A DNA stretch of 57,787 nt from Acidobacteriota bacterium (GTDB taxonomy: Bacteria; Acidobacteriota; Terriglobia; Acidiferrales; UBA7541), in NCBI GenBank assembly GCA_023481105.1, contig JAMCWK010000016.1:1-57787 (forward strand). The letters are read 5' to 3'. A model generated the notes under the pieces. The model was given only the letters and a program-made list of their open reading frames with translations. It searched no databases and was not told the origin of the DNA. Of the stretch, positions 1 to 57,787 are shown piece by piece. Numbering within the stretch: the stretch's first letter is position 1; each line of letters opens with the position of its first letter. A program made the translations under genes and the position numbers.

Positions 1-108
1 CCGTATCGCGGCATCGGCCCTCCCCCTGGCGCTGCGCCTCCTATTTACCGCCCCCCAGGAGGAACCAACTATGGCAACATCAACGCGTTGTACCCAGTTT
101 TGCAATAG
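1..108 (+). CDS. C-terminal end of an unknown Pro/Gly-rich protein (partial)
   Basis: Frame 1 is open from the window edge to a TAG at 106-108. It encodes about 35 residues rich in proline, glycine and tyrosine, ending NALYPVLQ. Such low-complexity tails are common at the ends of secreted or membrane proteins. There is no domain to recognise, so no function is offered. The reading could be chance, but the frame is fully open and the next gene follows on the same strand. Confidence 0.4.
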   Translation, partial: PYRGIGPPPGAAPPIYRPPGGTNYGNINALYPVLQ

Positions 109-112
109 GCTC

Positions 113-137
113 TAGTGATTAGTGGTTAGTGGCTAGT
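113..137. repeat. Short tandem repeat of a TAGTGRTT-like unit
   Basis: Degenerate head-to-tail units (TAGTGATT, AGTGGTT, AGTGGCT, AGT) fill the gap between the partial gene and the next open frame. This looks like one of several dispersed intergenic repeat types in the window. Confidence 0.5.
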
Positions 138-227
138 AAAGAGCAGGTGTGAAATGACGACTCGTTGACGAAGCTGCCCTGCGAGCATAGGCTTGGCGAC
201 AACGTGGGTCAGAAGAAGCGCGATGCA

Positions 228-1544
228 ATGAGCGGATTGCTTGCAGAGTACGAAGCGCCGGCGGTTGAGCGCGGTTGGATGTGGACGCTGCGCGGGGCCA
301 CGCTTGTGCTGCTTCTGCTGCTGCTGGGACCCGCGGTGTATTCGTGGTTTGCGTCCGCGAATCATCAGATTTCGTTTTTGCTGCCGGCGATGGTGTACGG
401 CGGGCTGCTGTGGGCGCTGCGGGAAAATCCTCCGAGCAAGGGCGCGCTGGCGGCCGCGGTGGGCATGAGCGCGTTTCCGGTGGGACTCGCGCTGCTGGGG
501 ATTGTGTTGCTGGCTGGCGACGCAATGCGGGGCGTCGCGCGACCAGCGTTTCATTGGGAAGCGCCGTGGGCGTTGCTGGCGGTGCTGCAAGTAGTGCTGC
601 TGGCAGGCACCTTGGCATGCACGCACACACTGAAGCTAAACAAAAAGGCCGCGGGCGCGACGTGGGTTGTGCGGATTGCCGCTGTGGCTTCCATTGCACT
701 ACTGCTGCGGCCCGTGTGGTGGAATGCGTGGGCCACGTGGGAGTACGGATACTTAGGGTACTTGTGGTCGCTGCTGTGGCAACTGGGGGGCGCGCTGCTG
801 TGCGGCGTGGTGTTGTGGGCGCAGCGCAAAGAATTTGCGGAATTCAATCGGGAAGCGCGCGGCACCATGATGCTGACGGCGGGCACGGGCGCATATCTTT
901 TGATTTATACATTGGGAAATTTGCTGGCGTCGCTGCTGATGGGGTCGGGAGAACCAAAGGGCAGCAGTATTCTCCCGCTTTTGTTTCTCGGCGGGATTCT
1001 TCTGTCTAACGGCGTGCTCGCCGGCAGTGCCATCCGTGTGTATTACAAATTGGGACGGCAGACCGGAGACGTGGGCAAACTGGTGGGGGCGCTGTTTCTG
1101 GCGGGACTGTGCTGGGCCATTTTTGTTTCTCTAAGCGGGGAAGAACTGCGGCGAGAACACCATCAAGGACGCGGGAATGCAGCTTCGGCGATCGGTTCGC
1201 TGCGCACAATCAACACATGCGAGGTCACCTACGAGAGCACGTATGGCAAGGGATTCAGCCCGACGCTGGCGGCGCTGGGGCCGCCGCTTGCCGGTGATAA
1301 ACCCAGCGCGGCGTATGCGGACCTGATTGACTCCGTGCTCGCGAGCGGACAGAAAACCGGCTACAACTTCGTGTACACGGCGGGTCCGCCGGACAAGGAA
1401 GGCCGCATCATGAGCTACACCGTTGTGGCGCGGCCCGCCACGGCGGGTGTGAGCGGCAACAGCAATTTTTTCACCGACGAAACCGGCGTGATTCGCGCCA
1501 CGAAGGAAAACCGAGCAGCTAATGGCAATGATCCGCCGATCTAG
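228..1544 (+). CDS. Polytopic membrane protein with C-terminal pilin-like domain
   Basis: The 438-residue product has about eight or nine hydrophobic spans in roughly its first 310 residues. A soluble C-terminal domain follows at residues 316-438. That domain has the look of the globular part of acidobacterial type IV pilin-like proteins: ASAIGSLRTINT, then TYGKGFSPTLAAL, then LIDSVLASG and FFTDETGVIR. No prepilin peptidase site or N-terminal pilin helix precedes it. The ATG at 228 was chosen because the hydrophobic region follows shortly after; an upstream in-frame TTG at 165 would add 21 polar residues. An ABC-2 exporter pair follows on the same strand after about 100 bases. The role is unknown; the pilin-like domain may be extracytoplasmic. 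Confidence 0.75.
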   Translation: MSGLLAEYEAPAVERGWMWTLRGATLVLLLLLLGPAVYSWFASANHQISFLLPAMVYGGLLWALRENPPSKGALAAAVGMSAFPVGLALLGIVLLAGDAMRGVARPAFHWEAPWALLAVLQVVLLAGTLACTHTLKLNKKAAGATWVVRIAAVASIALLLRPVWWNAWATWEYGYLGYLWSLLWQLGGALLCGVVLWAQRKEFAEFNREARGTMMLTAGTGAYLLIYTLGNLLASLLMGSGEPKGSSILPLLFLGGILLSNGVLAGSAIRVYYKLGRQTGDVGKLVGALFLAGLCWAIFVSLSGEELRREHHQGRGNAASAIGSLRTINTCEVTYESTYGKGFSPTLAALGPPLAGDKPSAAYADLIDSVLASGQKTGYNFVYTAGPPDKEGRIMSYTVVARPATAGVSGNSNFFTDETGVIRATKENRAANGNDPPI

Positions 1545-1575
1545 CCTCCGTGCGAAACAGCGGGCAGATGAACGG

Positions 1576-1605
1576 TTGACCGTTGCGCGCGTCACAAGGT
1601 AATTT
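1576..1605 (+). promoter_or_regulatory. Candidate sigma-70 promoter before the ABC exporter
   Basis: TTGACC at 1576-1581 and TAATTT at 1600-1605 are separated by 18 bases, about 40 bases upstream of the ATG at 1647. The -35 box is good and the -10 box moderate. Confidence 0.35.
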
Positions 1606-1646
1606 GTGCGTTCGTTGAATTCAGCGGAAGAGGCCCAGGGCACGCG

Positions 1647-2576
1647 ATGAGCGCAGAACTGGCGGTGCAGACACAAGACCTGGAGATGATCTACCGCGAG
1701 ATGTGGCGGAAGCCGGCGCGGGCGCTGACGGGCGTGTCGCTAGAAGTCGAGCGCGGCGTCATCTTCGGACTGCTGGGACAGAACGGCGCGGGCAAGACCA
1801 CGCTGGTGAAGCTGCTGCTCAGCCTGCTGCGGCCGACGAAAGGCACGGCGCGCGTGCTGGGGCACGACCCGTTTGATTCGCGGATGCGGCGGCGCATCGG
1901 CTACCTGCCGGAACAGATGCGCCTGCCGGAGTACATGAAGGCGACTGGCTTTCTGCACTACATGGGCGAACTGAACGGCGTGGACAGCGCGACGTTGAAA
2001 AAGCGCATTCCCGCGCTGCTCGAGCTGGTGGGCCTGCCCGGCGAGAAAAAACTTTTGAGCGCGTACTCGAAAGGCATGCAGCAGCGGCTGGGACTGGCGC
2101 AGGCGCTGCTCAACGAACCGGACCTGCTGTTCCTCGACGAGCCCACGGAAGGGCTGGACCCGCTGGGGCGCAAGCAGGTGCGCGATTTGCTGGTGAGCCT
2201 GCGCGCCGGCGGCAAGACGATTTTTCTGAATTCGCACCTGCTCTCGGAAATCGAACTGGTGTGCGACCGCGTGGTCATCCTGAACCGCGGCGAGGTAGTG
2301 CGTCAAGGCACGCCGGCGGAGTTCGCCAAGCATACCGGCGAATACCGCATCCGCGTTGCCGAAGCGAGTGATGCAGTGCGCGCCGCAGTGGCCGGTGTGG
2401 TGCCCGGCGCGCAGTGGGAGGACAATACGGTTCTTGTTTCGCCGGAGAATCGCGCGCAGCTCAACGCGTTGATTGACCGCTTGCGCGCGGTGCCGGTGGA
2501 GATCGAAACCATCGAGCCGGTGCATTCCACGCTGGAGGAATATTTCATTCAAGTAGTGACAGGAGCCGGAGCGTGA
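1647..2576 (+). CDS. ABC transporter ATP-binding protein (ABC-2 type)
   Basis: This 309-residue cytoplasmic ATPase should power the permease encoded directly downstream. Walker A is GQNGAGKT at residues 44-51, the family signature is YSKGMQQR around 140-147, and Walker B is [10 protein letters not shown] around 160-169. An SHLLSEIE switch-type histidine region follows. The C-terminal 80 residues form the accessory domain usual in CcmA/NatA-like exporters. The stop codon overlaps the start of the permease gene, so the two are translationally coupled. The substrate cannot be read from sequence. Lipids, small molecules or a gliding/pilus-related cargo are all possible for this subfamily. Confidence 0.92.
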
Positions 2577-3388
2577 TGGGCGCCATTATTCGCGACACGA
2601 TTCTCGAGTCCATTCACCGCAAGATGGGGCTGGCGCTGATTCTTTTTTCGCTGCTCGTCCCGGTGATCCTGATCGGAATGATCCGTTTGGAGCACACGCC
2701 CAAAGGCGAAGTCGAGGTGGCGATGATCGGCTTTCACTCCCTGCCACCAGAGGTTTTCGCGCTAAGCACGTTCATGGGACTGCTGGACCTGCTCAACAGT
2801 TGGTGGGCAATTCTCGGAGTTTTTGCGATTACGCCGCTACTGATGTCCTACATGGAAAAAGGCCGCGCGGAACTGGTAATCGCCAAAGGCACACCCCGCT
2901 GGAAACTCTGCCTGGGACGCTACCTTGGTTCCGTCGTACTTTTTGCGACGCTGGTTTTCTTTATGGCAGTGGTGCCCGCCGTATACCTCTGGGCACGGAC
3001 CGGTGTTTCCATCCGGCAGTTTCTCATTGCGAGCTGCCTTTCCGCCTTTACGTTCGGCGTGCTGCTGTCCCTGATTTCCATCCTGGCGATGGGTGCTACG
3101 CACCCGGCGATACCCATTATTTTTGCCTTCGTGTTTAACATGTTCGTGCCGCAACTCGCGCAGCGCAAAGCCGTCTTCTACCAGGACATCATCACCTCGC
3201 AATGGGGACAGTGGCTGCTGGACTGGGTGTATCGCATCTTGCCAAAGACATCCGAACTGGTAGTGGCTTCGCGGAAATATCTCAACGCCGGCGTGCTGGA
3301 CTCGTGGTGGCCGATCTGGTCGAGCGCGCTGTTTGTCGTGGGCGCGCTGGCGCTTTCGTGCTGGCTGCTGCACAAAAAGTCGTTTTGA
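2576..3388 (+). CDS. ABC-2 type permease
   Basis: This integral membrane protein of 270 residues has about six hydrophobic segments; the first spans roughly residues 17-36. It starts with ATG in a TGATG overlap with the ATPase stop. A GTG three bases upstream (2573) is the alternative start, and AGGAG at 2561-2565 fits either. The segment with MEKGRAELVIAKG, then a Gly/Arg loop, is typical of the coupling loop in ABC-2 permeases. It should pair with the ATPase to form a homodimeric-permease exporter. The gene is followed by about 195 bases containing a dispersed repeat and a promoter for lemA. Confidence 0.85.
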   Translation: MGAIIRDTILESIHRKMGLALILFSLLVPVILIGMIRLEHTPKGEVEVAMIGFHSLPPEVFALSTFMGLLDLLNSWWAILGVFAITPLLMSYMEKGRAELVIAKGTPRWKLCLGRYLGSVVLFATLVFFMAVVPAVYLWARTGVSIRQFLIASCLSAFTFGVLLSLISILAMGATHPAIPIIFAFVFNMFVPQLAQRKAVFYQDIITSQWGQWLLDWVYRILPKTSELVVASRKYLNAGVLDSWWPIWSSALFVVGALALSCWLLHKKSF

Positions 3389-3420
3389 CGAAGGACGAAA
3401 GAAGAAGGACGAAGGTAAAG

Positions 3421-3449
3421 ACAAAGCGGCGTCAAGCCGCCGCACTCCA
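3421..3449. repeat. 29-bp hairpin repeat, copy 1 (GCGGCG/CGCCGC stem)
   Basis: This 29-base sequence is identical to 8533-8561. Its core GCGGCGTCAAGCCGCCGC can fold into a hairpin. It lies between two genes on the same strand and looks like a REP-type dispersed element. Confidence 0.75.
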
Positions 3450-3505
3450 TAAAAATCCAAGACTGATATTTTTCGGTTTTGCCAACGTATTTGCTGATGA
3501 GTGGC

Positions 3506-3534
3506 TTTACACGCTCCGGTGCGCGTCGTATAGT
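3506..3534 (+). promoter_or_regulatory. Promoter of the lemA/DUF2207 operon
   Basis: TTTACA at 3506-3511 and TATAGT at 3529-3534 with exactly 17 bases between them. The predicted start of transcription is about 45 bases before the lemA ATG at 3585. Confidence 0.55.
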
Positions 3535-3584
3535 GTGCGCAAGACGGGCGGTGGGATGCGAATCCCGGAATCGAGGCACACCCG

Positions 3585-4142
3585 ATGATGATTGCGTTGA
3601 TTGTGCTCGCCGTGGTCGTGGTGGTGGTGATCGGCATCTACAACAGCCTGGTGCGGCTGCGCGTGCAGTGCGACAACGCCTGGGCGGACATTGACGTGCA
3701 GCTCAAGCGCCGCTATGACCTGATCCCCAACGTGGTGGAGACAGTGAAAGGCTACGCCTCACACGAAAAGGGCACGCTGGAAGGCGTGATCAACGCGCGC
3801 AACAAAGCCATGAGCGCGCAAGGGCCCGCGGCGAAGGCCGAGGCCGAAGGTCTGCTCACCGGCGCGCTGCGGCAACTGTTTGCGCTGGCGGAGGCCTACC
3901 CGCAACTGCGCGCGGTGGAGAGCTTCACCCAGCTGCAAGGCACGCTGGGCGAAATTGAAGAGGTGGTGCAGAACGCGCGGCGCTACTACAACGCCGTGGT
4001 GCGCGACCTCAATACGAAAATTGCCGTTTTCCCCTCCAACATCGTGGCCGGAATGTTCGGCTTCAAAACGCGCGAGTTCTTCGAGCTGAAGGACGCAGCG
4101 CAGCGCGAAGCGCCCAAGGTCAGCTTCAGCGCCGCGCAGTAA
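3585..4142 (+). CDS. lemA: LemA family protein
   Basis: This 185-residue protein has one N-terminal membrane anchor (residues 2-20, very Val/Ile rich) followed by the helical LemA core. Family hallmarks are NAWADIDVQLKRRYDLIPN near residues 33-51, VETVKGYASHE just after it, and the C-terminal FPSNIVAGMFGF. The family forms helical bundles facing the periplasm or outside; its biochemical role is not settled. The next gene, only a few bases downstream, is a DUF2207 membrane protein. LemA and DUF2207 proteins are a recurrent gene pair, which supports a shared membrane function. Confidence 0.93.
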   Translation: MMIALIVLAVVVVVVIGIYNSLVRLRVQCDNAWADIDVQLKRRYDLIPNVVETVKGYASHEKGTLEGVINARNKAMSAQGPAAKAEAEGLLTGALRQLFALAEAYPQLRAVESFTQLQGTLGEIEEVVQNARRYYNAVVRDLNTKIAVFPSNIVAGMFGFKTREFFELKDAAQREAPKVSFSAAQ

Positions 4143-4154
4143 GCCGGGGTGAAC

Positions 4155-5870
4155 ATGCTGCGACGCGTGCTGTGGTGCGCGCTGTTGCTGGTGGCGCTGG
4201 CGGCGCCGGTGGCGGCGCGCTCGCTGGTGATCCAGCGCTTCGATGTGCGCGTGGAAGTGCGCGCGGATGGAAGCATCGCGGTCACGGAAATCATCGAGCC
4301 GCGCTTCAACGGCAAGTGGAACGGCCTCTACCGCACGATCCCCGTCGAATACAAGACACCGCAAGGATTCAACAAGACATTTTTCTTGGACCTGGAAAGC
4401 GTCACGGACGGCGAAGGGCATTCGCTGAAGGTGGAAAGCACGCGCGAGCGGCACTACCGCAAACTGAAAATCTGGGTGCCCGGCGCGGAGGACGCCGTGC
4501 GCACCATCATGATTCGCTATACGGTTCCCAACGCGCTGCTGTTTTTCGAAGACCACGACGAGCTCTACTGGAACATCACCGGCGATGAATGGGACGTGCC
4601 GATCCAGGACGCCGGCGCGGTCATCCAGTTGCCGGCGGGCGCCACCGGCATCCGCACACTGGCGTTCACCGGCGGCTACGGCTCGAAGGAACACGACGCC
4701 GACGTCACCGTGAACGGCAATGAGATTATTTTCAAGATGCGGCGCAATTTGGCCTTCCGCGAGGGCTTGACCGCGGTGGTCGGCTGGGACAAAGGGCTGG
4801 TGCGCGAGCCTACGGCCGCCGACAATGCCGGAAACTTTCTGCGCAGCAACTGGCCGCTCGTGGTTCCCATCGTGGTTTTCGGGCTGATGTACTGGCTGTG
4901 GAACACGCGCGGGCGGGACCCGCGGCTGCGGCCGATTGCCGCGCGCTACGATCCGCCAGAGGGACTGACGCCGGCGGAAGTGGGAACGCTGTGCGACAAC
5001 TCCGCGGACATGCGCGACATCACCGCCACACTGGTGGACCTCGCTGTGCGCGGCTACATCCTCATCGAAGAAAAAAAAGAAGAGCAATTGATGGGGCTGT
5101 TCTCCAATACGGAATACGTCTTCCACCTGCGCAAGAGCGCAAAGGAATGGGGCGAGTTGAAGGCGCACGAGCGGCGGCTGCTGGACGGATTGTTTACCGG
5201 CGGCGGGTTGCAGACGGTGAAGCTCTCCGACCTGGAAAACAAATTCTACAAGGAGCTGCCGGGAATCAAGGACCGCGTCTTCGACGCGCTGATGGCGCGC
5301 AAGTATTACGCGCAGCGGCCGGACAAAGTGAAGGCCGGCTACCTGATCGGCGGCGTGATTATCGGGTTTGGCGGATTCTGGGCGGGCGGAATGCTCGCGG
5401 GCACCACCGGCATGCAGCCCGCGCCGTTCATGCTGGCTGCGATTCTGAGCGCCCTCATCGTGTGCGGCTTTGGATGGTTTATGCCCGCGCGCACGCTGAA
5501 GGGCAGCGAAGCGCTGGAAGGCGTGCTGGGCTTCGAGGAATTTCTGGGACGCGTGGAGGCCGACCGCTACGATCGCATGGTGAAGACACCGCAGCTCTTT
5601 GAAAAATATCTGCCGTTCGCGATGGCGCTGGGCGTCGAGAAGAATTGGACGAAAGCCTTTGAAGGCATCTGCAATCAGCCGCCCGACTGGTATCGCGGGG
5701 GCGACTTCACATCGTTTCGCACCACAAATTTTGTGAATAACTTGAACCGCATGTCCACGCAGGCGGCTTCGTCCATGGCTTCCGCGCCGCGCAGCTCGGG
5801 AAGCTCGGGATTTGGCGGCGGAGGTTCGTCCGGCGGCGGAGGCGGCGGCGGTGGCGGCGGAGGATTTTGA
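4155..5870 (+). CDS. DUF2207 family membrane protein with glycine-rich tail
   Basis: The 571-residue product starts with a signal peptide (residues 1-22, ending PVAARS). A beta-rich extracytoplasmic DUF2207 domain follows (FDVRVEVRADGSIAVTE near the start, then KWNGLYRTIP). A membrane span (LVVPIVVFGLMYWLW) lies near residue 240 and one or two more near 400-440. The last 25 residues are almost pure glycine and serine, as in many members of this family. ATG at 4155 is preferred; GTG at 4149 is two codons upstream and only six bases after the lemA stop. The gene is cotranscribed with lemA. Function is unknown, and the Gly-rich tail may be a flexible cytoplasmic or surface extension. Confidence 0.88.
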   Translation: MLRRVLWCALLLVALAAPVAARSLVIQRFDVRVEVRADGSIAVTEIIEPRFNGKWNGLYRTIPVEYKTPQGFNKTFFLDLESVTDGEGHSLKVESTRERHYRKLKIWVPGAEDAVRTIMIRYTVPNALLFFEDHDELYWNITGDEWDVPIQDAGAVIQLPAGATGIRTLAFTGGYGSKEHDADVTVNGNEIIFKMRRNLAFREGLTAVVGWDKGLVREPTAADNAGNFLRSNWPLVVPIVVFGLMYWLWNTRGRDPRLRPIAARYDPPEGLTPAEVGTLCDNSADMRDITATLVDLAVRGYILIEEKKEEQLMGLFSNTEYVFHLRKSAKEWGELKAHERRLLDGLFTGGGLQTVKLSDLENKFYKELPGIKDRVFDALMARKYYAQRPDKVKAGYLIGGVIIGFGGFWAGGMLAGTTGMQPAPFMLAAILSALIVCGFGWFMPARTLKGSEALEGVLGFEEFLGRVEADRYDRMVKTPQLFEKYLPFAMALGVEKNWTKAFEGICNQPPDWYRGGDFTSFRTTNFVNNLNRMSTQAASSMASAPRSSGSSGFGGGGSSGGGGGGGGGGGF

Positions 5871-5885
5871 AAAGCAAGACTTGAA

Positions 5886-5914
5886 ACCGCAGATGAACGC
5901 GGATAAACGCAGAT
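5886..5914. repeat. Dispersed intergenic repeat (CCGCAGATGAACGCGGAT type)
   Basis: The sequence CCGCAGATGAACGCGGATAA and its continuation look like a widespread intergenic repeat type that I have seen described in large soil-bacterium genomes. Only one copy is visible here, so the repeat call rests on recognition rather than on a second copy. Confidence 0.35.
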
Positions 5915-5964
5915 TGAAGTCCACACATCCACGTTTTGGCAAAGCTCCCGTCACGATATTTCGC

Positions 5965-5985
5965 ACGCTCCTTTCGCAGGAGCGT
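5965..5985. other. Perfect 8-bp-stem hairpin upstream of the NTF2-like gene
   Basis: ACGCTCCT, a 5-base loop, then AGGAGCGT form a perfect inverted repeat. No T-run follows, so it is not a standard terminator. It lies about 45 bases before the ATG at 6028 and could be an operator or a stabilising stem. Confidence 0.45.
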
Positions 5986-6027
5986 TGCTGGTAGAATCGT
6001 GGCAGCCGCCCGCCCGCGAGGTGACCC

Positions 6028-6405
6028 ATGAGCAAGCAAATCCAAAAACAAATTCTCCGCCTGGAGCGAGAGCAGGCTGCGGCGATCAATCGCGGCGACC
6101 TGCGCGGGGCCGTGCAGATGTTCGATAAAAGCCTGGTGGGATTTTCCTCGACCACGCATGCGCGGATCCACGGGCTCACGGCGCTGGGAAGAACGTTCCA
6201 GCACTATTGGAAGCGCGCGCCGAAAATGACGTACCGCATCGAACAGCCGCACGTGCACGTGAGCGGCAATTCCGCGGTGGCGACGTTTTACTGGAAGGTG
6301 TGGCTGGGCGCGGGACGCACCGTGCGCGGGCGCGCCACGCATGTCTTTGCGCGCAAGGGCAAGAACTGGCGCGTGGTGCACGAGCACTTTTCTCGCGCGC
6401 ACTAA
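6028..6405 (+). CDS. NTF2-like / SnoaL-like protein
   Basis: The 125-residue cytoplasmic protein has the cone-shaped NTF2-like pattern. A first helix (LEREQAAAINRGDLRGAVQMF) leads to a Phe/Ser loop, then strands YRIEQPHVHVSG, AVATFYWKVWL and WRVVHEHFSR. The final His-Glu-His-Phe matches the SnoaL_3 style of ketosteroid-isomerase homologues that bind small ligands. Such proteins may be enzymes, binding proteins or assembly domains, and nothing nearby indicates a substrate. It stands alone between a hairpin-bearing upstream region and a convergent gene. Confidence 0.7.
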   Translation: MSKQIQKQILRLEREQAAAINRGDLRGAVQMFDKSLVGFSSTTHARIHGLTALGRTFQHYWKRAPKMTYRIEQPHVHVSGNSAVATFYWKVWLGAGRTVRGRATHVFARKGKNWRVVHEHFSRAH

Positions 6406-6435
6406 TTTTGGAAAATGGGAATTTGCGAAGGGGTG

Positions 6436-6915
6436 CTAGCGCGAGGCGGCGCGCTGCGGCGCTTTGCCGCGCGGCGGAAATTTGGCGAGCTGCTGACGCA
6501 GGTCGCCGACCCACGCGCGCAATTCTTCCGGACTACATTCCAGATCGGCCCAGACCTCGCCGGGGGCGCCGCTCGACTCCAGCCAAGCGGGGCGATGCTC
6601 GCGTTCAAAGTAAACGCACAGGCTGATGCGCTCTTCGCTCCAGCGCTGCACCTCCAAGCGCAGATTGGGCTCCTGAAATTTCATCTCCGTAATTTGCGGG
6701 GCGGAAAGCGCCATGGCTTCGAGCCAGTCCGCCAGCGCCAGAATCTCTCGCGTAAACAGGGCCGGCTGGATGGTGGTCCAGGCGTGCCCCTCGAAGGCGG
6801 CGCGGGTGTACACGCGCAGGCGGTTCGCTTCGCTGTCGTTTTCGTCGGCCTGCGCGGAATGGTAGCCGATGATGCGCAGTTCAAAAGAATCGGAGCTGGG
6901 TCCTCGAAGTTCCAT
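6436..6915 (-). CDS. WapI-family immunity-like protein
   Basis: The start is the ATG at 6915, giving 159 residues; the open frame extends further upstream only as antisense of the divergent glycosyltransferase. Features match the WapI immunity-like family: FELRIIGYHSAQ with an Asp/Glu/Asn run, RLRVYTRA, a conserved tryptophan, LADWLEAM and FQEPNLRLEV. In Bacillus, WapI neutralises the WapA contact-dependent tRNase toxin. Homologues without any toxin are frequent, and I see no RHS or WapA-like gene here. Whether this copy is protective or has another role is unknown. Confidence 0.65.
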   Translation of the reverse strand: MELRGPSSDSFELRIIGYHSAQADENDSEANRLRVYTRAAFEGHAWTTIQPALFTREILALADWLEAMALSAPQITEMKFQEPNLRLEVQRWSEERISLCVYFEREHRPAWLESSGAPGEVWADLECSPEELRAWVGDLRQQLAKFPPRGKAPQRAASR

Positions 6916-7069
6916 CACGGAGCCTCGACTGGCAAGAAGGCGGGTAATAGTGTAGCGTCTTGCGCCGCTGAGAGGAATGCCCTCTTGCCGGCTACCCAGC
7001 CGCCGCAGAAGAAAGTGCAGTGCGCCGTCCGTATTCCAAGCGGATTCGTAACGCAACGGAGAATCGAAC

Positions 7070-7768
7070 TTGCTATCGCTGATCGTGCCGACGTACAACG
7101 AGCGGCAAAACATCGTACAACTGGTGGCGCGCGCGGGAAAAACGCTGGCAGCGACGGGCGAACCCTTCGAGCTGATCATCGTGGACGACAACAGCCCGGA
7201 CGGCACCGCGGGCGAAGTGCGGCGCTTGCAGGCCGAGCGGCCGTGGCTGAAGCTGCTGGTGCGTGAGGACGAGCGGGACCTTTCCACCGCGGTGCTGGCC
7301 GGGTGGAAGATGGCGCAGGGCGAAATTCTCGGCGTGATGGATGGCGACCTGCAACATCCGCCGGAAATATTGTTGAAGCTGTTCGAGGCGATGCGCCAGA
7401 CGCACGGAGACATCGTTGTCGCCAGCCGGAACGTCGAGCACGGGAGCGTCAGCGACTGGAAATTCCGGCGGCGCATCATTTCCTGGACGGCGACGCTGCT
7501 GGCGGCAGTCCTGCTGCCGGCGAAAATTCGGCGCGTGAAAGATCCCATGTCGGGATTTTTTCTGCTGCGGCGGACAGTGGTGGAAGGGCGCACGCTGAAA
7601 CCGCTGGGCTACAAAATTCTGCTGGAAGTGCTGGCGCGGGGAAATTACGAGAAGGCCGTCGAAGTGCCCTACGTGTTCGAAGAGCGCGCGCGCGGCGGAA
7701 GCAAGATGGGCGTGGTGCAGGTGTGGCGCTACCTGGTGCACCTAGCGCGCATCCGGTTTACTTCTTGA
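7070..7768 (+). CDS. Polyprenol-phosphate mannosyltransferase-like GT2
   Basis: This 232-residue glycosyltransferase of family 2 resembles dolichol/polyprenol monophosphate mannose synthases. The start is a TTG preceded by CGGAGA at 7 bases. The fold begins immediately (SLIVPTYNERQNI). It contains the nucleotide-sugar motif VDDNSPDGT near residues 39-47 and the metal-binding VMDGDLQHPPE near 90-100, then the DPMSGFFLLRR motif. It lacks the C-terminal membrane domain of larger homologues, so it is probably a peripheral membrane enzyme loading a sugar on a lipid carrier. Its 3' end overlaps the convergent AlkD-like gene by 11 bases. Confidence 0.88.
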   Translation: MLSLIVPTYNERQNIVQLVARAGKTLAATGEPFELIIVDDNSPDGTAGEVRRLQAERPWLKLLVREDERDLSTAVLAGWKMAQGEILGVMDGDLQHPPEILLKLFEAMRQTHGDIVVASRNVEHGSVSDWKFRRRIISWTATLLAAVLLPAKIRRVKDPMSGFFLLRRTVVEGRTLKPLGYKILLEVLARGNYEKAVEVPYVFEERARGGSKMGVVQVWRYLVHLARIRFTS

Positions 7769-8483
7769 AATTCGATCTGCGCTTTCTTGCTTTGGTTGCC
7801 AATCTTTTCTGCACCATTTCGCTGGTCAATTCGCGCAAAGCGTCGGCGGCAATCCAGCGCGCGGCAGGGCTGTCCAGCGCGCGGATTTTTCTGCCGGTGG
7901 CGATGGCAGATTTGTTCAGGGGCAAATTGCGCTTGCCGATTTGGCGCAGCGCCCAGTTGACGGCTTTCTTCACGAAATGGCGCTCGTCGCGCGCGGCACG
8001 CTGGATGATGGGCAGGAGCTTTAGAAATTTTTCGTTGGCGGCTTGCTTGTCGTGCACGGCGAGATAAGCCATCAGCGAAAAACCAGCGCGCTTGACGAAC
8101 TCCTCTTCCCGGCGGCTCCAAGCCAGGGCCATCTTCCACGCGTGCGGCGTGTACACAAAGAGGTGGCAACAGCATCCGTCCACCACATCCCAGGAGGCGA
8201 AGTCGCGCGCCCAGCGCTCCATTTGCGCGGGCGTGACGCGCGCGGGATCGCCGATCATGGCGGCGAGATGCCGCGCGTCGTGGATGCCGGAGGTCCACAA
8301 TTGCAGCGAGAGTTTCTGGTCGCAGCCGATTTCGCGCGCGAGTTTGTGCAGCGCGGGCGCGGAAACACCGTAGGCCTTTTTCACATGCACGCCGAAGCGC
8401 GCCATGCCGGCCACGTTGGTGGGATTGCCAAGAGATCTTAGGCGGGCGAGAACGTCGCGGAGATTTTGTGAACGAGAAAGCAT
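7758..8483 (-). CDS. AlkD-like DNA alkylation repair protein
   Basis: The 241-residue protein consists of HEAT-like helical repeats of the AlkC/AlkD glycosylase superfamily, which removes N3- and N7-alkylated purines without flipping the base. Recognisable are LGNPTNVAGMARFGV near the start, the SWDVVDGCC segment in the middle and HFVKKAVNWALRQIGKR, the most conserved part of the family. A basic C-terminus (RKRRSNFKK) fits DNA binding. The ATG at 8483 is preferred to a longer frame opening at 8534. It is convergent with the glycosyltransferase gene. Confidence 0.85.
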   Translation of the reverse strand: MLSRSQNLRDVLARLRSLGNPTNVAGMARFGVHVKKAYGVSAPALHKLAREIGCDQKLSLQLWTSGIHDARHLAAMIGDPARVTPAQMERWARDFASWDVVDGCCCHLFVYTPHAWKMALAWSRREEEFVKRAGFSLMAYLAVHDKQAANEKFLKLLPIIQRAARDERHFVKKAVNWALRQIGKRNLPLNKSAIATGRKIRALDSPAARWIAADALRELTSEMVQKRLATKARKRRSNFKK

Positions 8484-8532
8484 CGTTTTTTCCCAATTGC
8501 CGGCCCAGCGTAACCTAGCTACTGTTACGCAC

Positions 8533-8561
8533 ACAAAGCGGCGTCAAGCCGCCGCACTCCA
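8533..8561. repeat. 29-bp hairpin repeat, copy 2
   Basis: This is identical over 29 bases to 3421-3449. It sits in the short gap between the AlkD-like and GNAT genes. Confidence 0.75.
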
Positions 8562-8584
8562 AAAGAGCCGGCGAGACGTCGGCG

Positions 8585-9043
8585 TTACAAGACCTTGCGG
8601 AAGGCGTGCTGCGTTTTGATGCGCGAGTAGCCGAGCTTTTCGTAAAACTTGTGGGCGGCTTCGCGAATCACGTTGGAGCGCAGGACGACAGTGTCCAAAC
8701 CCATTTCACGAGCCCAGTTTTCCGCCGCGTCCATCAGGCGCTTGCCCACACCGGAGGCGCGGCAGGTTGCGTCCACGACCAGCCCGGCCACTTCGGCGAC
8801 GCGGTCGTGGCACACGGGCAGATGCTCGTACACGTGCACCCAACCGACCACGCCGTCGTTATTTTCCGCGACGTACACGGCGTGCGTGCCGTCCTGCGGG
8901 AGTGTGCGGAGGCGCACGAGGACTTGCTCGGTGGTCGAAGGATAGCCGAGTTGCGTGGAAAGCTCGGCGATGCGCGCGGCGTCGGCAAGCGCTCTTCGAA
9001 CACGTAGGGCGAATGGCAGTTGCTGGGAACCGGCGAGGGCCAC
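8585..9043 (-). CDS. GNAT family N-acetyltransferase
   Basis: The 152-residue enzyme has the GNAT acetyl-CoA fold. A first segment ALADAARIAELSTQLGY leads to the central strands VVGWVHVYEHLP and VAEVAGLVVD. The acetyl-CoA pyrophosphate loop CRASGVGKRLMDAAE corresponds to the Q/RxxGxG/A motif. The C-terminal FYEKLGYSRIKTQHAFRK is typical of small-molecule or amino-group acetyltransferases. The start is a GTG at 9043, since no ATG is nearby. The substrate is unknown. The Dtd gene lies 26 bases upstream on the same strand, so the two may be cotranscribed. Confidence 0.85.
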   Translation of the reverse strand: MALAGSQQLPFALRVRRALADAARIAELSTQLGYPSTTEQVLVRLRTLPQDGTHAVYVAENNDGVVGWVHVYEHLPVCHDRVAEVAGLVVDATCRASGVGKRLMDAAENWAREMGLDTVVLRSNVIREAAHKFYEKLGYSRIKTQHAFRKVL

Positions 9044-9068
9044 GGCAAGAGGATAATACGAAATCGAG

Positions 9069-9518
9069 TCAAAAGAGTTTTTCGGAATCGAGCAGAAGGG
9101 TGACGGGGCCGTCGTTGGTGAGCTCGACGGCCATCATGGCTTGAAAAATGCCCGTTTCGACGCGCACGCCGAGGGCGCGCAGCGCGGCACAGTATTCTTC
9201 GTAGAGGCGGTTGGCCTCGTCGGGTGGCGCGGCCTTGAGAAAGCTGGGCCGGCGCTGGCCGCGCGCGTCGCCGTAGAGCGTGAACTGCGAAACCACCAGC
9301 GCGGCGCCGCCGATATCCACAAGAGAGCGGTTCATCTTGCCAGCGTCGTCGGCGAAGATGCGCAGGTTGGCGGTTTTTTCGGCGAGATATTTCGCGGCGT
9401 CGGACGTGTCGCCCTGCCCTACACCGAGCAGCACGACCAGCCCCGCGGCGATTTCGCCGGTGACACGGCCGTCCACCAGGACGCGGGCGTTAGTGACGCG
9501 TTGGAGAACGGCTCTCAT
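9069..9518 (-). CDS. dtd: D-aminoacyl-tRNA deacylase
   Basis: The product hydrolyses D-amino acids (and glycine) wrongly attached to tRNA. The 149 residues match the usual Dtd length. It starts [13 protein letters not shown], carries the catalytic SQFTLYGD at about residues 77-84, and ends with the cross-subunit [11 protein letters not shown] motif bearing the Gly-Pro pair. The ATG at 9518 is the family start; an in-frame extension to 9539 is unlikely. The GNAT gene follows on the same strand. Confidence 0.95.
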
Positions 9519-9560
9519 TCTCGCCCGAGATTCTGACACAGAGGAGTGCGAAAAAAAGCG

Positions 9561-9662
9561 AAAATAGAAAATGGAAAATAGAAAATAGGCTGCCAGGACG
9601 AAAATCAGGAGGTAAGGTCGGTGGTTCTATCTGCTATTTTCTCTTTTCTAATTTCTGTTCTC
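9561..9662. repeat. A-rich/T-rich inverted repeat pair (GAAAATAGAAAATGG type)
   Basis: An A-rich stretch at 9561-9589 built from AAAATAGAAAATGG-like units is mirrored by a T-rich stretch at 9634-9662 (CTATTTTCTCTTTTC). A related A-rich stretch occurs at 24188-24220. The pair lies between the divergent dtd and ATPase genes and is far more AT-rich than its surroundings. Confidence 0.6.
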
Positions 9663-9729
9663 ACATGGCGGGCTATTCACCGACGCGGGAAATTGTGTTA
9701 GAAGTGGTGCGCACACCGGGAAGGCTTCT

Positions 9730-10347
9730 TTGAAACTTGCACTTATTGGAACCCACGGAGTCGGAAAGACAACTCTGGCGTATGAAGTCTGCACGCTGCT
9801 GAAAAAAGCCGACCAGAACGTCGAGCTGGTGACGGAAGTGGCGCGGCGCTCGCCGTTCCCGGTGAACGAAGCGACGACGCTGGAAGGGCAGCTCTGGATT
9901 CTGCACGCGCAGGTGGCTGCGGAGTTGGAGGCTGCCAGCCGCGCGCCGAACGTCATTTGCGACCGCGCCGTGCTGGACAACTACTGCTACCTGGTGAACA
10001 AGTTCGGGCGGCAGCCGTACCTCGAGCAGTGGCTGGAGTGGTGGATGGACAGTTACACGCTGCTGATCTCCGTGCCGCCGTTTGCGGAAGGCATCATCGC
10101 CGACGGCTTCCGCTCGGAAAACGTGCAATTCCAGCGGAAGATCCACGAGCTATTGAACGGGCTGCTTGCGGTGCCGCCGTTTGCGAGCTTGCGCGACCGC
10201 GTGATGCCGCTTGAAGCACACGCGCGCGGCGTGTGGGGCGCGCGAATTTTCGCCGCGGCGGGGCCGCTGCTGCCGCCGTCGCCCCAAAGCGGCACGCAAC
10301 GCGTGCTGCCCATGGACATCCCCGCCGCAACACCCGGCGCGGATTAA
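9730..10347 (+). CDS. P-loop AAA family ATPase/kinase-like protein
   Basis: The 205-residue protein opens with KLALIGTHGVGKTTLAY, whose GTHGVGKTT is a Walker A loop within the first 18 residues. LVTEVARRSPFPVNE and NVICDRAVLDNYCYLVNK follow, as in the AAA_28/NadR-kinase-like group of P-loop proteins. TLLISVPPF is a probable Walker B-type strand. The start codon is TTG. The C-terminus is Pro/Ala-rich and likely disordered. The physiological substrate is unknown. The gene precedes the fluoride riboswitch but is separated from crcB by its own promoter and terminator switch. Confidence 0.75.
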   Translation: MKLALIGTHGVGKTTLAYEVCTLLKKADQNVELVTEVARRSPFPVNEATTLEGQLWILHAQVAAELEAASRAPNVICDRAVLDNYCYLVNKFGRQPYLEQWLEWWMDSYTLLISVPPFAEGIIADGFRSENVQFQRKIHELLNGLLAVPPFASLRDRVMPLEAHARGVWGARIFAAAGPLLPPSPQSGTQRVLPMDIPAATPGAD

Positions 10348-10355
10348 TCGCGCGC

Positions 10356-10384
10356 TTGGCGCGGCGCACGAGGTGGCTTACAAT
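10356..10384 (+). promoter_or_regulatory. Promoter of the fluoride-responsive crcB operon
   Basis: TTGGCG at 10356-10361 and TACAAT at 10379-10384 with a 17-base spacer. Transcription would begin near 10391, just before the riboswitch aptamer. Confidence 0.6.
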
Positions 10385-10398
10385 CGGATGGAATCGAG

Positions 10399-10456
10399 AA
10401 GGCGATGGAGTTCGCCGAAACCGTCCCGGCAAAAAACGCCGGGACTGATGACTCCT
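10399..10456 (+). promoter_or_regulatory. Fluoride riboswitch (crcB motif)
   Basis: The aptamer shows the hallmark pieces in order. GGCGATGGAGTTCGCC is a hairpin carrying the conserved GAUGG and GUUC. GAAACCGTCCCGG and CGCCGGGAC form the next stem. The conserved TGATGACTCCT closes it and overlaps the terminator. Fluoride binding is known to stabilise this pseudoknotted fold and prevent formation of the downstream terminator. The gene controlled is crcB, 65 bases downstream, which agrees with the family's role. Confidence 0.95.
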
Positions 10457-10485
10457 GGCCGCCGGGCGGCGCCCAGGAGTTTTTT
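10452..10485 (+). terminator. Riboswitch-controlled intrinsic terminator
   Basis: CTCCTGG and CCAGGAG flank a CGCC/GGCG inner stem, followed by six T. The 5' arm shares CTCCT with the aptamer's 3' end, so aptamer and terminator are mutually exclusive. Confidence 0.9.
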
Positions 10486-10520
10486 GTTGGGCGCAGCGAC
10501 GCGCGGGAAACGGAGCAACC

Positions 10521-10892
10521 ATGCGCATCATGCTGCTGATTGTGTTCGGCGCGGCGGGCACGCTGGCCCGCTACGGATTGCAAGGGATCGTGCAGTACCG
10601 CACGGGCGGAGACTTTCCCTACGGAACGCTCGCCGTGAATCTATCCGGATGCTTTTTTCTCGGCTTGCTCGCGCAATACACCCTCAACCACCTGCTGATG
10701 CCGCCGGAATGGCGCATGGCCATCACCATCGGATTTTTCGGCGCGTTCACCACGTTTTCCAGCTTCGGCTGGGAAACAGTCAAAATGCTGGAAGATGGGG
10801 AATGGGCGCGAGCCTTTGTTTACGTGGGCACAAGCGTGGTGGCCGGTTTGCTGCTGACCCTGGCGGGCATTCGCCTCGCCAACCGATTTTAG
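10521..10892 (+). CDS. crcB: Fluoride channel/exporter CrcB (Fluc)
   Basis: This 123-residue membrane protein has four hydrophobic helices. Fluc motifs are visible: GAAGTLARYG near residues 10-19, GTLAVNLSGCFFLG near 34-47 (the conserved Asn), and GFFGAFTTFSSFGWE near 72-86, including the Phe/Thr/Ser track that lines the pore. Fluc proteins act as antiparallel dimers expelling fluoride. It sits directly behind a fluoride riboswitch and is followed after 15 bases by a DUF190 gene, a common companion of crcB. Confidence 0.97.
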   Translation: MRIMLLIVFGAAGTLARYGLQGIVQYRTGGDFPYGTLAVNLSGCFFLGLLAQYTLNHLLMPPEWRMAITIGFFGAFTTFSSFGWETVKMLEDGEWARAFVYVGTSVVAGLLLTLAGIRLANRF

Positions 10893-10907
10893 TTTTTAGG
10901 AGCTGCC

Positions 10908-11252
10908 ATGACACACGAAAAATTTGTCGGCGAGCGGACGCTGATGCGCATCCACATCGGCGAATCGGACAAGTGGCACGGCAAAGCGCTGTACGAGGCA
11001 CTTATCGAACTGTTTCGCCGCGAGCAATTCAGCGGCGTGACCGTGCTGCGCGGGGTGGGCGGCTTCGGCTCGACCAGCGTCTACCATACAGACAAGATTC
11101 TGCGCCTCTCGCAGGACCTGCCCATCGTGCTCGAAGTCGTCGAATACGCCGAGCGCATCGAAAAGATTCTCCCCAAGCTGGACGAGATGGTCGAGGGCGG
11201 ACTGATCACGCTGGAAAAAGTGCGCGTGATTCTTTATCGCTCTGCCAAATGA
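10908..11252 (+). CDS. DUF190 family protein
   Basis: The 114-residue soluble protein is preceded by AGGAG. It has the DUF190 (PII-like fold) pattern: LMRIHIGESDKWHGKALYEAL, then GVTVLRGVGGFGS, LSQDLPIVLEVVE and an ITLEKVRVILY ending. It is the second gene of the fluoride-riboswitch operon, so its expression should rise with fluoride. DUF190 genes occur next to crcB in many bacteria. A regulatory or ligand-sensing partner role is plausible by fold, but the biochemical function is unproven. Confidence 0.9.
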   Translation: MTHEKFVGERTLMRIHIGESDKWHGKALYEALIELFRREQFSGVTVLRGVGGFGSTSVYHTDKILRLSQDLPIVLEVVEYAERIEKILPKLDEMVEGGLITLEKVRVILYRSAK

Positions 11253-11259
11253 CGCACGG

Positions 11260-12138
11260 CTACTTCCTGCGCGCGGATTTTTTCTTTCGCTGTGCTGCGC
11301 GGCGCAACCGCGGAGTTGGCTGGCAGCGCGGACAGAAATAGCTGCTGCGGCCCGTGACAATGATGCGGCGAATCCTGGCGCCGCAGCGGAAGCACCCCTT
11401 CCCTTCCCGATCGTAAGCGCGGTGGCGCATTTGAAATTCGCCGGGCAGGCCATTCGCGTCCACGAAATCGGAAATGGACGAGCCGCCCAGGCGGATCGCG
11501 GCGCGCAGAATGTGGCGGATGGCTTCCAGCAAGCGGTGCGCGTCAGCAAAACTCAGGCTGGCGCCGAGCCGCATCGGATGAAGCTGGGCGCGCCAGAGGG
11601 ATTCGTCGGCGTAGATATTGCCGATGCCGCGGAGGAAGCGCTGGTCGAGCAGCAGCGCTTTGATGCGCGCGCGGCGCCCGGCGAGCAGACGGCGGAAATC
11701 GACTTCGCTCACTTCCAGCGGCTCCGCGCCGAGCCGCGCGAACGCGGCAGCGAATTGTGCCGCGGAGAACAACGCGATGCGGCCAAAGCGGCGCGGGTCG
11801 GTGAAGCGCAACTCGCGGCCGTCGTCGAGCGTAAAGTATGCGTGCGTATGCGCGGCAGCAGGAGCGACCGCGGCTTGCACAGCCAGCCGGCCGGTCATGC
11901 CCAGATGAACGATGAGCAGCGGCGAATTATCGCCGCGAGCATCGCGTTCCAGCGGCAGCACGATGTATTTCCCGCGGCGCTGAACGTCCGCAATGCGACA
12001 GCCGGGGAGTTCGCGTTCCAGCGCGGCAGGATCGTCAATGAAGTCCGTTTTGCCCAGGCGGACGCTCGCGATGCGGCGGCCGGGGAGCACCGGGCGCAGG
12101 CCGCGTACAACTGTCTCGACTTCGGGAAGTTCCGGCAT
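11260..12138 (-). CDS. mutM: Formamidopyrimidine-DNA glycosylase
   Basis: This bifunctional base-excision repair enzyme (292 residues) removes 8-oxoguanine and FaPy lesions and nicks the abasic site. The ATG at 12138 gives the required N-terminal MPELPEVETVVRGL, in which Pro2 is the nucleophile and Glu3 the acid. RRGKYIV and LIVHLGMTGRL follow. The H2TH region includes FLRGIGNIYADE. The C-terminal zinc finger has CFRCG and then YFCPRCQ. A Lys/Arg-rich tail of about 15 residues follows. It is convergent with the DUF190 gene, 7 bases apart. Confidence 0.95.
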   Translation of the reverse strand: MPELPEVETVVRGLRPVLPGRRIASVRLGKTDFIDDPAALERELPGCRIADVQRRGKYIVLPLERDARGDNSPLLIVHLGMTGRLAVQAAVAPAAAHTHAYFTLDDGRELRFTDPRRFGRIALFSAAQFAAAFARLGAEPLEVSEVDFRRLLAGRRARIKALLLDQRFLRGIGNIYADESLWRAQLHPMRLGASLSFADAHRLLEAIRHILRAAIRLGGSSISDFVDANGLPGEFQMRHRAYDREGKGCFRCGARIRRIIVTGRSSYFCPRCQPTPRLRRAAQRKKKSARRK

Positions 12139-12346
12139 CAGGAGCGCCTGCAAATTATCACATAGCCCGACTGCAATCGTCGCGGCAGGCAAGCCCTCCA
12201 CGAACCGCGCGCGACGTGATAGATTCTTGGCTCACTTTGAGGCGCAGGCTGGCAGCTCGAAAAACTGAATCTCCGAGTTTCGGTTGGGCATCGAATCCCG
12301 AAAGGCGGCGATGCCTGCGCGCTTGAGGGACTGTGAAAGGACACGA

Positions 12347-13435
12347 TTGAATCTGCTGCTGATTGCTGCCGTGGGACTGCTCAGTTACGCAAACGGCGCA
12401 AACGACAACTTCAAAGGCGTGGCCACGCTGTGGGGCGCGGGCCGCACCAGTTACTGGCGAGCATTAAGCTGGGCAACGGCGTTCACGTTTCTCGGCTCGC
12501 TGGCTGCGGCTGGTACAGCTTCGCTGCTGGTGTCCAAATTCAACGGCTCAAAATTCGTCGGCGCAGAAATTTATACGCAATTGCCGTTCTTGGCCGCGGT
12601 AGCGCTGGGCGGTGCGGTCACGGTGCTGCTGGCGTCACGGCTGGGTTTGCCGGTGTCCACCACGCACGCACTGACGGGTGCGCTGGCAGGCGCAGGAGTC
12701 ATGGCGGCTGGCTTTGCAGGCGTAAAGTTTGCCGCGCTGGGAAGCGGAGTAGTCGTGCCGTTGCTGTTTTCGCCGTTCGTCGCGTTGGCGTTGACCCTGG
12801 GAGTCCATCCGATTGTTGCGCGGCTGGCGTCACGCGATTGCGTCTGCGTCACAGAACCGCAGGCGATGACTCTGGCACCGGATGGCGCGGCGGCGATGGA
12901 ATCTGCCAGTTCCACCCCGATGCTGCGCGTGGCGGGCGCAGCCGAATGCAACACCGGAGCGGAAATTGCCCGTGGAAGCTTGACGGACACCCTGCATTGG
13001 CTCTCGGGCGCAGGCATCAGCTTTGCACGCGGCTTGAACGACACACCAAAAATTGCCGCGGTGCTGCTGGTGGCGGCCGCGGCAACGGTGAAGCTCAACT
13101 TTGTGCTGGTGGCCGTGGCCATGGCCATGGGGGGAATGCTCGGCGCGGCGCGCGTGGCGCAGACCATGAGCAAACAAATTACGCCGATGGCCACGGAAGA
13201 AGCGGTGAGCGCGAATCTGGTGGCCGCGTCGCTGGTGATGCTGGCGTCGTTCTTTGCGCTTCCGGTGTCCACGACGCACGTGACCTCGGGCGGCATTTTT
13301 GGAATTGGCCTGCGGCGTCGCGGCGAAGCGGACTGGAAGCGTGTGCGGGAAATCCTGCTCGCCTGGGCCGGCACACTGCCTCTGGGGGCGGCGCTTGGCG
13401 GAGTCGTGTACTTGATTCTCGTACGGCTCGCGTAG
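12347..13435 (+). CDS. Inorganic phosphate transporter, PiT family
   Basis: This membrane protein of about 362 residues has two related halves, the PiT signature. GANDNFKGVATLWGAG and STTHALTGALAGAG lie in the first half; GLNDTPK and VSTTHVTSGGIFG in the second. Between them lies a hydrophilic loop with Cys and Pro (CVCVTEP). TTG at 12347 is preferred because GAAAGG precedes it by 6 bases; an ATG at 12311 would add a polar, charged N-terminus. Phosphate/cation symport is expected. Arsenate is a known adventitious PiT substrate, notable because the arsenosugar-type cluster starts 46 bases downstream. Confidence 0.9.
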   Translation: MNLLLIAAVGLLSYANGANDNFKGVATLWGAGRTSYWRALSWATAFTFLGSLAAAGTASLLVSKFNGSKFVGAEIYTQLPFLAAVALGGAVTVLLASRLGLPVSTTHALTGALAGAGVMAAGFAGVKFAALGSGVVVPLLFSPFVALALTLGVHPIVARLASRDCVCVTEPQAMTLAPDGAAAMESASSTPMLRVAGAAECNTGAEIARGSLTDTLHWLSGAGISFARGLNDTPKIAAVLLVAAAATVKLNFVLVAVAMAMGGMLGAARVAQTMSKQITPMATEEAVSANLVAASLVMLASFFALPVSTTHVTSGGIFGIGLRRRGEADWKRVREILLAWAGTLPLGAALGGVVYLILVRLA

Positions 13436-13481
13436 AACTACACAGCAAAGTGTGAACTCAGTTTCTGTCGAGGGGGAATGA

Positions 13482-14651
13482 ATGGCACGCAAGGCTGCAG
13501 TCATGGACACAGAATCGGCGGTGCGCGAGCGCTACGAAAAGGCGGCGCGCGCGCGGGAAGCAACGCTGTGCTGCCCGGTGAACTACGATCCGAAATACCT
13601 CGAAGCGATCCCACAGGAAATTCTCGAGAAGGATTACGGCTGCGGCGATCCTTCGCGCTACGTGCGCGAAGGCGACACCGTGCTGGACCTCGGCAGCGGC
13701 GGCGGAAAAATCTGCTACATCGCGTCGCAAATCGTGGGGCCCAAGGGCCGCGTCCTCGGCGTGGACTTCAATCCGGAAATGTTGGCGCTGGCGCGCAAGC
13801 ATCAGCCGGAGGTGGCGAAGGCTGTCGGATGGGACAACGTGACGTTTCACCGCGGGCGCATTCAAGATTTGGCGCTGCCGCTCGACGAAGTGGATGCCTG
13901 CCTGAAGGCCAGCCCGGTGCGTTCCAGCGAGGACCTGCGGCGCTTTGAGGAATTCGCATCGCGCCTGCGCCAGGGCGCGCCGATGATTGCCGACGAGTCC
14001 GTGGACGTCATCATTTCCAACTGCGTATTGAACCTGGTGCGCGAGGAGGACCGCGAGCAGCTCTTCCGCGAAATGTTCCGCGTGCTGAAGCGCGGCGGGC
14101 GCGTGGCCATCAGCGACATCGTCTCCGACGAGCACGTCCCGGAGACAATGAAGCGCGATGCGAAGCTGTGGAGCGGATGCATCGCCGGCGCGTTCCAGGA
14201 AACGGCGTTTCTCGCGGCCTTCGAGCGCGCCGGCTTCCACGCCATGCAGCTCGACAAGTACGATGAGAAACCGTGGAAGACGATTCGCGGGATTGAGTTC
14301 CGCAGCGTCACCGTGACCGCGCGCAAAGGCAAGCAGGGGCCGTGCCTCGAGCGCAACCAGGCGGTGATGTACAAGGGCCCGTGGCGCAAGGTGGAAGACG
14401 ACGACGGGCACACGCTGCTCCGTGGGCAGCGCATGGCCGTGTGTGATAAAACCTACCGCATCTTGACCGGCGAGCCGTACGCCGCGGAGATGATTGCGGT
14501 GCCGCCAATCAAAGAAGTGCCACTGAAAAAAGCGAAGCCGTTTGCCTGCGGACAGACCGCGCTGCGCGCGCCGGCGGAGACCAAGGGCAAGCGCTATCGC
14601 AAGACGGAAAATGCCGCGGCTTCGTGCGCGCCGGGGTCGGGGTGTTGCTAG
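13482..14651 (+). CDS. arsM: ArsM-like arsenite methyltransferase (arsenosugar cluster)
   Basis: The 389-residue SAM-dependent methyltransferase has the SAM loop VLDLGSGGGK at residues 67-76 and GVDFNPEML at 93-101. It keeps the cysteines expected for arsenic binding: Cys54 in YGCGDP, Cys181 in SNCVLNLV and Cys233 in WSGCIAGAF; Cys30-Cys31 lie further upstream. Relative to typical ArsM there is an insertion of about 25 residues between Cys54 and Cys181 and a longer C-terminal region ending SCAPGSGCC. A purine-rich GAGGGGG lies just before the ATG. It is first in a cluster with an AhpD-like gene and arsS, which points to arsenosugar production rather than volatilisation. Confidence 0.87.
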   Translation: MARKAAVMDTESAVRERYEKAARAREATLCCPVNYDPKYLEAIPQEILEKDYGCGDPSRYVREGDTVLDLGSGGGKICYIASQIVGPKGRVLGVDFNPEMLALARKHQPEVAKAVGWDNVTFHRGRIQDLALPLDEVDACLKASPVRSSEDLRRFEEFASRLRQGAPMIADESVDVIISNCVLNLVREEDREQLFREMFRVLKRGGRVAISDIVSDEHVPETMKRDAKLWSGCIAGAFQETAFLAAFERAGFHAMQLDKYDEKPWKTIRGIEFRSVTVTARKGKQGPCLERNQAVMYKGPWRKVEDDDGHTLLRGQRMAVCDKTYRILTGEPYAAEMIAVPPIKEVPLKKAKPFACGQTALRAPAETKGKRYRKTENAAASCAPGSGCC

Positions 14652-14663
14652 CGCGCGGAGAAC

Positions 14664-14687
14664 GGGCACAGCATGCTGCGCCCCTAC
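14664..14687. repeat. 24-bp GCAGCATGCTGCGCCCC-type repeat, copy 1
   Basis: This matches 15067-15090 at 23 of 24 positions and contains the palindrome CAGCATGCTG. It lies between arsM and the AhpD-like gene, inside the operon. Confidence 0.7.
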
Positions 14688-14716
14688 GGAGTGTGGTTGA
14701 GAGACAGGAGAATCCA

Positions 14717-15049
14717 ATGGAGACTTACTATCATCCGGCAGACCTGGGAAGATTTGCGGAAATGGGCAAAGGCAATGCAGAACTGTGGCAAAAATTCATG
14801 AGCTATTATTCGGCGGTGTTTGCCGAAGGCGCGCTGAGCGAACGGGAGAAGGCGCTGATCGCGCTGGGAGTGGCGCACGCGGTGCAGTGCCCGTACTGCA
14901 TTGACGCGTACACGCAGGCGTGTCTGGAAAAAGGCTCGAACGTCGAGGAGATGACCGAGGCGGTGCACGTGGCCTGCGCGATTCGCGGCGGCGCGTCGCT
15001 GGTGCACGGCGTGCAGATGCGCAACGTGGCGCAAAAATTGTCGATGTGA
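14717..15049 (+). CDS. AhpD-like arsenosugar biosynthesis-associated protein
   Basis: This 110-residue alpha-helical protein of the carboxymuconolactone decarboxylase/AhpD fold has an AGGAG ribosome site before its ATG. The redox CPYC pair is at residues 58-61 within AHAVQCPYCIDAYTQ. It matches the peroxidase-like protein that recurs beside arsS in arsenosugar loci. AhpD-type proteins normally carry a peroxidatic or reductive thiol pair with a nearby His/Glu relay. A role in thiol redox or in handling an arsenic-thiol intermediate is an inference. It lies between the ArsM-like and ArsS genes, flanked on both sides by the same repeat. Confidence 0.85.
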   Translation: METYYHPADLGRFAEMGKGNAELWQKFMSYYSAVFAEGALSEREKALIALGVAHAVQCPYCIDAYTQACLEKGSNVEEMTEAVHVACAIRGGASLVHGVQMRNVAQKLSM

Positions 15050-15066
15050 TGACTTTGTGCACTGGC

Positions 15067-15090
15067 GGGCGCAGCATGCTGCGCCCCTAC
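15067..15090. repeat. 24-bp GCAGCATGCTGCGCCCC-type repeat, copy 2
   Basis: This is the second copy of the element at 14664-14687, between the AhpD-like gene and arsS. A longer in-frame start at 15057 would translate through the repeat, which is a reason to reject it. Confidence 0.7.
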
Positions 15091-15104
15091 TCGAAGGCAA
15101 GACC

Positions 15105-16142
15105 ATGCTCGTTACACTGAAATCGCGGATGAATCCATTGTCCTCAGCAGAGGAGCAATTGCGCGTGCTTTCCGCGCGCAACGGATTTCCATCATTTGAA
15201 GAGAGAATGCGCGCGGTGGGCCTCACGCCGCTGCGCGCCACGGGCATCGCGACGTTGCAAATAAACGTCGGAAAACTGTGCAACCAGACCTGCGGGCATT
15301 GTCACGTGGATGCGGGGCCGGACCGGCGGGAAATCATGTCGCGTGAGACGGCGGAGCACTGCATTCGCGCGCTGGCACAAACGGACATCCCCACGGTGGA
15401 CATCACCGGCGGAGCGCCGGAGCTGGCGCCGTGCTTCCGGTTTCTCGTGGAAGAATCGAAAAAGTTGGGACGGCGTGTGATGGACCGCTGCAATTTGACG
15501 GTGCTGCTGGTGGCGGCACAGGCGGACCTTGCGGAATTTCTTGCACGGCATCGGGTCGAAATCATTGCCTCGCTGCCGTATTATCGCGCGGCGCAGACGG
15601 ACGCGCAGCGCGGCGAGGGTGTGTTCGAAAAATCCATCCGCGCCCTGCGCATGCTGAACACATTGGGATATGGGCGGCCCGGCAGCGGGCTGAAGTTGAA
15701 CCTCGTCTACAATCCCGTCGGCGCGTTCCTCCCGCCGAAACAGGAAGCCGTCGAAAAGCAGTTCCGGCGCGAGCTGGAACAGAAGCACGGCGTCGTATTC
15801 AACAATTTGTACACGATCACCAATATGCCCATCAGCCGCTTCCTGGAATTCCTGCTGAACACGAATAATTACGAGGGCTACATGGAACGGCTGGTGAACG
15901 CGTTCAATGCGTCCGCGGCAGCCGGCGTGATGTGCCGCTCGATGATTTCCGTGGGCTGGGACGGCACGCTCTACGATTGCGACTTCAACCAGATGCTCGA
16001 GCTGCCGACGGACCACGGCGCGCCGCGGCACATCCGCGATTTTGACGCGGCGCGGCTGCGCGAGCGGCTGATCGTCACGAATAGTCATTGCTATGGCTGC
16101 ACCGCCGGCGCGGGCTCGTCCTGCGGCGGCGCCACGGCGTAG
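15105..16142 (+). CDS. arsS: Arsenosugar biosynthesis radical SAM protein ArsS
   Basis: The 345-residue enzyme has the radical SAM cluster motif CNQTCGHC (Cys59, Cys63, Cys66), followed by VDITGGAPEL and, later, NLVYNPVGAFLPP. A Cys-rich C-terminal domain contains VGWDGTLYDCDFNQ and ends SHCYGCTAGAGSSCGGA, the signature of the radical SAM/Cys-rich (DUF3641) group. ArsS is known to transfer the adenosyl group of SAM to dimethylated arsenic, giving a 5'-deoxyadenosyl arsenical precursor of arsenosugars. The ATG at 15105 follows AAGGCAAG and avoids the repeat; ATG at 15129 is an alternative. It is third in the ars cluster. Confidence 0.93.
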   Translation: MLVTLKSRMNPLSSAEEQLRVLSARNGFPSFEERMRAVGLTPLRATGIATLQINVGKLCNQTCGHCHVDAGPDRREIMSRETAEHCIRALAQTDIPTVDITGGAPELAPCFRFLVEESKKLGRRVMDRCNLTVLLVAAQADLAEFLARHRVEIIASLPYYRAAQTDAQRGEGVFEKSIRALRMLNTLGYGRPGSGLKLNLVYNPVGAFLPPKQEAVEKQFRRELEQKHGVVFNNLYTITNMPISRFLEFLLNTNNYEGYMERLVNAFNASAAAGVMCRSMISVGWDGTLYDCDFNQMLELPTDHGAPRHIRDFDAARLRERLIVTNSHCYGCTAGAGSSCGGATA

Positions 16143-16163
16143 CGCGCTTCCCTAGTGTCCATC

Positions 16164-16991
16164 ATGATCCTGCATCGCAAAAATCGGCTTTGTTTGGCTG
16201 GACTCAGCCTTTCCTTTGTTCTTCTGGTTCTTTCTCCGCTTTGCGCGCATTCCGCGCAGAAGCTGGATGGCGGAATTGTTCAGCGCGCAATTCAGGCGAA
16301 CGGACGAACGTATCCGTATGAAGTATTCGTGCCGCCGGGGTGGAACGCGCAGAAGAAGTGGCCCGTGATTCTTTTCCTCCACGGAGTAGGGCATCGCTTG
16401 AACGCTGGCGAGAGCAAAATTGTGGTCAGCGTGGCGGAGCGGTACATCAGCTATCAGCATCAAAAAGAGGCCGTCATCGTATTCCCGCGATGCTTCAGCG
16501 ATGAGTATTGGACGCAGCCGCAGGCCGCTGCCGTGGCATTGCAAGCGCTGGAGGCTGCGAAACGAGAATTTCAAGGCGACGCACAGCGAACTTACCTGGC
16601 CGGCCTTTCCATGGGAGGCTTTGGAACGTGGTATATCGCGTCGCAGAATCCCGGAAAATTCGCCGCGCTGATTGTGGTCTGCGGAGGAATCGTTACGCCC
16701 GTGACGGTCCCCATTCCAGCCGTCAGCACCGCGAAGGACCCGTACAAGGACACCGCGGAGAAGCTGCGCGGAGTGCCCGTGTGGATTTTCCACGGTGACA
16801 AAGACGAAGTCATACCGGTTTCCGAGTCGCGATTGATGGCAGGAGCCCTGCGCGCGCTGGGGGCAAAAGTCCGCTATACGGAATATGCCGGCGTCGGGCA
16901 CAATGCGTGGGACAAAGCGTTTGCCGAGCCGGACTTTTTTCCGTGGCTGTTTGCGCAAACACTGAAATCTGAAAAGAGGAGCAGCCGATGA
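16164..16991 (+). CDS. Exported alpha/beta hydrolase (esterase/peptidase-like)
   Basis: The 275-residue product begins with a signal peptide (hydrophobic residues 10-27, cleavage near CAHSAQ). The alpha/beta-hydrolase fold follows: YEVFVPPGW, VILFLHGVGHR (oxyanion region), the nucleophile elbow GLSMGGFG, the acidic loop HGDKDEVIPV and the final histidine in GVGHNAWD. It resembles the dienelactone hydrolase/PHB-depolymerase-like group of secreted esterases. The ATG at 16164 is chosen over a GTG at 16155. Its stop overlaps the next gene by 4 bases, so it is coupled to an exported amidohydrolase. Confidence 0.85.
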   Translation: MILHRKNRLCLAGLSLSFVLLVLSPLCAHSAQKLDGGIVQRAIQANGRTYPYEVFVPPGWNAQKKWPVILFLHGVGHRLNAGESKIVVSVAERYISYQHQKEAVIVFPRCFSDEYWTQPQAAAVALQALEAAKREFQGDAQRTYLAGLSMGGFGTWYIASQNPGKFAALIVVCGGIVTPVTVPIPAVSTAKDPYKDTAEKLRGVPVWIFHGDKDEVIPVSESRLMAGALRALGAKVRYTEYAGVGHNAWDKAFAEPDFFPWLFAQTLKSEKRSSR

Positions 16992-18235
16992 TTCGCAAAT
17001 TGCTGGTGCTGTTATTTCTCTGCGCTGGGACCATCGCCGCGCAAACCACCGCCATACGCGCGGGGAACCTGATTGACCCGGCCACGGGAGCGGTGGCGAA
17101 AAACCAGATCATCCTGGTCAAAGACGGCAAAATCGCCGAGGTCGGCGCGAGCGTGAAGATTCCGGCGGGGGCGCAAGTGGTGGACTTGTCCAATGCGTGG
17201 GTGATGCCCGGCTTGATGGACGCGCACACGCACATGACGCTGGGCTCGCCCGGCGAGCTGTCTCTCGAAGGCGAATACCTGAAGGCCAGCTCGGCTCTGC
17301 GCGCATTGAATGGCCTGCGCAATGCCCAGGACGTGCTGATGGCCGGCTTCACTGCGCTGAAAGACATCGGCAACGACGCGAACTACACGGCCATCGACAT
17401 CCGCCGGGCCATCGAGCGCGGCTGGTTTGCCGGTCCGACCATGCTCACCACTGGTAAAATTATCGCGCCGTTCGGCGGGCAGTCGCACGGTGTCCCGCCA
17501 GAAATGGGACCGTTCTGGCGCTTCGAATATCAGGATGCGGACACGCCCGAGGAAGTGCGCAAGGCCGTGCGGCAGAATATTTATTACGGCGCGAACGCCA
17601 TCAAGCTCGTCGCCGACAACAGCCCGTTCTTTTATTCCGAAGAGGAAATTCGCGCAGCGGTGAGCGAAGCGCACCGGGCCGGCATCACCGTCGGCGTGCA
17701 CGTAATGGGCGGGCAGGCCGCGCGCAACGTCATCCTGGGCGGCGCGGATTCGGTCGAGCACGGCTTCGACCTTTCCGACGAGCTACTGCAATTGATGAAG
17801 GAAAAAGGCACGGTGCTGGTGGGCACCGACTTTCCGTACGAGCATTTGAAGGCCATGGGCACCGCGGGAGGAATTCTTCCGCCGGCGGAAGTCGTCAGCA
17901 AAGGGATTATTGACCGGCTGCGACGCGCGCACAAAATCGGCGTGAAGATGGCCTTCGGGACGGACGTGGTGATGGACCCCGCGGGCAAAACGCGCGCGGA
18001 CATGATGCTCGATTACCTGGCGGTGTGGACGGAGGCCGGCGTGCCGCCCGCGGAGATTCTCAAGTGTATGACCACCAACGTTGCGGAACTCTTCGGCTGG
18101 AAAGGCAAGCGCGGCGCCATCGCCGCCGGCGAAGCCGCGGACATCATCGCCACGTCGACGAACCCCCTGGAGAATATTCAGGCGCTGCGCAAAGTGCAGT
18201 TCGTGATGAAAGATGGGAGGGTTGTAGAGAAGTAG
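16988..18235 (+). CDS. Exported amidohydrolase (imidazolonepropionase-like)
   Basis: The 415-residue metal-dependent hydrolase has a signal peptide (residues 1-18, ending TIAAQT). Metal ligands are visible: HTH in PGLMDAHTHMTLG, a probable carboxylated-lysine region INAIKLVAD, VGVHVMG, SVEHGFD and the catalytic Asp in FGTDVVMDP. The C-terminal beta-sandwich strand ADIIATSTNPL closes the composite domain. Such exported members act as Xaa-Pro/Xaa-Arg dipeptidases or cleave cyclic amides. The ATGA overlap with the upstream hydrolase suggests linked substrate use. Confidence 0.9.
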   Translation: MIRKLLVLLFLCAGTIAAQTTAIRAGNLIDPATGAVAKNQIILVKDGKIAEVGASVKIPAGAQVVDLSNAWVMPGLMDAHTHMTLGSPGELSLEGEYLKASSALRALNGLRNAQDVLMAGFTALKDIGNDANYTAIDIRRAIERGWFAGPTMLTTGKIIAPFGGQSHGVPPEMGPFWRFEYQDADTPEEVRKAVRQNIYYGANAIKLVADNSPFFYSEEEIRAAVSEAHRAGITVGVHVMGGQAARNVILGGADSVEHGFDLSDELLQLMKEKGTVLVGTDFPYEHLKAMGTAGGILPPAEVVSKGIIDRLRRAHKIGVKMAFGTDVVMDPAGKTRADMMLDYLAVWTEAGVPPAEILKCMTTNVAELFGWKGKRGAIAAGEAADIIATSTNPLENIQALRKVQFVMKDGRVVEK

Positions 18236-18311
18236 TGCGATTGTCAGAAATGAGCTGTTCAGAGGAACGCAAACTGGCTTATCATAACCTATCGCCACAT
18301 TGGATTGATGC

Positions 18312-18518
18312 ATGAAACTAACGATTGAATTTGACCGCGAAGATGACGGGCGCTGGATCGCCGAGATTAAGGAACTCTCCGGCGTAATGTGTTATGGACG
18401 GACTCGCGAAGAGGCGAAAGCGAACGTCCAGGCGCTGGCGTTCCGCGTGCTGGCAGACCGGCTGGAGCACGGCGAAAGTACGCCGGACCTGATGAATGTT
18501 TCCTTCCTCGCGGCATGA
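18312..18518 (+). CDS. hicB: HicB-like antitoxin
   Basis: This 68-residue protein has the HicB fold start MKLTIEFDREDDGRWIAEI, then ELSGVMCYGRTREEA and a helix. The conserved partially RNase H-like fold lacks an added DNA-binding domain, as in short HicB antitoxins. The stop overlaps the hicA start (ATGA). HicB proteins bind and block the HicA mRNA interferase and often repress the operon. Confidence 0.85.
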   Translation: MKLTIEFDREDDGRWIAEIKELSGVMCYGRTREEAKANVQALAFRVLADRLEHGESTPDLMNVSFLAA

Positions 18519-18730
18519 GCAAATGGCCCGCGACCAAAGCCAAGCGCGTTCTCAGCGCGCTGCTTCGAATTGGCTGGCAAGTAAAACGACAGGCTGGCGG
18601 TTCTCACCGCGTGCTCTCGCGCCCCGATTTTGAGGATTTCGTATTCGCTTTCCACGACGATCAAGAAATCGGGCCGGCAATGCTGGCACGGATTGCAAAA
18701 CACACCCGGTTGAAACCTGATGAATTGTAA
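18515..18730 (+). CDS. hicA: HicA-like mRNA interferase toxin
   Basis: The 71-residue toxin has a dsRNA-binding-like fold: KAKRVLSALLRIGWQVKRQ, then GGSHRVL with the catalytic His31, a FVFAFHDDQEIGP strand-turn and LARIAKHTRL. It starts in a 4-base overlap with hicB. The antitoxin-first order is the reverse of the classical hicAB order but is common in this subfamily. It should cleave mRNA independently of ribosomes when HicB is lost. Confidence 0.85.
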   Translation: MSKWPATKAKRVLSALLRIGWQVKRQAGGSHRVLSRPDFEDFVFAFHDDQEIGPAMLARIAKHTRLKPDEL

Positions 18731-18805
18731 GAGCACCCGACTGCGGCCAGCGAGCACAGGCTGGTCTGCGCTGTGGAATGCCTAAACGCGCAGCTTTGCC
18801 GAAAC

Positions 18806-20272
18806 TCAAAACCCCGGCTGGCTGATCGACTTCGTATCCATTTTGGGCGCGTACTTTTTTGCGACCGGCCCAATCTCGCTGGCCTTGCCGATGAGGACGA
18901 AGACCAGATTGTCGAGCGGAAAATACTGCTGAACGATGCGGCGCGTATCGGCCACGGTCAACGCGTCAATCTTCGCGTAAAAGGTGTTGATTTCCTTTTC
19001 ATCCAGACCGTAAAACTCGAGCTCGGCCACGGCGCGGGCCAGTTGGTCGGAAGTCTCAATGTTCGGGGGGAACTGGCCTTTCACATAGGACTTCGCCGAT
19101 TTCAGTTCTTCTTCGGAGATGCCCTGCTCGTGCAGCCGCTTGAGCTGCGCGAGCGCCAGGTCAATGCAGCGCTCGGTCGTGGCATTCGGCGTGAAGGAAT
19201 TGATGGCAAACGGGCCGCGGCCCATGCGTTCGTCCCAGAACGAGCCGGCGCCGTACGTCAGGCCGTTCTTGATGCGCAGCTCCGTGCTGAGCCATGAAGT
19301 GAAGCGCCCGCCGAAAAGTGTGTTGACGACTTGAATGCCCACGCGGTCTGGGCTGGTGCGCGCGATGCCCACGTTGCCGATACGGAAGAAAGTTTGGGTA
19401 GCGTCCGGCTTGTCCACCAGCAACAGTCGCTTGCCCTGCACCGGTGCCACTGCCGGTACGGCCGGAGTGAGCGCGACTTGCGCCGGCTTCGCGCCGCGCG
19501 CAGGCTTTTTTGCCGGTTGGGCTTTAGGGGCGGGGATCATTGCATTGCTCTGCCAAGCGGAGAATTTGTCGGTGAGAATTTTTTCCATTTCTGCGGTCTG
19601 AAAATCGCCGACCACGGCCAGAATGATGTTGCCGGGCACATAGTTGGATTCGTAAAACTTCACGATGTCGTCGCGGGTGATGGCTGCGAGCGACGTTTCG
19701 TCCCCACCTGCTGGACGCGCGTAGGGGTGCGCACCATAAAGATAGGAGTTGTAATACTGGCCGATGACGCCCTGGGCTTGGTCCTTGGCGGACTTGATGC
19801 CGTCCAGGCGCTGCTTGAGCAGCTTGGTCGCTTCGTCTTGCGGGAATATTGGGTTCATCATCACGTCGGACAGTAAGTCCAGTCCCTTGGCGAGGTCTTT
19901 CTTCACAAATTCCCCGGACACGTTGGACGAATCGGTGCCCGCTCCGGCGTTGAGCACTCCGCCGATGAAATCCAGCTCCGCGGAAAGTTGATCCGCAGTG
20001 CGCGACTTCGTGCCTTTGCGCAACAGCCCGGCCACCACGGAGGCAATCCCCTCTTTTCCAGCCGGATCTGTGACGCCGCCCGCGCGGATCACGGCGTTGA
20101 AGCTCACCAGCGGCACTTCGTGCTGCTCCATCAGCAGCAGCGTCATGCCGTTCTTGAGCTTGGCTTTCTTGTAAGCAGGCAGCTTCAGCTCGCCGGCGGT
20201 CTGCGCACCCGCGGGAATCACCAGCCCTGCCAGAAGGAGCACGAACAGAAAGCTTTTTGCGATGCGCTTCAT
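18806..20272 (-). CDS. M16 family metallopeptidase-like protein (inactive subunit)
   Basis: This 488-residue exported protein has a signal peptide over about the first 24 residues. The M16 fold begins with LKNGMTLLLMEQHEVPLVSF. At the position of the zinc motif HxxEH it has GIASVVAGLLRKGT, so the metal ligands are absent. The C-terminal M16 domain (LAQLKRLHEQGISEEELKSAKSY and following) is intact. Such proteins pair with an active M16 subunit in a heterodimer. The active partner lies immediately upstream, 17 bases away on the same strand. Confidence 0.9.
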   Translation of the reverse strand: MKRIAKSFLFVLLLAGLVIPAGAQTAGELKLPAYKKAKLKNGMTLLLMEQHEVPLVSFNAVIRAGGVTDPAGKEGIASVVAGLLRKGTKSRTADQLSAELDFIGGVLNAGAGTDSSNVSGEFVKKDLAKGLDLLSDVMMNPIFPQDEATKLLKQRLDGIKSAKDQAQGVIGQYYNSYLYGAHPYARPAGGDETSLAAITRDDIVKFYESNYVPGNIILAVVGDFQTAEMEKILTDKFSAWQSNAMIPAPKAQPAKKPARGAKPAQVALTPAVPAVAPVQGKRLLLVDKPDATQTFFRIGNVGIARTSPDRVGIQVVNTLFGGRFTSWLSTELRIKNGLTYGAGSFWDERMGRGPFAINSFTPNATTERCIDLALAQLKRLHEQGISEEELKSAKSYVKGQFPPNIETSDQLARAVAELEFYGLDEKEINTFYAKIDALTVADTRRIVQQYFPLDNLVFVLIGKASEIGPVAKKYAPKMDTKSISQPGF

Positions 20273-20288
20273 GATATTCACCTTGCCC

Positions 20289-21641
20289 TCACTGCTTCTC
20301 GAGCGCTTTGGGCGCCGGCGCTTCCGGAATCAGCGTGGCCACGGTGCGGTTCTTTTCCGTGAAGAACCGCTGCGCTACTCGCTGCACATCTTCTTTCGAG
20401 ACCTTGTTGTACGAATCGGCGGCCGTGAACAGCTTGTGATAGTCGCCCAAGAAAACTTCATAGGTGCCGATGACGTTCGATTTGCCGCTGATGGTTTTCA
20501 TGGAGCGGTAAAACTCCGCGGTGCGGATATTTTTCGCTTTTTCGAGCTCCTCATCGGTGATGCCGCCTTTTTGCAGGCGCTCGAGCTCTTCGTACAGCGC
20601 CTGCTCCACTTTGGCGGGTTCCACGCCGGCGCGCGGGCGAATGTTGAACCCGAAAAGCGTCGGGTCAAACGACCAGTCCCATCCGCCGCCGACGAAGAGC
20701 GCAAGCTGGTCCTTGTCCACCAGGCGCTGGTAGAGCCGCGAACTCTGGCCGCTGAAGAGAATCGTCTCCAGAACCTGAAGGGGATAAAACTCCGGCGAGT
20801 TCGTCTGGGGAACGTGGAAGCCGATCATCAGGACAGGAAGCTGTGCGAATTTGCGGAAGACAACGCGCCGCTCGCCCTGCTGCTCTGGCTCCTGCGTGGT
20901 GACCTTGGGCGGCGGATCGTGCGACGGAATCGGCTCAATGTATTTTTCCGCCAAGGCGACGATTTCTTCCAGCTTCACGTCGCCGCTCACCACCATCGTC
21001 GCGTTGGACGGCGAGTAGCCCATGCGGAAGTGGTTCTGCAAATCTTCCATCTTCCAGTTCACGATATCCACGTCCCAACCCACTACTGGCCATTGATACG
21101 GATGCGCAGTGTACGCGGTGGCCCAAAGCTGTTCGTTCAGAATGCCGAAGTTGTTGTTTTCGACGCTCACCTTGCGCTCGTTGCGCACCACGCCGCGTTC
21201 GGATTCGATGACCTTGGGATCGAAAGAGAGATCGCGGATGCGGTCGGCTTCGAGGTCGAAAATCAAATCCAGCGCGGAACGCGGGAACCAGTCCTGGTAG
21301 ACGGTGACGTTTTGCGACGTGTAAGCATTGTTCGAGCCGCCGTTGGCTTCCATGACGCGGTCGAATTCGCCGAAGGCGTATTTCTTCGCGCCGTTGAACA
21401 TCATGTGCTCAAAAAAATGCGAGAGGCCGGTGGTGCCGGGCCGCTCGTTGCGTGAACCGATGCGATAAAAAATGTACACGGCCACGTTGGGAATGGAATG
21501 GTCCTCCTGCACCAAGATCTTCATTCCGTTCTTGAGCGTGTGCGTCTTGACCTCAACGCCTTGCGCACCCACGCCGGCCGCCGCGCCGAAATACAGGACT
21601 ACAACGACGGCCAAAAACACAATTTTAAGGAAGCGCTTCAT
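20289..21641 (-). CDS. M16 family zinc metallopeptidase (active subunit)
   Basis: The product is 450 residues from the ATG at 21641. A signal peptide (about 1-27) is followed by LKNGMKILVQEDHSIPNVAV and the inverted zinc motif HFFEH at residues 75-79. The third ligand lies in ESERGVVRNE near residue 150. The second M16 domain contains YSPSNATMVVSGDV and later VEQALYEELERLQ. It should degrade peptides in the periplasm, forming a clamshell with the inactive subunit encoded next. The pair is cotranscribed on the minus strand. Confidence 0.92.
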   Translation of the reverse strand: MKRFLKIVFLAVVVVLYFGAAAGVGAQGVEVKTHTLKNGMKILVQEDHSIPNVAVYIFYRIGSRNERPGTTGLSHFFEHMMFNGAKKYAFGEFDRVMEANGGSNNAYTSQNVTVYQDWFPRSALDLIFDLEADRIRDLSFDPKVIESERGVVRNERKVSVENNNFGILNEQLWATAYTAHPYQWPVVGWDVDIVNWKMEDLQNHFRMGYSPSNATMVVSGDVKLEEIVALAEKYIEPIPSHDPPPKVTTQEPEQQGERRVVFRKFAQLPVLMIGFHVPQTNSPEFYPLQVLETILFSGQSSRLYQRLVDKDQLALFVGGGWDWSFDPTLFGFNIRPRAGVEPAKVEQALYEELERLQKGGITDEELEKAKNIRTAEFYRSMKTISGKSNVIGTYEVFLGDYHKLFTAADSYNKVSKEDVQRVAQRFFTEKNRTVATLIPEAPAPKALEKQ

Positions 21642-21757
21642 GGTTTCCCCCGTTGACAACCGTGCATCCACCCCGAACTTGCGGCACAAGAATCCTATCA
21701 CTCAGACGTACGCACGCAGAAAAGGTTTGGTTCCGCAGAGCGCCAACTATTGCGCCC

Positions 21758-22492
21758 CTACGAGAGGATTGCGAACACCCGCGCAGGTCCGCCGGAGCCG
21801 CCCTGCAATTTGATCGGCGCGACGATCAACAGCGCGCCGCTTTCCGGCAGGGCTGCCAGGTTGGCGAGATTTTCCAAGTGGTAGAACCCGGCGCCGTGCG
21901 ACACCGTGTGCACCGCAAAATCCCGCGAGGCGCCGTAATCCACATTCATCGTGTCGATACCGATGCCGCTGACTTTACGCCGGATGAACAGTTTGACCGA
22001 TTCCACGGAGAAACCGGGGAAATGCATCACGCCGCGAGAATCCATATTGCGGTAGCGCCGCTCATTTGGCCAGCGCGCGGCCCAACCGGTGCGCAACAAC
22101 ACAATCGCGCCGCGTGGAATTCGTCCGTGCTTCCCCTCCCAGCGGCGCACGCGCTCCGATGTCAGACGATAGTCTGCATCTTTCTTCGCTTCCTTGCGGA
22201 CATCAATGACCATGGCGGGGCCGACCAGTTTCTCCGGCGGAATCTGGTCCACAGTTTTCTTTCCCGGAGGAAAATGCGCGGGGGCGTCGAGGTGCGTGCC
22301 GTAGTGCTCCAGCATCCAGAAGCTGCGCGTGAAATAGCCATGCTTTTGGATGGTGGCATTGGCTTTCGCTTCGAAAACCCGTTTATCTCCCGGCCACCGC
22401 GGCAGCTTGCCGTGGATGGCGTAGCTCAAGTCCACGACGCGCACGCGATCTTCAGCGAGGCGCGCAATGAGTTGCGCGTTACTTTTTGCCAT
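21758..22492 (-). CDS. Cyclase-family metal-dependent hydrolase (kynurenine formamidase-like)
   Basis: This 244-residue protein carries the metal-binding HYGTHLDAPAHFPPGK motif (HxGTHxDxxxH) near residues 63-78. RVVDLSYAIHGKLPRWPGD lies upstream of it and GIGIDTMNVDYG downstream. The family includes bacterial kynurenine formamidase and isatin hydrolase. No tryptophan-catabolism gene is close, so the substrate is open. It overlaps the end of the D-aminoacylase-like gene by 14 bases and is probably translated from the same message. Confidence 0.85.
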   Translation of the reverse strand: MAKSNAQLIARLAEDRVRVVDLSYAIHGKLPRWPGDKRVFEAKANATIQKHGYFTRSFWMLEHYGTHLDAPAHFPPGKKTVDQIPPEKLVGPAMVIDVRKEAKKDADYRLTSERVRRWEGKHGRIPRGAIVLLRTGWAARWPNERRYRNMDSRGVMHFPGFSVESVKLFIRRKVSGIGIDTMNVDYGASRDFAVHTVSHGAGFYHLENLANLAALPESGALLIVAPIKLQGGSGGPARVFAILS

Positions 22493-24170
22493 AGCCGGGG
22501 CCCAGCACGACGCGCCCGGGCGTGGCGCCGGTGTGCTCGCCGTCTTTCAGCACCTGCACGCCATTGACGAAGACGTGCACCATGCCGGTGGCAAGCTGGT
22601 GCGGCTTTTCATAGGTGGCGTGATCCTGAATCTTCGCCGGGTCGAAAATCACGACATCCGCGAAGTATCCCGGCACGAGTTTGCCGCGGTCTTTGATTTT
22701 CAAATTTGCTGCGGGTAGCGAAGTTAGCTTGCGAATGGCTTCTTCGAGCGGGATGACCTTTTCGTCTCGCACGTATTTTCCGAGCAGCCGCGCGAAGTTG
22801 CCGTAAGCGCGGGGGTGCGGGTTCGACTTCAGGAACATGCCTTCCGGCGCGGGCGATTCCGCATCGGAGCCGAAGCTCAGCCACGGGAGCTTGATTTGCC
22901 GCCGCACGTTGTCTTCGTCCATCAGGAAGTAGATAGTGCCGACGCGGCTGTCGTCCTCGATGATCAAATCCATCGCCGTTTCTTGCGGTGATTTGCCGCG
23001 CGCCCGCGCCACTTCCGCCAGCGTCTTCCCGGTGAGCGGTTTCAGCGCATCATTTTTGAATCCGGCGAGCAAAATGCCGTCCGCACCGGTGTTGATGAAC
23101 ATGTTTTCCCATTTGTCGGTGGGCGTGGACATTTCCTTCGCCAGCCGCGCGCGAATGGCCGGGTCCTTCAGCCGCTTGATGAATTCCTTTTGCCCGCCTT
23201 CCTCCACCCACGGCGGCATCGTCGCGGAAAGCCCGGTAGCGCCGGCCGTGTAGGTGTACATGTCCGCCGTGATTTTCAGTCCTTGCTTCCGCGCAGCTTC
23301 GATCTTGGCGATGGCCGCGTCGAGCTTGCCCCAGTTGGGCTTGCCAGCGGCCTTCAAGTGATAAACCTCTGCAGGAATTCTCGCATCGTGCGCAATGGTG
23401 ATGAGCTCGTCGAGCGCTTCCAGGAAGCGCGCGCCTTCGCTGCGCATGTGCGAAATGTACATGCCGTCGTATTCCGACGCCACTTTGCACAGCTCCACCA
23501 GCTCGGCGGTCTTGGCATAAAACGCCGGCGGATAAATCAGCGACGAGCCCACGCCCAGCGCGCCTTCGCGCATGGCCTGACGCACCAGCGCCTTCATGCG
23601 CTCGAGTTCTTCCTTCGTCGGCGAGCGGTCGATGGCCCCGATTTCGTGCTCGCGCACGGTCGTCGCCCCGATGAACGACGCGACGTTTGGCGTGATCCCG
23701 CGCTTGGTGAGCCAGTCGAGATATTCCTTCAGCGTGGTCCATTCGATCTTGTACTTGAAGTCGCCCTGCAGCCGCTCGGCTTCCTGCTTCATCGCCGGAG
23801 TGAGCGGGCCCATGGACTCGCCTTCGCCGAAAATTTCCAGCGTCACGCCCTGCTTGACGTCGGCCATGGAGCGCGGGTCGGCAATCAGCGACTCGACGGC
23901 CCAGCTCAGCATGTTGATGAAGCCCGGCGCGACGGCCAGCCCCGTGGCGTCAATTTCCGTGCGCCCGCGAATATCCTTCCCGTTTCCCACAGCGATGATC
24001 TTGTCGCCCTGGATGGCGACGTCGCCTTTGTATGGCGGCTCGCCGCTGCCGTCGTAGATCATTCCGTTACGGATGACGACGTCGTAGGTTTCCGGCGAGG
24101 CACAGGAAATCAAGACGGACGCGGTGAGCACCACGCCCAGCAGTACGAGCACACGGACATTTGTTTTCAT
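22479..24170 (-). CDS. N-acyl-D-amino-acid deacylase-like lipoprotein
   Basis: The 563-residue product has a lipoprotein signal (hydrophobic stretch ending VLISC, Cys near residue 23). The amidohydrolase composite fold follows: YDVVIRNGMIYDGSG, then VAPGFINMLSWAV where D-aminoacylases usually have a PGFIDxHxH motif. The later ligands are present as YISHMRSEG and EVYHLKAAG. ADMYTYTAGATGLSATMPPW is characteristic of the family. The lack of the first HxH implies a mononuclear site or a subfamily variation. It is probably anchored in the periplasm and coupled to the cyclase-family gene. Confidence 0.87.
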   Translation of the reverse strand: MKTNVRVLVLLGVVLTASVLISCASPETYDVVIRNGMIYDGSGEPPYKGDVAIQGDKIIAVGNGKDIRGRTEIDATGLAVAPGFINMLSWAVESLIADPRSMADVKQGVTLEIFGEGESMGPLTPAMKQEAERLQGDFKYKIEWTTLKEYLDWLTKRGITPNVASFIGATTVREHEIGAIDRSPTKEELERMKALVRQAMREGALGVGSSLIYPPAFYAKTAELVELCKVASEYDGMYISHMRSEGARFLEALDELITIAHDARIPAEVYHLKAAGKPNWGKLDAAIAKIEAARKQGLKITADMYTYTAGATGLSATMPPWVEEGGQKEFIKRLKDPAIRARLAKEMSTPTDKWENMFINTGADGILLAGFKNDALKPLTGKTLAEVARARGKSPQETAMDLIIEDDSRVGTIYFLMDEDNVRRQIKLPWLSFGSDAESPAPEGMFLKSNPHPRAYGNFARLLGKYVRDEKVIPLEEAIRKLTSLPAANLKIKDRGKLVPGYFADVVIFDPAKIQDHATYEKPHQLATGMVHVFVNGVQVLKDGEHTGATPGRVVLGPGYGKK

Positions 24171-24187
24171 GGGACGTATCCTAGTGC

Positions 24188-24220
24188 AGAAAATGGAAAA
24201 GAGAAAATAGAAAAGAGAAA
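24188..24220. repeat. A-rich repeat (GAAAATGGAAAAGAG type)
   Basis: This stretch consists of GAAAAT/GGAAAA/GAGAAA units, related to the arms at 9561-9662. It lies upstream of the D-aminoacylase-like gene. Confidence 0.5.
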
Positions 24221-24239
24221 GCCCACAGCGCCTTCGAGC

Positions 24240-25184
24240 TCAGGCCTTCACTTTCGCAAATTCTCCGGCCTCCAGAAAGGCTTGCTTCCGTGTAATCAGA
24301 TACCACAGTGCACAGCCAAAGGTGCCCCAGACAATTGCTGGGCCGACCAAAATTGTCCATCGTGGCAAAGAGGTGGAATCCAAGTTCAATTCAAATGAAA
24401 AGATCTGAATCATCTTGAGGATGCGGATGTCCTGACTCGACAGAAAGACCCCCAAGAGGGCCTGCGCCATCGCCATGAGGCAAAAGCTCACTGCGGCGGT
24501 ATGACTCCATGGTTTCAATTTCAAGAGTCCAATGCCAATGGCTAGTTGGGTTGCAGCGAGAAACAGGTTCGTAGTGGTCGCTGTCCAGCCGGTGAGCACA
24601 ATTCCAAAAATGTACGGATCGCTACCCGTTACCACGAAAACCGCTGTGCACAGGCCAAAAGCGATTGCGTGCCACGCGATCACCGCGATGCTGAGTGGGA
24701 GGTGCGGACGTAATGGCACGGATGCCGGTGCTCCAGCAAGAAATGCTGCTTTGATTCCCGCGCGGTTGAAATAGATGAGCCACCAAAGTCCCAGCGCAAT
24801 CGCCGTGAGATAAGTGGCGATCAAGTAGATTCGCACTGTCACCATCTCGGCCGACTGGAATTCAGGAATGAGCTGTGTTGCAACCAGAAACATTACCAGC
24901 AAGAAGCAGCCAGAAAATACAAGCAGTGCTGCAATCAACAGAATGCAAATTCGCGCCCAGCGCCGCATCCGAATGAGCCCGACTGCCGTGATCAAGCCCC
25001 ACAGGGCACAACCAAAAAACACCACGGCTGAGAAGACTTCTATCGCCTCGTGAAACGGCTGCTGTGGCTCGTAGCGCGGAAGGAATGAATCAACAAGAAG
25101 CAGCGCTGTGCCCATGAAAGCGGCAGCCAAACTCACGAGAACAGTCAAGGCTGCGGAAACTGTCACTCCGCCGGGGCGATTCAT
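24240..25184 (-). CDS. Hypothetical polytopic membrane protein
   Basis: This 314-residue protein has about eight hydrophobic spans and few charged residues. The start is the ATG at 25184, preceded by GAGGTGG at a good distance; the frame opening at 25223 is unlikely. No motif identifies a transporter or enzyme. The repeating pairs of spans suggest an internal duplication, with GLITAVGLIRMRRW in the first half echoed by IGLLKLKPWSHT in the second. It stands between the D-aminoacylase-like gene and the EVE gene on the same strand. Confidence 0.7.
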   Translation of the reverse strand: MNRPGGVTVSAALTVLVSLAAAFMGTALLLVDSFLPRYEPQQPFHEAIEVFSAVVFFGCALWGLITAVGLIRMRRWARICILLIAALLVFSGCFLLVMFLVATQLIPEFQSAEMVTVRIYLIATYLTAIALGLWWLIYFNRAGIKAAFLAGAPASVPLRPHLPLSIAVIAWHAIAFGLCTAVFVVTGSDPYIFGIVLTGWTATTTNLFLAATQLAIGIGLLKLKPWSHTAAVSFCLMAMAQALLGVFLSSQDIRILKMIQIFSFELNLDSTSLPRWTILVGPAIVWGTFGCALWYLITRKQAFLEAGEFAKVKA

Positions 25185-25257
25185 GGCACCACCTCGATAT
25201 TGCCGGGAAGTATAGTTTGCCAAAGGAAACTGTCAACGCATGGTGCGGGCGAGAAAA

Positions 25258-25716
25258 CTATGGCAGGGGCATACCCGGCGCGGAAACGATGCCGGCCATA
25301 CGCAGGATTTCCTGGTATTCCTCGTCGGTGAGCGGAGTGATGATCAGACGCACGCTTTTCAGGAATTTCATTTTGCGCAGCAGCGAATTGCCGCGCATTT
25401 CCACCAGCGAGACCTGACGTGGCAGCCGCTCCAGCGCGCGCAGGTCCACCACCAGACACTTCCCTTCGTCGTCGTGCGGATCGGCGTAAGGGTCGCGCGT
25501 GACTTCGGCGATGGAGTAGAGCGAGCGGTCCGGCGCGCTGTGGTAGCAGAGAATGCGATCGCCCTTGCGCACTTGCTTGAGTTGTCGCAGAGCGTCCTGT
25601 TTGCAGCCCGCGCCGCGCCACATTTCTTTGCCCTTCACGAAAAGCGTGTCCCAGTGGTAGTGGTGTGGGTCAACAGCGAAGAGCCAGTGGCGGCGAGGCG
25701 GCGGATGTTTCGTCAT
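25258..25716 (-). CDS. EVE domain-containing protein
   Basis: This 152-residue protein is a single EVE domain, related to PUA and YTH folds that bind modified bases. It has HWLFAVDPHHYHWDTLF near the start, RKGDRILCYHSAPDRSLYSIAEV in the middle and VRLIITPLTDEEYQEIL at the end. The ATG at 25716 gives the usual length. EVE proteins are thought to read modified cytosine or other nucleobases in DNA or RNA, and some accompany restriction systems. No restriction gene is present here. Confidence 0.85.
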   Translation of the reverse strand: MTKHPPPRRHWLFAVDPHHYHWDTLFVKGKEMWRGAGCKQDALRQLKQVRKGDRILCYHSAPDRSLYSIAEVTRDPYADPHDDEGKCLVVDLRALERLPRQVSLVEMRGNSLLRKMKFLKSVRLIITPLTDEEYQEILRMAGIVSAPGMPLP

Positions 25717-25866
25717 CGGTTTCGTAACCGCTGCACTATACACAGGTTACGCCGGAAAGTGAAAACCTTTGCGTGCGAACCGGCAAAAAAGTTGCGGCTG
25801 CTCCCAGACGCACAAAGACACCTATCTCCGCGCGAAGATTGACCTATCTAATTGAATTGGAAGGAT

Positions 25867-26172
25867 TTAACCGCAATCTACGAAGATATCGTCACCCCGG
25901 ATTTCCAGTTTGTAACAGTTCACACCAACCGCTGGATTCTGCGCCACTTTGCCGGTAGTAACGTCGTAAGCCCAGCCGTGCCACGGGCAAGTGACCACTT
26001 TTCCAGCCAGCGCTCCCTGCCCCAGCGGCCCGCCGTGGTGCAAGCAGAGATTGTCGATGGCGTAGATCGTGCCATCTACGTTGGCGAGTGCAACAGTTTT
26101 TCCGTCAATCTGAAATTCCCGGATGGCGCCCACGGGAATTTCATCTTTTCGCGCCGCTCGAAGAAATGCCAT
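25867..26172 (-). CDS. Rieske-type [2Fe-2S] ferredoxin
   Basis: The 101-residue soluble protein has the Rieske cluster motifs C43-L-H45 within CLHHGGPLGQG and C62-P-W-H65 within CPWHGWAYD. Length and Pro/Gly pattern match the small ferredoxins that feed ring-hydroxylating oxygenases or serve as nitrite-reductase NirD-like subunits. The gene follows nuoB after 35 bases on the same strand, an unusual pairing. No oxygenase is nearby. It likely transfers single electrons, with an unknown partner. Confidence 0.9.
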   Translation of the reverse strand: MAFLRAARKDEIPVGAIREFQIDGKTVALANVDGTIYAIDNLCLHHGGPLGQGALAGKVVTCPWHGWAYDVTTGKVAQNPAVGVNCYKLEIRGDDIFVDCG

Positions 26173-26207
26173 CCGTTCGCTCCAATTTCGAGTATCGAAT
26201 TCGATCT

Positions 26208-26768
26208 CTATCGGGGGCTGGGCGTTTGCGCCACCATGACGTTGCGCTTGAAGTCATCCATCATGCCCGCGTGCAGCCGGACTTCGGTGGGCCGCTTCGC
26301 CAGCGACATCTGGTCAATCTTGTCCTGCAATTTCAGCAGCGCGTAGAGCAGCCCTTCCGGCCGCGGCGGGCAGCCGATGACGTACACATCCACCGGCACG
26401 ATTTTGTCCACGCCTTGCAACACGGAGTACACATTGAACGGCCCTCCCACGCTGGAGCACGCGCCCATCGAGATGCTCCACTTCGGGTCGGGCATCTGAT
26501 CCCACACGCGCTTGAGCACAGGCGCCATCTTCAACGTTACCGTGCCGGCCACGATCATCAGGTCGGCCTGGCGCGGCGACGGGCGGAACACTTCGGCGCC
26601 GAAGCGCGCGATGTCGAAGCGCGAAGTGGTGGACGCAATCATCTCAATCGCGCAGCAAGCCAGGCCGAACGTCAGCGGCCAGATGGCGCTGCGCCGCGCC
26701 CAGTTGAACACGTAGTCCACCGACGTGATCATGAAATTTTTTTCGAAGCGGTTGTCGAGGACGCCCAT
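26208..26768 (-). CDS. nuoB: NADH-quinone oxidoreductase subunit B (NuoB)
   Basis: The 186-residue subunit holds the N2 [4Fe-4S] cluster that passes electrons to quinone. All four ligands are visible: the adjacent Cys38-Cys39 in GLACCAIEM, Cys104 in MGACSSVGG and Cys133 in IGCPPRPEG. The length is normal. No other nuo gene occurs in this 57-kb window, so it is detached from the usual nuoA-N operon. It could be a relocated sole copy or a paralogue serving a different module. The Rieske gene is directly downstream. Confidence 0.95.
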
Positions 26769-26913
26769 AGTCTCCCCAGCAGTCGGCCAACTGCAAGATT
26801 CGCAGTATAGCCATAGCTTTCCCTTCCGTCAAACGCGGCAGAAATCTTCATTTGCGTGCGTGCTCCGGGCAAGGCTATATTGCACCGCAATCGATTGAAT
26901 ACTGAGGCCACTT

Positions 26914-27573
26914 ATGATCATGGCGTGGTGGGAAGGACAGCTCCCAATTGTCGTCAAGAATTGGCTGCCCTTCGTTGGTCTAATTGTTGCCTTCTTGTTG
27001 CTTACCTTTTATTTGCAAGCGCGCCGGCGCAAGGCCATGGAAGATGCGGCGCGGGAAATGGGATTTACGTTTCAAGCCGATGTCGCCGGACTGGGTCCCG
27101 CTGCTTATTTGAATTTGCCGTTGCTGAGCCGAAATACCGCATTGTCCAACGTGCTGCAAGGAGCGGCTTCCTGCGGAGAAGCTATCGTGCTCGATTGCCA
27201 GATCGGCAGCGGCAAATCCGCGCAGACGCAAACCGTGGCCTGTTTCCGTCTGAGCGGAAAAGAACTACCCGCGTTCGAAATGCGTCCGGAAAACATGCTG
27301 CATAAGATTGGCGCTCTCTTTGGCTACAAAGACATTGATTTTGCTGAGAACGAAACCTTCTCAAAAAGTTACTTGCTGAGGGGAGCGGATGAATCGGCTG
27401 TACGCCTGCTCTTTCATTCCGGCCGCCTCAGTTTTTTCGAGCAACACAAAGGCTGGGCCGTCGAAGGGGCGGGAGAGTGGCTGGCCATTTACAAAGTGGC
27501 GTGGAGAGTATCACCGTCAAAATTGCGACAATTCGTGGAGGAGGCAACTCAAGTCGCAACCACGTTTTTGTAA
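26914..27573 (+). CDS. Hypothetical protein with N-terminal membrane anchor
   Basis: The 219-residue protein has one membrane span at about residues 18-33, then a cytoplasmic or extracytoplasmic domain of about 180 residues. RRRKAMEDAAREMGFTFQADV follows the anchor, and LFGYKDIDFAENETFSKSYLLRG lies centrally. The pattern resembles other anchored DUF proteins with a beta-rich body. I do not recognise the family with confidence. ATG at 26920 is an alternative start two codons downstream. It is divergent from nuoB. Confidence 0.7.
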   Translation: MIMAWWEGQLPIVVKNWLPFVGLIVAFLLLTFYLQARRRKAMEDAAREMGFTFQADVAGLGPAAYLNLPLLSRNTALSNVLQGAASCGEAIVLDCQIGSGKSAQTQTVACFRLSGKELPAFEMRPENMLHKIGALFGYKDIDFAENETFSKSYLLRGADESAVRLLFHSGRLSFFEQHKGWAVEGAGEWLAIYKVAWRVSPSKLRQFVEEATQVATTFL

Positions 27574-27593
27574 ATCGCCAGGCGCGGGAGTAC

Positions 27594-28091
27594 TTATTTT
27601 CCCAGTTCTTTCTGCGCTACCCAAGCGTTGGGAAGCCCGACGCCCAGCATGTGAATCAGCACGGCGTTGGAAAAGCCCAGCCAGGAAAACGCCACCGGCG
27701 CTGAAAGGGACAACGGAAGCACCACGCGGTACATGAAGCAGTACACGAGTACGCCGTACAGCAGGCCGCAGACCACCCAGTGCTTTCGCAGCCCCACAAA
27801 TTTCTTACTAACGAGGATATAGGTTGTCGCCACGCAAAACGCGATGAACAAATGCAGAAATGCGCCAAGTACGACGGTCTTCATGCCGCCGCTATACGAA
27901 GCGCGCCCGAGCAACCCGGATGCGACGCTTTGAAAAATGCGATAGGGCCGCACGTTGCGCGTGATGCCGAAAAAGACGATGGCGTCGGTGATGTCCAGCG
28001 TGCCCACGATCAGCCCGCCAAGCAAAATGGCTCGCGCGGTGCTCGGCTGCTTTGGTTCGGCTGGTGGTGGTGCGGTCATCGTTGCGCCCAT
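27594..28091 (-). CDS. Hypothetical four-helix membrane protein
   Basis: This 165-residue protein has a polar N-terminus and about four hydrophobic segments (ILLGGLIVGTLDITDAIVFF, LGAFLHLFIAFCVATTYIL, VVCGLLYGVLVYCFMYRVVL, and a last one ending IHMLGVGLPNAW). A GGAGG stands about 10 bases before the ATG at 28091. The pattern is that of small acidobacterial and proteobacterial membrane proteins of unknown role. It lies between the anchored unknown protein (convergent) and a methyltransferase on the same strand. Confidence 0.7.
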   Translation of the reverse strand: MGATMTAPPPAEPKQPSTARAILLGGLIVGTLDITDAIVFFGITRNVRPYRIFQSVASGLLGRASYSGGMKTVVLGAFLHLFIAFCVATTYILVSKKFVGLRKHWVVCGLLYGVLVYCFMYRVVLPLSLSAPVAFSWLGFSNAVLIHMLGVGLPNAWVAQKELGK

Positions 28092-28109
28092 GGGATGCGC
28101 GCCTCCGCC

Positions 28110-28802
28110 CTACGCCTTCGGCTTCGTGCCGTGCACGAGCAGCGCGCCTTCCGCGCGGAACGCGCGCAATTGCTCCGCGTCGGCAAACCATCGGCCGGTG
28201 TACGTTTCCGGCGCGGGCGTGGGATCCACGATGCGGCAATGCGCAACGTCCACGAAGCCCGCGTCGCAGAAGAGTTGCGCCCACCCGTCTGCCGCAAGCA
28301 GGTGCGTGGGAATCTGATAATGCTGCGCCCACTGATGGCAGTGCGGATTGTCGCGGTAGTAGTTGATCAAAATCCACGCCGAGCCGCCTTCGCGCAGCAC
28401 GCGAAAGATTTCGCGCACGCCGCGCGCCGGGTCCGGCCAGTAGTAGGACGACTCGACAGAAATCGCTTTGTCGAAGAAGTTCCCTTCCCACGGAATTTCA
28501 TCCACGCCGCCGACCACAAACATAAGGTGCGCGAGCTCCACATAATTCTTGCGGGCGCGACGAATCATTTCGTCGGAGATGTCCATGCCGACCACGCGGC
28601 CGTCGGGCACCTGTTCGGCGAGCAGCCGCGAAAGCCAGCCCGCGCCGCAACCGACGTCGAGTACGTTGTCGGTCGGGCGAAGCTGCATCAGGTCGAGCAC
28701 CGGCAGCGTGATGGGCAGGTGGTCCTGCTCCATGCCTTCGCCGCGGCCGTCCTCGGCCCAGCGGTTGAATTCACTGCGTAGAGATTCGTTGGAGGCAGGC
28801 AT
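28110..28802 (-). CDS. Class I SAM-dependent methyltransferase
   Basis: The 230-residue protein shows motif I VLDVGCGAGWLSRLL near residue 47, motif II VVGMDISDEMIRRAR and the post-motif EIFRVLREGGSAWILINYY typical of UbiE/COQ5-like small-molecule methyltransferases. The ATG at 28802 is preferred over a frame opening at 28820. The substrate cannot be inferred. It lies just upstream of the small membrane protein gene on the same strand. Confidence 0.85.
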   Translation of the reverse strand: MPASNESLRSEFNRWAEDGRGEGMEQDHLPITLPVLDLMQLRPTDNVLDVGCGAGWLSRLLAEQVPDGRVVGMDISDEMIRRARKNYVELAHLMFVVGGVDEIPWEGNFFDKAISVESSYYWPDPARGVREIFRVLREGGSAWILINYYRDNPHCHQWAQHYQIPTHLLAADGWAQLFCDAGFVDVAHCRIVDPTPAPETYTGRWFADAEQLRAFRAEGALLVHGTKPKA

Positions 28803-28849
28803 TGGAGGATGAACCCACAAATCTCACATCTGGGTAATCTGCGGATTCC

Positions 28850-30298
<1,449 letters not shown>

Positions 30299-30354
30299 TC
30301 ATCCGAAGAATTGATTATCGCACTGGGTTTGGAGCGCCGCAACACAGCTGAACT

Positions 30355-30434
30355 GTAGCGCCGGGTCGAAGACCCGGCATTTCAATAGGCGCTAAAAATG
30401 AAAATGCCGGGTTGCGCGCGCAACTCGGCGCTAC
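30355..30434. repeat. GTAGCGCCGG-type hairpin element
   Basis: Two hairpins share outward-facing GTAGCGCC/GGCGCTAC ends. The first has CCGGGTCGAAGACCCGG; the second has CCGGGTTGCGCGCGCAACTC. It belongs to the same family as 37538-37655 and 40305-40340. Confidence 0.75.
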
Positions 30435-30446
30435 ACATTCCTGCGC

Positions 30447-31706
30447 TCACGCGCGGCGGAAGGTGAATAGAGTGATTTCTGGCGGAGCGCCGACGCGCAC
30501 CGGCGCGCCGACAGTGCCCAGTCCGCGATTCACGTACAGGTGTGCGGTCTGCGCGGTGACTTGCGAGCTTTGCGAATATATGCCGGCGACGTAATCGGTC
30601 ATGAAGCGCGCGGCGTTGATCTGGCTCTCGAGAATTTCCACGTTGATCTGCCCGCCGTGGGTGTGCCCGGCCAGCGTGAATTCGATGCCCAGCTCGGCGG
30701 CGCGGTCGAAGGCGTTGGGGTTGTGCGATAGCAAAATGTTCGGCACGTCGCGGCGCACCAGCGGCTCGACGCCGGAAAGCATGGGCAGCTTGCGGCCATC
30801 CAGCCCGCGCGTGCGCTGGTAATCCACGCCAATCAGGTTCAGCGGTTGCCCACGCCACACGATTTCCGCGTTTTCGCGGCGCAACACGCGCAGTCCTGCC
30901 TGCCGCATCAGTTCCGTGGCGCGGTCTTCGCAATCGGCGTAAATCTCGTGATTTCCCAAGCAGCCCCACACGCCCAGCGGCGCGTGCAGCGCGGCCAGTT
31001 CCGCGGCGCAGTCTTCCAGCGGGTCATTGCGGCCAGTGATGAAGTCGCCGGTGACCACGGCCAGTTCCGCGCCCAGTTCGTTCGCCATGTCCACGGCTCG
31101 GCGAAGTTGCTCCCGCGTCATAAACGCGCTCATGTGGATGTCACTAATCTGGGCGATGCGCAAGCCGTCCAGCGCTTCCGGTAGATTCCCGAGGGGCACT
31201 TCCACGCGCTCGAGGGTGAAGCGCAGGCGCTCGGCGGCGAATCCATACACGGCGCCGACAAACGGCGCCGCTCCGGCAAAATAGGTTGCGGTCTGGAAGA
31301 ACTGGCGGCGAGACGGATTTTCCACGCGCGATGGCGGACTCTGTACTGCACTGCGGGGCTTTCGCTCAGTTGCAGACCGTTTGCGAACCAGATCCCAGAT
31401 TCGCTCTGCGGCCTTCACAACTTTAATCCCGAGCCAGGCGAACAGCGACGAAAACAGCCACAGCCCCAGCATTGGAAACACGCTCAACCGGCGCAGCGGA
31501 CCGCCCGTGAAGTAGCTCGCCGTCAGCGCAAACACGAATACTGCCAGCCCGATCAGCAGGTAGCGCAGCGCGAGGCGCAGACCTTTGTGGCTGATGCGCT
31601 GCTTCAGCCGCTTCGCCTGGCGAAACCAGTAGCGCTGCGAAAAAAAGAGCATCGCCAGTACGGCCAAGAGCAGCAGGCCCCGCAGGATGAATTGAGCAGT
31701 CTCCAA
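30447..31706 (-). CDS. Membrane-anchored metallophosphoesterase (YkuE-like)
   Basis: The 419-residue product has three or four membrane spans in residues 1-120, then a twin-arginine-like SRRQFF near residue 132. A calcineurin-type catalytic domain follows: SDIHMSAF, VTGDFITG, CLGNHE, LLSHNPNAF and GHTHGGQIN, all metal or catalytic motifs. Such enzymes hydrolyse UDP-diacylglucosamine-like or other phosphoesters at the membrane. The start ATG at 31706 gives the complete N-terminal membrane part. It is divergent from the SPFH gene. Confidence 0.9.
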   Translation of the reverse strand: METAQFILRGLLLLAVLAMLFFSQRYWFRQAKRLKQRISHKGLRLALRYLLIGLAVFVFALTASYFTGGPLRRLSVFPMLGLWLFSSLFAWLGIKVVKAAERIWDLVRKRSATERKPRSAVQSPPSRVENPSRRQFFQTATYFAGAAPFVGAVYGFAAERLRFTLERVEVPLGNLPEALDGLRIAQISDIHMSAFMTREQLRRAVDMANELGAELAVVTGDFITGRNDPLEDCAAELAALHAPLGVWGCLGNHEIYADCEDRATELMRQAGLRVLRRENAEIVWRGQPLNLIGVDYQRTRGLDGRKLPMLSGVEPLVRRDVPNILLSHNPNAFDRAAELGIEFTLAGHTHGGQINVEILESQINAARFMTDYVAGIYSQSSQVTAQTAHLYVNRGLGTVGAPVRVGAPPEITLFTFRRA

Positions 31707-31941
31707 CTACGCTCTCCTTCGTTCGGTCTTCCATATGATACGAAATCAGCCGGCGCGCTGTTTCGTTTGCATCAAAGGGAGATTTGCCACGTCTTCATTC
31801 TAGCAGTTGATTCCTCATCAGCCCGAAGCCGCCGCGCAGCGCGTGTTGCATTATGTAAGAGGCAAAAGACCCCCAAAGTGTTAGCTGGCCTGGTATTGCA
31901 GTGACAGAAGACAGCCCTTGGAAGCTCCCTTCCGATTCCAC

Positions 31942-31976
31942 TTGACATCCGAAATCATTATGATATCATCATGATT
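31942..31976 (+). promoter_or_regulatory. Promoter with overlapping 24-bp palindromic operator
   Basis: TTGACA at 31942-31947 and TATCAT at 31964-31969 (16-base spacer) form a good promoter. The -10 box lies within a palindrome at 31953-31976 built around ATGATATCAT, where 11 of 12 base pairs match (one mismatch at 31959/31970). The position is ideal for repression. The SPFH gene starts at 31995 behind AGGAGG. Confidence 0.7.
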
Positions 31977-31994
31977 GCATGTAGGAGGGCTTCC

Positions 31995-32864
31995 ATGTTG
32001 CGGGAACGCAAGGCTCGTGGGTTTTCGGGCTGGGGACTTCTGTTCACACTGGTTTTGGCGATGTTCTTTTTCCTGGCCGGGCTGATTGCCTCGGCGCGCG
32101 CCGAAGCCGGCTGGTCCGCTCTCGCCTGGGCCATAGCGCTGGCAATCGACGTGTTTCTTCTATGTGGTTTTATCATCGTGAATCCTAACGAAGCCAAGGT
32201 CATTCAGCTTTTCGGCACCTACAAAGGCTCGTTGCGCGAAATGGGTTTCTGGTGGATGAACCCGCTGATGTCCAAGCGGCGCATTTCCCTGCGCATCCGC
32301 AATTTCGAAACGCCCAAGCTGAAGATCAACGATCACGACGGCAACCCCATCGAAATCGCCGCCGTGGTGGTTTGGAAAGTGGTGGACTCGGCGGAGGCCG
32401 CGTTCGAAGTGGACGACTATGAGAACTTCGTCCACGTGCAGAGCGAATCGGCGCTGCGCAACATGGCCACGTCGCACCCGTACGACGCGCACCAGGAGGG
32501 CCAGATGTCGCTGCGCGCCAATACCGCGGAAATCGCGCTGCACTTGAAGGCGGAAATCCAGGAGCGCTTGTCCAAAGCCGGCGTCGAAGTGCTCGAGTCG
32601 CGCATCAGCCACCTGGCGTATGCGCCGGAAATCGCTAGCGCCATGCTGCGCCGCCAGCAGGCTTCGGCAATCGTCGCCGCACGACAGAAGTACGTGGAAG
32701 GCGCTGTAGGCATGGTGGAAATGGCGCTGGACATGCTTTCCAAGAAGAAGATCGTGGAGCTGGATGAGGAGCGCAAGGCGGCCATGGTCAGCAACATGCT
32801 CGTGGTGCTGCGCAGCGACCAGCACACCCAGCCCGTCGTCAACACCGGCTCGCTCTATCACTAG
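31995..32864 (+). CDS. SPFH/Band 7 domain membrane protein
   Basis: The 289-residue protein has two N-terminal membrane spans followed by a stomatin-like SPFH domain. [23 protein letters not shown] starts the domain; [29 protein letters not shown] and [32 protein letters not shown] are its signature regions. AGGAGG lies 6 bases before the ATG at 31995; an earlier ATG at 31971 falls within the operator and is rejected. SPFH proteins organise membrane microdomains and recruit proteases or signalling proteins. A small ribbon-helix-helix gene follows. Confidence 0.92.
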
Positions 32865-32951
32865 GACGCTTAACCGTCGCAGCCTGTCCATGGCACCGTG
32901 CCACGGCGCTTTGGACAGGCAGCAGCCGGTCCGATTGAAAGGCGAGGATTC

Positions 32952-33149
32952 GTGGCGGAGCGCAAACCATTTCTGCTCAGGCTGGACCCCAAGACGCTAG
33001 AGTCTTTGCAGCGTTGGGCGAACGACGACCTGCGCAGCCTGAACGCTCAAATCGAGTTCCTCCTCCGCCGCGCGCTGCAAGAAGCAGGCCGCACTCCTCG
33101 CCCTTCGTATCCGCCCGCTCCCACGGACGCACCCGACGGCTTCGCCTGA
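32952..33149 (+). CDS. Small Arc-like ribbon-helix-helix protein
   Basis: This 65-residue protein begins with GTG behind an AGGCGAGG-like site. Residues 5-45 have the RHH pattern: a strand PFLLRLDPKTLESLQRWA, then helices LRSLNAQIEFLLRRALQEA. A Pro-rich tail follows. RHH dimers insert a beta sheet in the DNA major groove. It lies 87 bases after the SPFH gene on the same strand, so it may be the autoregulator that binds the 24-bp palindrome; that is inference. An antitoxin role is also possible, but no toxin partner is seen. Confidence 0.72.
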   Translation: MAERKPFLLRLDPKTLESLQRWANDDLRSLNAQIEFLLRRALQEAGRTPRPSYPPAPTDAPDGFA

Positions 33150-33253
33150 GAAATCGCTCTCACACTCCCCGCAAGCGAGCCCAACAAAATCCCTGCGCGA
33201 ATGACCACCGCTGCCCCTATAATGCGCGGCGTTCCTTACGGGAGAGATTCACC

Positions 33254-34696
33254 ATGAAACTTCGCCGTTTTGCTGCCACATTTCTGGCCACTGCCCTGCT
33301 GCTTGCGCCGCTCGGCGCGGCCGCGGGCGACGTCAAGAAAAAGGAAGAAGCGGTCGCGTCCATCGAAAAGCGTCAAGCGGATTTGACGCGCATGAGCGAT
33401 CAAATCTGGTCGTTCGCGGAAACCGCCCTGCGCGAAACGCGCTCCGCCAAGCTGCTTGCCGACTACGCCGAGGCGCAAGGCTTCTCCGTGCAGCGCGGCG
33501 TGGCTGGCATGCCCACGGCGTTCGTCGCCAGCTACGGCGCGGGGAAACCCATCATCGGCATCATGGGCGAATACGACGCACTGCCCGGCATTTCGCAGAA
33601 AGTCTCGACGACCAAGGAAGCTCTCGAAGCTGGCGCGCCCGGACAAGGCTGCGGGCACAATCTGTTCGGCACGGCCAGCCTGGCCGCTGCGGTGGCCATC
33701 AAGGAATTGATTGCCGCGGGCAAGCTGAAGGGCACCATTCGCTTCTTCGGCACGCCTGCCGAGGAATCCATTGGCGGGAAAATCTATATGCTGCGCGAAG
33801 GCGTCTTCCGCGACGTGGACGTCATGCTCGTCTGGCATCCCAACGATGAAACGAAAGCAGACAACGAAGGCTCGCAGGCCAACGTGCAGTTCTTCGTGGA
33901 CTTCAAGGGTAAAACCGCGCACGCCGCTGCCGACCCCTGGAACGCGCGCAGCGCCTCGGACGGCATGGAGTTGTTCGCGCACGGCGTGAACATGATGCGC
34001 GAGCACGTGCGTCCCACTGTGCGCATGCACTACACCATACAAAAAGCCGGCGACGTCCCCAACGTCGTGCCCGACTACGCGCGCATTTGGATTTGGCTGC
34101 GCGATTCGCGCCGTTCCGGCGTCAACGAGTTGTACTCGCGCGTGCAGGACATCGCCCGCGGCGCCGCGCTGATGGCCGGCGTGGAATCCACCGTCATTCT
34201 GCAAACCGGCTACTCGGACGAAAACATCAACGAAACCGGTTTGAAACTTCTCCACGCCAACATGACCTGGGTGGGACCGATTCAGTACACCGCCGAAGAG
34301 CAGGAGTTCGCCCGCGCCATCCAGCGCGCCACCGGAAAAGAAACCAAAGGGCTCGACGGCAGCATTCAGCCGCTCAAGCCCATCTTGCCCGACCCGCCCG
34401 GCGGCTCGAGCGACGTTGGCGACGTGAGCTGGAATGTTCCGATGCTGCAATTCTACGCCACCACCGCACCGGCCGACGCTCCCTGGCACGCCTGGCCCGT
34501 CGTGGCCAGCGGTGGAATGTCCATCGGCCACAAAGGCATGATGTTTGCCGCGAAGACGCTGGCCGTTACGGCCGTGGACCTCTTCGAAGACGCCGCCACG
34601 CGCGATGCCATTCGCGCGGAATTCGCCGCGAGGACCAAGGGCTTCGTGTACAAGCCGTCCATTCCCGACGGCCCGCCGCCCATTCCCAAACCATGA
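33254..34696 (+). CDS. Exported M20-family amidohydrolase (AbgB-like)
   Basis: The 480-residue product has a signal peptide (about 1-24, ending GAAAGD). The M20 catalytic core follows: IIGIMGEYDALPGI (bridging Asp), QGCGHNLFG, GTPAEESIGGK (catalytic and metal Glu), VWHPND, the dimerisation insert and SSDVGDVSWNVP. The closest type is the aminobenzoyl-glutamate hydrolase AbgB/amidohydrolase group. The periplasmic location suggests scavenging of N-acyl or amide compounds. ATG at 33254 follows GGGAGA. Confidence 0.9.
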   Translation: MKLRRFAATFLATALLLAPLGAAAGDVKKKEEAVASIEKRQADLTRMSDQIWSFAETALRETRSAKLLADYAEAQGFSVQRGVAGMPTAFVASYGAGKPIIGIMGEYDALPGISQKVSTTKEALEAGAPGQGCGHNLFGTASLAAAVAIKELIAAGKLKGTIRFFGTPAEESIGGKIYMLREGVFRDVDVMLVWHPNDETKADNEGSQANVQFFVDFKGKTAHAAADPWNARSASDGMELFAHGVNMMREHVRPTVRMHYTIQKAGDVPNVVPDYARIWIWLRDSRRSGVNELYSRVQDIARGAALMAGVESTVILQTGYSDENINETGLKLLHANMTWVGPIQYTAEEQEFARAIQRATGKETKGLDGSIQPLKPILPDPPGGSSDVGDVSWNVPMLQFYATTAPADAPWHAWPVVASGGMSIGHKGMMFAAKTLAVTAVDLFEDAATRDAIRAEFAARTKGFVYKPSIPDGPPPIPKP

Positions 34697-34704
34697 TTCG
34701 CGTC

Positions 34705-34787
34705 GTAGGGGCGGACCCATGTGTCCGCCCATTCATTCGGGAATGTTTGCGGCGGACCTCCCGACGCTTCGGGAGTGTCCGCCCACC
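34705..34787. repeat. GTAGGGGCGGAC-type intergenic element
   Basis: The element has GGGGCGGACCCATGTGTCCGCCC as a hairpin, then GCGGACCTCCCGACGCTTCGGGAG with its own stem, ending GTCCGCCC. A related GGACGGACCGCGTGTCCGCCCC hairpin occurs at 53361-53384. Confidence 0.65.
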
Positions 34788-34854
34788 TATCGTCATTCCA
34801 ATTGACTTCCGCAGAAGGCGTTCGTAGCATCGCCGCGTAAGTTGGGAGTTGCCC

Positions 34855-37533
34855 ATGAACGCCCTCCGCGTATTCCGCCTGTGTAAGCGTGTGTCGCTGT
34901 TTTCTCTTGCGGCAGCCAGTCTTGTTGCGCTGCCCTTCGGGAGGCAACTCTCCGCGCAAGAGCCCGCTCCCGCTGCGCCTGCGGCCATTCCCCGCTTCGA
35001 ATTGCCCTCGAGCGGACTCGACTGGAAAGCTCCCGTTCACCCGCTGAAATTTTTCGACGCCACCGGCCATCGCGCGGGGGTCTTCGGCAAGCAGACCGGC
35101 CAGTACGAAGCGTGGATTTATCCCATCAAGGTGCTGCACGGCCTGCGGCTGGAGTTCCGTCAGGAGGGCATGCCGGAGCCGGTGCGTGGCGAAAATTATC
35201 TCGAATATCTCATCGCGCGGCCGGAATCCACCACGCTGGTGTACGTCCACCCGCGCTTCACCGTGCGGCAAATCATCTGGACGCCGCTCGACGAGCCCGC
35301 CATCGTCAACTTTTTCGAAGTGGACTCCGACAAGCCGCTGGCTATCACCGTGAAATTTGTTCCCGACTTCAAGCCCATGTGGCCCGCGTCGCTCGGCGGG
35401 CAGTACACCTATTGGATGGCGGAGGAAAAAGCCTTCGGCATCACCGACGGCACGAGCAAGCCCACCGCCGTCGTCGGCTCGCCCAGCGTCGGCGCATTCA
35501 CCGAGCACATGGACCACTCCATGGTCGGCGGCGAAATGCTGCTGCAACTCCGCGTGGAGCCCGAGCAGGCGCGCAAAACAATTCCTGCGCTCGTGGTGAC
35601 GCTGAATATGGAATCTGCGAAAAAAGCGCGAGAGACTTACGCGAGCGTGCTCGCTCACGCGCGCGAACTCTATGAGTCGCGCGTGAAGTATCACAAGGAT
35701 TTTCTCGCGCGCACTCTCACCATCGAAACGCCCGACGCGGAGCTGAACCGCGCGTTCACCTGGGCCAAGGTCGCCATTGATGCCGGCTGGGTCTGCCACG
35801 AAAAAATGGGCTGCGGGCTCGTCGCCGGCTACGGCCCCGCAGGCGATTACGAGCGGCCCGGCTTTGCGTGGTGGTTCGGCGGCGACGCACTGATGGCCTC
35901 GTGGGCCATGCTCGATTACGGCGATACGCAGGGCGCGCTACAGGTGCTGCGCTTCCTGAAAGCGCGCCAGCGCGCCGACGGAAAGATGATGCACGAAATG
36001 ACCCAGAGCGTGGACCTCGTGGACTGGTTCGGCAAATACGGCTTCGCCTACTACCACGCCGACACCACGCCGATGTACATCTACAGCGTCGCGGAATACT
36101 GGCGCCGCACCGGCGACAAGAAATTTCTCGAAGAGTTCTGGCCCTCGGTGAAAAAAGCCTACGAATGGTGCCTCACCACCGTGGACCCCGCCGACGGCTT
36201 GATGGACAACACCAAAGCCGGATTGGCCGCCGTCGAAGTCGGCCCCCTCCGCGGCAAAGTCACCAAGGATATCTACCTCGAAGGGTTCTGGCTGGCGGGG
36301 CTGGGCGGAGTTTGGGACTTGGCGTTGACGGGAACCAAAGACTTTAAACTCCATGAAGATGCCAAAGTCCGAGCGGTCAAAGCGAGCCAAACGATTGAGG
36401 AAAAATGGTGGGAGCCCGACGGGAATTATTTTGCCTTTGGAGTGGACGGCGAAGGCAAGCGCGTGAAAATGGCAGGTATCTGGTCTGCGGTAATGCTTGG
36501 ATTGGGAGCGTTCGCAATTCCAGCGGAGAAAAGAATGACGGGTGCGGAGATTTTTGCGCGACCCGAACTTGCTACGGACTGGGGAATGCGCTGGATCTCC
36601 GACAAAGATAAGCTTTACGATCCTGTCAGCTACAACAATGGAACCGCGTGGCCATTCATGACCGGCATGGTGGCGATGGCGCAGTACAAACAAGGACACC
36701 CCATCGCCGGCTTTGCAACTGTCTCCTCACTTGTGCAACTCACCGGGTCACAATCGCCTGGGGCGCTACCCGAACACATGAACGGCAATCGGAATATCCC
36801 AGGGGCACGTTCGGTCCCTCACCAACTCTTCTCCTCCGTTGGACTTGTTCTGCCCACCACCGCGCGCATCCTGGGTTTCACCACCGACGGCTCTGGCCAA
36901 GTGCTGAACGTCTTCCCCAATTTGCCGGCAGATTGGCACACGGTTCGCTTCCATCGCTTTCCGGTTGGCCGTGCAATTGTAAGTGGGAGCATCGAACAAT
37001 CGCCCGGCAGAATGAAAATCCAATTGATCTGTGCAGGGAGCAGCTTTCTGATGGGCAAAGTTGGGTTTCCAATTCCGGCGGGGGCGAGAGTAAAACACGT
37101 GTCGGTGAATGGGAAACCTCGGAGTGCAGACTCTTATTCTTTTCAAAGAACCCACAACTTCCCTGTAGTCCTCGAAAGAGGACTCTGTGAGGGGCTGAAT
37201 ACGGAACTGATTGAACGAACAGAGATAAGTGTCGAATACGAAGGCGGCGTCGGCATTGTGCCACCGATACCACAGCCGGAGCCGGGGGACCGCACGACTT
37301 CGCTGAAAATTATTCGCGTCGATCACAATCCAGAAATGGCGCCGCGCGAAATCAATTTGACGCTGGCTGGCCTCGGTGGACGAACCTACACGCTCGATTT
37401 GGTCACGACGGAGCCGAAGCTAGTCGCCGAAGGCGCGACGGTGAAGAAGTCGGAAAACGGTTATCGGTTGGAGATCTCTTTCGAAGGCCCGGAGAACGAA
37501 TATGTCACGCGACAAATCCGTTTGCGGTGGTGA
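34855..37533 (+). CDS. Exported glycoside hydrolase, debranching-enzyme-like (alpha/alpha)6 barrel
   Basis: The 892-residue product has a signal peptide (residues 12-32). A beta-sandwich N-terminal half to about residue 270 is followed by an (alpha/alpha)6 barrel. RPGFAWWFGGDALMASWAML and HEMTQSVDLVDWFGKYGFAYYHADTTPMYI resemble the catalytic region of amylo-alpha-1,6-glucosidase/GH63-like enzymes. ALPEHMNGN and PHQLFSSVGLVLP appear further on. A C-terminal beta domain ends the protein. DNA at 36310-37330 is less GC-rich than either side while the frame stays open. ATG at 34855 is preferred to TTG at 34849. The GH31 gene overlaps its 3' end. Confidence 0.85.
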   Translation: MNALRVFRLCKRVSLFSLAAASLVALPFGRQLSAQEPAPAAPAAIPRFELPSSGLDWKAPVHPLKFFDATGHRAGVFGKQTGQYEAWIYPIKVLHGLRLEFRQEGMPEPVRGENYLEYLIARPESTTLVYVHPRFTVRQIIWTPLDEPAIVNFFEVDSDKPLAITVKFVPDFKPMWPASLGGQYTYWMAEEKAFGITDGTSKPTAVVGSPSVGAFTEHMDHSMVGGEMLLQLRVEPEQARKTIPALVVTLNMESAKKARETYASVLAHARELYESRVKYHKDFLARTLTIETPDAELNRAFTWAKVAIDAGWVCHEKMGCGLVAGYGPAGDYERPGFAWWFGGDALMASWAMLDYGDTQGALQVLRFLKARQRADGKMMHEMTQSVDLVDWFGKYGFAYYHADTTPMYIYSVAEYWRRTGDKKFLEEFWPSVKKAYEWCLTTVDPADGLMDNTKAGLAAVEVGPLRGKVTKDIYLEGFWLAGLGGVWDLALTGTKDFKLHEDAKVRAVKASQTIEEKWWEPDGNYFAFGVDGEGKRVKMAGIWSAVMLGLGAFAIPAEKRMTGAEIFARPELATDWGMRWISDKDKLYDPVSYNNGTAWPFMTGMVAMAQYKQGHPIAGFATVSSLVQLTGSQSPGALPEHMNGNRNIPGARSVPHQLFSSVGLVLPTTARILGFTTDGSGQVLNVFPNLPADWHTVRFHRFPVGRAIVSGSIEQSPGRMKIQLICAGSSFLMGKVGFPIPAGARVKHVSVNGKPRSADSYSFQRTHNFPVVLERGLCEGLNTELIERTEISVEYEGGVGIVPPIPQPEPGDRTTSLKIIRVDHNPEMAPREINLTLAGLGGRTYTLDLVTTEPKLVAEGATVKKSENGYRLEISFEGPENEYVTRQIRLRW

Positions 37534-40300
37534 AATTGTAGCCCGCGTCTTTAGACGCGGGGGGTTTGCTTATGTAGCGCCCGGCTTTAGCCGGGCATCC
37601 GACGATCACGCTGCTCGCACGCGATCACGCCATGCCGCGCTAAAGCGCGCCGCTACAGCCGCTATTTGCCTGCTTCTTGCGCTTCTTTTTCTGCAAGCGA
37701 CGCCTCTGGCGGCGCAGCAGAAAAACGATCCCGTCGCCGATCCGAAAGCCGTCGTCGTCAGCGGCAACGCGCGCTTCACCATCCTCACGCCGCAACTCAT
37801 CCGCATGGAATGGGCCGAAGACGGCAAGTTCGAAGACCACGCCTCGCTCGTCTTCATCAACCGCCGCCTGCCCGTGCCCGCAGCTACCATCGAGCAACGG
37901 GGCGCAATCATGCATGTAAGTACGGAGAAGCTCGGCCTCAGCTACAGCTACGGAAACGTGCCCTTCTCCTCGGAAAACTTAAAAGTCGAATTCAAGCTCA
38001 ACGGGGAAAAGGTAATGTGGACTCCGGGCATGGAGGACACCGGCAACCTCGGCGGCACGATTCGCACCCTCGACGGCGTAAAGGGCTCGACGCCGCTTGG
38101 CGCGGGCCTCATCTCCCGCGACGGCTGGGTGCTCATTGACGACAGCGAGAGCCCGCTCTTCGACAACTCCGACTGGCCCTGGGTGATGCCGCGTCGCGAA
38201 GGCAAGCGGCAGGATTGGTACCTCTTCGCCTACGGCCACGATTACAAGCAAGCGCTCGCCGATTACACGCGTGTCGCCGGAAAAATTCCCTTGCCGCCGC
38301 GTTTCGCTTTCGGCACGTGGTGGTCGCGCTATTGGGCGTACACCGACACAGAATTCGAGGAGCTCGTCCGCGGCTTTCAGCAGCACGACATTCCGCTCGA
38401 TGTGCTGGTCATCGACATGGACTGGCACCCCACCTTCGGCGTGAAGTGGTGGGAAAACAAAAAAGACCAGTCGGGTCACACACTTGGCTGGACAGGTTAC
38501 ACGTGGAACAAAACCTATTTCCCCGACGCGCCGAAATTTCTTGCGTGGACGCACCAGCAGGGCCTGAAGACCACGCTGAACATGCATCCCGCCTCCGGCG
38601 TGCAGCCGCACGAGGAACAGTATCCGGAGATGGCCCGCGCCATGGGCATTGACCCCGCCACGCAGAAGTACGTGCCCTTCGACATCACCGACAAAAAATT
38701 CGCCGAAAACTATTTCAAAATTCTCCATCACCCGCTGGAAAAACAGGGCATTGATTTCTTCTGGCTCGATTGGCAGCAGGAGCACAAAACCAGCGTAGCC
38801 GGCGTGAATCCCACGTGGTGGCTCAACTACACGCACTTCACGGACATGGAGCGCCGCGGCAAGCGTCCGCTGCTTTTTCATCGCTGGGGCGGCTTGGGCA
38901 ATCACCGTTATCAAATCGGTTTCAGCGGCGACACGATTGCCGTCTGGGATTCGCTCGCCTTCCAGCCGTACTTCACCGCCACCGCCGCCAACGTCGGCTA
39001 TGGCTACTGGAGTCACGACATCGGCGGGCACATGCGCGCGAATCTCGGCGCCAAACCCGCGGCCGGCGTGCCGCAGGACCCCGATTATCCCGAGCTGTAC
39101 ACGCGCTGGATTCAGTTCGGCGTGTTCAGTCCCATCTTGCGCACGCACACCACCAAGGACCCGCGCTCCGAGCGCCGCATCTGGGCCTATCCCGCCGAAT
39201 ACGCCGCGGCCATGCGCGACGCCTTCCTGCTGCGCTACGCGCTGATCCCCTACATCTACACCGCCGCGCGCGCCGCCTACGACACTGGCCTTTCCATCTG
39301 CCGTCCGCTTTATTACGACTACCCCGAAGCCGCCGAGGCGTACGAATTCAAGAATGAATATCTATTCGGCAGCGACATGCTCGTCGCGCCAGTAGCCACG
39401 GCCGTCAGCGAAGAAAATCTTCTTGCGAAGAAATCCATCTGGTTGCCACCGGGCACTTGGATTGAGTGGTTCACCGGCACGCGGCTCGAGGGCCCCGCGA
39501 AAATTGAGCGCACCTTCACGCTCAACGAAATTCCCGTGTACGTGAAGGCCGGCGCCATCGTGCCCATGCAGCCCAAAATGCGCAACACCGGCGAAAAACC
39601 GGTGGACCCGCTCATCCTCACAATTTTTCTGGGCGATTCAGGCGAGACGCGCGTGTACGAGGACGCTGGCAACTCGCCCGGTTATCAGGCGAATGAATTC
39701 GCGCGCACCACTGTGCGCCACTCGTTGCTCGCTGACGGCACACGCAAAATTGAAATTTTTCCTGTGGAAGGCAGCTTTCCCGGAATGCTCACCGAGCGCG
39801 GTTATGAAATCCGACTGCCGATGACACTCCCTCCGGTCAATGTGCGCACGAATGGCGCAAACATCTCCTACGCCGCCGACGCCGCCACTCCCGGCTGGCG
39901 CTACGATGGGGATACGCTCACCACGATTATTTCCGTGCCGAAGACGCGCGTAAATCAAAAAGTGGAAATTCTCGTGAAGTTGCCTTCCGCGCCCGCGGAG
40001 TTGCTCGACGGCGTTCCCGGAAAACTCACACGCCTGCGCGCGGCGATGGATATTTTGAACACGTCCTGGCCGCGTGGCTGGTCGCCGGACATTCTGATTG
40101 ACGCGGCGCAAGCCGGCCGGCGCATTACGCTCGATCCCGCCTTGGCGCAAGCCGAGCTGCAAAAACTTCAGCGCGACTTCCCCACCATCATCGAAGCCAT
40201 CGGCACTATGGATGTGGACTGCGCAGCGCAGGTCCGCGCGCTGGGCCACCTCGGCCGCTCCGCTACTTGCGTCCCCGCGCTAAAATCCGAAGCACCTTAG
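37502..40300 (+). CDS. Exported GH31 alpha-glucosidase/xylosidase-like enzyme
   Basis: The only usable start upstream of the signal peptide is ATG 37502, overlapping the previous gene by 32 bases and giving 932 residues. Residues 13-52 are encoded by three hairpin repeats. The signal peptide (AICLLLALLFLQATPLAAQQ) begins near residue 54. The GH31 barrel shows VLVIDMDWHPTFG, the nucleophile Asp in FFWLDWQQE (about residue 422) and the acid/base Asp in GFSGDT (about 477), then YSHD-like YWSHDIGGH. It should cleave terminal alpha-glucosides or xylosides outside the membrane. Confidence 0.88.
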   Translation: MSRDKSVCGGEIVARVFRRGGFAYVAPGFSRASDDHAARTRSRHAALKRAATAAICLLLALLFLQATPLAAQQKNDPVADPKAVVVSGNARFTILTPQLIRMEWAEDGKFEDHASLVFINRRLPVPAATIEQRGAIMHVSTEKLGLSYSYGNVPFSSENLKVEFKLNGEKVMWTPGMEDTGNLGGTIRTLDGVKGSTPLGAGLISRDGWVLIDDSESPLFDNSDWPWVMPRREGKRQDWYLFAYGHDYKQALADYTRVAGKIPLPPRFAFGTWWSRYWAYTDTEFEELVRGFQQHDIPLDVLVIDMDWHPTFGVKWWENKKDQSGHTLGWTGYTWNKTYFPDAPKFLAWTHQQGLKTTLNMHPASGVQPHEEQYPEMARAMGIDPATQKYVPFDITDKKFAENYFKILHHPLEKQGIDFFWLDWQQEHKTSVAGVNPTWWLNYTHFTDMERRGKRPLLFHRWGGLGNHRYQIGFSGDTIAVWDSLAFQPYFTATAANVGYGYWSHDIGGHMRANLGAKPAAGVPQDPDYPELYTRWIQFGVFSPILRTHTTKDPRSERRIWAYPAEYAAAMRDAFLLRYALIPYIYTAARAAYDTGLSICRPLYYDYPEAAEAYEFKNEYLFGSDMLVAPVATAVSEENLLAKKSIWLPPGTWIEWFTGTRLEGPAKIERTFTLNEIPVYVKAGAIVPMQPKMRNTGEKPVDPLILTIFLGDSGETRVYEDAGNSPGYQANEFARTTVRHSLLADGTRKIEIFPVEGSFPGMLTERGYEIRLPMTLPPVNVRTNGANISYAADAATPGWRYDGDTLTTIISVPKTRVNQKVEILVKLPSAPAELLDGVPGKLTRLRAAMDILNTSWPRGWSPDILIDAAQAGRRITLDPALAQAELQKLQRDFPTIIEAIGTMDVDCAAQVRALGHLGRSATCVPALKSEAP
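37538..37655. repeat. Cluster of three GTAGC-type hairpins inside a coding start
   Basis: The three elements are CCGCGTCTTTAGACGCGGG at 37542-37560, CCCGGCTTTAGCCGGG at 37580-37595 and, inverted, GCCGCGCTAAAGCGCG at 37634-37649 (flank CCGCTAC). All share a TTTAG loop and a GTAGC-type flank with 30355-30434 and 40305-40340. They sit between the end of one gene and the signal peptide of the next. Confidence 0.8.
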
Positions 40301-40304
40301 CAAT

Positions 40305-40340
40305 GTAGCGCCGGCCTTCAGGCCGGCACAAATCCGGCAT
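40305..40340. repeat. GTAGCGCCGG-type hairpin element
   Basis: GTAGCG is followed by CCGGCCTTCAGGCCGG and then a second CCGGCAT. It lies just after the GH31 stop, about 30 bases before the tRNA. Confidence 0.75.
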
Positions 40341-40369
40341 CGCTCTATGATAAAATTGTGGCAGTTTGT

Positions 40370-40446
40370 AGGCCCGTAGCTCAGTTGGTTAGAGCGCTAC
40401 CTTGACACGGTAGAGGTCTGCGGTTCGAGCCCGCACGGGCCTACCA
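40370..40446 (+). tRNA. tRNA-Val (anticodon GAC)
   Basis: The 77-base sequence folds as a standard cloverleaf. The acceptor stem is AGGCCCG/CGGGCCT, the D arm GCTC/GAGC and the anticodon stem CTACC/GGTAG with loop TTGACAC (GAC at 40404-40406). The T arm is TGCGG/CCGCA with loop TTCGAGC. The discriminator A and CCA end are encoded. It reads valine codons GUC and GUU. Confidence 0.97.
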
Positions 40447-40530
40447 CTTTCCCGGATGGATTATCTATGCATTCTGCAATGCCAGGCAACGAGCCGATAC
40501 TTCCGCTGGCGCTAAGAAAGCGCTGTCATC

Positions 40531-43500
40531 CTAAGGGGTCTCTTCCACGCCAAAATAGGCGCAGTCGGGATGGTGAAAGACGAGCGCGCTGACGGAGGCC
40601 TCGGGGTCCATCATCATGCCCTCCGTCAGGCGCACGCCGATTTCTTCCGGCCGCAGCAGCTTCCAAATTCCGGCCTGGTCGTCGAGATTGGGACACGCCG
40701 GATAGCCAAAGCTGTAGCGCTTGCCGCGGTAGCGCGACGTGAAGCGGTCGTGCATGGTCAGCGTGGGCGCGTCCGGAAATCCCCAGTCTTCACGAATGCG
40801 CCGGTGTAGCCATTCCGCGCAAGCCTCGGCCGTTTCGATGGCCAGCGCCTGCAGCGCATGCGACTTGAAGAATTCTCCCGCTTGCTTCCACGCCTCTGCT
40901 TTTTCGCGGATTCCCGCGCCCGCTGTCACCACGAACAACGCCAAGTGGTCGCGCGCGTTTTCGTCCGCCTCCAAAATGTAATCGCTCAGGCAGAGGCCGT
41001 CCGGCCTGCGCTGGCGGCTGAATTGAAACGCGTGCAGCGGGGCATCCGCGCCGGGCGCGAACAAACGAATCGAGTTCCCTTCCCGCTCCACCTCAAAAAA
41101 CTGCCACACCGCGCGCACCTTCATAAACTGCGCGGCGGCCTGCTTTACTCCTTCCATCTGATGAAAAAGCGCCAGCGCCTTTTCGTGCCGCGCGGCGAGG
41201 TCTTTTTCGAAATTGCCTTTGTAGCCCAGGTGCCGCCCGTACAGCATGTGCGGATTGATGTAGCTCCAGACTTCGGCGAGGTGCGGCACGTCGCGCACTT
41301 TGCGGTCGAGATACGGCGCCGCGGGAATGGGCAGGTCCGCGCGGATCTTCCTGCAGCGCGCCGCGGCCGCAGCGGGCGCTGCTTCACGTGCCGCGACTCG
41401 TTCAGCCGCTGCGCCGGCCGGCGCGTGCGCCGCAAGCACCGCGTCGCACTCCGCCGGATCCATGAGCTGGTTCATCAGCCGCAACCCGGTCATCGCATCT
41501 TTCGCATAGCAGACCGCAGTTTCGTATGCCGGCGCGATGCGCCCGCGTGTGAATTTGTCGGAAAGCGCGGCGCCGCCCACCAGCAGCGGCACGCGGATGC
41601 CCGCGGTCTTCAAATCTTCCGCGGTCGTCACCATTTGCTGCGCGCTCTTCACCAACAGTCCAGATAGCCCGATGGCGTCCGGCCGGTGTTTCTGAAATTC
41701 CTGAATCAGCGTTTCCGGCGGCACCTTGATGCCGAGGTTGACCACGGTGTAGCCGTTGTTGGACAAAATAATTTCCACGAGATTCTTCCCGATGTCGTGG
41801 ACGTCGCCCTTCACCGTCGCCAGCAGAATTTTCCCGCGCGATGCCGTGTCCGCCTTCTCCATGAATTTTTCGAGATGGTTGACCGCCGCTTTCATCGCTT
41901 CAGCGGACTGCAGCACTTCTGCAACGATGAGTTCATTGTTGTTGAACAGCCGCCCGACCTCCGCCATGCCCGCCATCAGCGGCCCGTTGATGATGTCCAG
42001 CGGCGCCGCTTCTTTGCGCTTCAGGTCGAGGTCGGCAATCAGGCCTTCGCGCGTGCCTTCGATGATGTAATTCGCCAGGCGCAGGTCGAGCGGCAGGTCC
42101 ACCGCTTTTTTCTTGGCGCGCGTGGTCGCGCCGCGGAACTGCTCGGTAATCGCGGCAATGTGAAATTGATTGATCGCCGTTTTCTGCGCAGGTGTCTGCT
42201 GGCGCCAATCTTCCGGCGCGGTGCGCAACTCCTCGCTGCCTTCGGCCGGCGGCGTGTTGAACAGCAGATTTTCCGCCAGGCGGCGGTGCGCTTCGGGAAT
42301 GGACGCGAAGCGCTCCAGGCGTTCCGCGTTGACGATGGCCAGGTCCAGCCCGGCTTTTGTGCAGTAATAAAGGAAGACCGAGTTCACCACTTCGCGCGCC
42401 GCCGGCGGCAGCCCGAACGAAACATTGGAAATTCCCAGCAGCGTTTTGACGTGCGGCACCTTCGCTTTGATCAGCCGCACGCCCTCGATGGTTTCTACCG
42501 CGCCGCCGATGTAGTTCGCGTCGCCCGTGGCGCAGGGAAAGACCAGCGGGTCGAAGACGATATCTTCCGGCGGCACGCCGTATTTTTCCGTGAGCAACTT
42601 GTACGACCGCTCGGCGATGGCGAGCTTGCGCTCGCGCGTAAAGGCCTGGGCCTGCTGCTTATCTTCGTCAATGCAGCCCACGACGAGCGCCGCGCCGTAC
42701 GCGCGCGCCAGCGGGCTAATGCGTTCGAATTTCTCCTCGCCATCTTCGAGGTTGATCGAGTTGATGATGCTTTTCCCCTGGCAATAGCTGAGCGCCAGCT
42801 CGACCGCGCGCGGGTCGGTGGTGTCAATCATCACCGGCGCCATCACCTTGCGAATCAATTTTTCGTAAAACGGAGGGATGTCGCCCAGCTCGTCGCGGTC
42901 GGCGCTTTGCAGGCAAACGTCCACCACCTGTGCGCCGTTTTTCACCTGCGCGCGCGCGATTTCCGATGCCTCTTCCCATTTTTCCTGCGCGATCAAATTC
43001 TTGAACGCGCGCGAGCCGATCACGTTGGTGCGCTCGCCGACCAGCAGCGGCCGGTTGCTCGGCTCCGCCTCCACCGCGTCAATGCCCGCAAACCACGTGC
43101 GTCGCGACGCGCCGCGCACAGCGCGCGGAAGCTTGCCTTCGGCCATCTGCGCGATTCTGCGGATGTGCTCGGCCGTCGTGCCGCAGCACCCACCCACAAT
43201 ATTTAGCCAGCCGTGATTCGCAAAGCGCTCCAGTTGTTCCGCTAGCGTTTGTGGCGTTTCCGCGTACGCGCCGTCTTCGTTCGGCAGCCCCGCGTTCGGG
43301 TAGCAGGAAATGCGCGTCGCGGCCATCGCGCTGAGCGTGCGAATGTGGTCGGTCATGAACTCCGGGCCGGTTGCGCAATTCAGGCCAACAGAGAGCAAAT
43401 CCATGTGCGCCACGCTGACGCAGAAAGCGTCCACCGCCTGCCCGCCAAGCATCGTGCCTGTCGGCTCGATGGTGGCCGAAAGCATGACCGGAATTCTTTC

Positions 43501-44067
43501 ACCGCTTTCGCGCCGCAGTTGCTGAATGCCCAGCAGTCCGGCCTTGACGTTGCGCGTATCCTGCGAAGTTTCCAGGAGCAAAATGTCCGCGCCGCCTTCG
43601 ACCAGCGCCTTTGCCTGTTCGTAAAAGTTCTGCCGCAGTTCAGCAAACGTCACGCCCCCGGTGACGCTGATAGCCTTTGTCGTCGGCCCCATCGAGCCGG
43701 CCACAAAGCGCGGCTTGGCCGGCGTCGAATACTTTTCTGCAGCCGCGCGCGCCAGTTGCGCCGCTGCGAAATTCAAGTTGTGCGCGTCGGCCTGCAGGCC
43801 GTATTCGGCAAGCACCAGCGGCGTCCCGCCAAAGGTGTCCGTCTCGATGATGTCCGCGCCAGCAGCGAGATACGCTTCGTGGATGCGCGTCACCACGTCC
43901 GGCCGCGTGCGCACCAGGTTTTCGTTGCAGCCTTCAAGTTGCGCCCCGCCGAAATCCGCCGCCGTCAAGCGCGCCTGTTGCAGCATGGTGCCCATCGCGC
44001 CGTCGAGCACGAGAATGCGCGCTTCCAGCGCGGCGTACAGTTCGCGTTGTCGGTCCGTCCGGTCCAT
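40531..44067 (-). CDS. metH: Cobalamin-dependent methionine synthase
   Basis: The 1178-residue enzyme moves methyl from methyltetrahydrofolate to homocysteine through B12. Domains in order: homocysteine domain (VLDGAMGTMLQ, zinc ligands in GLNCATGP and GGCCGTT, to about residue 320), folate domain (VGERTNVIGSRAF, then INSINLEDGEEKF), helical cap and B12 Rossmann domain (KGDVHDIGKNLV near residue 760), and the reactivation domain (RGKRYSFGYPACPNLDDQ near 1110). All four modules are present, so it is the full-length form. The exported methyltransferase gene lies upstream on the same strand. Confidence 0.97.
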   Translation of the reverse strand: MDRTDRQRELYAALEARILVLDGAMGTMLQQARLTAADFGGAQLEGCNENLVRTRPDVVTRIHEAYLAAGADIIETDTFGGTPLVLAEYGLQADAHNLNFAAAQLARAAAEKYSTPAKPRFVAGSMGPTTKAISVTGGVTFAELRQNFYEQAKALVEGGADILLLETSQDTRNVKAGLLGIQQLRRESGERIPVMLSATIEPTGTMLGGQAVDAFCVSVAHMDLLSVGLNCATGPEFMTDHIRTLSAMAATRISCYPNAGLPNEDGAYAETPQTLAEQLERFANHGWLNIVGGCCGTTAEHIRRIAQMAEGKLPRAVRGASRRTWFAGIDAVEAEPSNRPLLVGERTNVIGSRAFKNLIAQEKWEEASEIARAQVKNGAQVVDVCLQSADRDELGDIPPFYEKLIRKVMAPVMIDTTDPRAVELALSYCQGKSIINSINLEDGEEKFERISPLARAYGAALVVGCIDEDKQQAQAFTRERKLAIAERSYKLLTEKYGVPPEDIVFDPLVFPCATGDANYIGGAVETIEGVRLIKAKVPHVKTLLGISNVSFGLPPAAREVVNSVFLYYCTKAGLDLAIVNAERLERFASIPEAHRRLAENLLFNTPPAEGSEELRTAPEDWRQQTPAQKTAINQFHIAAITEQFRGATTRAKKKAVDLPLDLRLANYIIEGTREGLIADLDLKRKEAAPLDIINGPLMAGMAEVGRLFNNNELIVAEVLQSAEAMKAAVNHLEKFMEKADTASRGKILLATVKGDVHDIGKNLVEIILSNNGYTVVNLGIKVPPETLIQEFQKHRPDAIGLSGLLVKSAQQMVTTAEDLKTAGIRVPLLVGGAALSDKFTRGRIAPAYETAVCYAKDAMTGLRLMNQLMDPAECDAVLAAHAPAGAAAERVAAREAAPAAAAARCRKIRADLPIPAAPYLDRKVRDVPHLAEVWSYINPHMLYGRHLGYKGNFEKDLAARHEKALALFHQMEGVKQAAAQFMKVRAVWQFFEVEREGNSIRLFAPGADAPLHAFQFSRQRRPDGLCLSDYILEADENARDHLALFVVTAGAGIREKAEAWKQAGEFFKSHALQALAIETAEACAEWLHRRIREDWGFPDAPTLTMHDRFTSRYRGKRYSFGYPACPNLDDQAGIWKLLRPEEIGVRLTEGMMMDPEASVSALVFHHPDCAYFGVEETP

Positions 44068-44184
44068 GATGAAAGCAGGCGCAGATGCGCTCTGCGCCTC
44101 GCTAAATTTTAGCAGGCTCCGCGCGGCGATGCTTGGATTGTCGGCTTGCGATGCGAATGTCTTACTTAAGCGTCCGAAGAATTG

Positions 44185-44919
44185 TCAGCGCCGCGCCTCG
44201 GCCTTGCGGAAGCGCAGGATGTAGTTTTCCGTGAACAGCGGCGATTCGAGCACTTTGTCGAACGCGAAGCCCGCGTCCACAAATTCCCTGGTGAAGACTT
44301 CCTGCCCGGCGCGGACGTGCTCAAACATCCACGACGGCGATTTTCCCTGCACCAGATGAAACTCCACCAGCACCACCTGCCCGCCCGGCCGCAGCGCCTT
44401 GTGCATGGACGCCAGCACGGCCTTGGGGTACTCGAAGTGGTGGTAGGTGTCGCAAAGAAAAATGATGTCCACGGAATTTGCCGCCAGTTCGGTGGAGGTA
44501 TCGTTGTCCAGGACGGTCTGAATATTCTTCAGCCCTTCCTTCGCCGCGAGCTGGGACACGCGCTCGAGCATTTTGGGATTGATGTCCACGGCATAGACGC
44601 GCCCCTTGGCGCCCACCATTTTTGCGAAGAGCAGCGTCATGAAGCCGGAGCCCGCGCCGAGATCCGCCACAGCCATGCCGGGTTTCGCGTCCACCAGCCG
44701 CGCCAGCGCCTCGCGCTCGTGGTAGATTTCGCGGCTTTCGGTTTCCAGCGTTTCGACCAGCGGCTGGATGTCCGGACTGCGCCAGCGGTCGTTAATCCCC
44801 GGCTTGACGCTTTTTTCCTGCGCCGGCGCGCTCTGCTGCGAAAACGCGGACCACGGCACCGCACACAATAGTGTCGCGAAAACAATTCCGGCGAACCACT
44901 TGCGGCCAATCCAATTCAT
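44185..44919 (-). CDS. Putative exported SAM-dependent methyltransferase
   Basis: The 244-residue protein begins with a signal peptide (hydrophobic residues 8-22, ending AFSQQS), unusual for an enzyme needing SAM. The catalytic core is clear: VADLGAGSGFMTLLFA, VYAVDINPKMLERV, IIFLCDTYHHFEYP and ALRPGGQVVLVEF. AAAGGAG lies before the ATG at 44919. It is divergent from typA and upstream of metH. Membrane anchoring by an uncleaved signal, or another ligand in place of SAM, are alternatives. Confidence 0.8.
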   Translation of the reverse strand: MNWIGRKWFAGIVFATLLCAVPWSAFSQQSAPAQEKSVKPGINDRWRSPDIQPLVETLETESREIYHEREALARLVDAKPGMAVADLGAGSGFMTLLFAKMVGAKGRVYAVDINPKMLERVSQLAAKEGLKNIQTVLDNDTSTELAANSVDIIFLCDTYHHFEYPKAVLASMHKALRPGGQVVLVEFHLVQGKSPSWMFEHVRAGQEVFTREFVDAGFAFDKVLESPLFTENYILRFRKAEARR

Positions 44920-45070
44920 CGGCAACTCTCCTTTGGCGAGCGCACAGAATAGCAGATTCGTCCGGCTTGCGGAATGCACTCGTGCGCATCCGGGCGCCCC
45001 ACCCGGCACAATCGCGGAATACATGCTAGAATAGAGGCTCAACAGCGCTTATCTGAAAGCGGTTATTTCC

Positions 45071-46900
45071 TTGAACAAACACATTCGCAATATCGCCATT
45101 ATCGCGCACGTGGACCACGGCAAGACGACGCTTGTGGATATGATGCTCCGCCAGAGCGGCACTTTTCGCGCCAATCAGGCCCTCGTCGATCGCGTGATGG
45201 ACTCCAACGAGCTCGAGCGCGAGCGCGGCATCACCATTCTGGCCAAGAGCACGGCGCTCACTTATCACGACACGAAAATCAACATTGTGGACACGCCCGG
45301 GCACAGCGACTTCGGCGGCGAGGTCGAGCGCGCCCTGCGCATGGTGGACGGCGTGCTCCTTCTGGTGGACGCCAGCGAAGGCCCGCTCCCGCAGACGCGC
45401 TACGTCCTGCAAAAGGCCCTGCAAGCGAAACTTCCGCCCGTCGTCGTGCTCAACAAAATTGATCGCAGCGACGCGCGCTGCCAAGCCGTGCTCAACGAAG
45501 TCTACGACCTCTTTATTGACCTCGACGCCACCCCGGAACAAATCGAATTCCCGGTGATTTACACCAACGCAAAAACCGGCGTGGCGCATCACGCCATCGG
45601 CGACGGCTCCACGGACCTCGCCCCGCTCTTCGACGCCATCGTCAAATTCATCCCGCCACCGTCCGGCGATCCCGAGGGTGTTTTGCAGGCGCAGGTGACC
45701 AACCTCGATTACAGCGATTTCCTCGGACGCATCGCCATCGCCCGCGTCTTCAGCGGCACCATCCGCAACGGCTCCGAAGTGGCTATCGCAAAGCTCGACG
45801 GCAGCCTGGTGCGCACAAAAATCACCAAGCTCTATACGTTTCGAGGCTTGACCCGCGATGAAACCGAATCCGTCGTTGCCGGAGACATTGCCGCCATTGC
45901 CGGCGTCGAGGGCATTCAGATTGGCGAAAGCCTGACGGATCCAGAGAATCCCGCTCCGCTCGAGCCGCTCACCATTGACGAGCCGACTATCGCCATGGTC
46001 TTCACCGTGAACACTTCGCCCTTTGCCGGGCGTGAAGGGCAGTTTGTCACTTCGCGCGACCTCCGCGACCGCCTGCAAAAAGAGTTGCTCACCAACGTTT
46101 CCATCCGCGTCGAAGAGACCGAATCTACCGATTCCTTTCGCGTTCTCGGCCGCGGCGAATTGCAGCTCGCGATTTTGATCGAAACCATGCGCCGCGAAGG
46201 CTACGAGCTGATGGCCGGCAAGCCCACCATCGTCACCCGTGAAGAAAACGGCCGCCGCATGGAGCCGGTGGAATTGCTGGTCATCGACATCCCCGAAAAC
46301 TTCACCGGCATCGTCATCGAATTGGTTGGCAGCCGCCGCGCGGAAATGCTCAAAATGGTGAACCACGGCACCGGCCGCGTGCGCATGGAATTCCGCATCC
46401 CCTCGCGCGGGCTGATTGGCCTGCGCAGCGTGCTGCTCACGGATTCCCGCGGCACGGCGCTGGTGCATTCGCTGTTCGATGGCTGGATTGACTATGGCGG
46501 CGAAATGGCGCTGCGTCCCACCGGCGTGCTCGTTGCCGACCGCGCCGGCGCCTCCACCGCCTACGCGCTGTGGAACCTGCAGGAGCGCGGCGAAATGTTC
46601 GTCGGGCCCACCGTCCCCGTGTACGAGGGCATGATCGTCGGCGAAAGCGCCCGCGAAGACGACATGGACGTGAACATCACCAAGGAAAAAAAGCAGACCA
46701 ACATGCGCGCGTCCGGCGCCGACGAAGCCATTCGTCTGATTCCTCACCGCGCGCTGAATTTGGAGCAGGCCCTCGACTTCATCGCCGATGACGAATGGGT
46801 GGAAATCACGCCCCAGTCCATCCGCCTGCGCAAAAAAGTCCTCGACCCCAAGAAGCGCCCCCGCCGCTGGCAGGAAATCCGCGCCAGCCAGGTGCAGTAG
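45071..46900 (+). CDS. typA: Ribosome-binding GTPase TypA/BipA
   Basis: The 609-residue translational GTPase has G1 AHVDHGKT at residues 12-19, switch [13 protein letters not shown]3 DTPGHSDF, G4 NKIDR and the BipA-specific C-terminal domain with [21 protein letters not shown]. It acts in 50S assembly and stress adaptation. The start is TTG at 45071; no ATG lies near. It is monocistronic and divergent from the exported methyltransferase. Confidence 0.96.
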
Positions 46901-46961
46901 CGCACCTACTTAAACTCCAAAACAGTATTTCAGGGAAGTCTTGCTTTCGAGTTGAAATCCT

Positions 46962-47387
46962 CTAGGCGACGCGGCCCGCGAGCTGCGACCGCGAGCGGCC
47001 GTTGCGCTCGGTGGCTTCCGCAAGGCGCCGTGCGTAGCGCACGATCATTTCCACGTCCATGGGCCGCACCGGGCCGTCTAGAAATTCAAACGCGCCCAGC
47101 CGCAGCGCTTCCAGATATTCGTACCAGTCGTGCGACGGCGACGACACCACCACCGGCGCCTTCTCCGCGGTGCGTTTCACCGCGCGCAGCACGTCCTGGT
47201 AGTTGCCGTCCGCGAATTTTTCCTCGCAGAACACCAGCGACACCTGTTTGGCGGAAAGGATGGCTTGCGCTTCTCGCACTGATGAGGAGATGGCCGGTTG
47301 CAGGCCCATTCCCATGAGCACTTTGGTCAGAGCGCTGCGATTCTCGGGGCTGGCTGCCGCCACCAGAACTTCGAATACACGTGTCAT
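46962..47387 (-). CDS. Degenerate response-regulator receiver domain protein
   Basis: The 141-residue protein has the CheY-like fold pattern: VLVAAASPENRSALTKVLMGMG, then VSLVFCEEKFADGNY, VVVSSPSHDWYEYLEALRLGAFEFLDGPVRP. The phosphoacceptor Asp at the end of strand 3 is replaced (VFCEEK), and the N-terminal acidic pair is ASP-E rather than DD. The switch Ser (VSSP) and the lysine-equivalent position are also altered. It is a pseudo-receiver, probably working by protein contact. The upstream 180 bases hold no gene that I can see. Confidence 0.75.
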   Translation of the reverse strand: MTRVFEVLVAAASPENRSALTKVLMGMGLQPAISSSVREAQAILSAKQVSLVFCEEKFADGNYQDVLRAVKRTAEKAPVVVSSPSHDWYEYLEALRLGAFEFLDGPVRPMDVEMIVRYARRLAEATERNGRSRSQLAGRVA

Positions 47388-47569
47388 GAGGCCCTCCGTC
47401 TGACGGTGTCGGACGGGAAGACGCTCGTACCCGGACGTGCCTGCAAACGTCTCTGTGCGCCTGGCGGATTCGGGTGCATTAGAGTCCCGAAAAGATTAGA
47501 TGGGAAGCGGATGCTTGCGGATGCGACGCGTATGCGTCACCCCCCTAGCCGGGCGGCATCGCGGCCACT

Positions 47570-48106
47570 TCAGGCTGCTTTGGTTGTGGAAGGAGCTGCC
47601 ATGCGTTTCGGACGCGGCCCGCGGCGCAGCACGGCCTTCAGTCCCCAAAGCACGCGATTCAGGTCCGCCATGGTGCGGATGTCCGCAAGCCCGCGCAGGC
47701 CCTTGCTCGAGTAATGTTGCCGGATGAAAAAGTCGAGTTGCGCGCGGTCCATGTCCAGCTCGCGGACGCAAGCCCACAGCGCGCGCCACGCCTCGCCTGT
47801 CGGCGGCACACCGCGCCATTCAGGAAAACCCTGCCGCCCGGCGGTTCCCGCTGCCCAGTCATATTCCGGGGGAGAAACACCCGCCAGCCGCTCCAGCCAT
47901 GCAATGACCCGCGCGGCGTCCATGCTGGTCAGGGCTTTCGTGGTTTTTGCACGGCCCTGCGTAAAGCGCTCGACAAAGTAGTGCCTCAACTCGCGGTCCG
48001 CGCCGCGCGCAAGCTGCAAGCTGCCGGTCCACCGCCGCCACAGCGCTTGCAAGCGCCGCAGTTGCGCACGGCTGATTGGCACGGGCAGCACCAGTTGAAC
48101 GGCCAC
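47570..48106 (-). CDS. Unknown protein, helical, possibly Gp16/GemA-like
   Basis: The start is a GTG at 48106 with AGGAGG five bases before it, giving 178 residues. It is rich in Arg and Trp: ISRAQLRRLQALWRRW, then HYFVERFTQGRAKTTKALTS, AARVIAWLERLAG, and a C-terminal QLDFFIRQHY and LRGLADIRTMADLNRVLWGLKA. The combination of a DNA-like helical N-terminus with QLDFFIRQ and a final leader helix resembles phage-derived Gp16/GemA proteins, but only weakly. No phage genes are nearby. I do not assign a function. Confidence 0.6.
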   Translation of the reverse strand: MAVQLVLPVPISRAQLRRLQALWRRWTGSLQLARGADRELRHYFVERFTQGRAKTTKALTSMDAARVIAWLERLAGVSPPEYDWAAGTAGRQGFPEWRGVPPTGEAWRALWACVRELDMDRAQLDFFIRQHYSSKGLRGLADIRTMADLNRVLWGLKAVLRRGPRPKRMAAPSTTKAA

Positions 48107-48232
48107 CTCTTCCTCCTGCTTTATTAGATGCAGAAAGCCTTCGCCTGGTTTTCGCCTTCTTTTGGCTGGCGGCTGGGTTACGCCGTGCAAGCCGGCCGCG
48201 TCCAATCGTTCAGAGAGTTGAGGAGGTGTCCC

Positions 48233-48586
48233 ATGCGACGCCTGAATGCAACGCTGGCCTTGCTCGCGCTTTGCGCCACGCTCTCCCTGGCGCAACGCCC
48301 GGAAGAAAAACCCGCGCGCCTGCAACCCGTGGAAATCGTCTCCACCGCCGAACTAATTTATCCGGTCAATAGCGTGGCCTTTGGTACAGTCGTGCTCCAA
48401 GTGACCATCAGCGCGGACGGCGAAATCGAAGCCGTGAAAGTAATCAAAGACATCAAGAGCCTGACGCCGGAAGCGACCAAGTGCGTACGGAAATGGAAAT
48501 TCCGGCCGGCGGAACTGAACGGCAAGCCGGTGCGCGCCACCCTCGCCGTCGCCTTCACCTTCAACAATCCTTTCCGCAATCCGTAG
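48233..48586 (+). CDS. Small exported TonB C-terminal domain protein
   Basis: The product is 117 residues from the ATG at 48233, behind GAGGAGGTGT. The signal peptide is residues 1-19 (LALLALCATLSLA). The mature part is a TonB C-terminal beta-alpha-beta domain: AELIYPVNSVAFGTVVLQVTISADGEIEAVKVI, then CVRKWKFRPAELNGKPV. It lacks the N-terminal anchor and Pro-rich spacer of true TonB, so it is probably a periplasmic scaffold. It is divergent from the unknown gene upstream. Confidence 0.8.
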   Translation: MRRLNATLALLALCATLSLAQRPEEKPARLQPVEIVSTAELIYPVNSVAFGTVVLQVTISADGEIEAVKVIKDIKSLTPEATKCVRKWKFRPAELNGKPVRATLAVAFTFNNPFRNP

Positions 48587-48602
48587 CTGCATGGCGAGCG
48601 TG

Positions 48603-48663
48603 TGTCATTCCGACTTGTCCCGAGCGAAGCCGAGGGAGTCCCGATGGCGTGCATCGGGACGAG
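48603..48663. repeat. GTCATTCCGA-type intergenic element
   Basis: TGTCATTCCGAC, CCCGAGCGAAGC and GAGGGA are followed by GTCCCGATGGCGTGCATCGGGAC, which folds on itself. This type and the TGTCATCCTGAGCGAAGC copy at 53405-53453 share GTCAT and GAGCGAAGC. Confidence 0.65.
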
Positions 48664-48742
48664 AAATCTGCTTCTCGAAAAACATCCGACTTGGCGCCGC
48701 CTTCCTGCGCAGCACACCCTGTGGAATTTTTCCAGATTTCAT

Positions 48743-48777
48743 TTGACATGCGGGTCATGTAACCGTATAAATATGCA
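48743..48777 (+). promoter_or_regulatory. arg operon promoter with ARG-box-like operator
   Basis: TTGACA at 48743-48748 and TATAAA at 48766-48771 are spaced by 17 bases. CGTATAAATATGCA at 48764-48777 matches 10 of 14 positions of the ArgR/AhrC box half-site pair TGAATAAAAATTCA and covers the -10 box. ArgR is the first gene, so arginine-dependent autorepression of the whole operon is expected. Confidence 0.6.
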
Positions 48778-48808
48778 GTCGCTTGTATATTTTGATTCGC
48801 GCGGGCAC

Positions 48809-49249
48809 ATGGGAGCACAAAAAAAGTACCGGCAGGGACAAATTCTGAAGTTGATTGGCAGCGAATCCATTGCGAGCCAGGACGAATTGCGGCGCAGCCT
48901 GCATCACCTGGGGCTGCGCGTCACCCAGGCCACGCTCTCGCGCGATTTGCAGGAGCTCCGCCTGGTGAAAACGGCCTCCGGCTATAAGCCGCTCGCCGCG
49001 GAAGAGCCTCCGCTGGCCGCTCTGGAGCGCGCCCTGCGCGAATTCCTCACCGACCTGCGCCCCGCGCAAAATCTTCTGGTGCTGAAGACCCCGCCCGGCG
49101 GCGCGCAGCCCATCGCCCGCGCGCTGGATATCGAGCACTGGAAGGAAATTGCCGGCACCATCGCCGGCGACGACACCGTCCTTATCATTACTCCATCATC
49201 CCGCACTCGTCTCATCGTTCAGAAACGGATGGAGGAAATGATTCGATGA
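48809..49249 (+). CDS. argR: Arginine repressor ArgR
   Basis: The 146-residue product starts at ATG 48809, downstream of the predicted transcription start; ATG at 48773 would lie in the promoter. The winged helix is IASQDELRRSLHHLGLRVTQATLSRDLQELRLVK. The C-terminal hexamerisation and arginine-binding domain has NLLVLKTPPGGAQPIARALD and GTIAGDDTVLII. In the presence of arginine, the hexamer binds ARG boxes. It leads the operon and overlaps argC by 4 bases. Confidence 0.95.
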   Translation: MGAQKKYRQGQILKLIGSESIASQDELRRSLHHLGLRVTQATLSRDLQELRLVKTASGYKPLAAEEPPLAALERALREFLTDLRPAQNLLVLKTPPGGAQPIARALDIEHWKEIAGTIAGDDTVLIITPSSRTRLIVQKRMEEMIR

Positions 49250-50283
49250 ACGCGCGCCCCGGCAGGGTCGGGGTCGTCGGCGTGACCGGCTACGCGGGCT
49301 TCCAGCTCGCCAAGCTGCTCCTCCGCCATCCCCACATCGAAAAGCCCACGTTTTTCCTGCGCAACGGCGCGGAGAAAGCCCGCTGCCTCACGGAGCTGTT
49401 CCCCGAGCTGCGCGGCTGGGGCGAAGCGCCCTGCCGCCCGTATTCCGCGCAAGCCGTCAAAGAAAACGGAGCCGACTTTGTATTTCTCTCCACGCCGCAC
49501 GAGGCTTCGCTCGAACTCGTGCCCGAATTGCTCGACGCCGGCCTTCGTGTGGTGGACTTGAGCGGCGCTTTCCGCTTCCGTAATCCCGACACCTTTTCTT
49601 CCTGGTATAAGCTGCCTGCGCCGCCGCGCCCGTTGCTCGACGGCGCCGTGTACGGCCTGCCGGAAATGTACGGCGCTTCCCTTCCCGGCGCGCGCCTCGT
49701 TGCCAATCCCGGCTGCTACCCCACGTCCGTCATCCTCGGCTTGCGCCCGCTCATCGAAACGGATTGGATTGCGCGCGAGCGCGGCATCGTTTGCGACTGC
49801 AAGTCCGGCACCAGCGGCGCCGGCAAAGAGCCCAAGCGCGAAACCCATTTCGTTGAGGTGAACGAAAATTTCCGCGCCTACGGACTTTTCGCTCATCGGC
49901 ACACGCCGGAAGTCACCGAGCATCTCGGCCTCGCGCCGCGCGACGTCATTTTCTCCACGCATCTGCTGCCCGTCGCCCGCGGCATTCTTTCCACCATTTC
50001 GCTGTGGCTCGCCGCGCCGCGCTCCGCGGAGGAAATCGAATCGCTCTACCGCCAGTTTTACGCCGGTCGTCCGCTGGTGCGCATCTGGCCGGCGGGAAAG
50101 CTGCCGGAGTTGCAGCATGTGGCACACACCAATTTCTGCGACATCGGCTTTGCGCTGGACGCCGCGGGCGAGCGGCTCATCGTCGTTTCCTGCCTGGACA
50201 ATCTGGGCAAAGGCGCCGCTGGTCAGGCGGTGCAGAACTTGAACGGGATGTTGGGGGCTCCGGAGGAAGCCGCGCTCATATGA
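49246..50283 (+). CDS. argC: N-acetyl-gamma-glutamyl-phosphate reductase
   Basis: The 345-residue NADPH-dependent enzyme makes N-acetylglutamate semialdehyde, step three of arginine synthesis. It has VGVVGVTGYAGFQLAKLL (nucleotide loop), VFLSTPHEAS, the catalytic Cys157 in NPGCYPT and the C-terminal NLGKGAAGQAVQN. It overlaps argR and argB by ATGA, consistent with translational coupling. Confidence 0.95.
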   Translation: MNARPGRVGVVGVTGYAGFQLAKLLLRHPHIEKPTFFLRNGAEKARCLTELFPELRGWGEAPCRPYSAQAVKENGADFVFLSTPHEASLELVPELLDAGLRVVDLSGAFRFRNPDTFSSWYKLPAPPRPLLDGAVYGLPEMYGASLPGARLVANPGCYPTSVILGLRPLIETDWIARERGIVCDCKSGTSGAGKEPKRETHFVEVNENFRAYGLFAHRHTPEVTEHLGLAPRDVIFSTHLLPVARGILSTISLWLAAPRSAEEIESLYRQFYAGRPLVRIWPAGKLPELQHVAHTNFCDIGFALDAAGERLIVVSCLDNLGKGAAGQAVQNLNGMLGAPEEAALI

Positions 50284-51143
50284 GACTCGTCATCAAGCTG
50301 GCCGGCGCGCTGTTGGACGATACAGCCGCCGTTGAAAATATCGCGCAGCAGATAGCGCAGCTTGCCCGCGCAGGCCACGAGCTGCTGGTGGTCCATGGCG
50401 GCGGAAAAATCTTCACCGCCACGCTCGCGCGCATGGGCATTCAGAGCAATTTCGTCAACGGGCTGCGCATCACCGACCGCGAAACGCGCGATGTCGGCGT
50501 GATGGTCTTCGCCGGGCTGCTCAGCACGCGCCTCGCCGCCGCCATTTCCCGCCAGGGCGTGCCTGCGGTGGGCGTTTCTGCCGCCGACGGCGAATGCTTC
50601 ACCGCCGAACCGATGCAGCTCGGCGAAAAGCCCGGTGCGCTCGGCTTCGTCGGATATCTCACCGGCGCCAACGTGGAATTCATCGAATCGTTGTGGCGCG
50701 CGGGCGTGGTGCCCGTTGCTCCCTGCCTCGGCATGGGCGCTGACGGCGAGCTCTACAACATCAATGCCGACCACATGGCCGCGGCCTGCGCGGAATTTGT
50801 CCGCGCGGACCGGCTGATTTTCCTCACCGATGTGGCCGGTGTGCTCGACGGCGAAAAAGTTTTGCAAGCGCTCTCCTCGGAAGAATGCGAAGAGCTGATT
50901 CGCCAGAACAAAGTCTCCGGCGGCATGGTGCTGAAGCTGGAGGCGTGCAAGCGCGCGCTTTCCGGCGGCGTGCGCCAGGTGCGCATCGTCGGCGGCGGCG
51001 TGCCCGACGGGCTGCTGCGCGCCGCCAACGGTTCGAAGTTTCCCGGCACGAAGGTAACGCCGCTGTTTCCCGTCAAGCGCACGCGTCTTCCTCGCCACAC
51101 CGCGGAATCGCTGGAAGCAGAGCATGAGGTGGTGAACCGATGA
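50280..51143 (+). CDS. argB: Acetylglutamate kinase
   Basis: The 287-residue amino-acid kinase fold protein begins RLVIKLAGALL. VVHGGGKIFTATL binds ATP phosphates, and LTDVAGVL and SGGMVLKLEAC are family motifs. It phosphorylates N-acetylglutamate. The GGxV/arginine-feedback N-terminal helix of arginine-sensitive forms appears absent. It overlaps argC and argD by 4 bases each. Confidence 0.94.
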   Translation: MRLVIKLAGALLDDTAAVENIAQQIAQLARAGHELLVVHGGGKIFTATLARMGIQSNFVNGLRITDRETRDVGVMVFAGLLSTRLAAAISRQGVPAVGVSAADGECFTAEPMQLGEKPGALGFVGYLTGANVEFIESLWRAGVVPVAPCLGMGADGELYNINADHMAAACAEFVRADRLIFLTDVAGVLDGEKVLQALSSEECEELIRQNKVSGGMVLKLEACKRALSGGVRQVRIVGGGVPDGLLRAANGSKFPGTKVTPLFPVKRTRLPRHTAESLEAEHEVVNR

Positions 51144-52411
51144 TCCCGCAGAGCGGGACGGCCGCACGCCGCGCCGCCGAACGCTACCTGATGAACACCT
51201 ACAAGCGGCCCCCGCTCGTCTTCACGCGCGGCAAGGGCTGCTACCTCTGGGACGATCGCGGCAAAAAATATCTCGATTTTCTCGGCGGCATCGCCGTCAA
51301 CGCGCTGGGCCACGCGCATCCGCGCATCGTGCGCGTCGTGCGCCGCGAAGCCGCGCGCGCCATTCATCTCTCCAACCTTTTTCACAATCAGTATCAAGGC
51401 CCGCTCGCCGAGAAACTCGTGAAGTGGTCTGGACTCGACCACGTCTTTTTCACCAACAGCGGCTCCGAGGCCATCGAAGGCGCTCTGAAGCTGTCGCGCA
51501 TCTACGCCCGCAAAAAAACTGGCGCCGATTCCCCGCCGGTGAAAACGAAAATTCTCGCGCTCGAGCATTCCTTCCATGGCCGCACCTTCGGCGCGCTGGC
51601 CATCACCGCTTCGGCGAAGTACCGCGTTCCGTACGAGCCGCTCATGCCCGGCGCGGTATTTGTGCGCTTCAACGACGTCGCCGACCTCGAAGCCAAATTC
51701 GACGATTCCGTTTGTGCTGTCATTCTGGAGCCGGTGCAGGGCGAAGGCGGCGTCTTCCCCGTCAGCGAAGCCTTCTACAACCGTGCGCGGCAACTGTGTA
51801 CGGATCACGACGCCGCGCTGATCGCCGACGAAATTCAGTGCGGCTTGGGCCGCACCGGCCGCTACTTCGCCTACCAAAAATTCAGCGCGCTGCCGGACAT
51901 CGCCGTCGTTGCCAAGCCGCTCGCCGGAGGCCTGCCGCTGGGCGCGATTCTCGCCAGCGAAAAATTCGCCTCCGCGTTTTCCCCGGGACTGCATGGCACC
52001 ACGTTTGGCGGAGGCCCCATGATTTGCGCCGCCGCTCTCGAATTTCTTAACACTCTCGAAAAGGAAAAACTTTTGGCCAACGTCCGCGCTCGCGGCGAAC
52101 AACTGCGCGCTGGGCTGGAAAAACTCAAATCGAAATTCGATTTCGTGAAAGAAGTCCGCGGCGAGGGACTCATCGCCGGCATGGAGCTGACCATCGAAGG
52201 CGCTGCGATCACACAGGAAGCGCTGCGCCGCGGCGTCATCATTAACTGCACGCACGAGCGCACGCTGCGCTTTCTGCCGCCATTCATCGTTACGTCGAAG
52301 CAGGTCAACGACTTTCTGGCCGCACTCGAGCGCGTGCTGGCAGGTGCCGCCCGCAAAAACAAAGCTGCGGCTGCTACGCCTGTTGCAACCGCGGCAGGAA
52401 GCGCGAGGTGA
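51140..52411 (+). CDS. argD: Acetylornithine aminotransferase
   Basis: The 423-residue PLP enzyme of class III has YLDFLGGIAVNALGHAHP, FFTNSGSEAIEGALKLSR, EPVQGEGGVFP, IADEIQCGLGRTG and the Schiff-base Lys259 in VAKPLAGGLPLGA. It transfers the amino group to N-acetylglutamate semialdehyde. It overlaps argB and argF by 4 bases. The Ala-rich last 25 residues are additional. Confidence 0.95.
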   Translation: MIPQSGTAARRAAERYLMNTYKRPPLVFTRGKGCYLWDDRGKKYLDFLGGIAVNALGHAHPRIVRVVRREAARAIHLSNLFHNQYQGPLAEKLVKWSGLDHVFFTNSGSEAIEGALKLSRIYARKKTGADSPPVKTKILALEHSFHGRTFGALAITASAKYRVPYEPLMPGAVFVRFNDVADLEAKFDDSVCAVILEPVQGEGGVFPVSEAFYNRARQLCTDHDAALIADEIQCGLGRTGRYFAYQKFSALPDIAVVAKPLAGGLPLGAILASEKFASAFSPGLHGTTFGGGPMICAAALEFLNTLEKEKLLANVRARGEQLRAGLEKLKSKFDFVKEVRGEGLIAGMELTIEGAAITQEALRRGVIINCTHERTLRFLPPFIVTSKQVNDFLAALERVLAGAARKNKAAAATPVATAAGSAR

Positions 52412-53355
52412 GCATGGGCACAGCGCTTAAGAAGCTGGCGACCGTGGCAGACCTCCTCACCGGTGCGGAGTTTTCCGCCCCGCGCGTGCGTGAACTCTTC
52501 CAGCTCGCCGCAGACGTCAAGTCGCGTCCGAAGCGATATCGCACCGCGCTTGCTGGCCGCTATCTCGCGCTGATTTTTGAAAAGCCCTCGCTGCGCACCC
52601 GCGTCACGTTTGACGTTGGCATGCAAAGCCTCGGCGGCGGCGCTGTGTTTCTTGACCACACCGGCACGCGTCTCGGCCAGCGCGAATCCATCCACGACGT
52701 CGCCAAAAATCTCGAGCGCTGGGTGCACGGCATCGTCGCGCGCGTTTTCGAGCAATCCGCACTCGAGCAGCTCGCCGCTCACGCGTCCATCCCGGTCATC
52801 AACGCGCTCAGCGACGTCTATCACCCTTGCCAGGCGCTCGCTGATTTCTTCACGCTGGAAGAGCGCTTCGGCAATCTGACGGGGCTGACACTCGCCTACG
52901 TCGGCGACGGCAACAACGTATGTCATTCACTGTTGCTGGCTGGCGCGCGCGTCGGCGCCAATGTCCGCGTAGCCACGCCCGCGGGCTACGAGCCGAATTC
53001 CACCGTGGTCGCCGAGGCGTTGCAAGCCGCGCGCGAGACTCGCGCGAAAATCGAAATTCTCCGCGCGCCCGAGCAAGCCGTTGCCGGCGCGCAGGCCGTG
53101 TACACCGACGTCTGGGCCAGCATGGGCCAGGAAGACGAAGCCGCCGCGCGCGCAAAACTTTTTGCGCCGTACCAGGTCAACGAAGCGCTGATGGCCCACG
53201 CCGCCAAAGATGCGGTGTTTCTGCATTGTCTGCCTGCGCATCGCAGCTCTGAAGTGACTGATGGCGTGATGGACGCGCCGAACTCGATTGTGTACGACCA
53301 GGCGGAAAACCGCCTGCACGTGCAAAAAGCAATTTTGCTGACCTTGTTGGGATAG
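52408..53355 (+). CDS. argF: Ornithine carbamoyltransferase
   Basis: The 315-residue enzyme makes citrulline. It has the carbamoyl-phosphate motif SLRTR at 61-65, the second motif HPCQALAD and the ornithine loop HCLPAHR near residue 272. Starting GTG gives a GTGA overlap with argD; ATG at 52414 is an alternative. It is the last gene before an intergenic repeat that interrupts the otherwise continuous overlaps. Confidence 0.95.
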   Translation: MSMGTALKKLATVADLLTGAEFSAPRVRELFQLAADVKSRPKRYRTALAGRYLALIFEKPSLRTRVTFDVGMQSLGGGAVFLDHTGTRLGQRESIHDVAKNLERWVHGIVARVFEQSALEQLAAHASIPVINALSDVYHPCQALADFFTLEERFGNLTGLTLAYVGDGNNVCHSLLLAGARVGANVRVATPAGYEPNSTVVAEALQAARETRAKIEILRAPEQAVAGAQAVYTDVWASMGQEDEAAARAKLFAPYQVNEALMAHAAKDAVFLHCLPAHRSSEVTDGVMDAPNSIVYDQAENRLHVQKAILLTLLG

Positions 53356-53358
53356 ATC

Positions 53359-53453
53359 GTGGGGACGGACCGCGTGTCCGCCCCAATGTGCCGACAGAGA
53401 ACTCTTGTCATCCTGAGCGAAGCGAAGGATCTCTCCGGGAAGCTCAGCATGAC
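53359..53453. repeat. Composite intergenic repeat between argF and argG
   Basis: It contains GGGACGGACCGCGTGTCCGCCCC and then TGTCATCCTGAGCGAAGC...GGATCT...CAGCATGACA. The former is a hairpin like 34705-34787; the latter resembles 48603-48663. Confidence 0.65.
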
Positions 53454-53478
53454 AATGGCTCGAAAAAGGAGAACTACC

Positions 53479-54713
53479 GTGGTGAAAAAAGCCGTTCTTG
53501 CCTATTCCGGCGGTCTCGACACCTCCATCATCATTCCCTGGCTGCGCGAAAATTATGGCTGCGAAGTGGTGGCCATGATCGGCGACGTCGGCCAGCAGGA
53601 GGATCTCGCCGCGGCCAAACGCAAAGCCTTGGCCACCGGCGCGAGCGAAGCCTACATCGAAGACCTGCGCGAGGAATTCATCACCGGCTACATCTGGCCC
53701 ACGCTGCGCGCCGGCGCGGTGTACGAGCACAAATATCTGCTCGGCACGTCCTTCGCGCGCCCGGTCATCGCCAAGGCGCAGGTGAAAGTCGCGCGGCAGA
53801 CTGGCGCGGATGCCGTCGCGCACGGCTGCACCGGCAAAGGCAACGACCAGGTGCGCTTCGACGTCACCGTGAAGGCCCTCGCGCCCGACCTGAAAATCAT
53901 CGCGCCGTGGCGCGAATGGAAAATCAGCTCGCGCGAAGAAGCCATCGCCTACGCGCACGCGCACAAGATTCCTATCGAGCAGACCAAGGCAAACATTTAC
54001 AGCCGCGACCGCAACATCTGGCATCTCTCGCACGAAGGCGGCGAGCTCGAAGATCCCAACAACGCTCCGAGCGACGCCATGTGGCAATGGATTGTTGCGC
54101 CGGACCGTGTGCCGAATAAGCCCGCGGAAGTCGAAATCGGCTTCGAAGGCGGCACGCCCGTCAGCGTGAACGGCAAGCACCTCGGCCCCGTCGAGCTCAT
54201 CCATCAACTGAATGAAATCGGCGCGGCGCACGGCGTCGGTCGCATCGACCTCGTCGAGAATCGTCTCGTCGGCATCAAGTCCCGCGGCTGCTACGAAACG
54301 CCCGGTGGCACGCTGCTCGTCACCGCGCACCGCGAGTTGGAATCGCTCTGCCTCGACCGCGAAACCGCGCACTACCAGCAGTTGCTCTCGCTGCGCTACG
54401 CCGAAATGGTGTACTACGGCCTGTGGTTCACGCCGCTGCGCGAATCCCTCGACGCGTTTTTCGCGCAGGCGCAGAAGCGCGTCACCGGCGTCGTCGGCCT
54501 CAAGCTCTGCAAGGGCAACGTCAGCGTCATCAAGCGCGCATCGCCCTATTCGCTCTACCGCACCGACCTCGCCAGCTTCACCATGGGCCGTTACAACCCG
54601 CGCGACGCCGAAGGCTTCATCAATCTCTTTGCGCTCCCGGTGCTCGTGCCGGAAACGGCCCAAGAACATGCGCCGAAGGTCGTGCCGGAGCTCGCCAAAG
54701 CCGAGGCGGCGGA

Positions 54714-54717
<4 letters not shown>
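53479..54717 (+). CDS. argG: Argininosuccinate synthase
   Basis: The 412-residue enzyme condenses citrulline and aspartate. The PP-loop AYSGGLDTS is at residues 8-16, GDVGQQEDL and [13 protein letters not shown] are motifs, and the last part is [20 protein letters not shown] at 53468-53471 lies 7 bases before GTG 53479, with GTG 53482 just after. ATG 53449 and ATG 53455 are alternatives inside or beside the repeat. The spacing favours GTG. Confidence 0.93.
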
Positions 54718-56119
<1,402 letters not shown>

Positions 56120-56123
<4 letters not shown>

Positions 56124-56620
56124 GGGCCCGCCGCGCAAAACTCGCCGACGTTGTCGCCATTCACGCGCTCGTGGCGAAATACGCCGCGCAGGGCTTGCTG
56201 CTGCCGCGCTCCGAAGACGAAATCCGCGCCCACATCAGCCATTTTCTCGTGCTCGCGGACAAGGAGCACATCGCCGGCTGCGTCGCGCTCGAACCCTACG
56301 GCACGGAGCTCGCCGAAATCCGTTCCGTCGCCGTGGACGATGCGACGCGCGGCCGCGGTCTCGGCGCGAAGCTCGTGCAATTTGCGCTAGCCGAAGCCAA
56401 GCGCCGTGGCTTTGCGCGCGTCTTCGCCGTCACCCACGCGCCGGAATTTTTCCAGCGGCAAGGCTTCGCACTATCCCATCGCCGCGCGTTGCCGGAAAAA
56501 ATCGAGCGCGACTGCAACACCTGCCCCAAGCAGCGCTCCTGCCATCTCGCCGCCGTCGTCGCCGTCGTGCACCCGGAGCGCGCCACGCTTCCGGTGCTGG
56601 CTTCCTCCGCCACCGCATGA
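56120..56620 (+). CDS. argA: N-acetylglutamate synthase, short GNAT type
   Basis: The 166-residue GNAT protein has AEIRSVAVDDATRGRGLGAKLVQFA (acetyl-CoA site) and the marker ALPEKIERDCNTCPKQRSC near residues 125-142. The Cys motif is found in short NAGS proteins. It makes N-acetylglutamate, the first intermediate. Starting GTG with GAGGAGG four bases before, it overlaps argH by GTGA and argJ by ATGA. It could make a redundant source beside ArgJ. Confidence 0.9.
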
Positions 56621-57474
56621 GCACGCCCCGACCTTCGCAAATTCCGCGCGGCTTCCGTTTCTCCGCTACTGCGTGCGGCCTCAAGAAAACTGGCGGCCTC
56701 GACCTCGCATTGATTGCGAGCGACACGCCCGCTTCCGCCGCCGCCGTTTTCACTACCAATCTTGTCCAGGCCGCGCCCGTAGTTCTCTCGCGAGAGCATG
56801 TGCGCCGCGCCGCGCGCCGCATGCGCGCCATCATCGTCAACTCCGGCAACGCCAATTGCTGCACCAGCCGCGCGGGCATGAATGCTTCGCGCAAAACCGC
56901 CGTCCGCCTTGGGCGGAAACTCGGCTGCGCGCCCGAAGAAATTGTTGTCTGCTCCACGGGCGTCATCGGCGTCCCGATGAAAGTGGAGAAAATCCTGGGC
57001 GCGCTTCCTGCGCTTGCCGCTGCGCTGAAAACTCGCGGCGAATCCTTCGACGCGGTCACCCACGCCATCATGACCACGGACACGCGCCCCAAGTGGGCCG
57101 CGGCGGCGTGCCGCATCGGCGGAAAAACCGTGCGCTTCCTCGGCTGCGCCAAAGGCGCGGGCAAGCCAGGGCAGAAAGGGATCGCAGCCCGCCACGAAGA
57201 TCTGGGTCAGGGGGGACAGAGAATCGACCCACCGGATCTGGCCCGCTTTTTCGTCCCACCAGCCATTGCTGAAGTCTTGGGTCAGGGTCTCCAGTGCCGG
57301 CGCCACAATCATGCGGCCCTGGATCACGGCCGAGACGATGGGGCCGGAATGGGCCGGCTCCGTGGGCCACCAGTGCCACCCGGGTTCCCGGGACCCAAGG
57401 GTCTCGGCGGCCGCGTCCAGGGAGATGGCCAGCAGCTCGCGCAGGCGGGCCATAAGCTCGAAGGACGGCGATAA
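56617..57474 (+). CDS. argJ: ArgJ glutamate N-acetyltransferase, truncated and joined to foreign sequence
   Basis: Residues 1-182 are the N-terminal half of ArgJ: GFRFSATACGLKKTGGLDLALI, NSGNANCCTSRAGM, CSTGVIGVPMK, AIMTTDTRPKWA and KTVRFLGCAKGAG. At about 57162 family similarity stops, just before the expected ATML self-cleavage segment with its catalytic Thr. The following frame to the TAA/TGA near 57474 is antisense to a regulator. A complete enzyme would have about 400 residues, so this form should not mature. It either reflects an assembly chimera or a rearrangement. Confidence 0.75.
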   Translation: MSTPRPSQIPRGFRFSATACGLKKTGGLDLALIASDTPASAAAVFTTNLVQAAPVVLSREHVRRAARRMRAIIVNSGNANCCTSRAGMNASRKTAVRLGRKLGCAPEEIVVCSTGVIGVPMKVEKILGALPALAAALKTRGESFDAVTHAIMTTDTRPKWAAAACRIGGKTVRFLGCAKGAGKPGQKGIAARHEDLGQGGQRIDPPDLARFFVPPAIAEVLGQGLQCRRHNHAALDHGRDDGAGMGRLRGPPVPPGFPGPKGLGGRVQGDGQQLAQAGHKLEGRR

Positions 57475-57591
57475 TTTACCCTGCTCCAGATGAATAATGG
57501 TCTGGCGGGCGACGCCGAGATGCTGGGCGAGCTGGGCCTGGGTCAGGTGCTTTTCCAGCCGGTGGGTGCGGATGAGCGTGCCGATGGTCAA
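57163..57591 (-). CDS. XRE/PBP-like transcriptional regulator, C-terminally truncated
   Basis: Starting at a TTG (57591) behind AGGAGG, it encodes an HTH at once: IGTLIRTHRLEKHLTQAQLA, VARQTIIHLEQGKLSPS. A middle domain AAETLGSREPGWHWWPTE and the start of a periplasmic-binding-like domain (IFVAGCDPFLPWLA) follow. The substrate-binding half is missing because the sequence switches to antisense argJ near 57162. The fused ORF continues to 56296 without homology. The regulator type often sits near molybdate or tungstate transport genes. The start overlaps the upstream stop by TTGA. Confidence 0.75.
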
Positions 57592-57787
57592 GGCGATTCC
57601 TCCTGACTGTCTAAAGAGTAGGGGACGGTGGTGGCGGCGATGAGCGTAATGGCCCTGGCACGGTCCACCGGGGACGCCGCCAGGCCCTGCCAGGAGACGG
57701 TCTTTCCCTGGCGTCGGGCGGACCACCGCCTCTCGAGCGGACCCGGACCGGGAAGACTGTGCACATCGGCTTCGAGCACCCATCCAA
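57588..57787 (-). CDS. C-terminal part of an unknown protein (partial)
   Basis: The frame enters from the right edge and ends with TGA at 57588-57590, overlapping the regulator start (TTGA). About 66 residues are seen: VLEADVHSLPGPGPLERRW, KTVSWQGLAASPVD, ARAITLIAATTVPYS and DSQEESP. The short beta-like segments may be the tail of an ABC transporter ATPase of the molybdate/tungstate type, which would agree with the regulator; this is only a guess. Confidence 0.45.
   Translation of the reverse strand, partial: GWVLEADVHSLPGPGPLERRWSARRQGKTVSWQGLAASPVDRARAITLIAATTVPYSLDSQEESP

Follow-up and report, generated by a model that had tools for sequence, protein, structure and literature searches.

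Enterobacterial REP and BIME elements are short palindromes located between consecutive genes of operons, often as opposed pairs, and may form hairpins in the mRNA. GTAG-tagged palindromes of 20-40 bp that are associated with RAYTs (GTAG-class REPs) have been described inside open reading frames and at N-termini in Opitutus terrae, Thauera and others (Di Nocera et al. 2013, PMC3733652). Clusters of these REPs code for 43-82 residues, their GTAG end often gives a TAG stop to flanking ORFs, and most N-terminal cases were put down to errors of start annotation, the real start being further downstream (PMC3733652). The Rickettsia palindromic elements RPE-1 to RPE-6 lie in frame in protein genes, with N-termini reported to be expressed (cited in PMC3733652).

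The window analyzed here, a stretch of 57,787 nucleotides from an Acidobacteriota bacterium (assembly GCA_023481105.1, contig JAMCWK010000016.1), contains palindromes of this kind between two glycoside hydrolase genes. The features of the locus are as follows.

34849-37533, plus strand: upstream secreted glycoside hydrolase-like gene (GH116/MGH1-like; Pfam PF22422, PF04685)
37491-37494, plus strand: GGAG, a Shine-Dalgarno-like word (by sequence) 7 nt before ATG 37502
37502-37504, plus strand: ATG, the sole canonical in-frame start before the signal peptide
37502-40300, plus strand: GH31 glycoside hydrolase ORF (by Pfam), 932 aa from ATG 37502
37538-37563, plus strand: REP1, GTAGCCCGCGTCTTTAGACGCGGGGG, GTAGCCCGCG subtype, read V-A-R-V-F-R-R-G
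37574-37598, plus strand: REP2, GTAGCGCCCGGCTTTAGCCGGGCAT, read V-A-P-G-F-S-R-A
37599-37631, plus strand: spacer between REP2 and REP3; genome matches cover the REPs only
37632-37656, minus strand: REP3, GTAGCGGCGCGCTTTAGCGCGGCAT, the exact family consensus
37658-37720, plus strand: hydrophobic core and cleavage region of the GH31 signal peptide, AAICLLLALLFLQATPLAAQQ (hydropathy, alignment)
40305-40329, plus strand: REP4, 4 nt past the GH31 stop; the same site is occupied in the sister species G002

REP1 to REP3 are placed between the stop codon of the upstream gene (37531-37533) and the hydrophobic core at 37658, the first residue of which is residue 53 from ATG 37502 and lies 2 bases past REP3. 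As in REP/BIME loci, these palindromes are short and lie between consecutive genes. However, REP/BIME elements are outside coding sequence, whereas the GH31 REPs extend over the start of the gene that follows, and folding of the RNA of 37480-37700 did not find unusual stability of the leader (MFE -84.4 kcal/mol, z = -0.84). The Rickettsia elements are likewise palindromic repeats in frame, N-termini included, but RPE-1 exceeds the GH31 repeats in length and has no sequence relationship to them; the GH31 repeats are GTAG REPs of 25-26 bp, and the genome encodes a RAYT. The GTAG tag, the RAYT association and the N-terminal position are shared with the intragenic REPs of Di Nocera et al. (PMC3733652); unlike most N-terminal cases of that study, GH31 lacks a downstream start, and its orthologues indicate that the ancestral start has been lost. 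Elsewhere in the window, 10392-10464 carries a fluoride riboswitch (crcB motif, RF01734, 48.5 bits).

GTAG-class REPs are recognized by GTAG at the 5' end and an imperfect palindrome of 20-40 bp behind it; they are also expected to be dispersed in many copies, mainly intergenic. The locus hairpins are units of 25-26 bp, made up of GTAG and a palindrome with a TTTA or TTCA loop, and are GTAG-class REPs in a genome that also encodes a RAYT. In the window, GTAGCN{5,11}TTYAG matched five times compared to 0.39 expected, and no shuffle reached five. The genome (G000), in which REP placement relative to genes was surveyed by ORFs only, contains 72 dispersed GTAGCN{5,11}TTTAG sites, nearly all of them the fixed 17-mer GTAGCGSCSSSCTTTAG. 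This fixed form occurs 57 times in G002 (controls, 0), 13 times in the incomplete G001 and 0-17 times in nine other genomes (controls, 0-1); across the family, the count drops as distance from the source species grows. Four Y1_Tnp genes are present in the genome. The RAYT on contig C61 passes NF047646, the NCBI model for REP-associated tyrosine transposases (105.7 bits, cut-off 80), is flanked by inverted REPs, as expected of a cognate RAYT, and has its own stop codon supplied by the GTAG of the next REP. In this REPtron (L127:3369-4330) the RAYT between inverted REPs is followed by an array of REPs spaced about 40-60 bp, and the ORF upstream of the RAYT likewise ends on a TAG from GTAG.

A prior sequence-only reading of this DNA had named ATG 37502 as the sole start before the GH31 signal peptide. 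It is indeed the only ATG, GTG or TTG in frame there; the next canonical start in frame, ATG 37805, lies past the signal peptide. The three hairpins are also read through in the GH31 frame without stops as claimed, REP1 and REP2 in plus and REP3 in minus orientation, within a frame that is open over 37445-40300. They were said to encode residues 13-52, which holds for residues ~13-21, 25-33 and 44-52; the spacers of 3 and 10 residues are not part of the hairpins, and that at 37599-37631, with no second copy found in the genome, is probably native to the GH31 5' region. REP2 is read in the frame of the intragenic REPs found elsewhere in the genome. REP3 is read as H-A-A-L-K-R-A-A-T and encodes the K-R pair before the hydrophobic core, the source of the basic residues of the n-region. 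The predicted leader, residues 1-52 from ATG 37502, includes the peptides GGFAYVAPGFSR and HAALK. Of the three reading frames, one is free of stops in a plus-oriented REP and two are in a minus-oriented REP, and all three REPs would be open by chance in about 7% of cases. Therefore, the open passage through REP1-REP3 is only mildly surprising and is not strong evidence of selection.

The further claim, that the signal peptide carries an extra leader of ~50 residues, gains from the GGAG word and from a precedent in the same genome (L153, below), but this ATG is embedded in the conserved end of the upstream gene, and its use as the start is only plausible. GGAG sits in the codons for 'PEN', at a two-residue insertion missing from orthologues of the upstream protein, and a comparable word precedes 7-9% of all ATGs in the window. 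The conserved C-terminus of the upstream gene shares 32 nt with the GH31 ORF, and orthologue C-termini can be aligned with the GH116/MGH1-like product through the last residue. ATG 37502 may be a chance start; on sequence grounds, translation of GH31 from it is plausible.

Orthologues of GH31 were collected from one genome per species and by a phylum search, with identities of 79% (L031), 75% (L032, L057) and lower for others, and of 66% for L097 from the phylum search. In the 14 aligned over the N-terminus, 24-42 residues precede the PVADP motif compared to 76 in the window ORF; the MAFFT alignment splits some of their start residues, and residue counts before PVADP were used, not start columns. 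Their n-regions have 3-19 residues, against 52 in the window ORF, and a net charge of +1 to +3 in every case. The same long N-terminus without repeats, which the sequence-only reading had named as counting against it, was found in none of the 14. Because the orthologues start 24-42 residues before PVADP, the ancestral GH31 start and n-region would have been on or beside REP3. The proposal that inserted elements displaced the original start is well supported by this comparison, since the elements are mobile-type REPs and the orthologues start at REP3's place without the leader. In contrast, a 52-residue n-region falls outside those of all the orthologues, which counts against translation from ATG 37502. 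The 1.44 Mb of G002 sampled yielded no cleanly empty REP site: compared sites were shared, replaced or diverged, most of them occupied by a REP, by a diverged copy or by another insert. We therefore infer insertion at this exact GH31 place from the orthologues.

In the GH31 orthologue of a gp7 acidobacterium (L057), an opposed hairpin pair of another kind (GTGGAGCCGACTCTCAGTCGGCTC ... GCTAC, L057:2873-2922) lies directly upstream of the GTG start, which is intact; this interval has thus tolerated such elements more than once.

The REPs were also excised by script in eight combinations. Removal of both REP2 and REP3, whether REP1 is kept or not, brings TTG 37566 in frame, and the resulting product, (M)LIRRSRCSHAITPAAICLLLALL..., has 38 residues before PVADP, within the orthologue range. 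This is suggestive of TTG 37566 as the original GH31 start, with the edges of the elements uncertain and an appreciable probability of an in-frame start by chance. Excision of 37574-37656 as one 83-bp unit also brings TTG 37566 in frame, and was set aside as a basis because the spacer inside it is unique.

REP insertion may have destroyed the start and left GH31 a young silent pseudogene, with the open frame back to ATG 37502 coincidental. We regard this as possible, if on balance unlikely. There is no canonical start near the signal peptide, and a priori a ~7% passage through three REPs is not extreme. Gene order on either flank of the locus agrees with that of G002 (thiC, metallophosphoesterase and SPFH genes; tRNA-Val and metH). 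G002 is without a segment comprising the M20 peptidase and GH116-like genes and the bulk of GH31; of GH31, ~230 bp of the 3' end is left at the syntenic site, adjoining shared REPs (L123:7085-7278, contig C64). As GH31 is mostly lost in G002, this comparison indicates that the genus can do without the gene and keeps a pseudogene in consideration; the gene may be dying or silenced here. However, all 932 of 932 codons are open, and the TIM-barrel and C-terminal domains are both present at full length (PF01055, E=1.2e-63, 216 bits; PF21365, 75.5 bits; PF17137, 53 bits). An orthologue identity of 79% further points to long past selection, although it is unable to date a recent loss.

The REP after GH31 is common to both species (window 40305-40329; G002, L123:7282-7365). 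In G002 a second REP precedes the shared one, and a further palindrome is nested in the tip of the latter.

A non-standard start near 37680 had been offered as an alternative. The in-frame candidates just past REP3 are ATT 37664 and CTG 37670, and with either the REPs would be 5' untranslated structure only. Such an arrangement has parallels, as a REP lies 5 nt upstream of the normal start of the C61 RAYT and another a few bases before that of a queE-like gene, and Di Nocera et al. (PMC3733652) hold most N-terminal REPs to be extragenic, with the true start downstream. Nevertheless, neither candidate is preceded by a Shine-Dalgarno word, starts at ATT and CTG are rare, and both would strip the n-region of all basic residues, compared to a charge of at least +1 in every aligned orthologue. 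We therefore consider a non-AUG start improbable.

REPs in reverse orientation show ATG-NNN-NNN-TAA, and the window at 37632-37643 reads ATGCCGCGCTAA, a three-codon mini-ORF outside the GH31 frame. ATG 37632 was accordingly rejected as a start in the sequence as it stands. Were a base missing through an assembly or sequencing error, this ATG inside REP3, one base out of frame and running straight into TAA, could be the true start. Yet REP3 matches other genome copies over its full length without an indel, and synteny with G002 extends to either side of the locus, making such an error very improbable.

In-frame REPs also occur within homology-confirmed genes of this genome, including lysA, hisS, a Mur ligase, a tricorn-like S41 protease, an enoyl-CoA hydratase/3-hydroxyacyl-CoA dehydrogenase gene, a beta-lactamase/NamZ ORF and others. 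Coding by REPs is thus plausible here from the sequences, and the GH31 case itself hinges on the start used. In a loop of hisS (L150) an opposed REP pair is present, and the sister species (L234) has an unrelated TCAGAAGTCAGAAATC-type repeat insert in the same place. At the in-frame REP of lysA (diaminopimelate decarboxylase, L135:4853-6424), the sister (L176) has a shorter REP-like insert.

The best precedent for REP3 of GH31 is an exported Sortilin/Vps10-like protein (L153:3881-3990, contig C3), in which a minus-oriented REP lies in the signal-peptide n-region and is read in the same frame as REP3. From ATG 3881 the protein reads MKSILSRAVKN-AALKGGAT-LLVLSLCIAAGNVGAQ, the signal peptide beginning MKSILSRAVKN-AALKGGAT-LLVLSL. 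The G002 homologue (L259, contig C48) has a longer palindrome at this spot, with the same conserved start and the frame kept, and the G014 homologue is without a REP. The minus-orientation frame, A-A-L-K-x-x-A-T, would give a short basic stretch that could replace or extend an n-region. REPs could even be recurrent donors of signal-peptide n-regions, with GH31 and L153/L259 as independent captures and the GH31 start borrowed from upstream, a generalization that we find rather doubtful.

Among the readings of the start we rank ATG 37502 first, silencing second and a non-AUG start third. That REPs overwrote the GH31 start and n-region, and that GH31, if expressed, starts at ATG 37502 with a REP-encoded leader, we judge to have an about even chance of being correct. 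In the proposed order of events, GTAG-class REPs, which are non-autonomous and would be moved as single strands by RAYT transposases, piled up between the two glycoside hydrolase genes and may have replaced the GH31 start codon and positively charged n-region. Being read in stop-free frames, they would have kept the frame open as far upstream as ATG 37502, within the preceding gene. If expressed, GH31 would be translated from there through the overlap, and the product, presumably exported, would carry a REP-encoded leader of ~50 residues ahead of a hydrophobic core that is otherwise normal; the n-region would owe its K-R pair to REP3. This leader is most likely without a function of its own.

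REPs inside genes and at N-termini were already catalogued in 2013; GH31 is an informative example of this kind, set apart by the lack of a downstream start. As the GH31 REPs appear to have removed a gene's start, they cannot be set aside in the usual way for N-terminal REPs, as products of mis-annotation. RAYT-associated repeats may remodel or kill secreted proteins, and GH31 illustrates how. Together, the GH31 and L153 cases in one genome offer a concrete way to test for translation and export of residues encoded by REPs.
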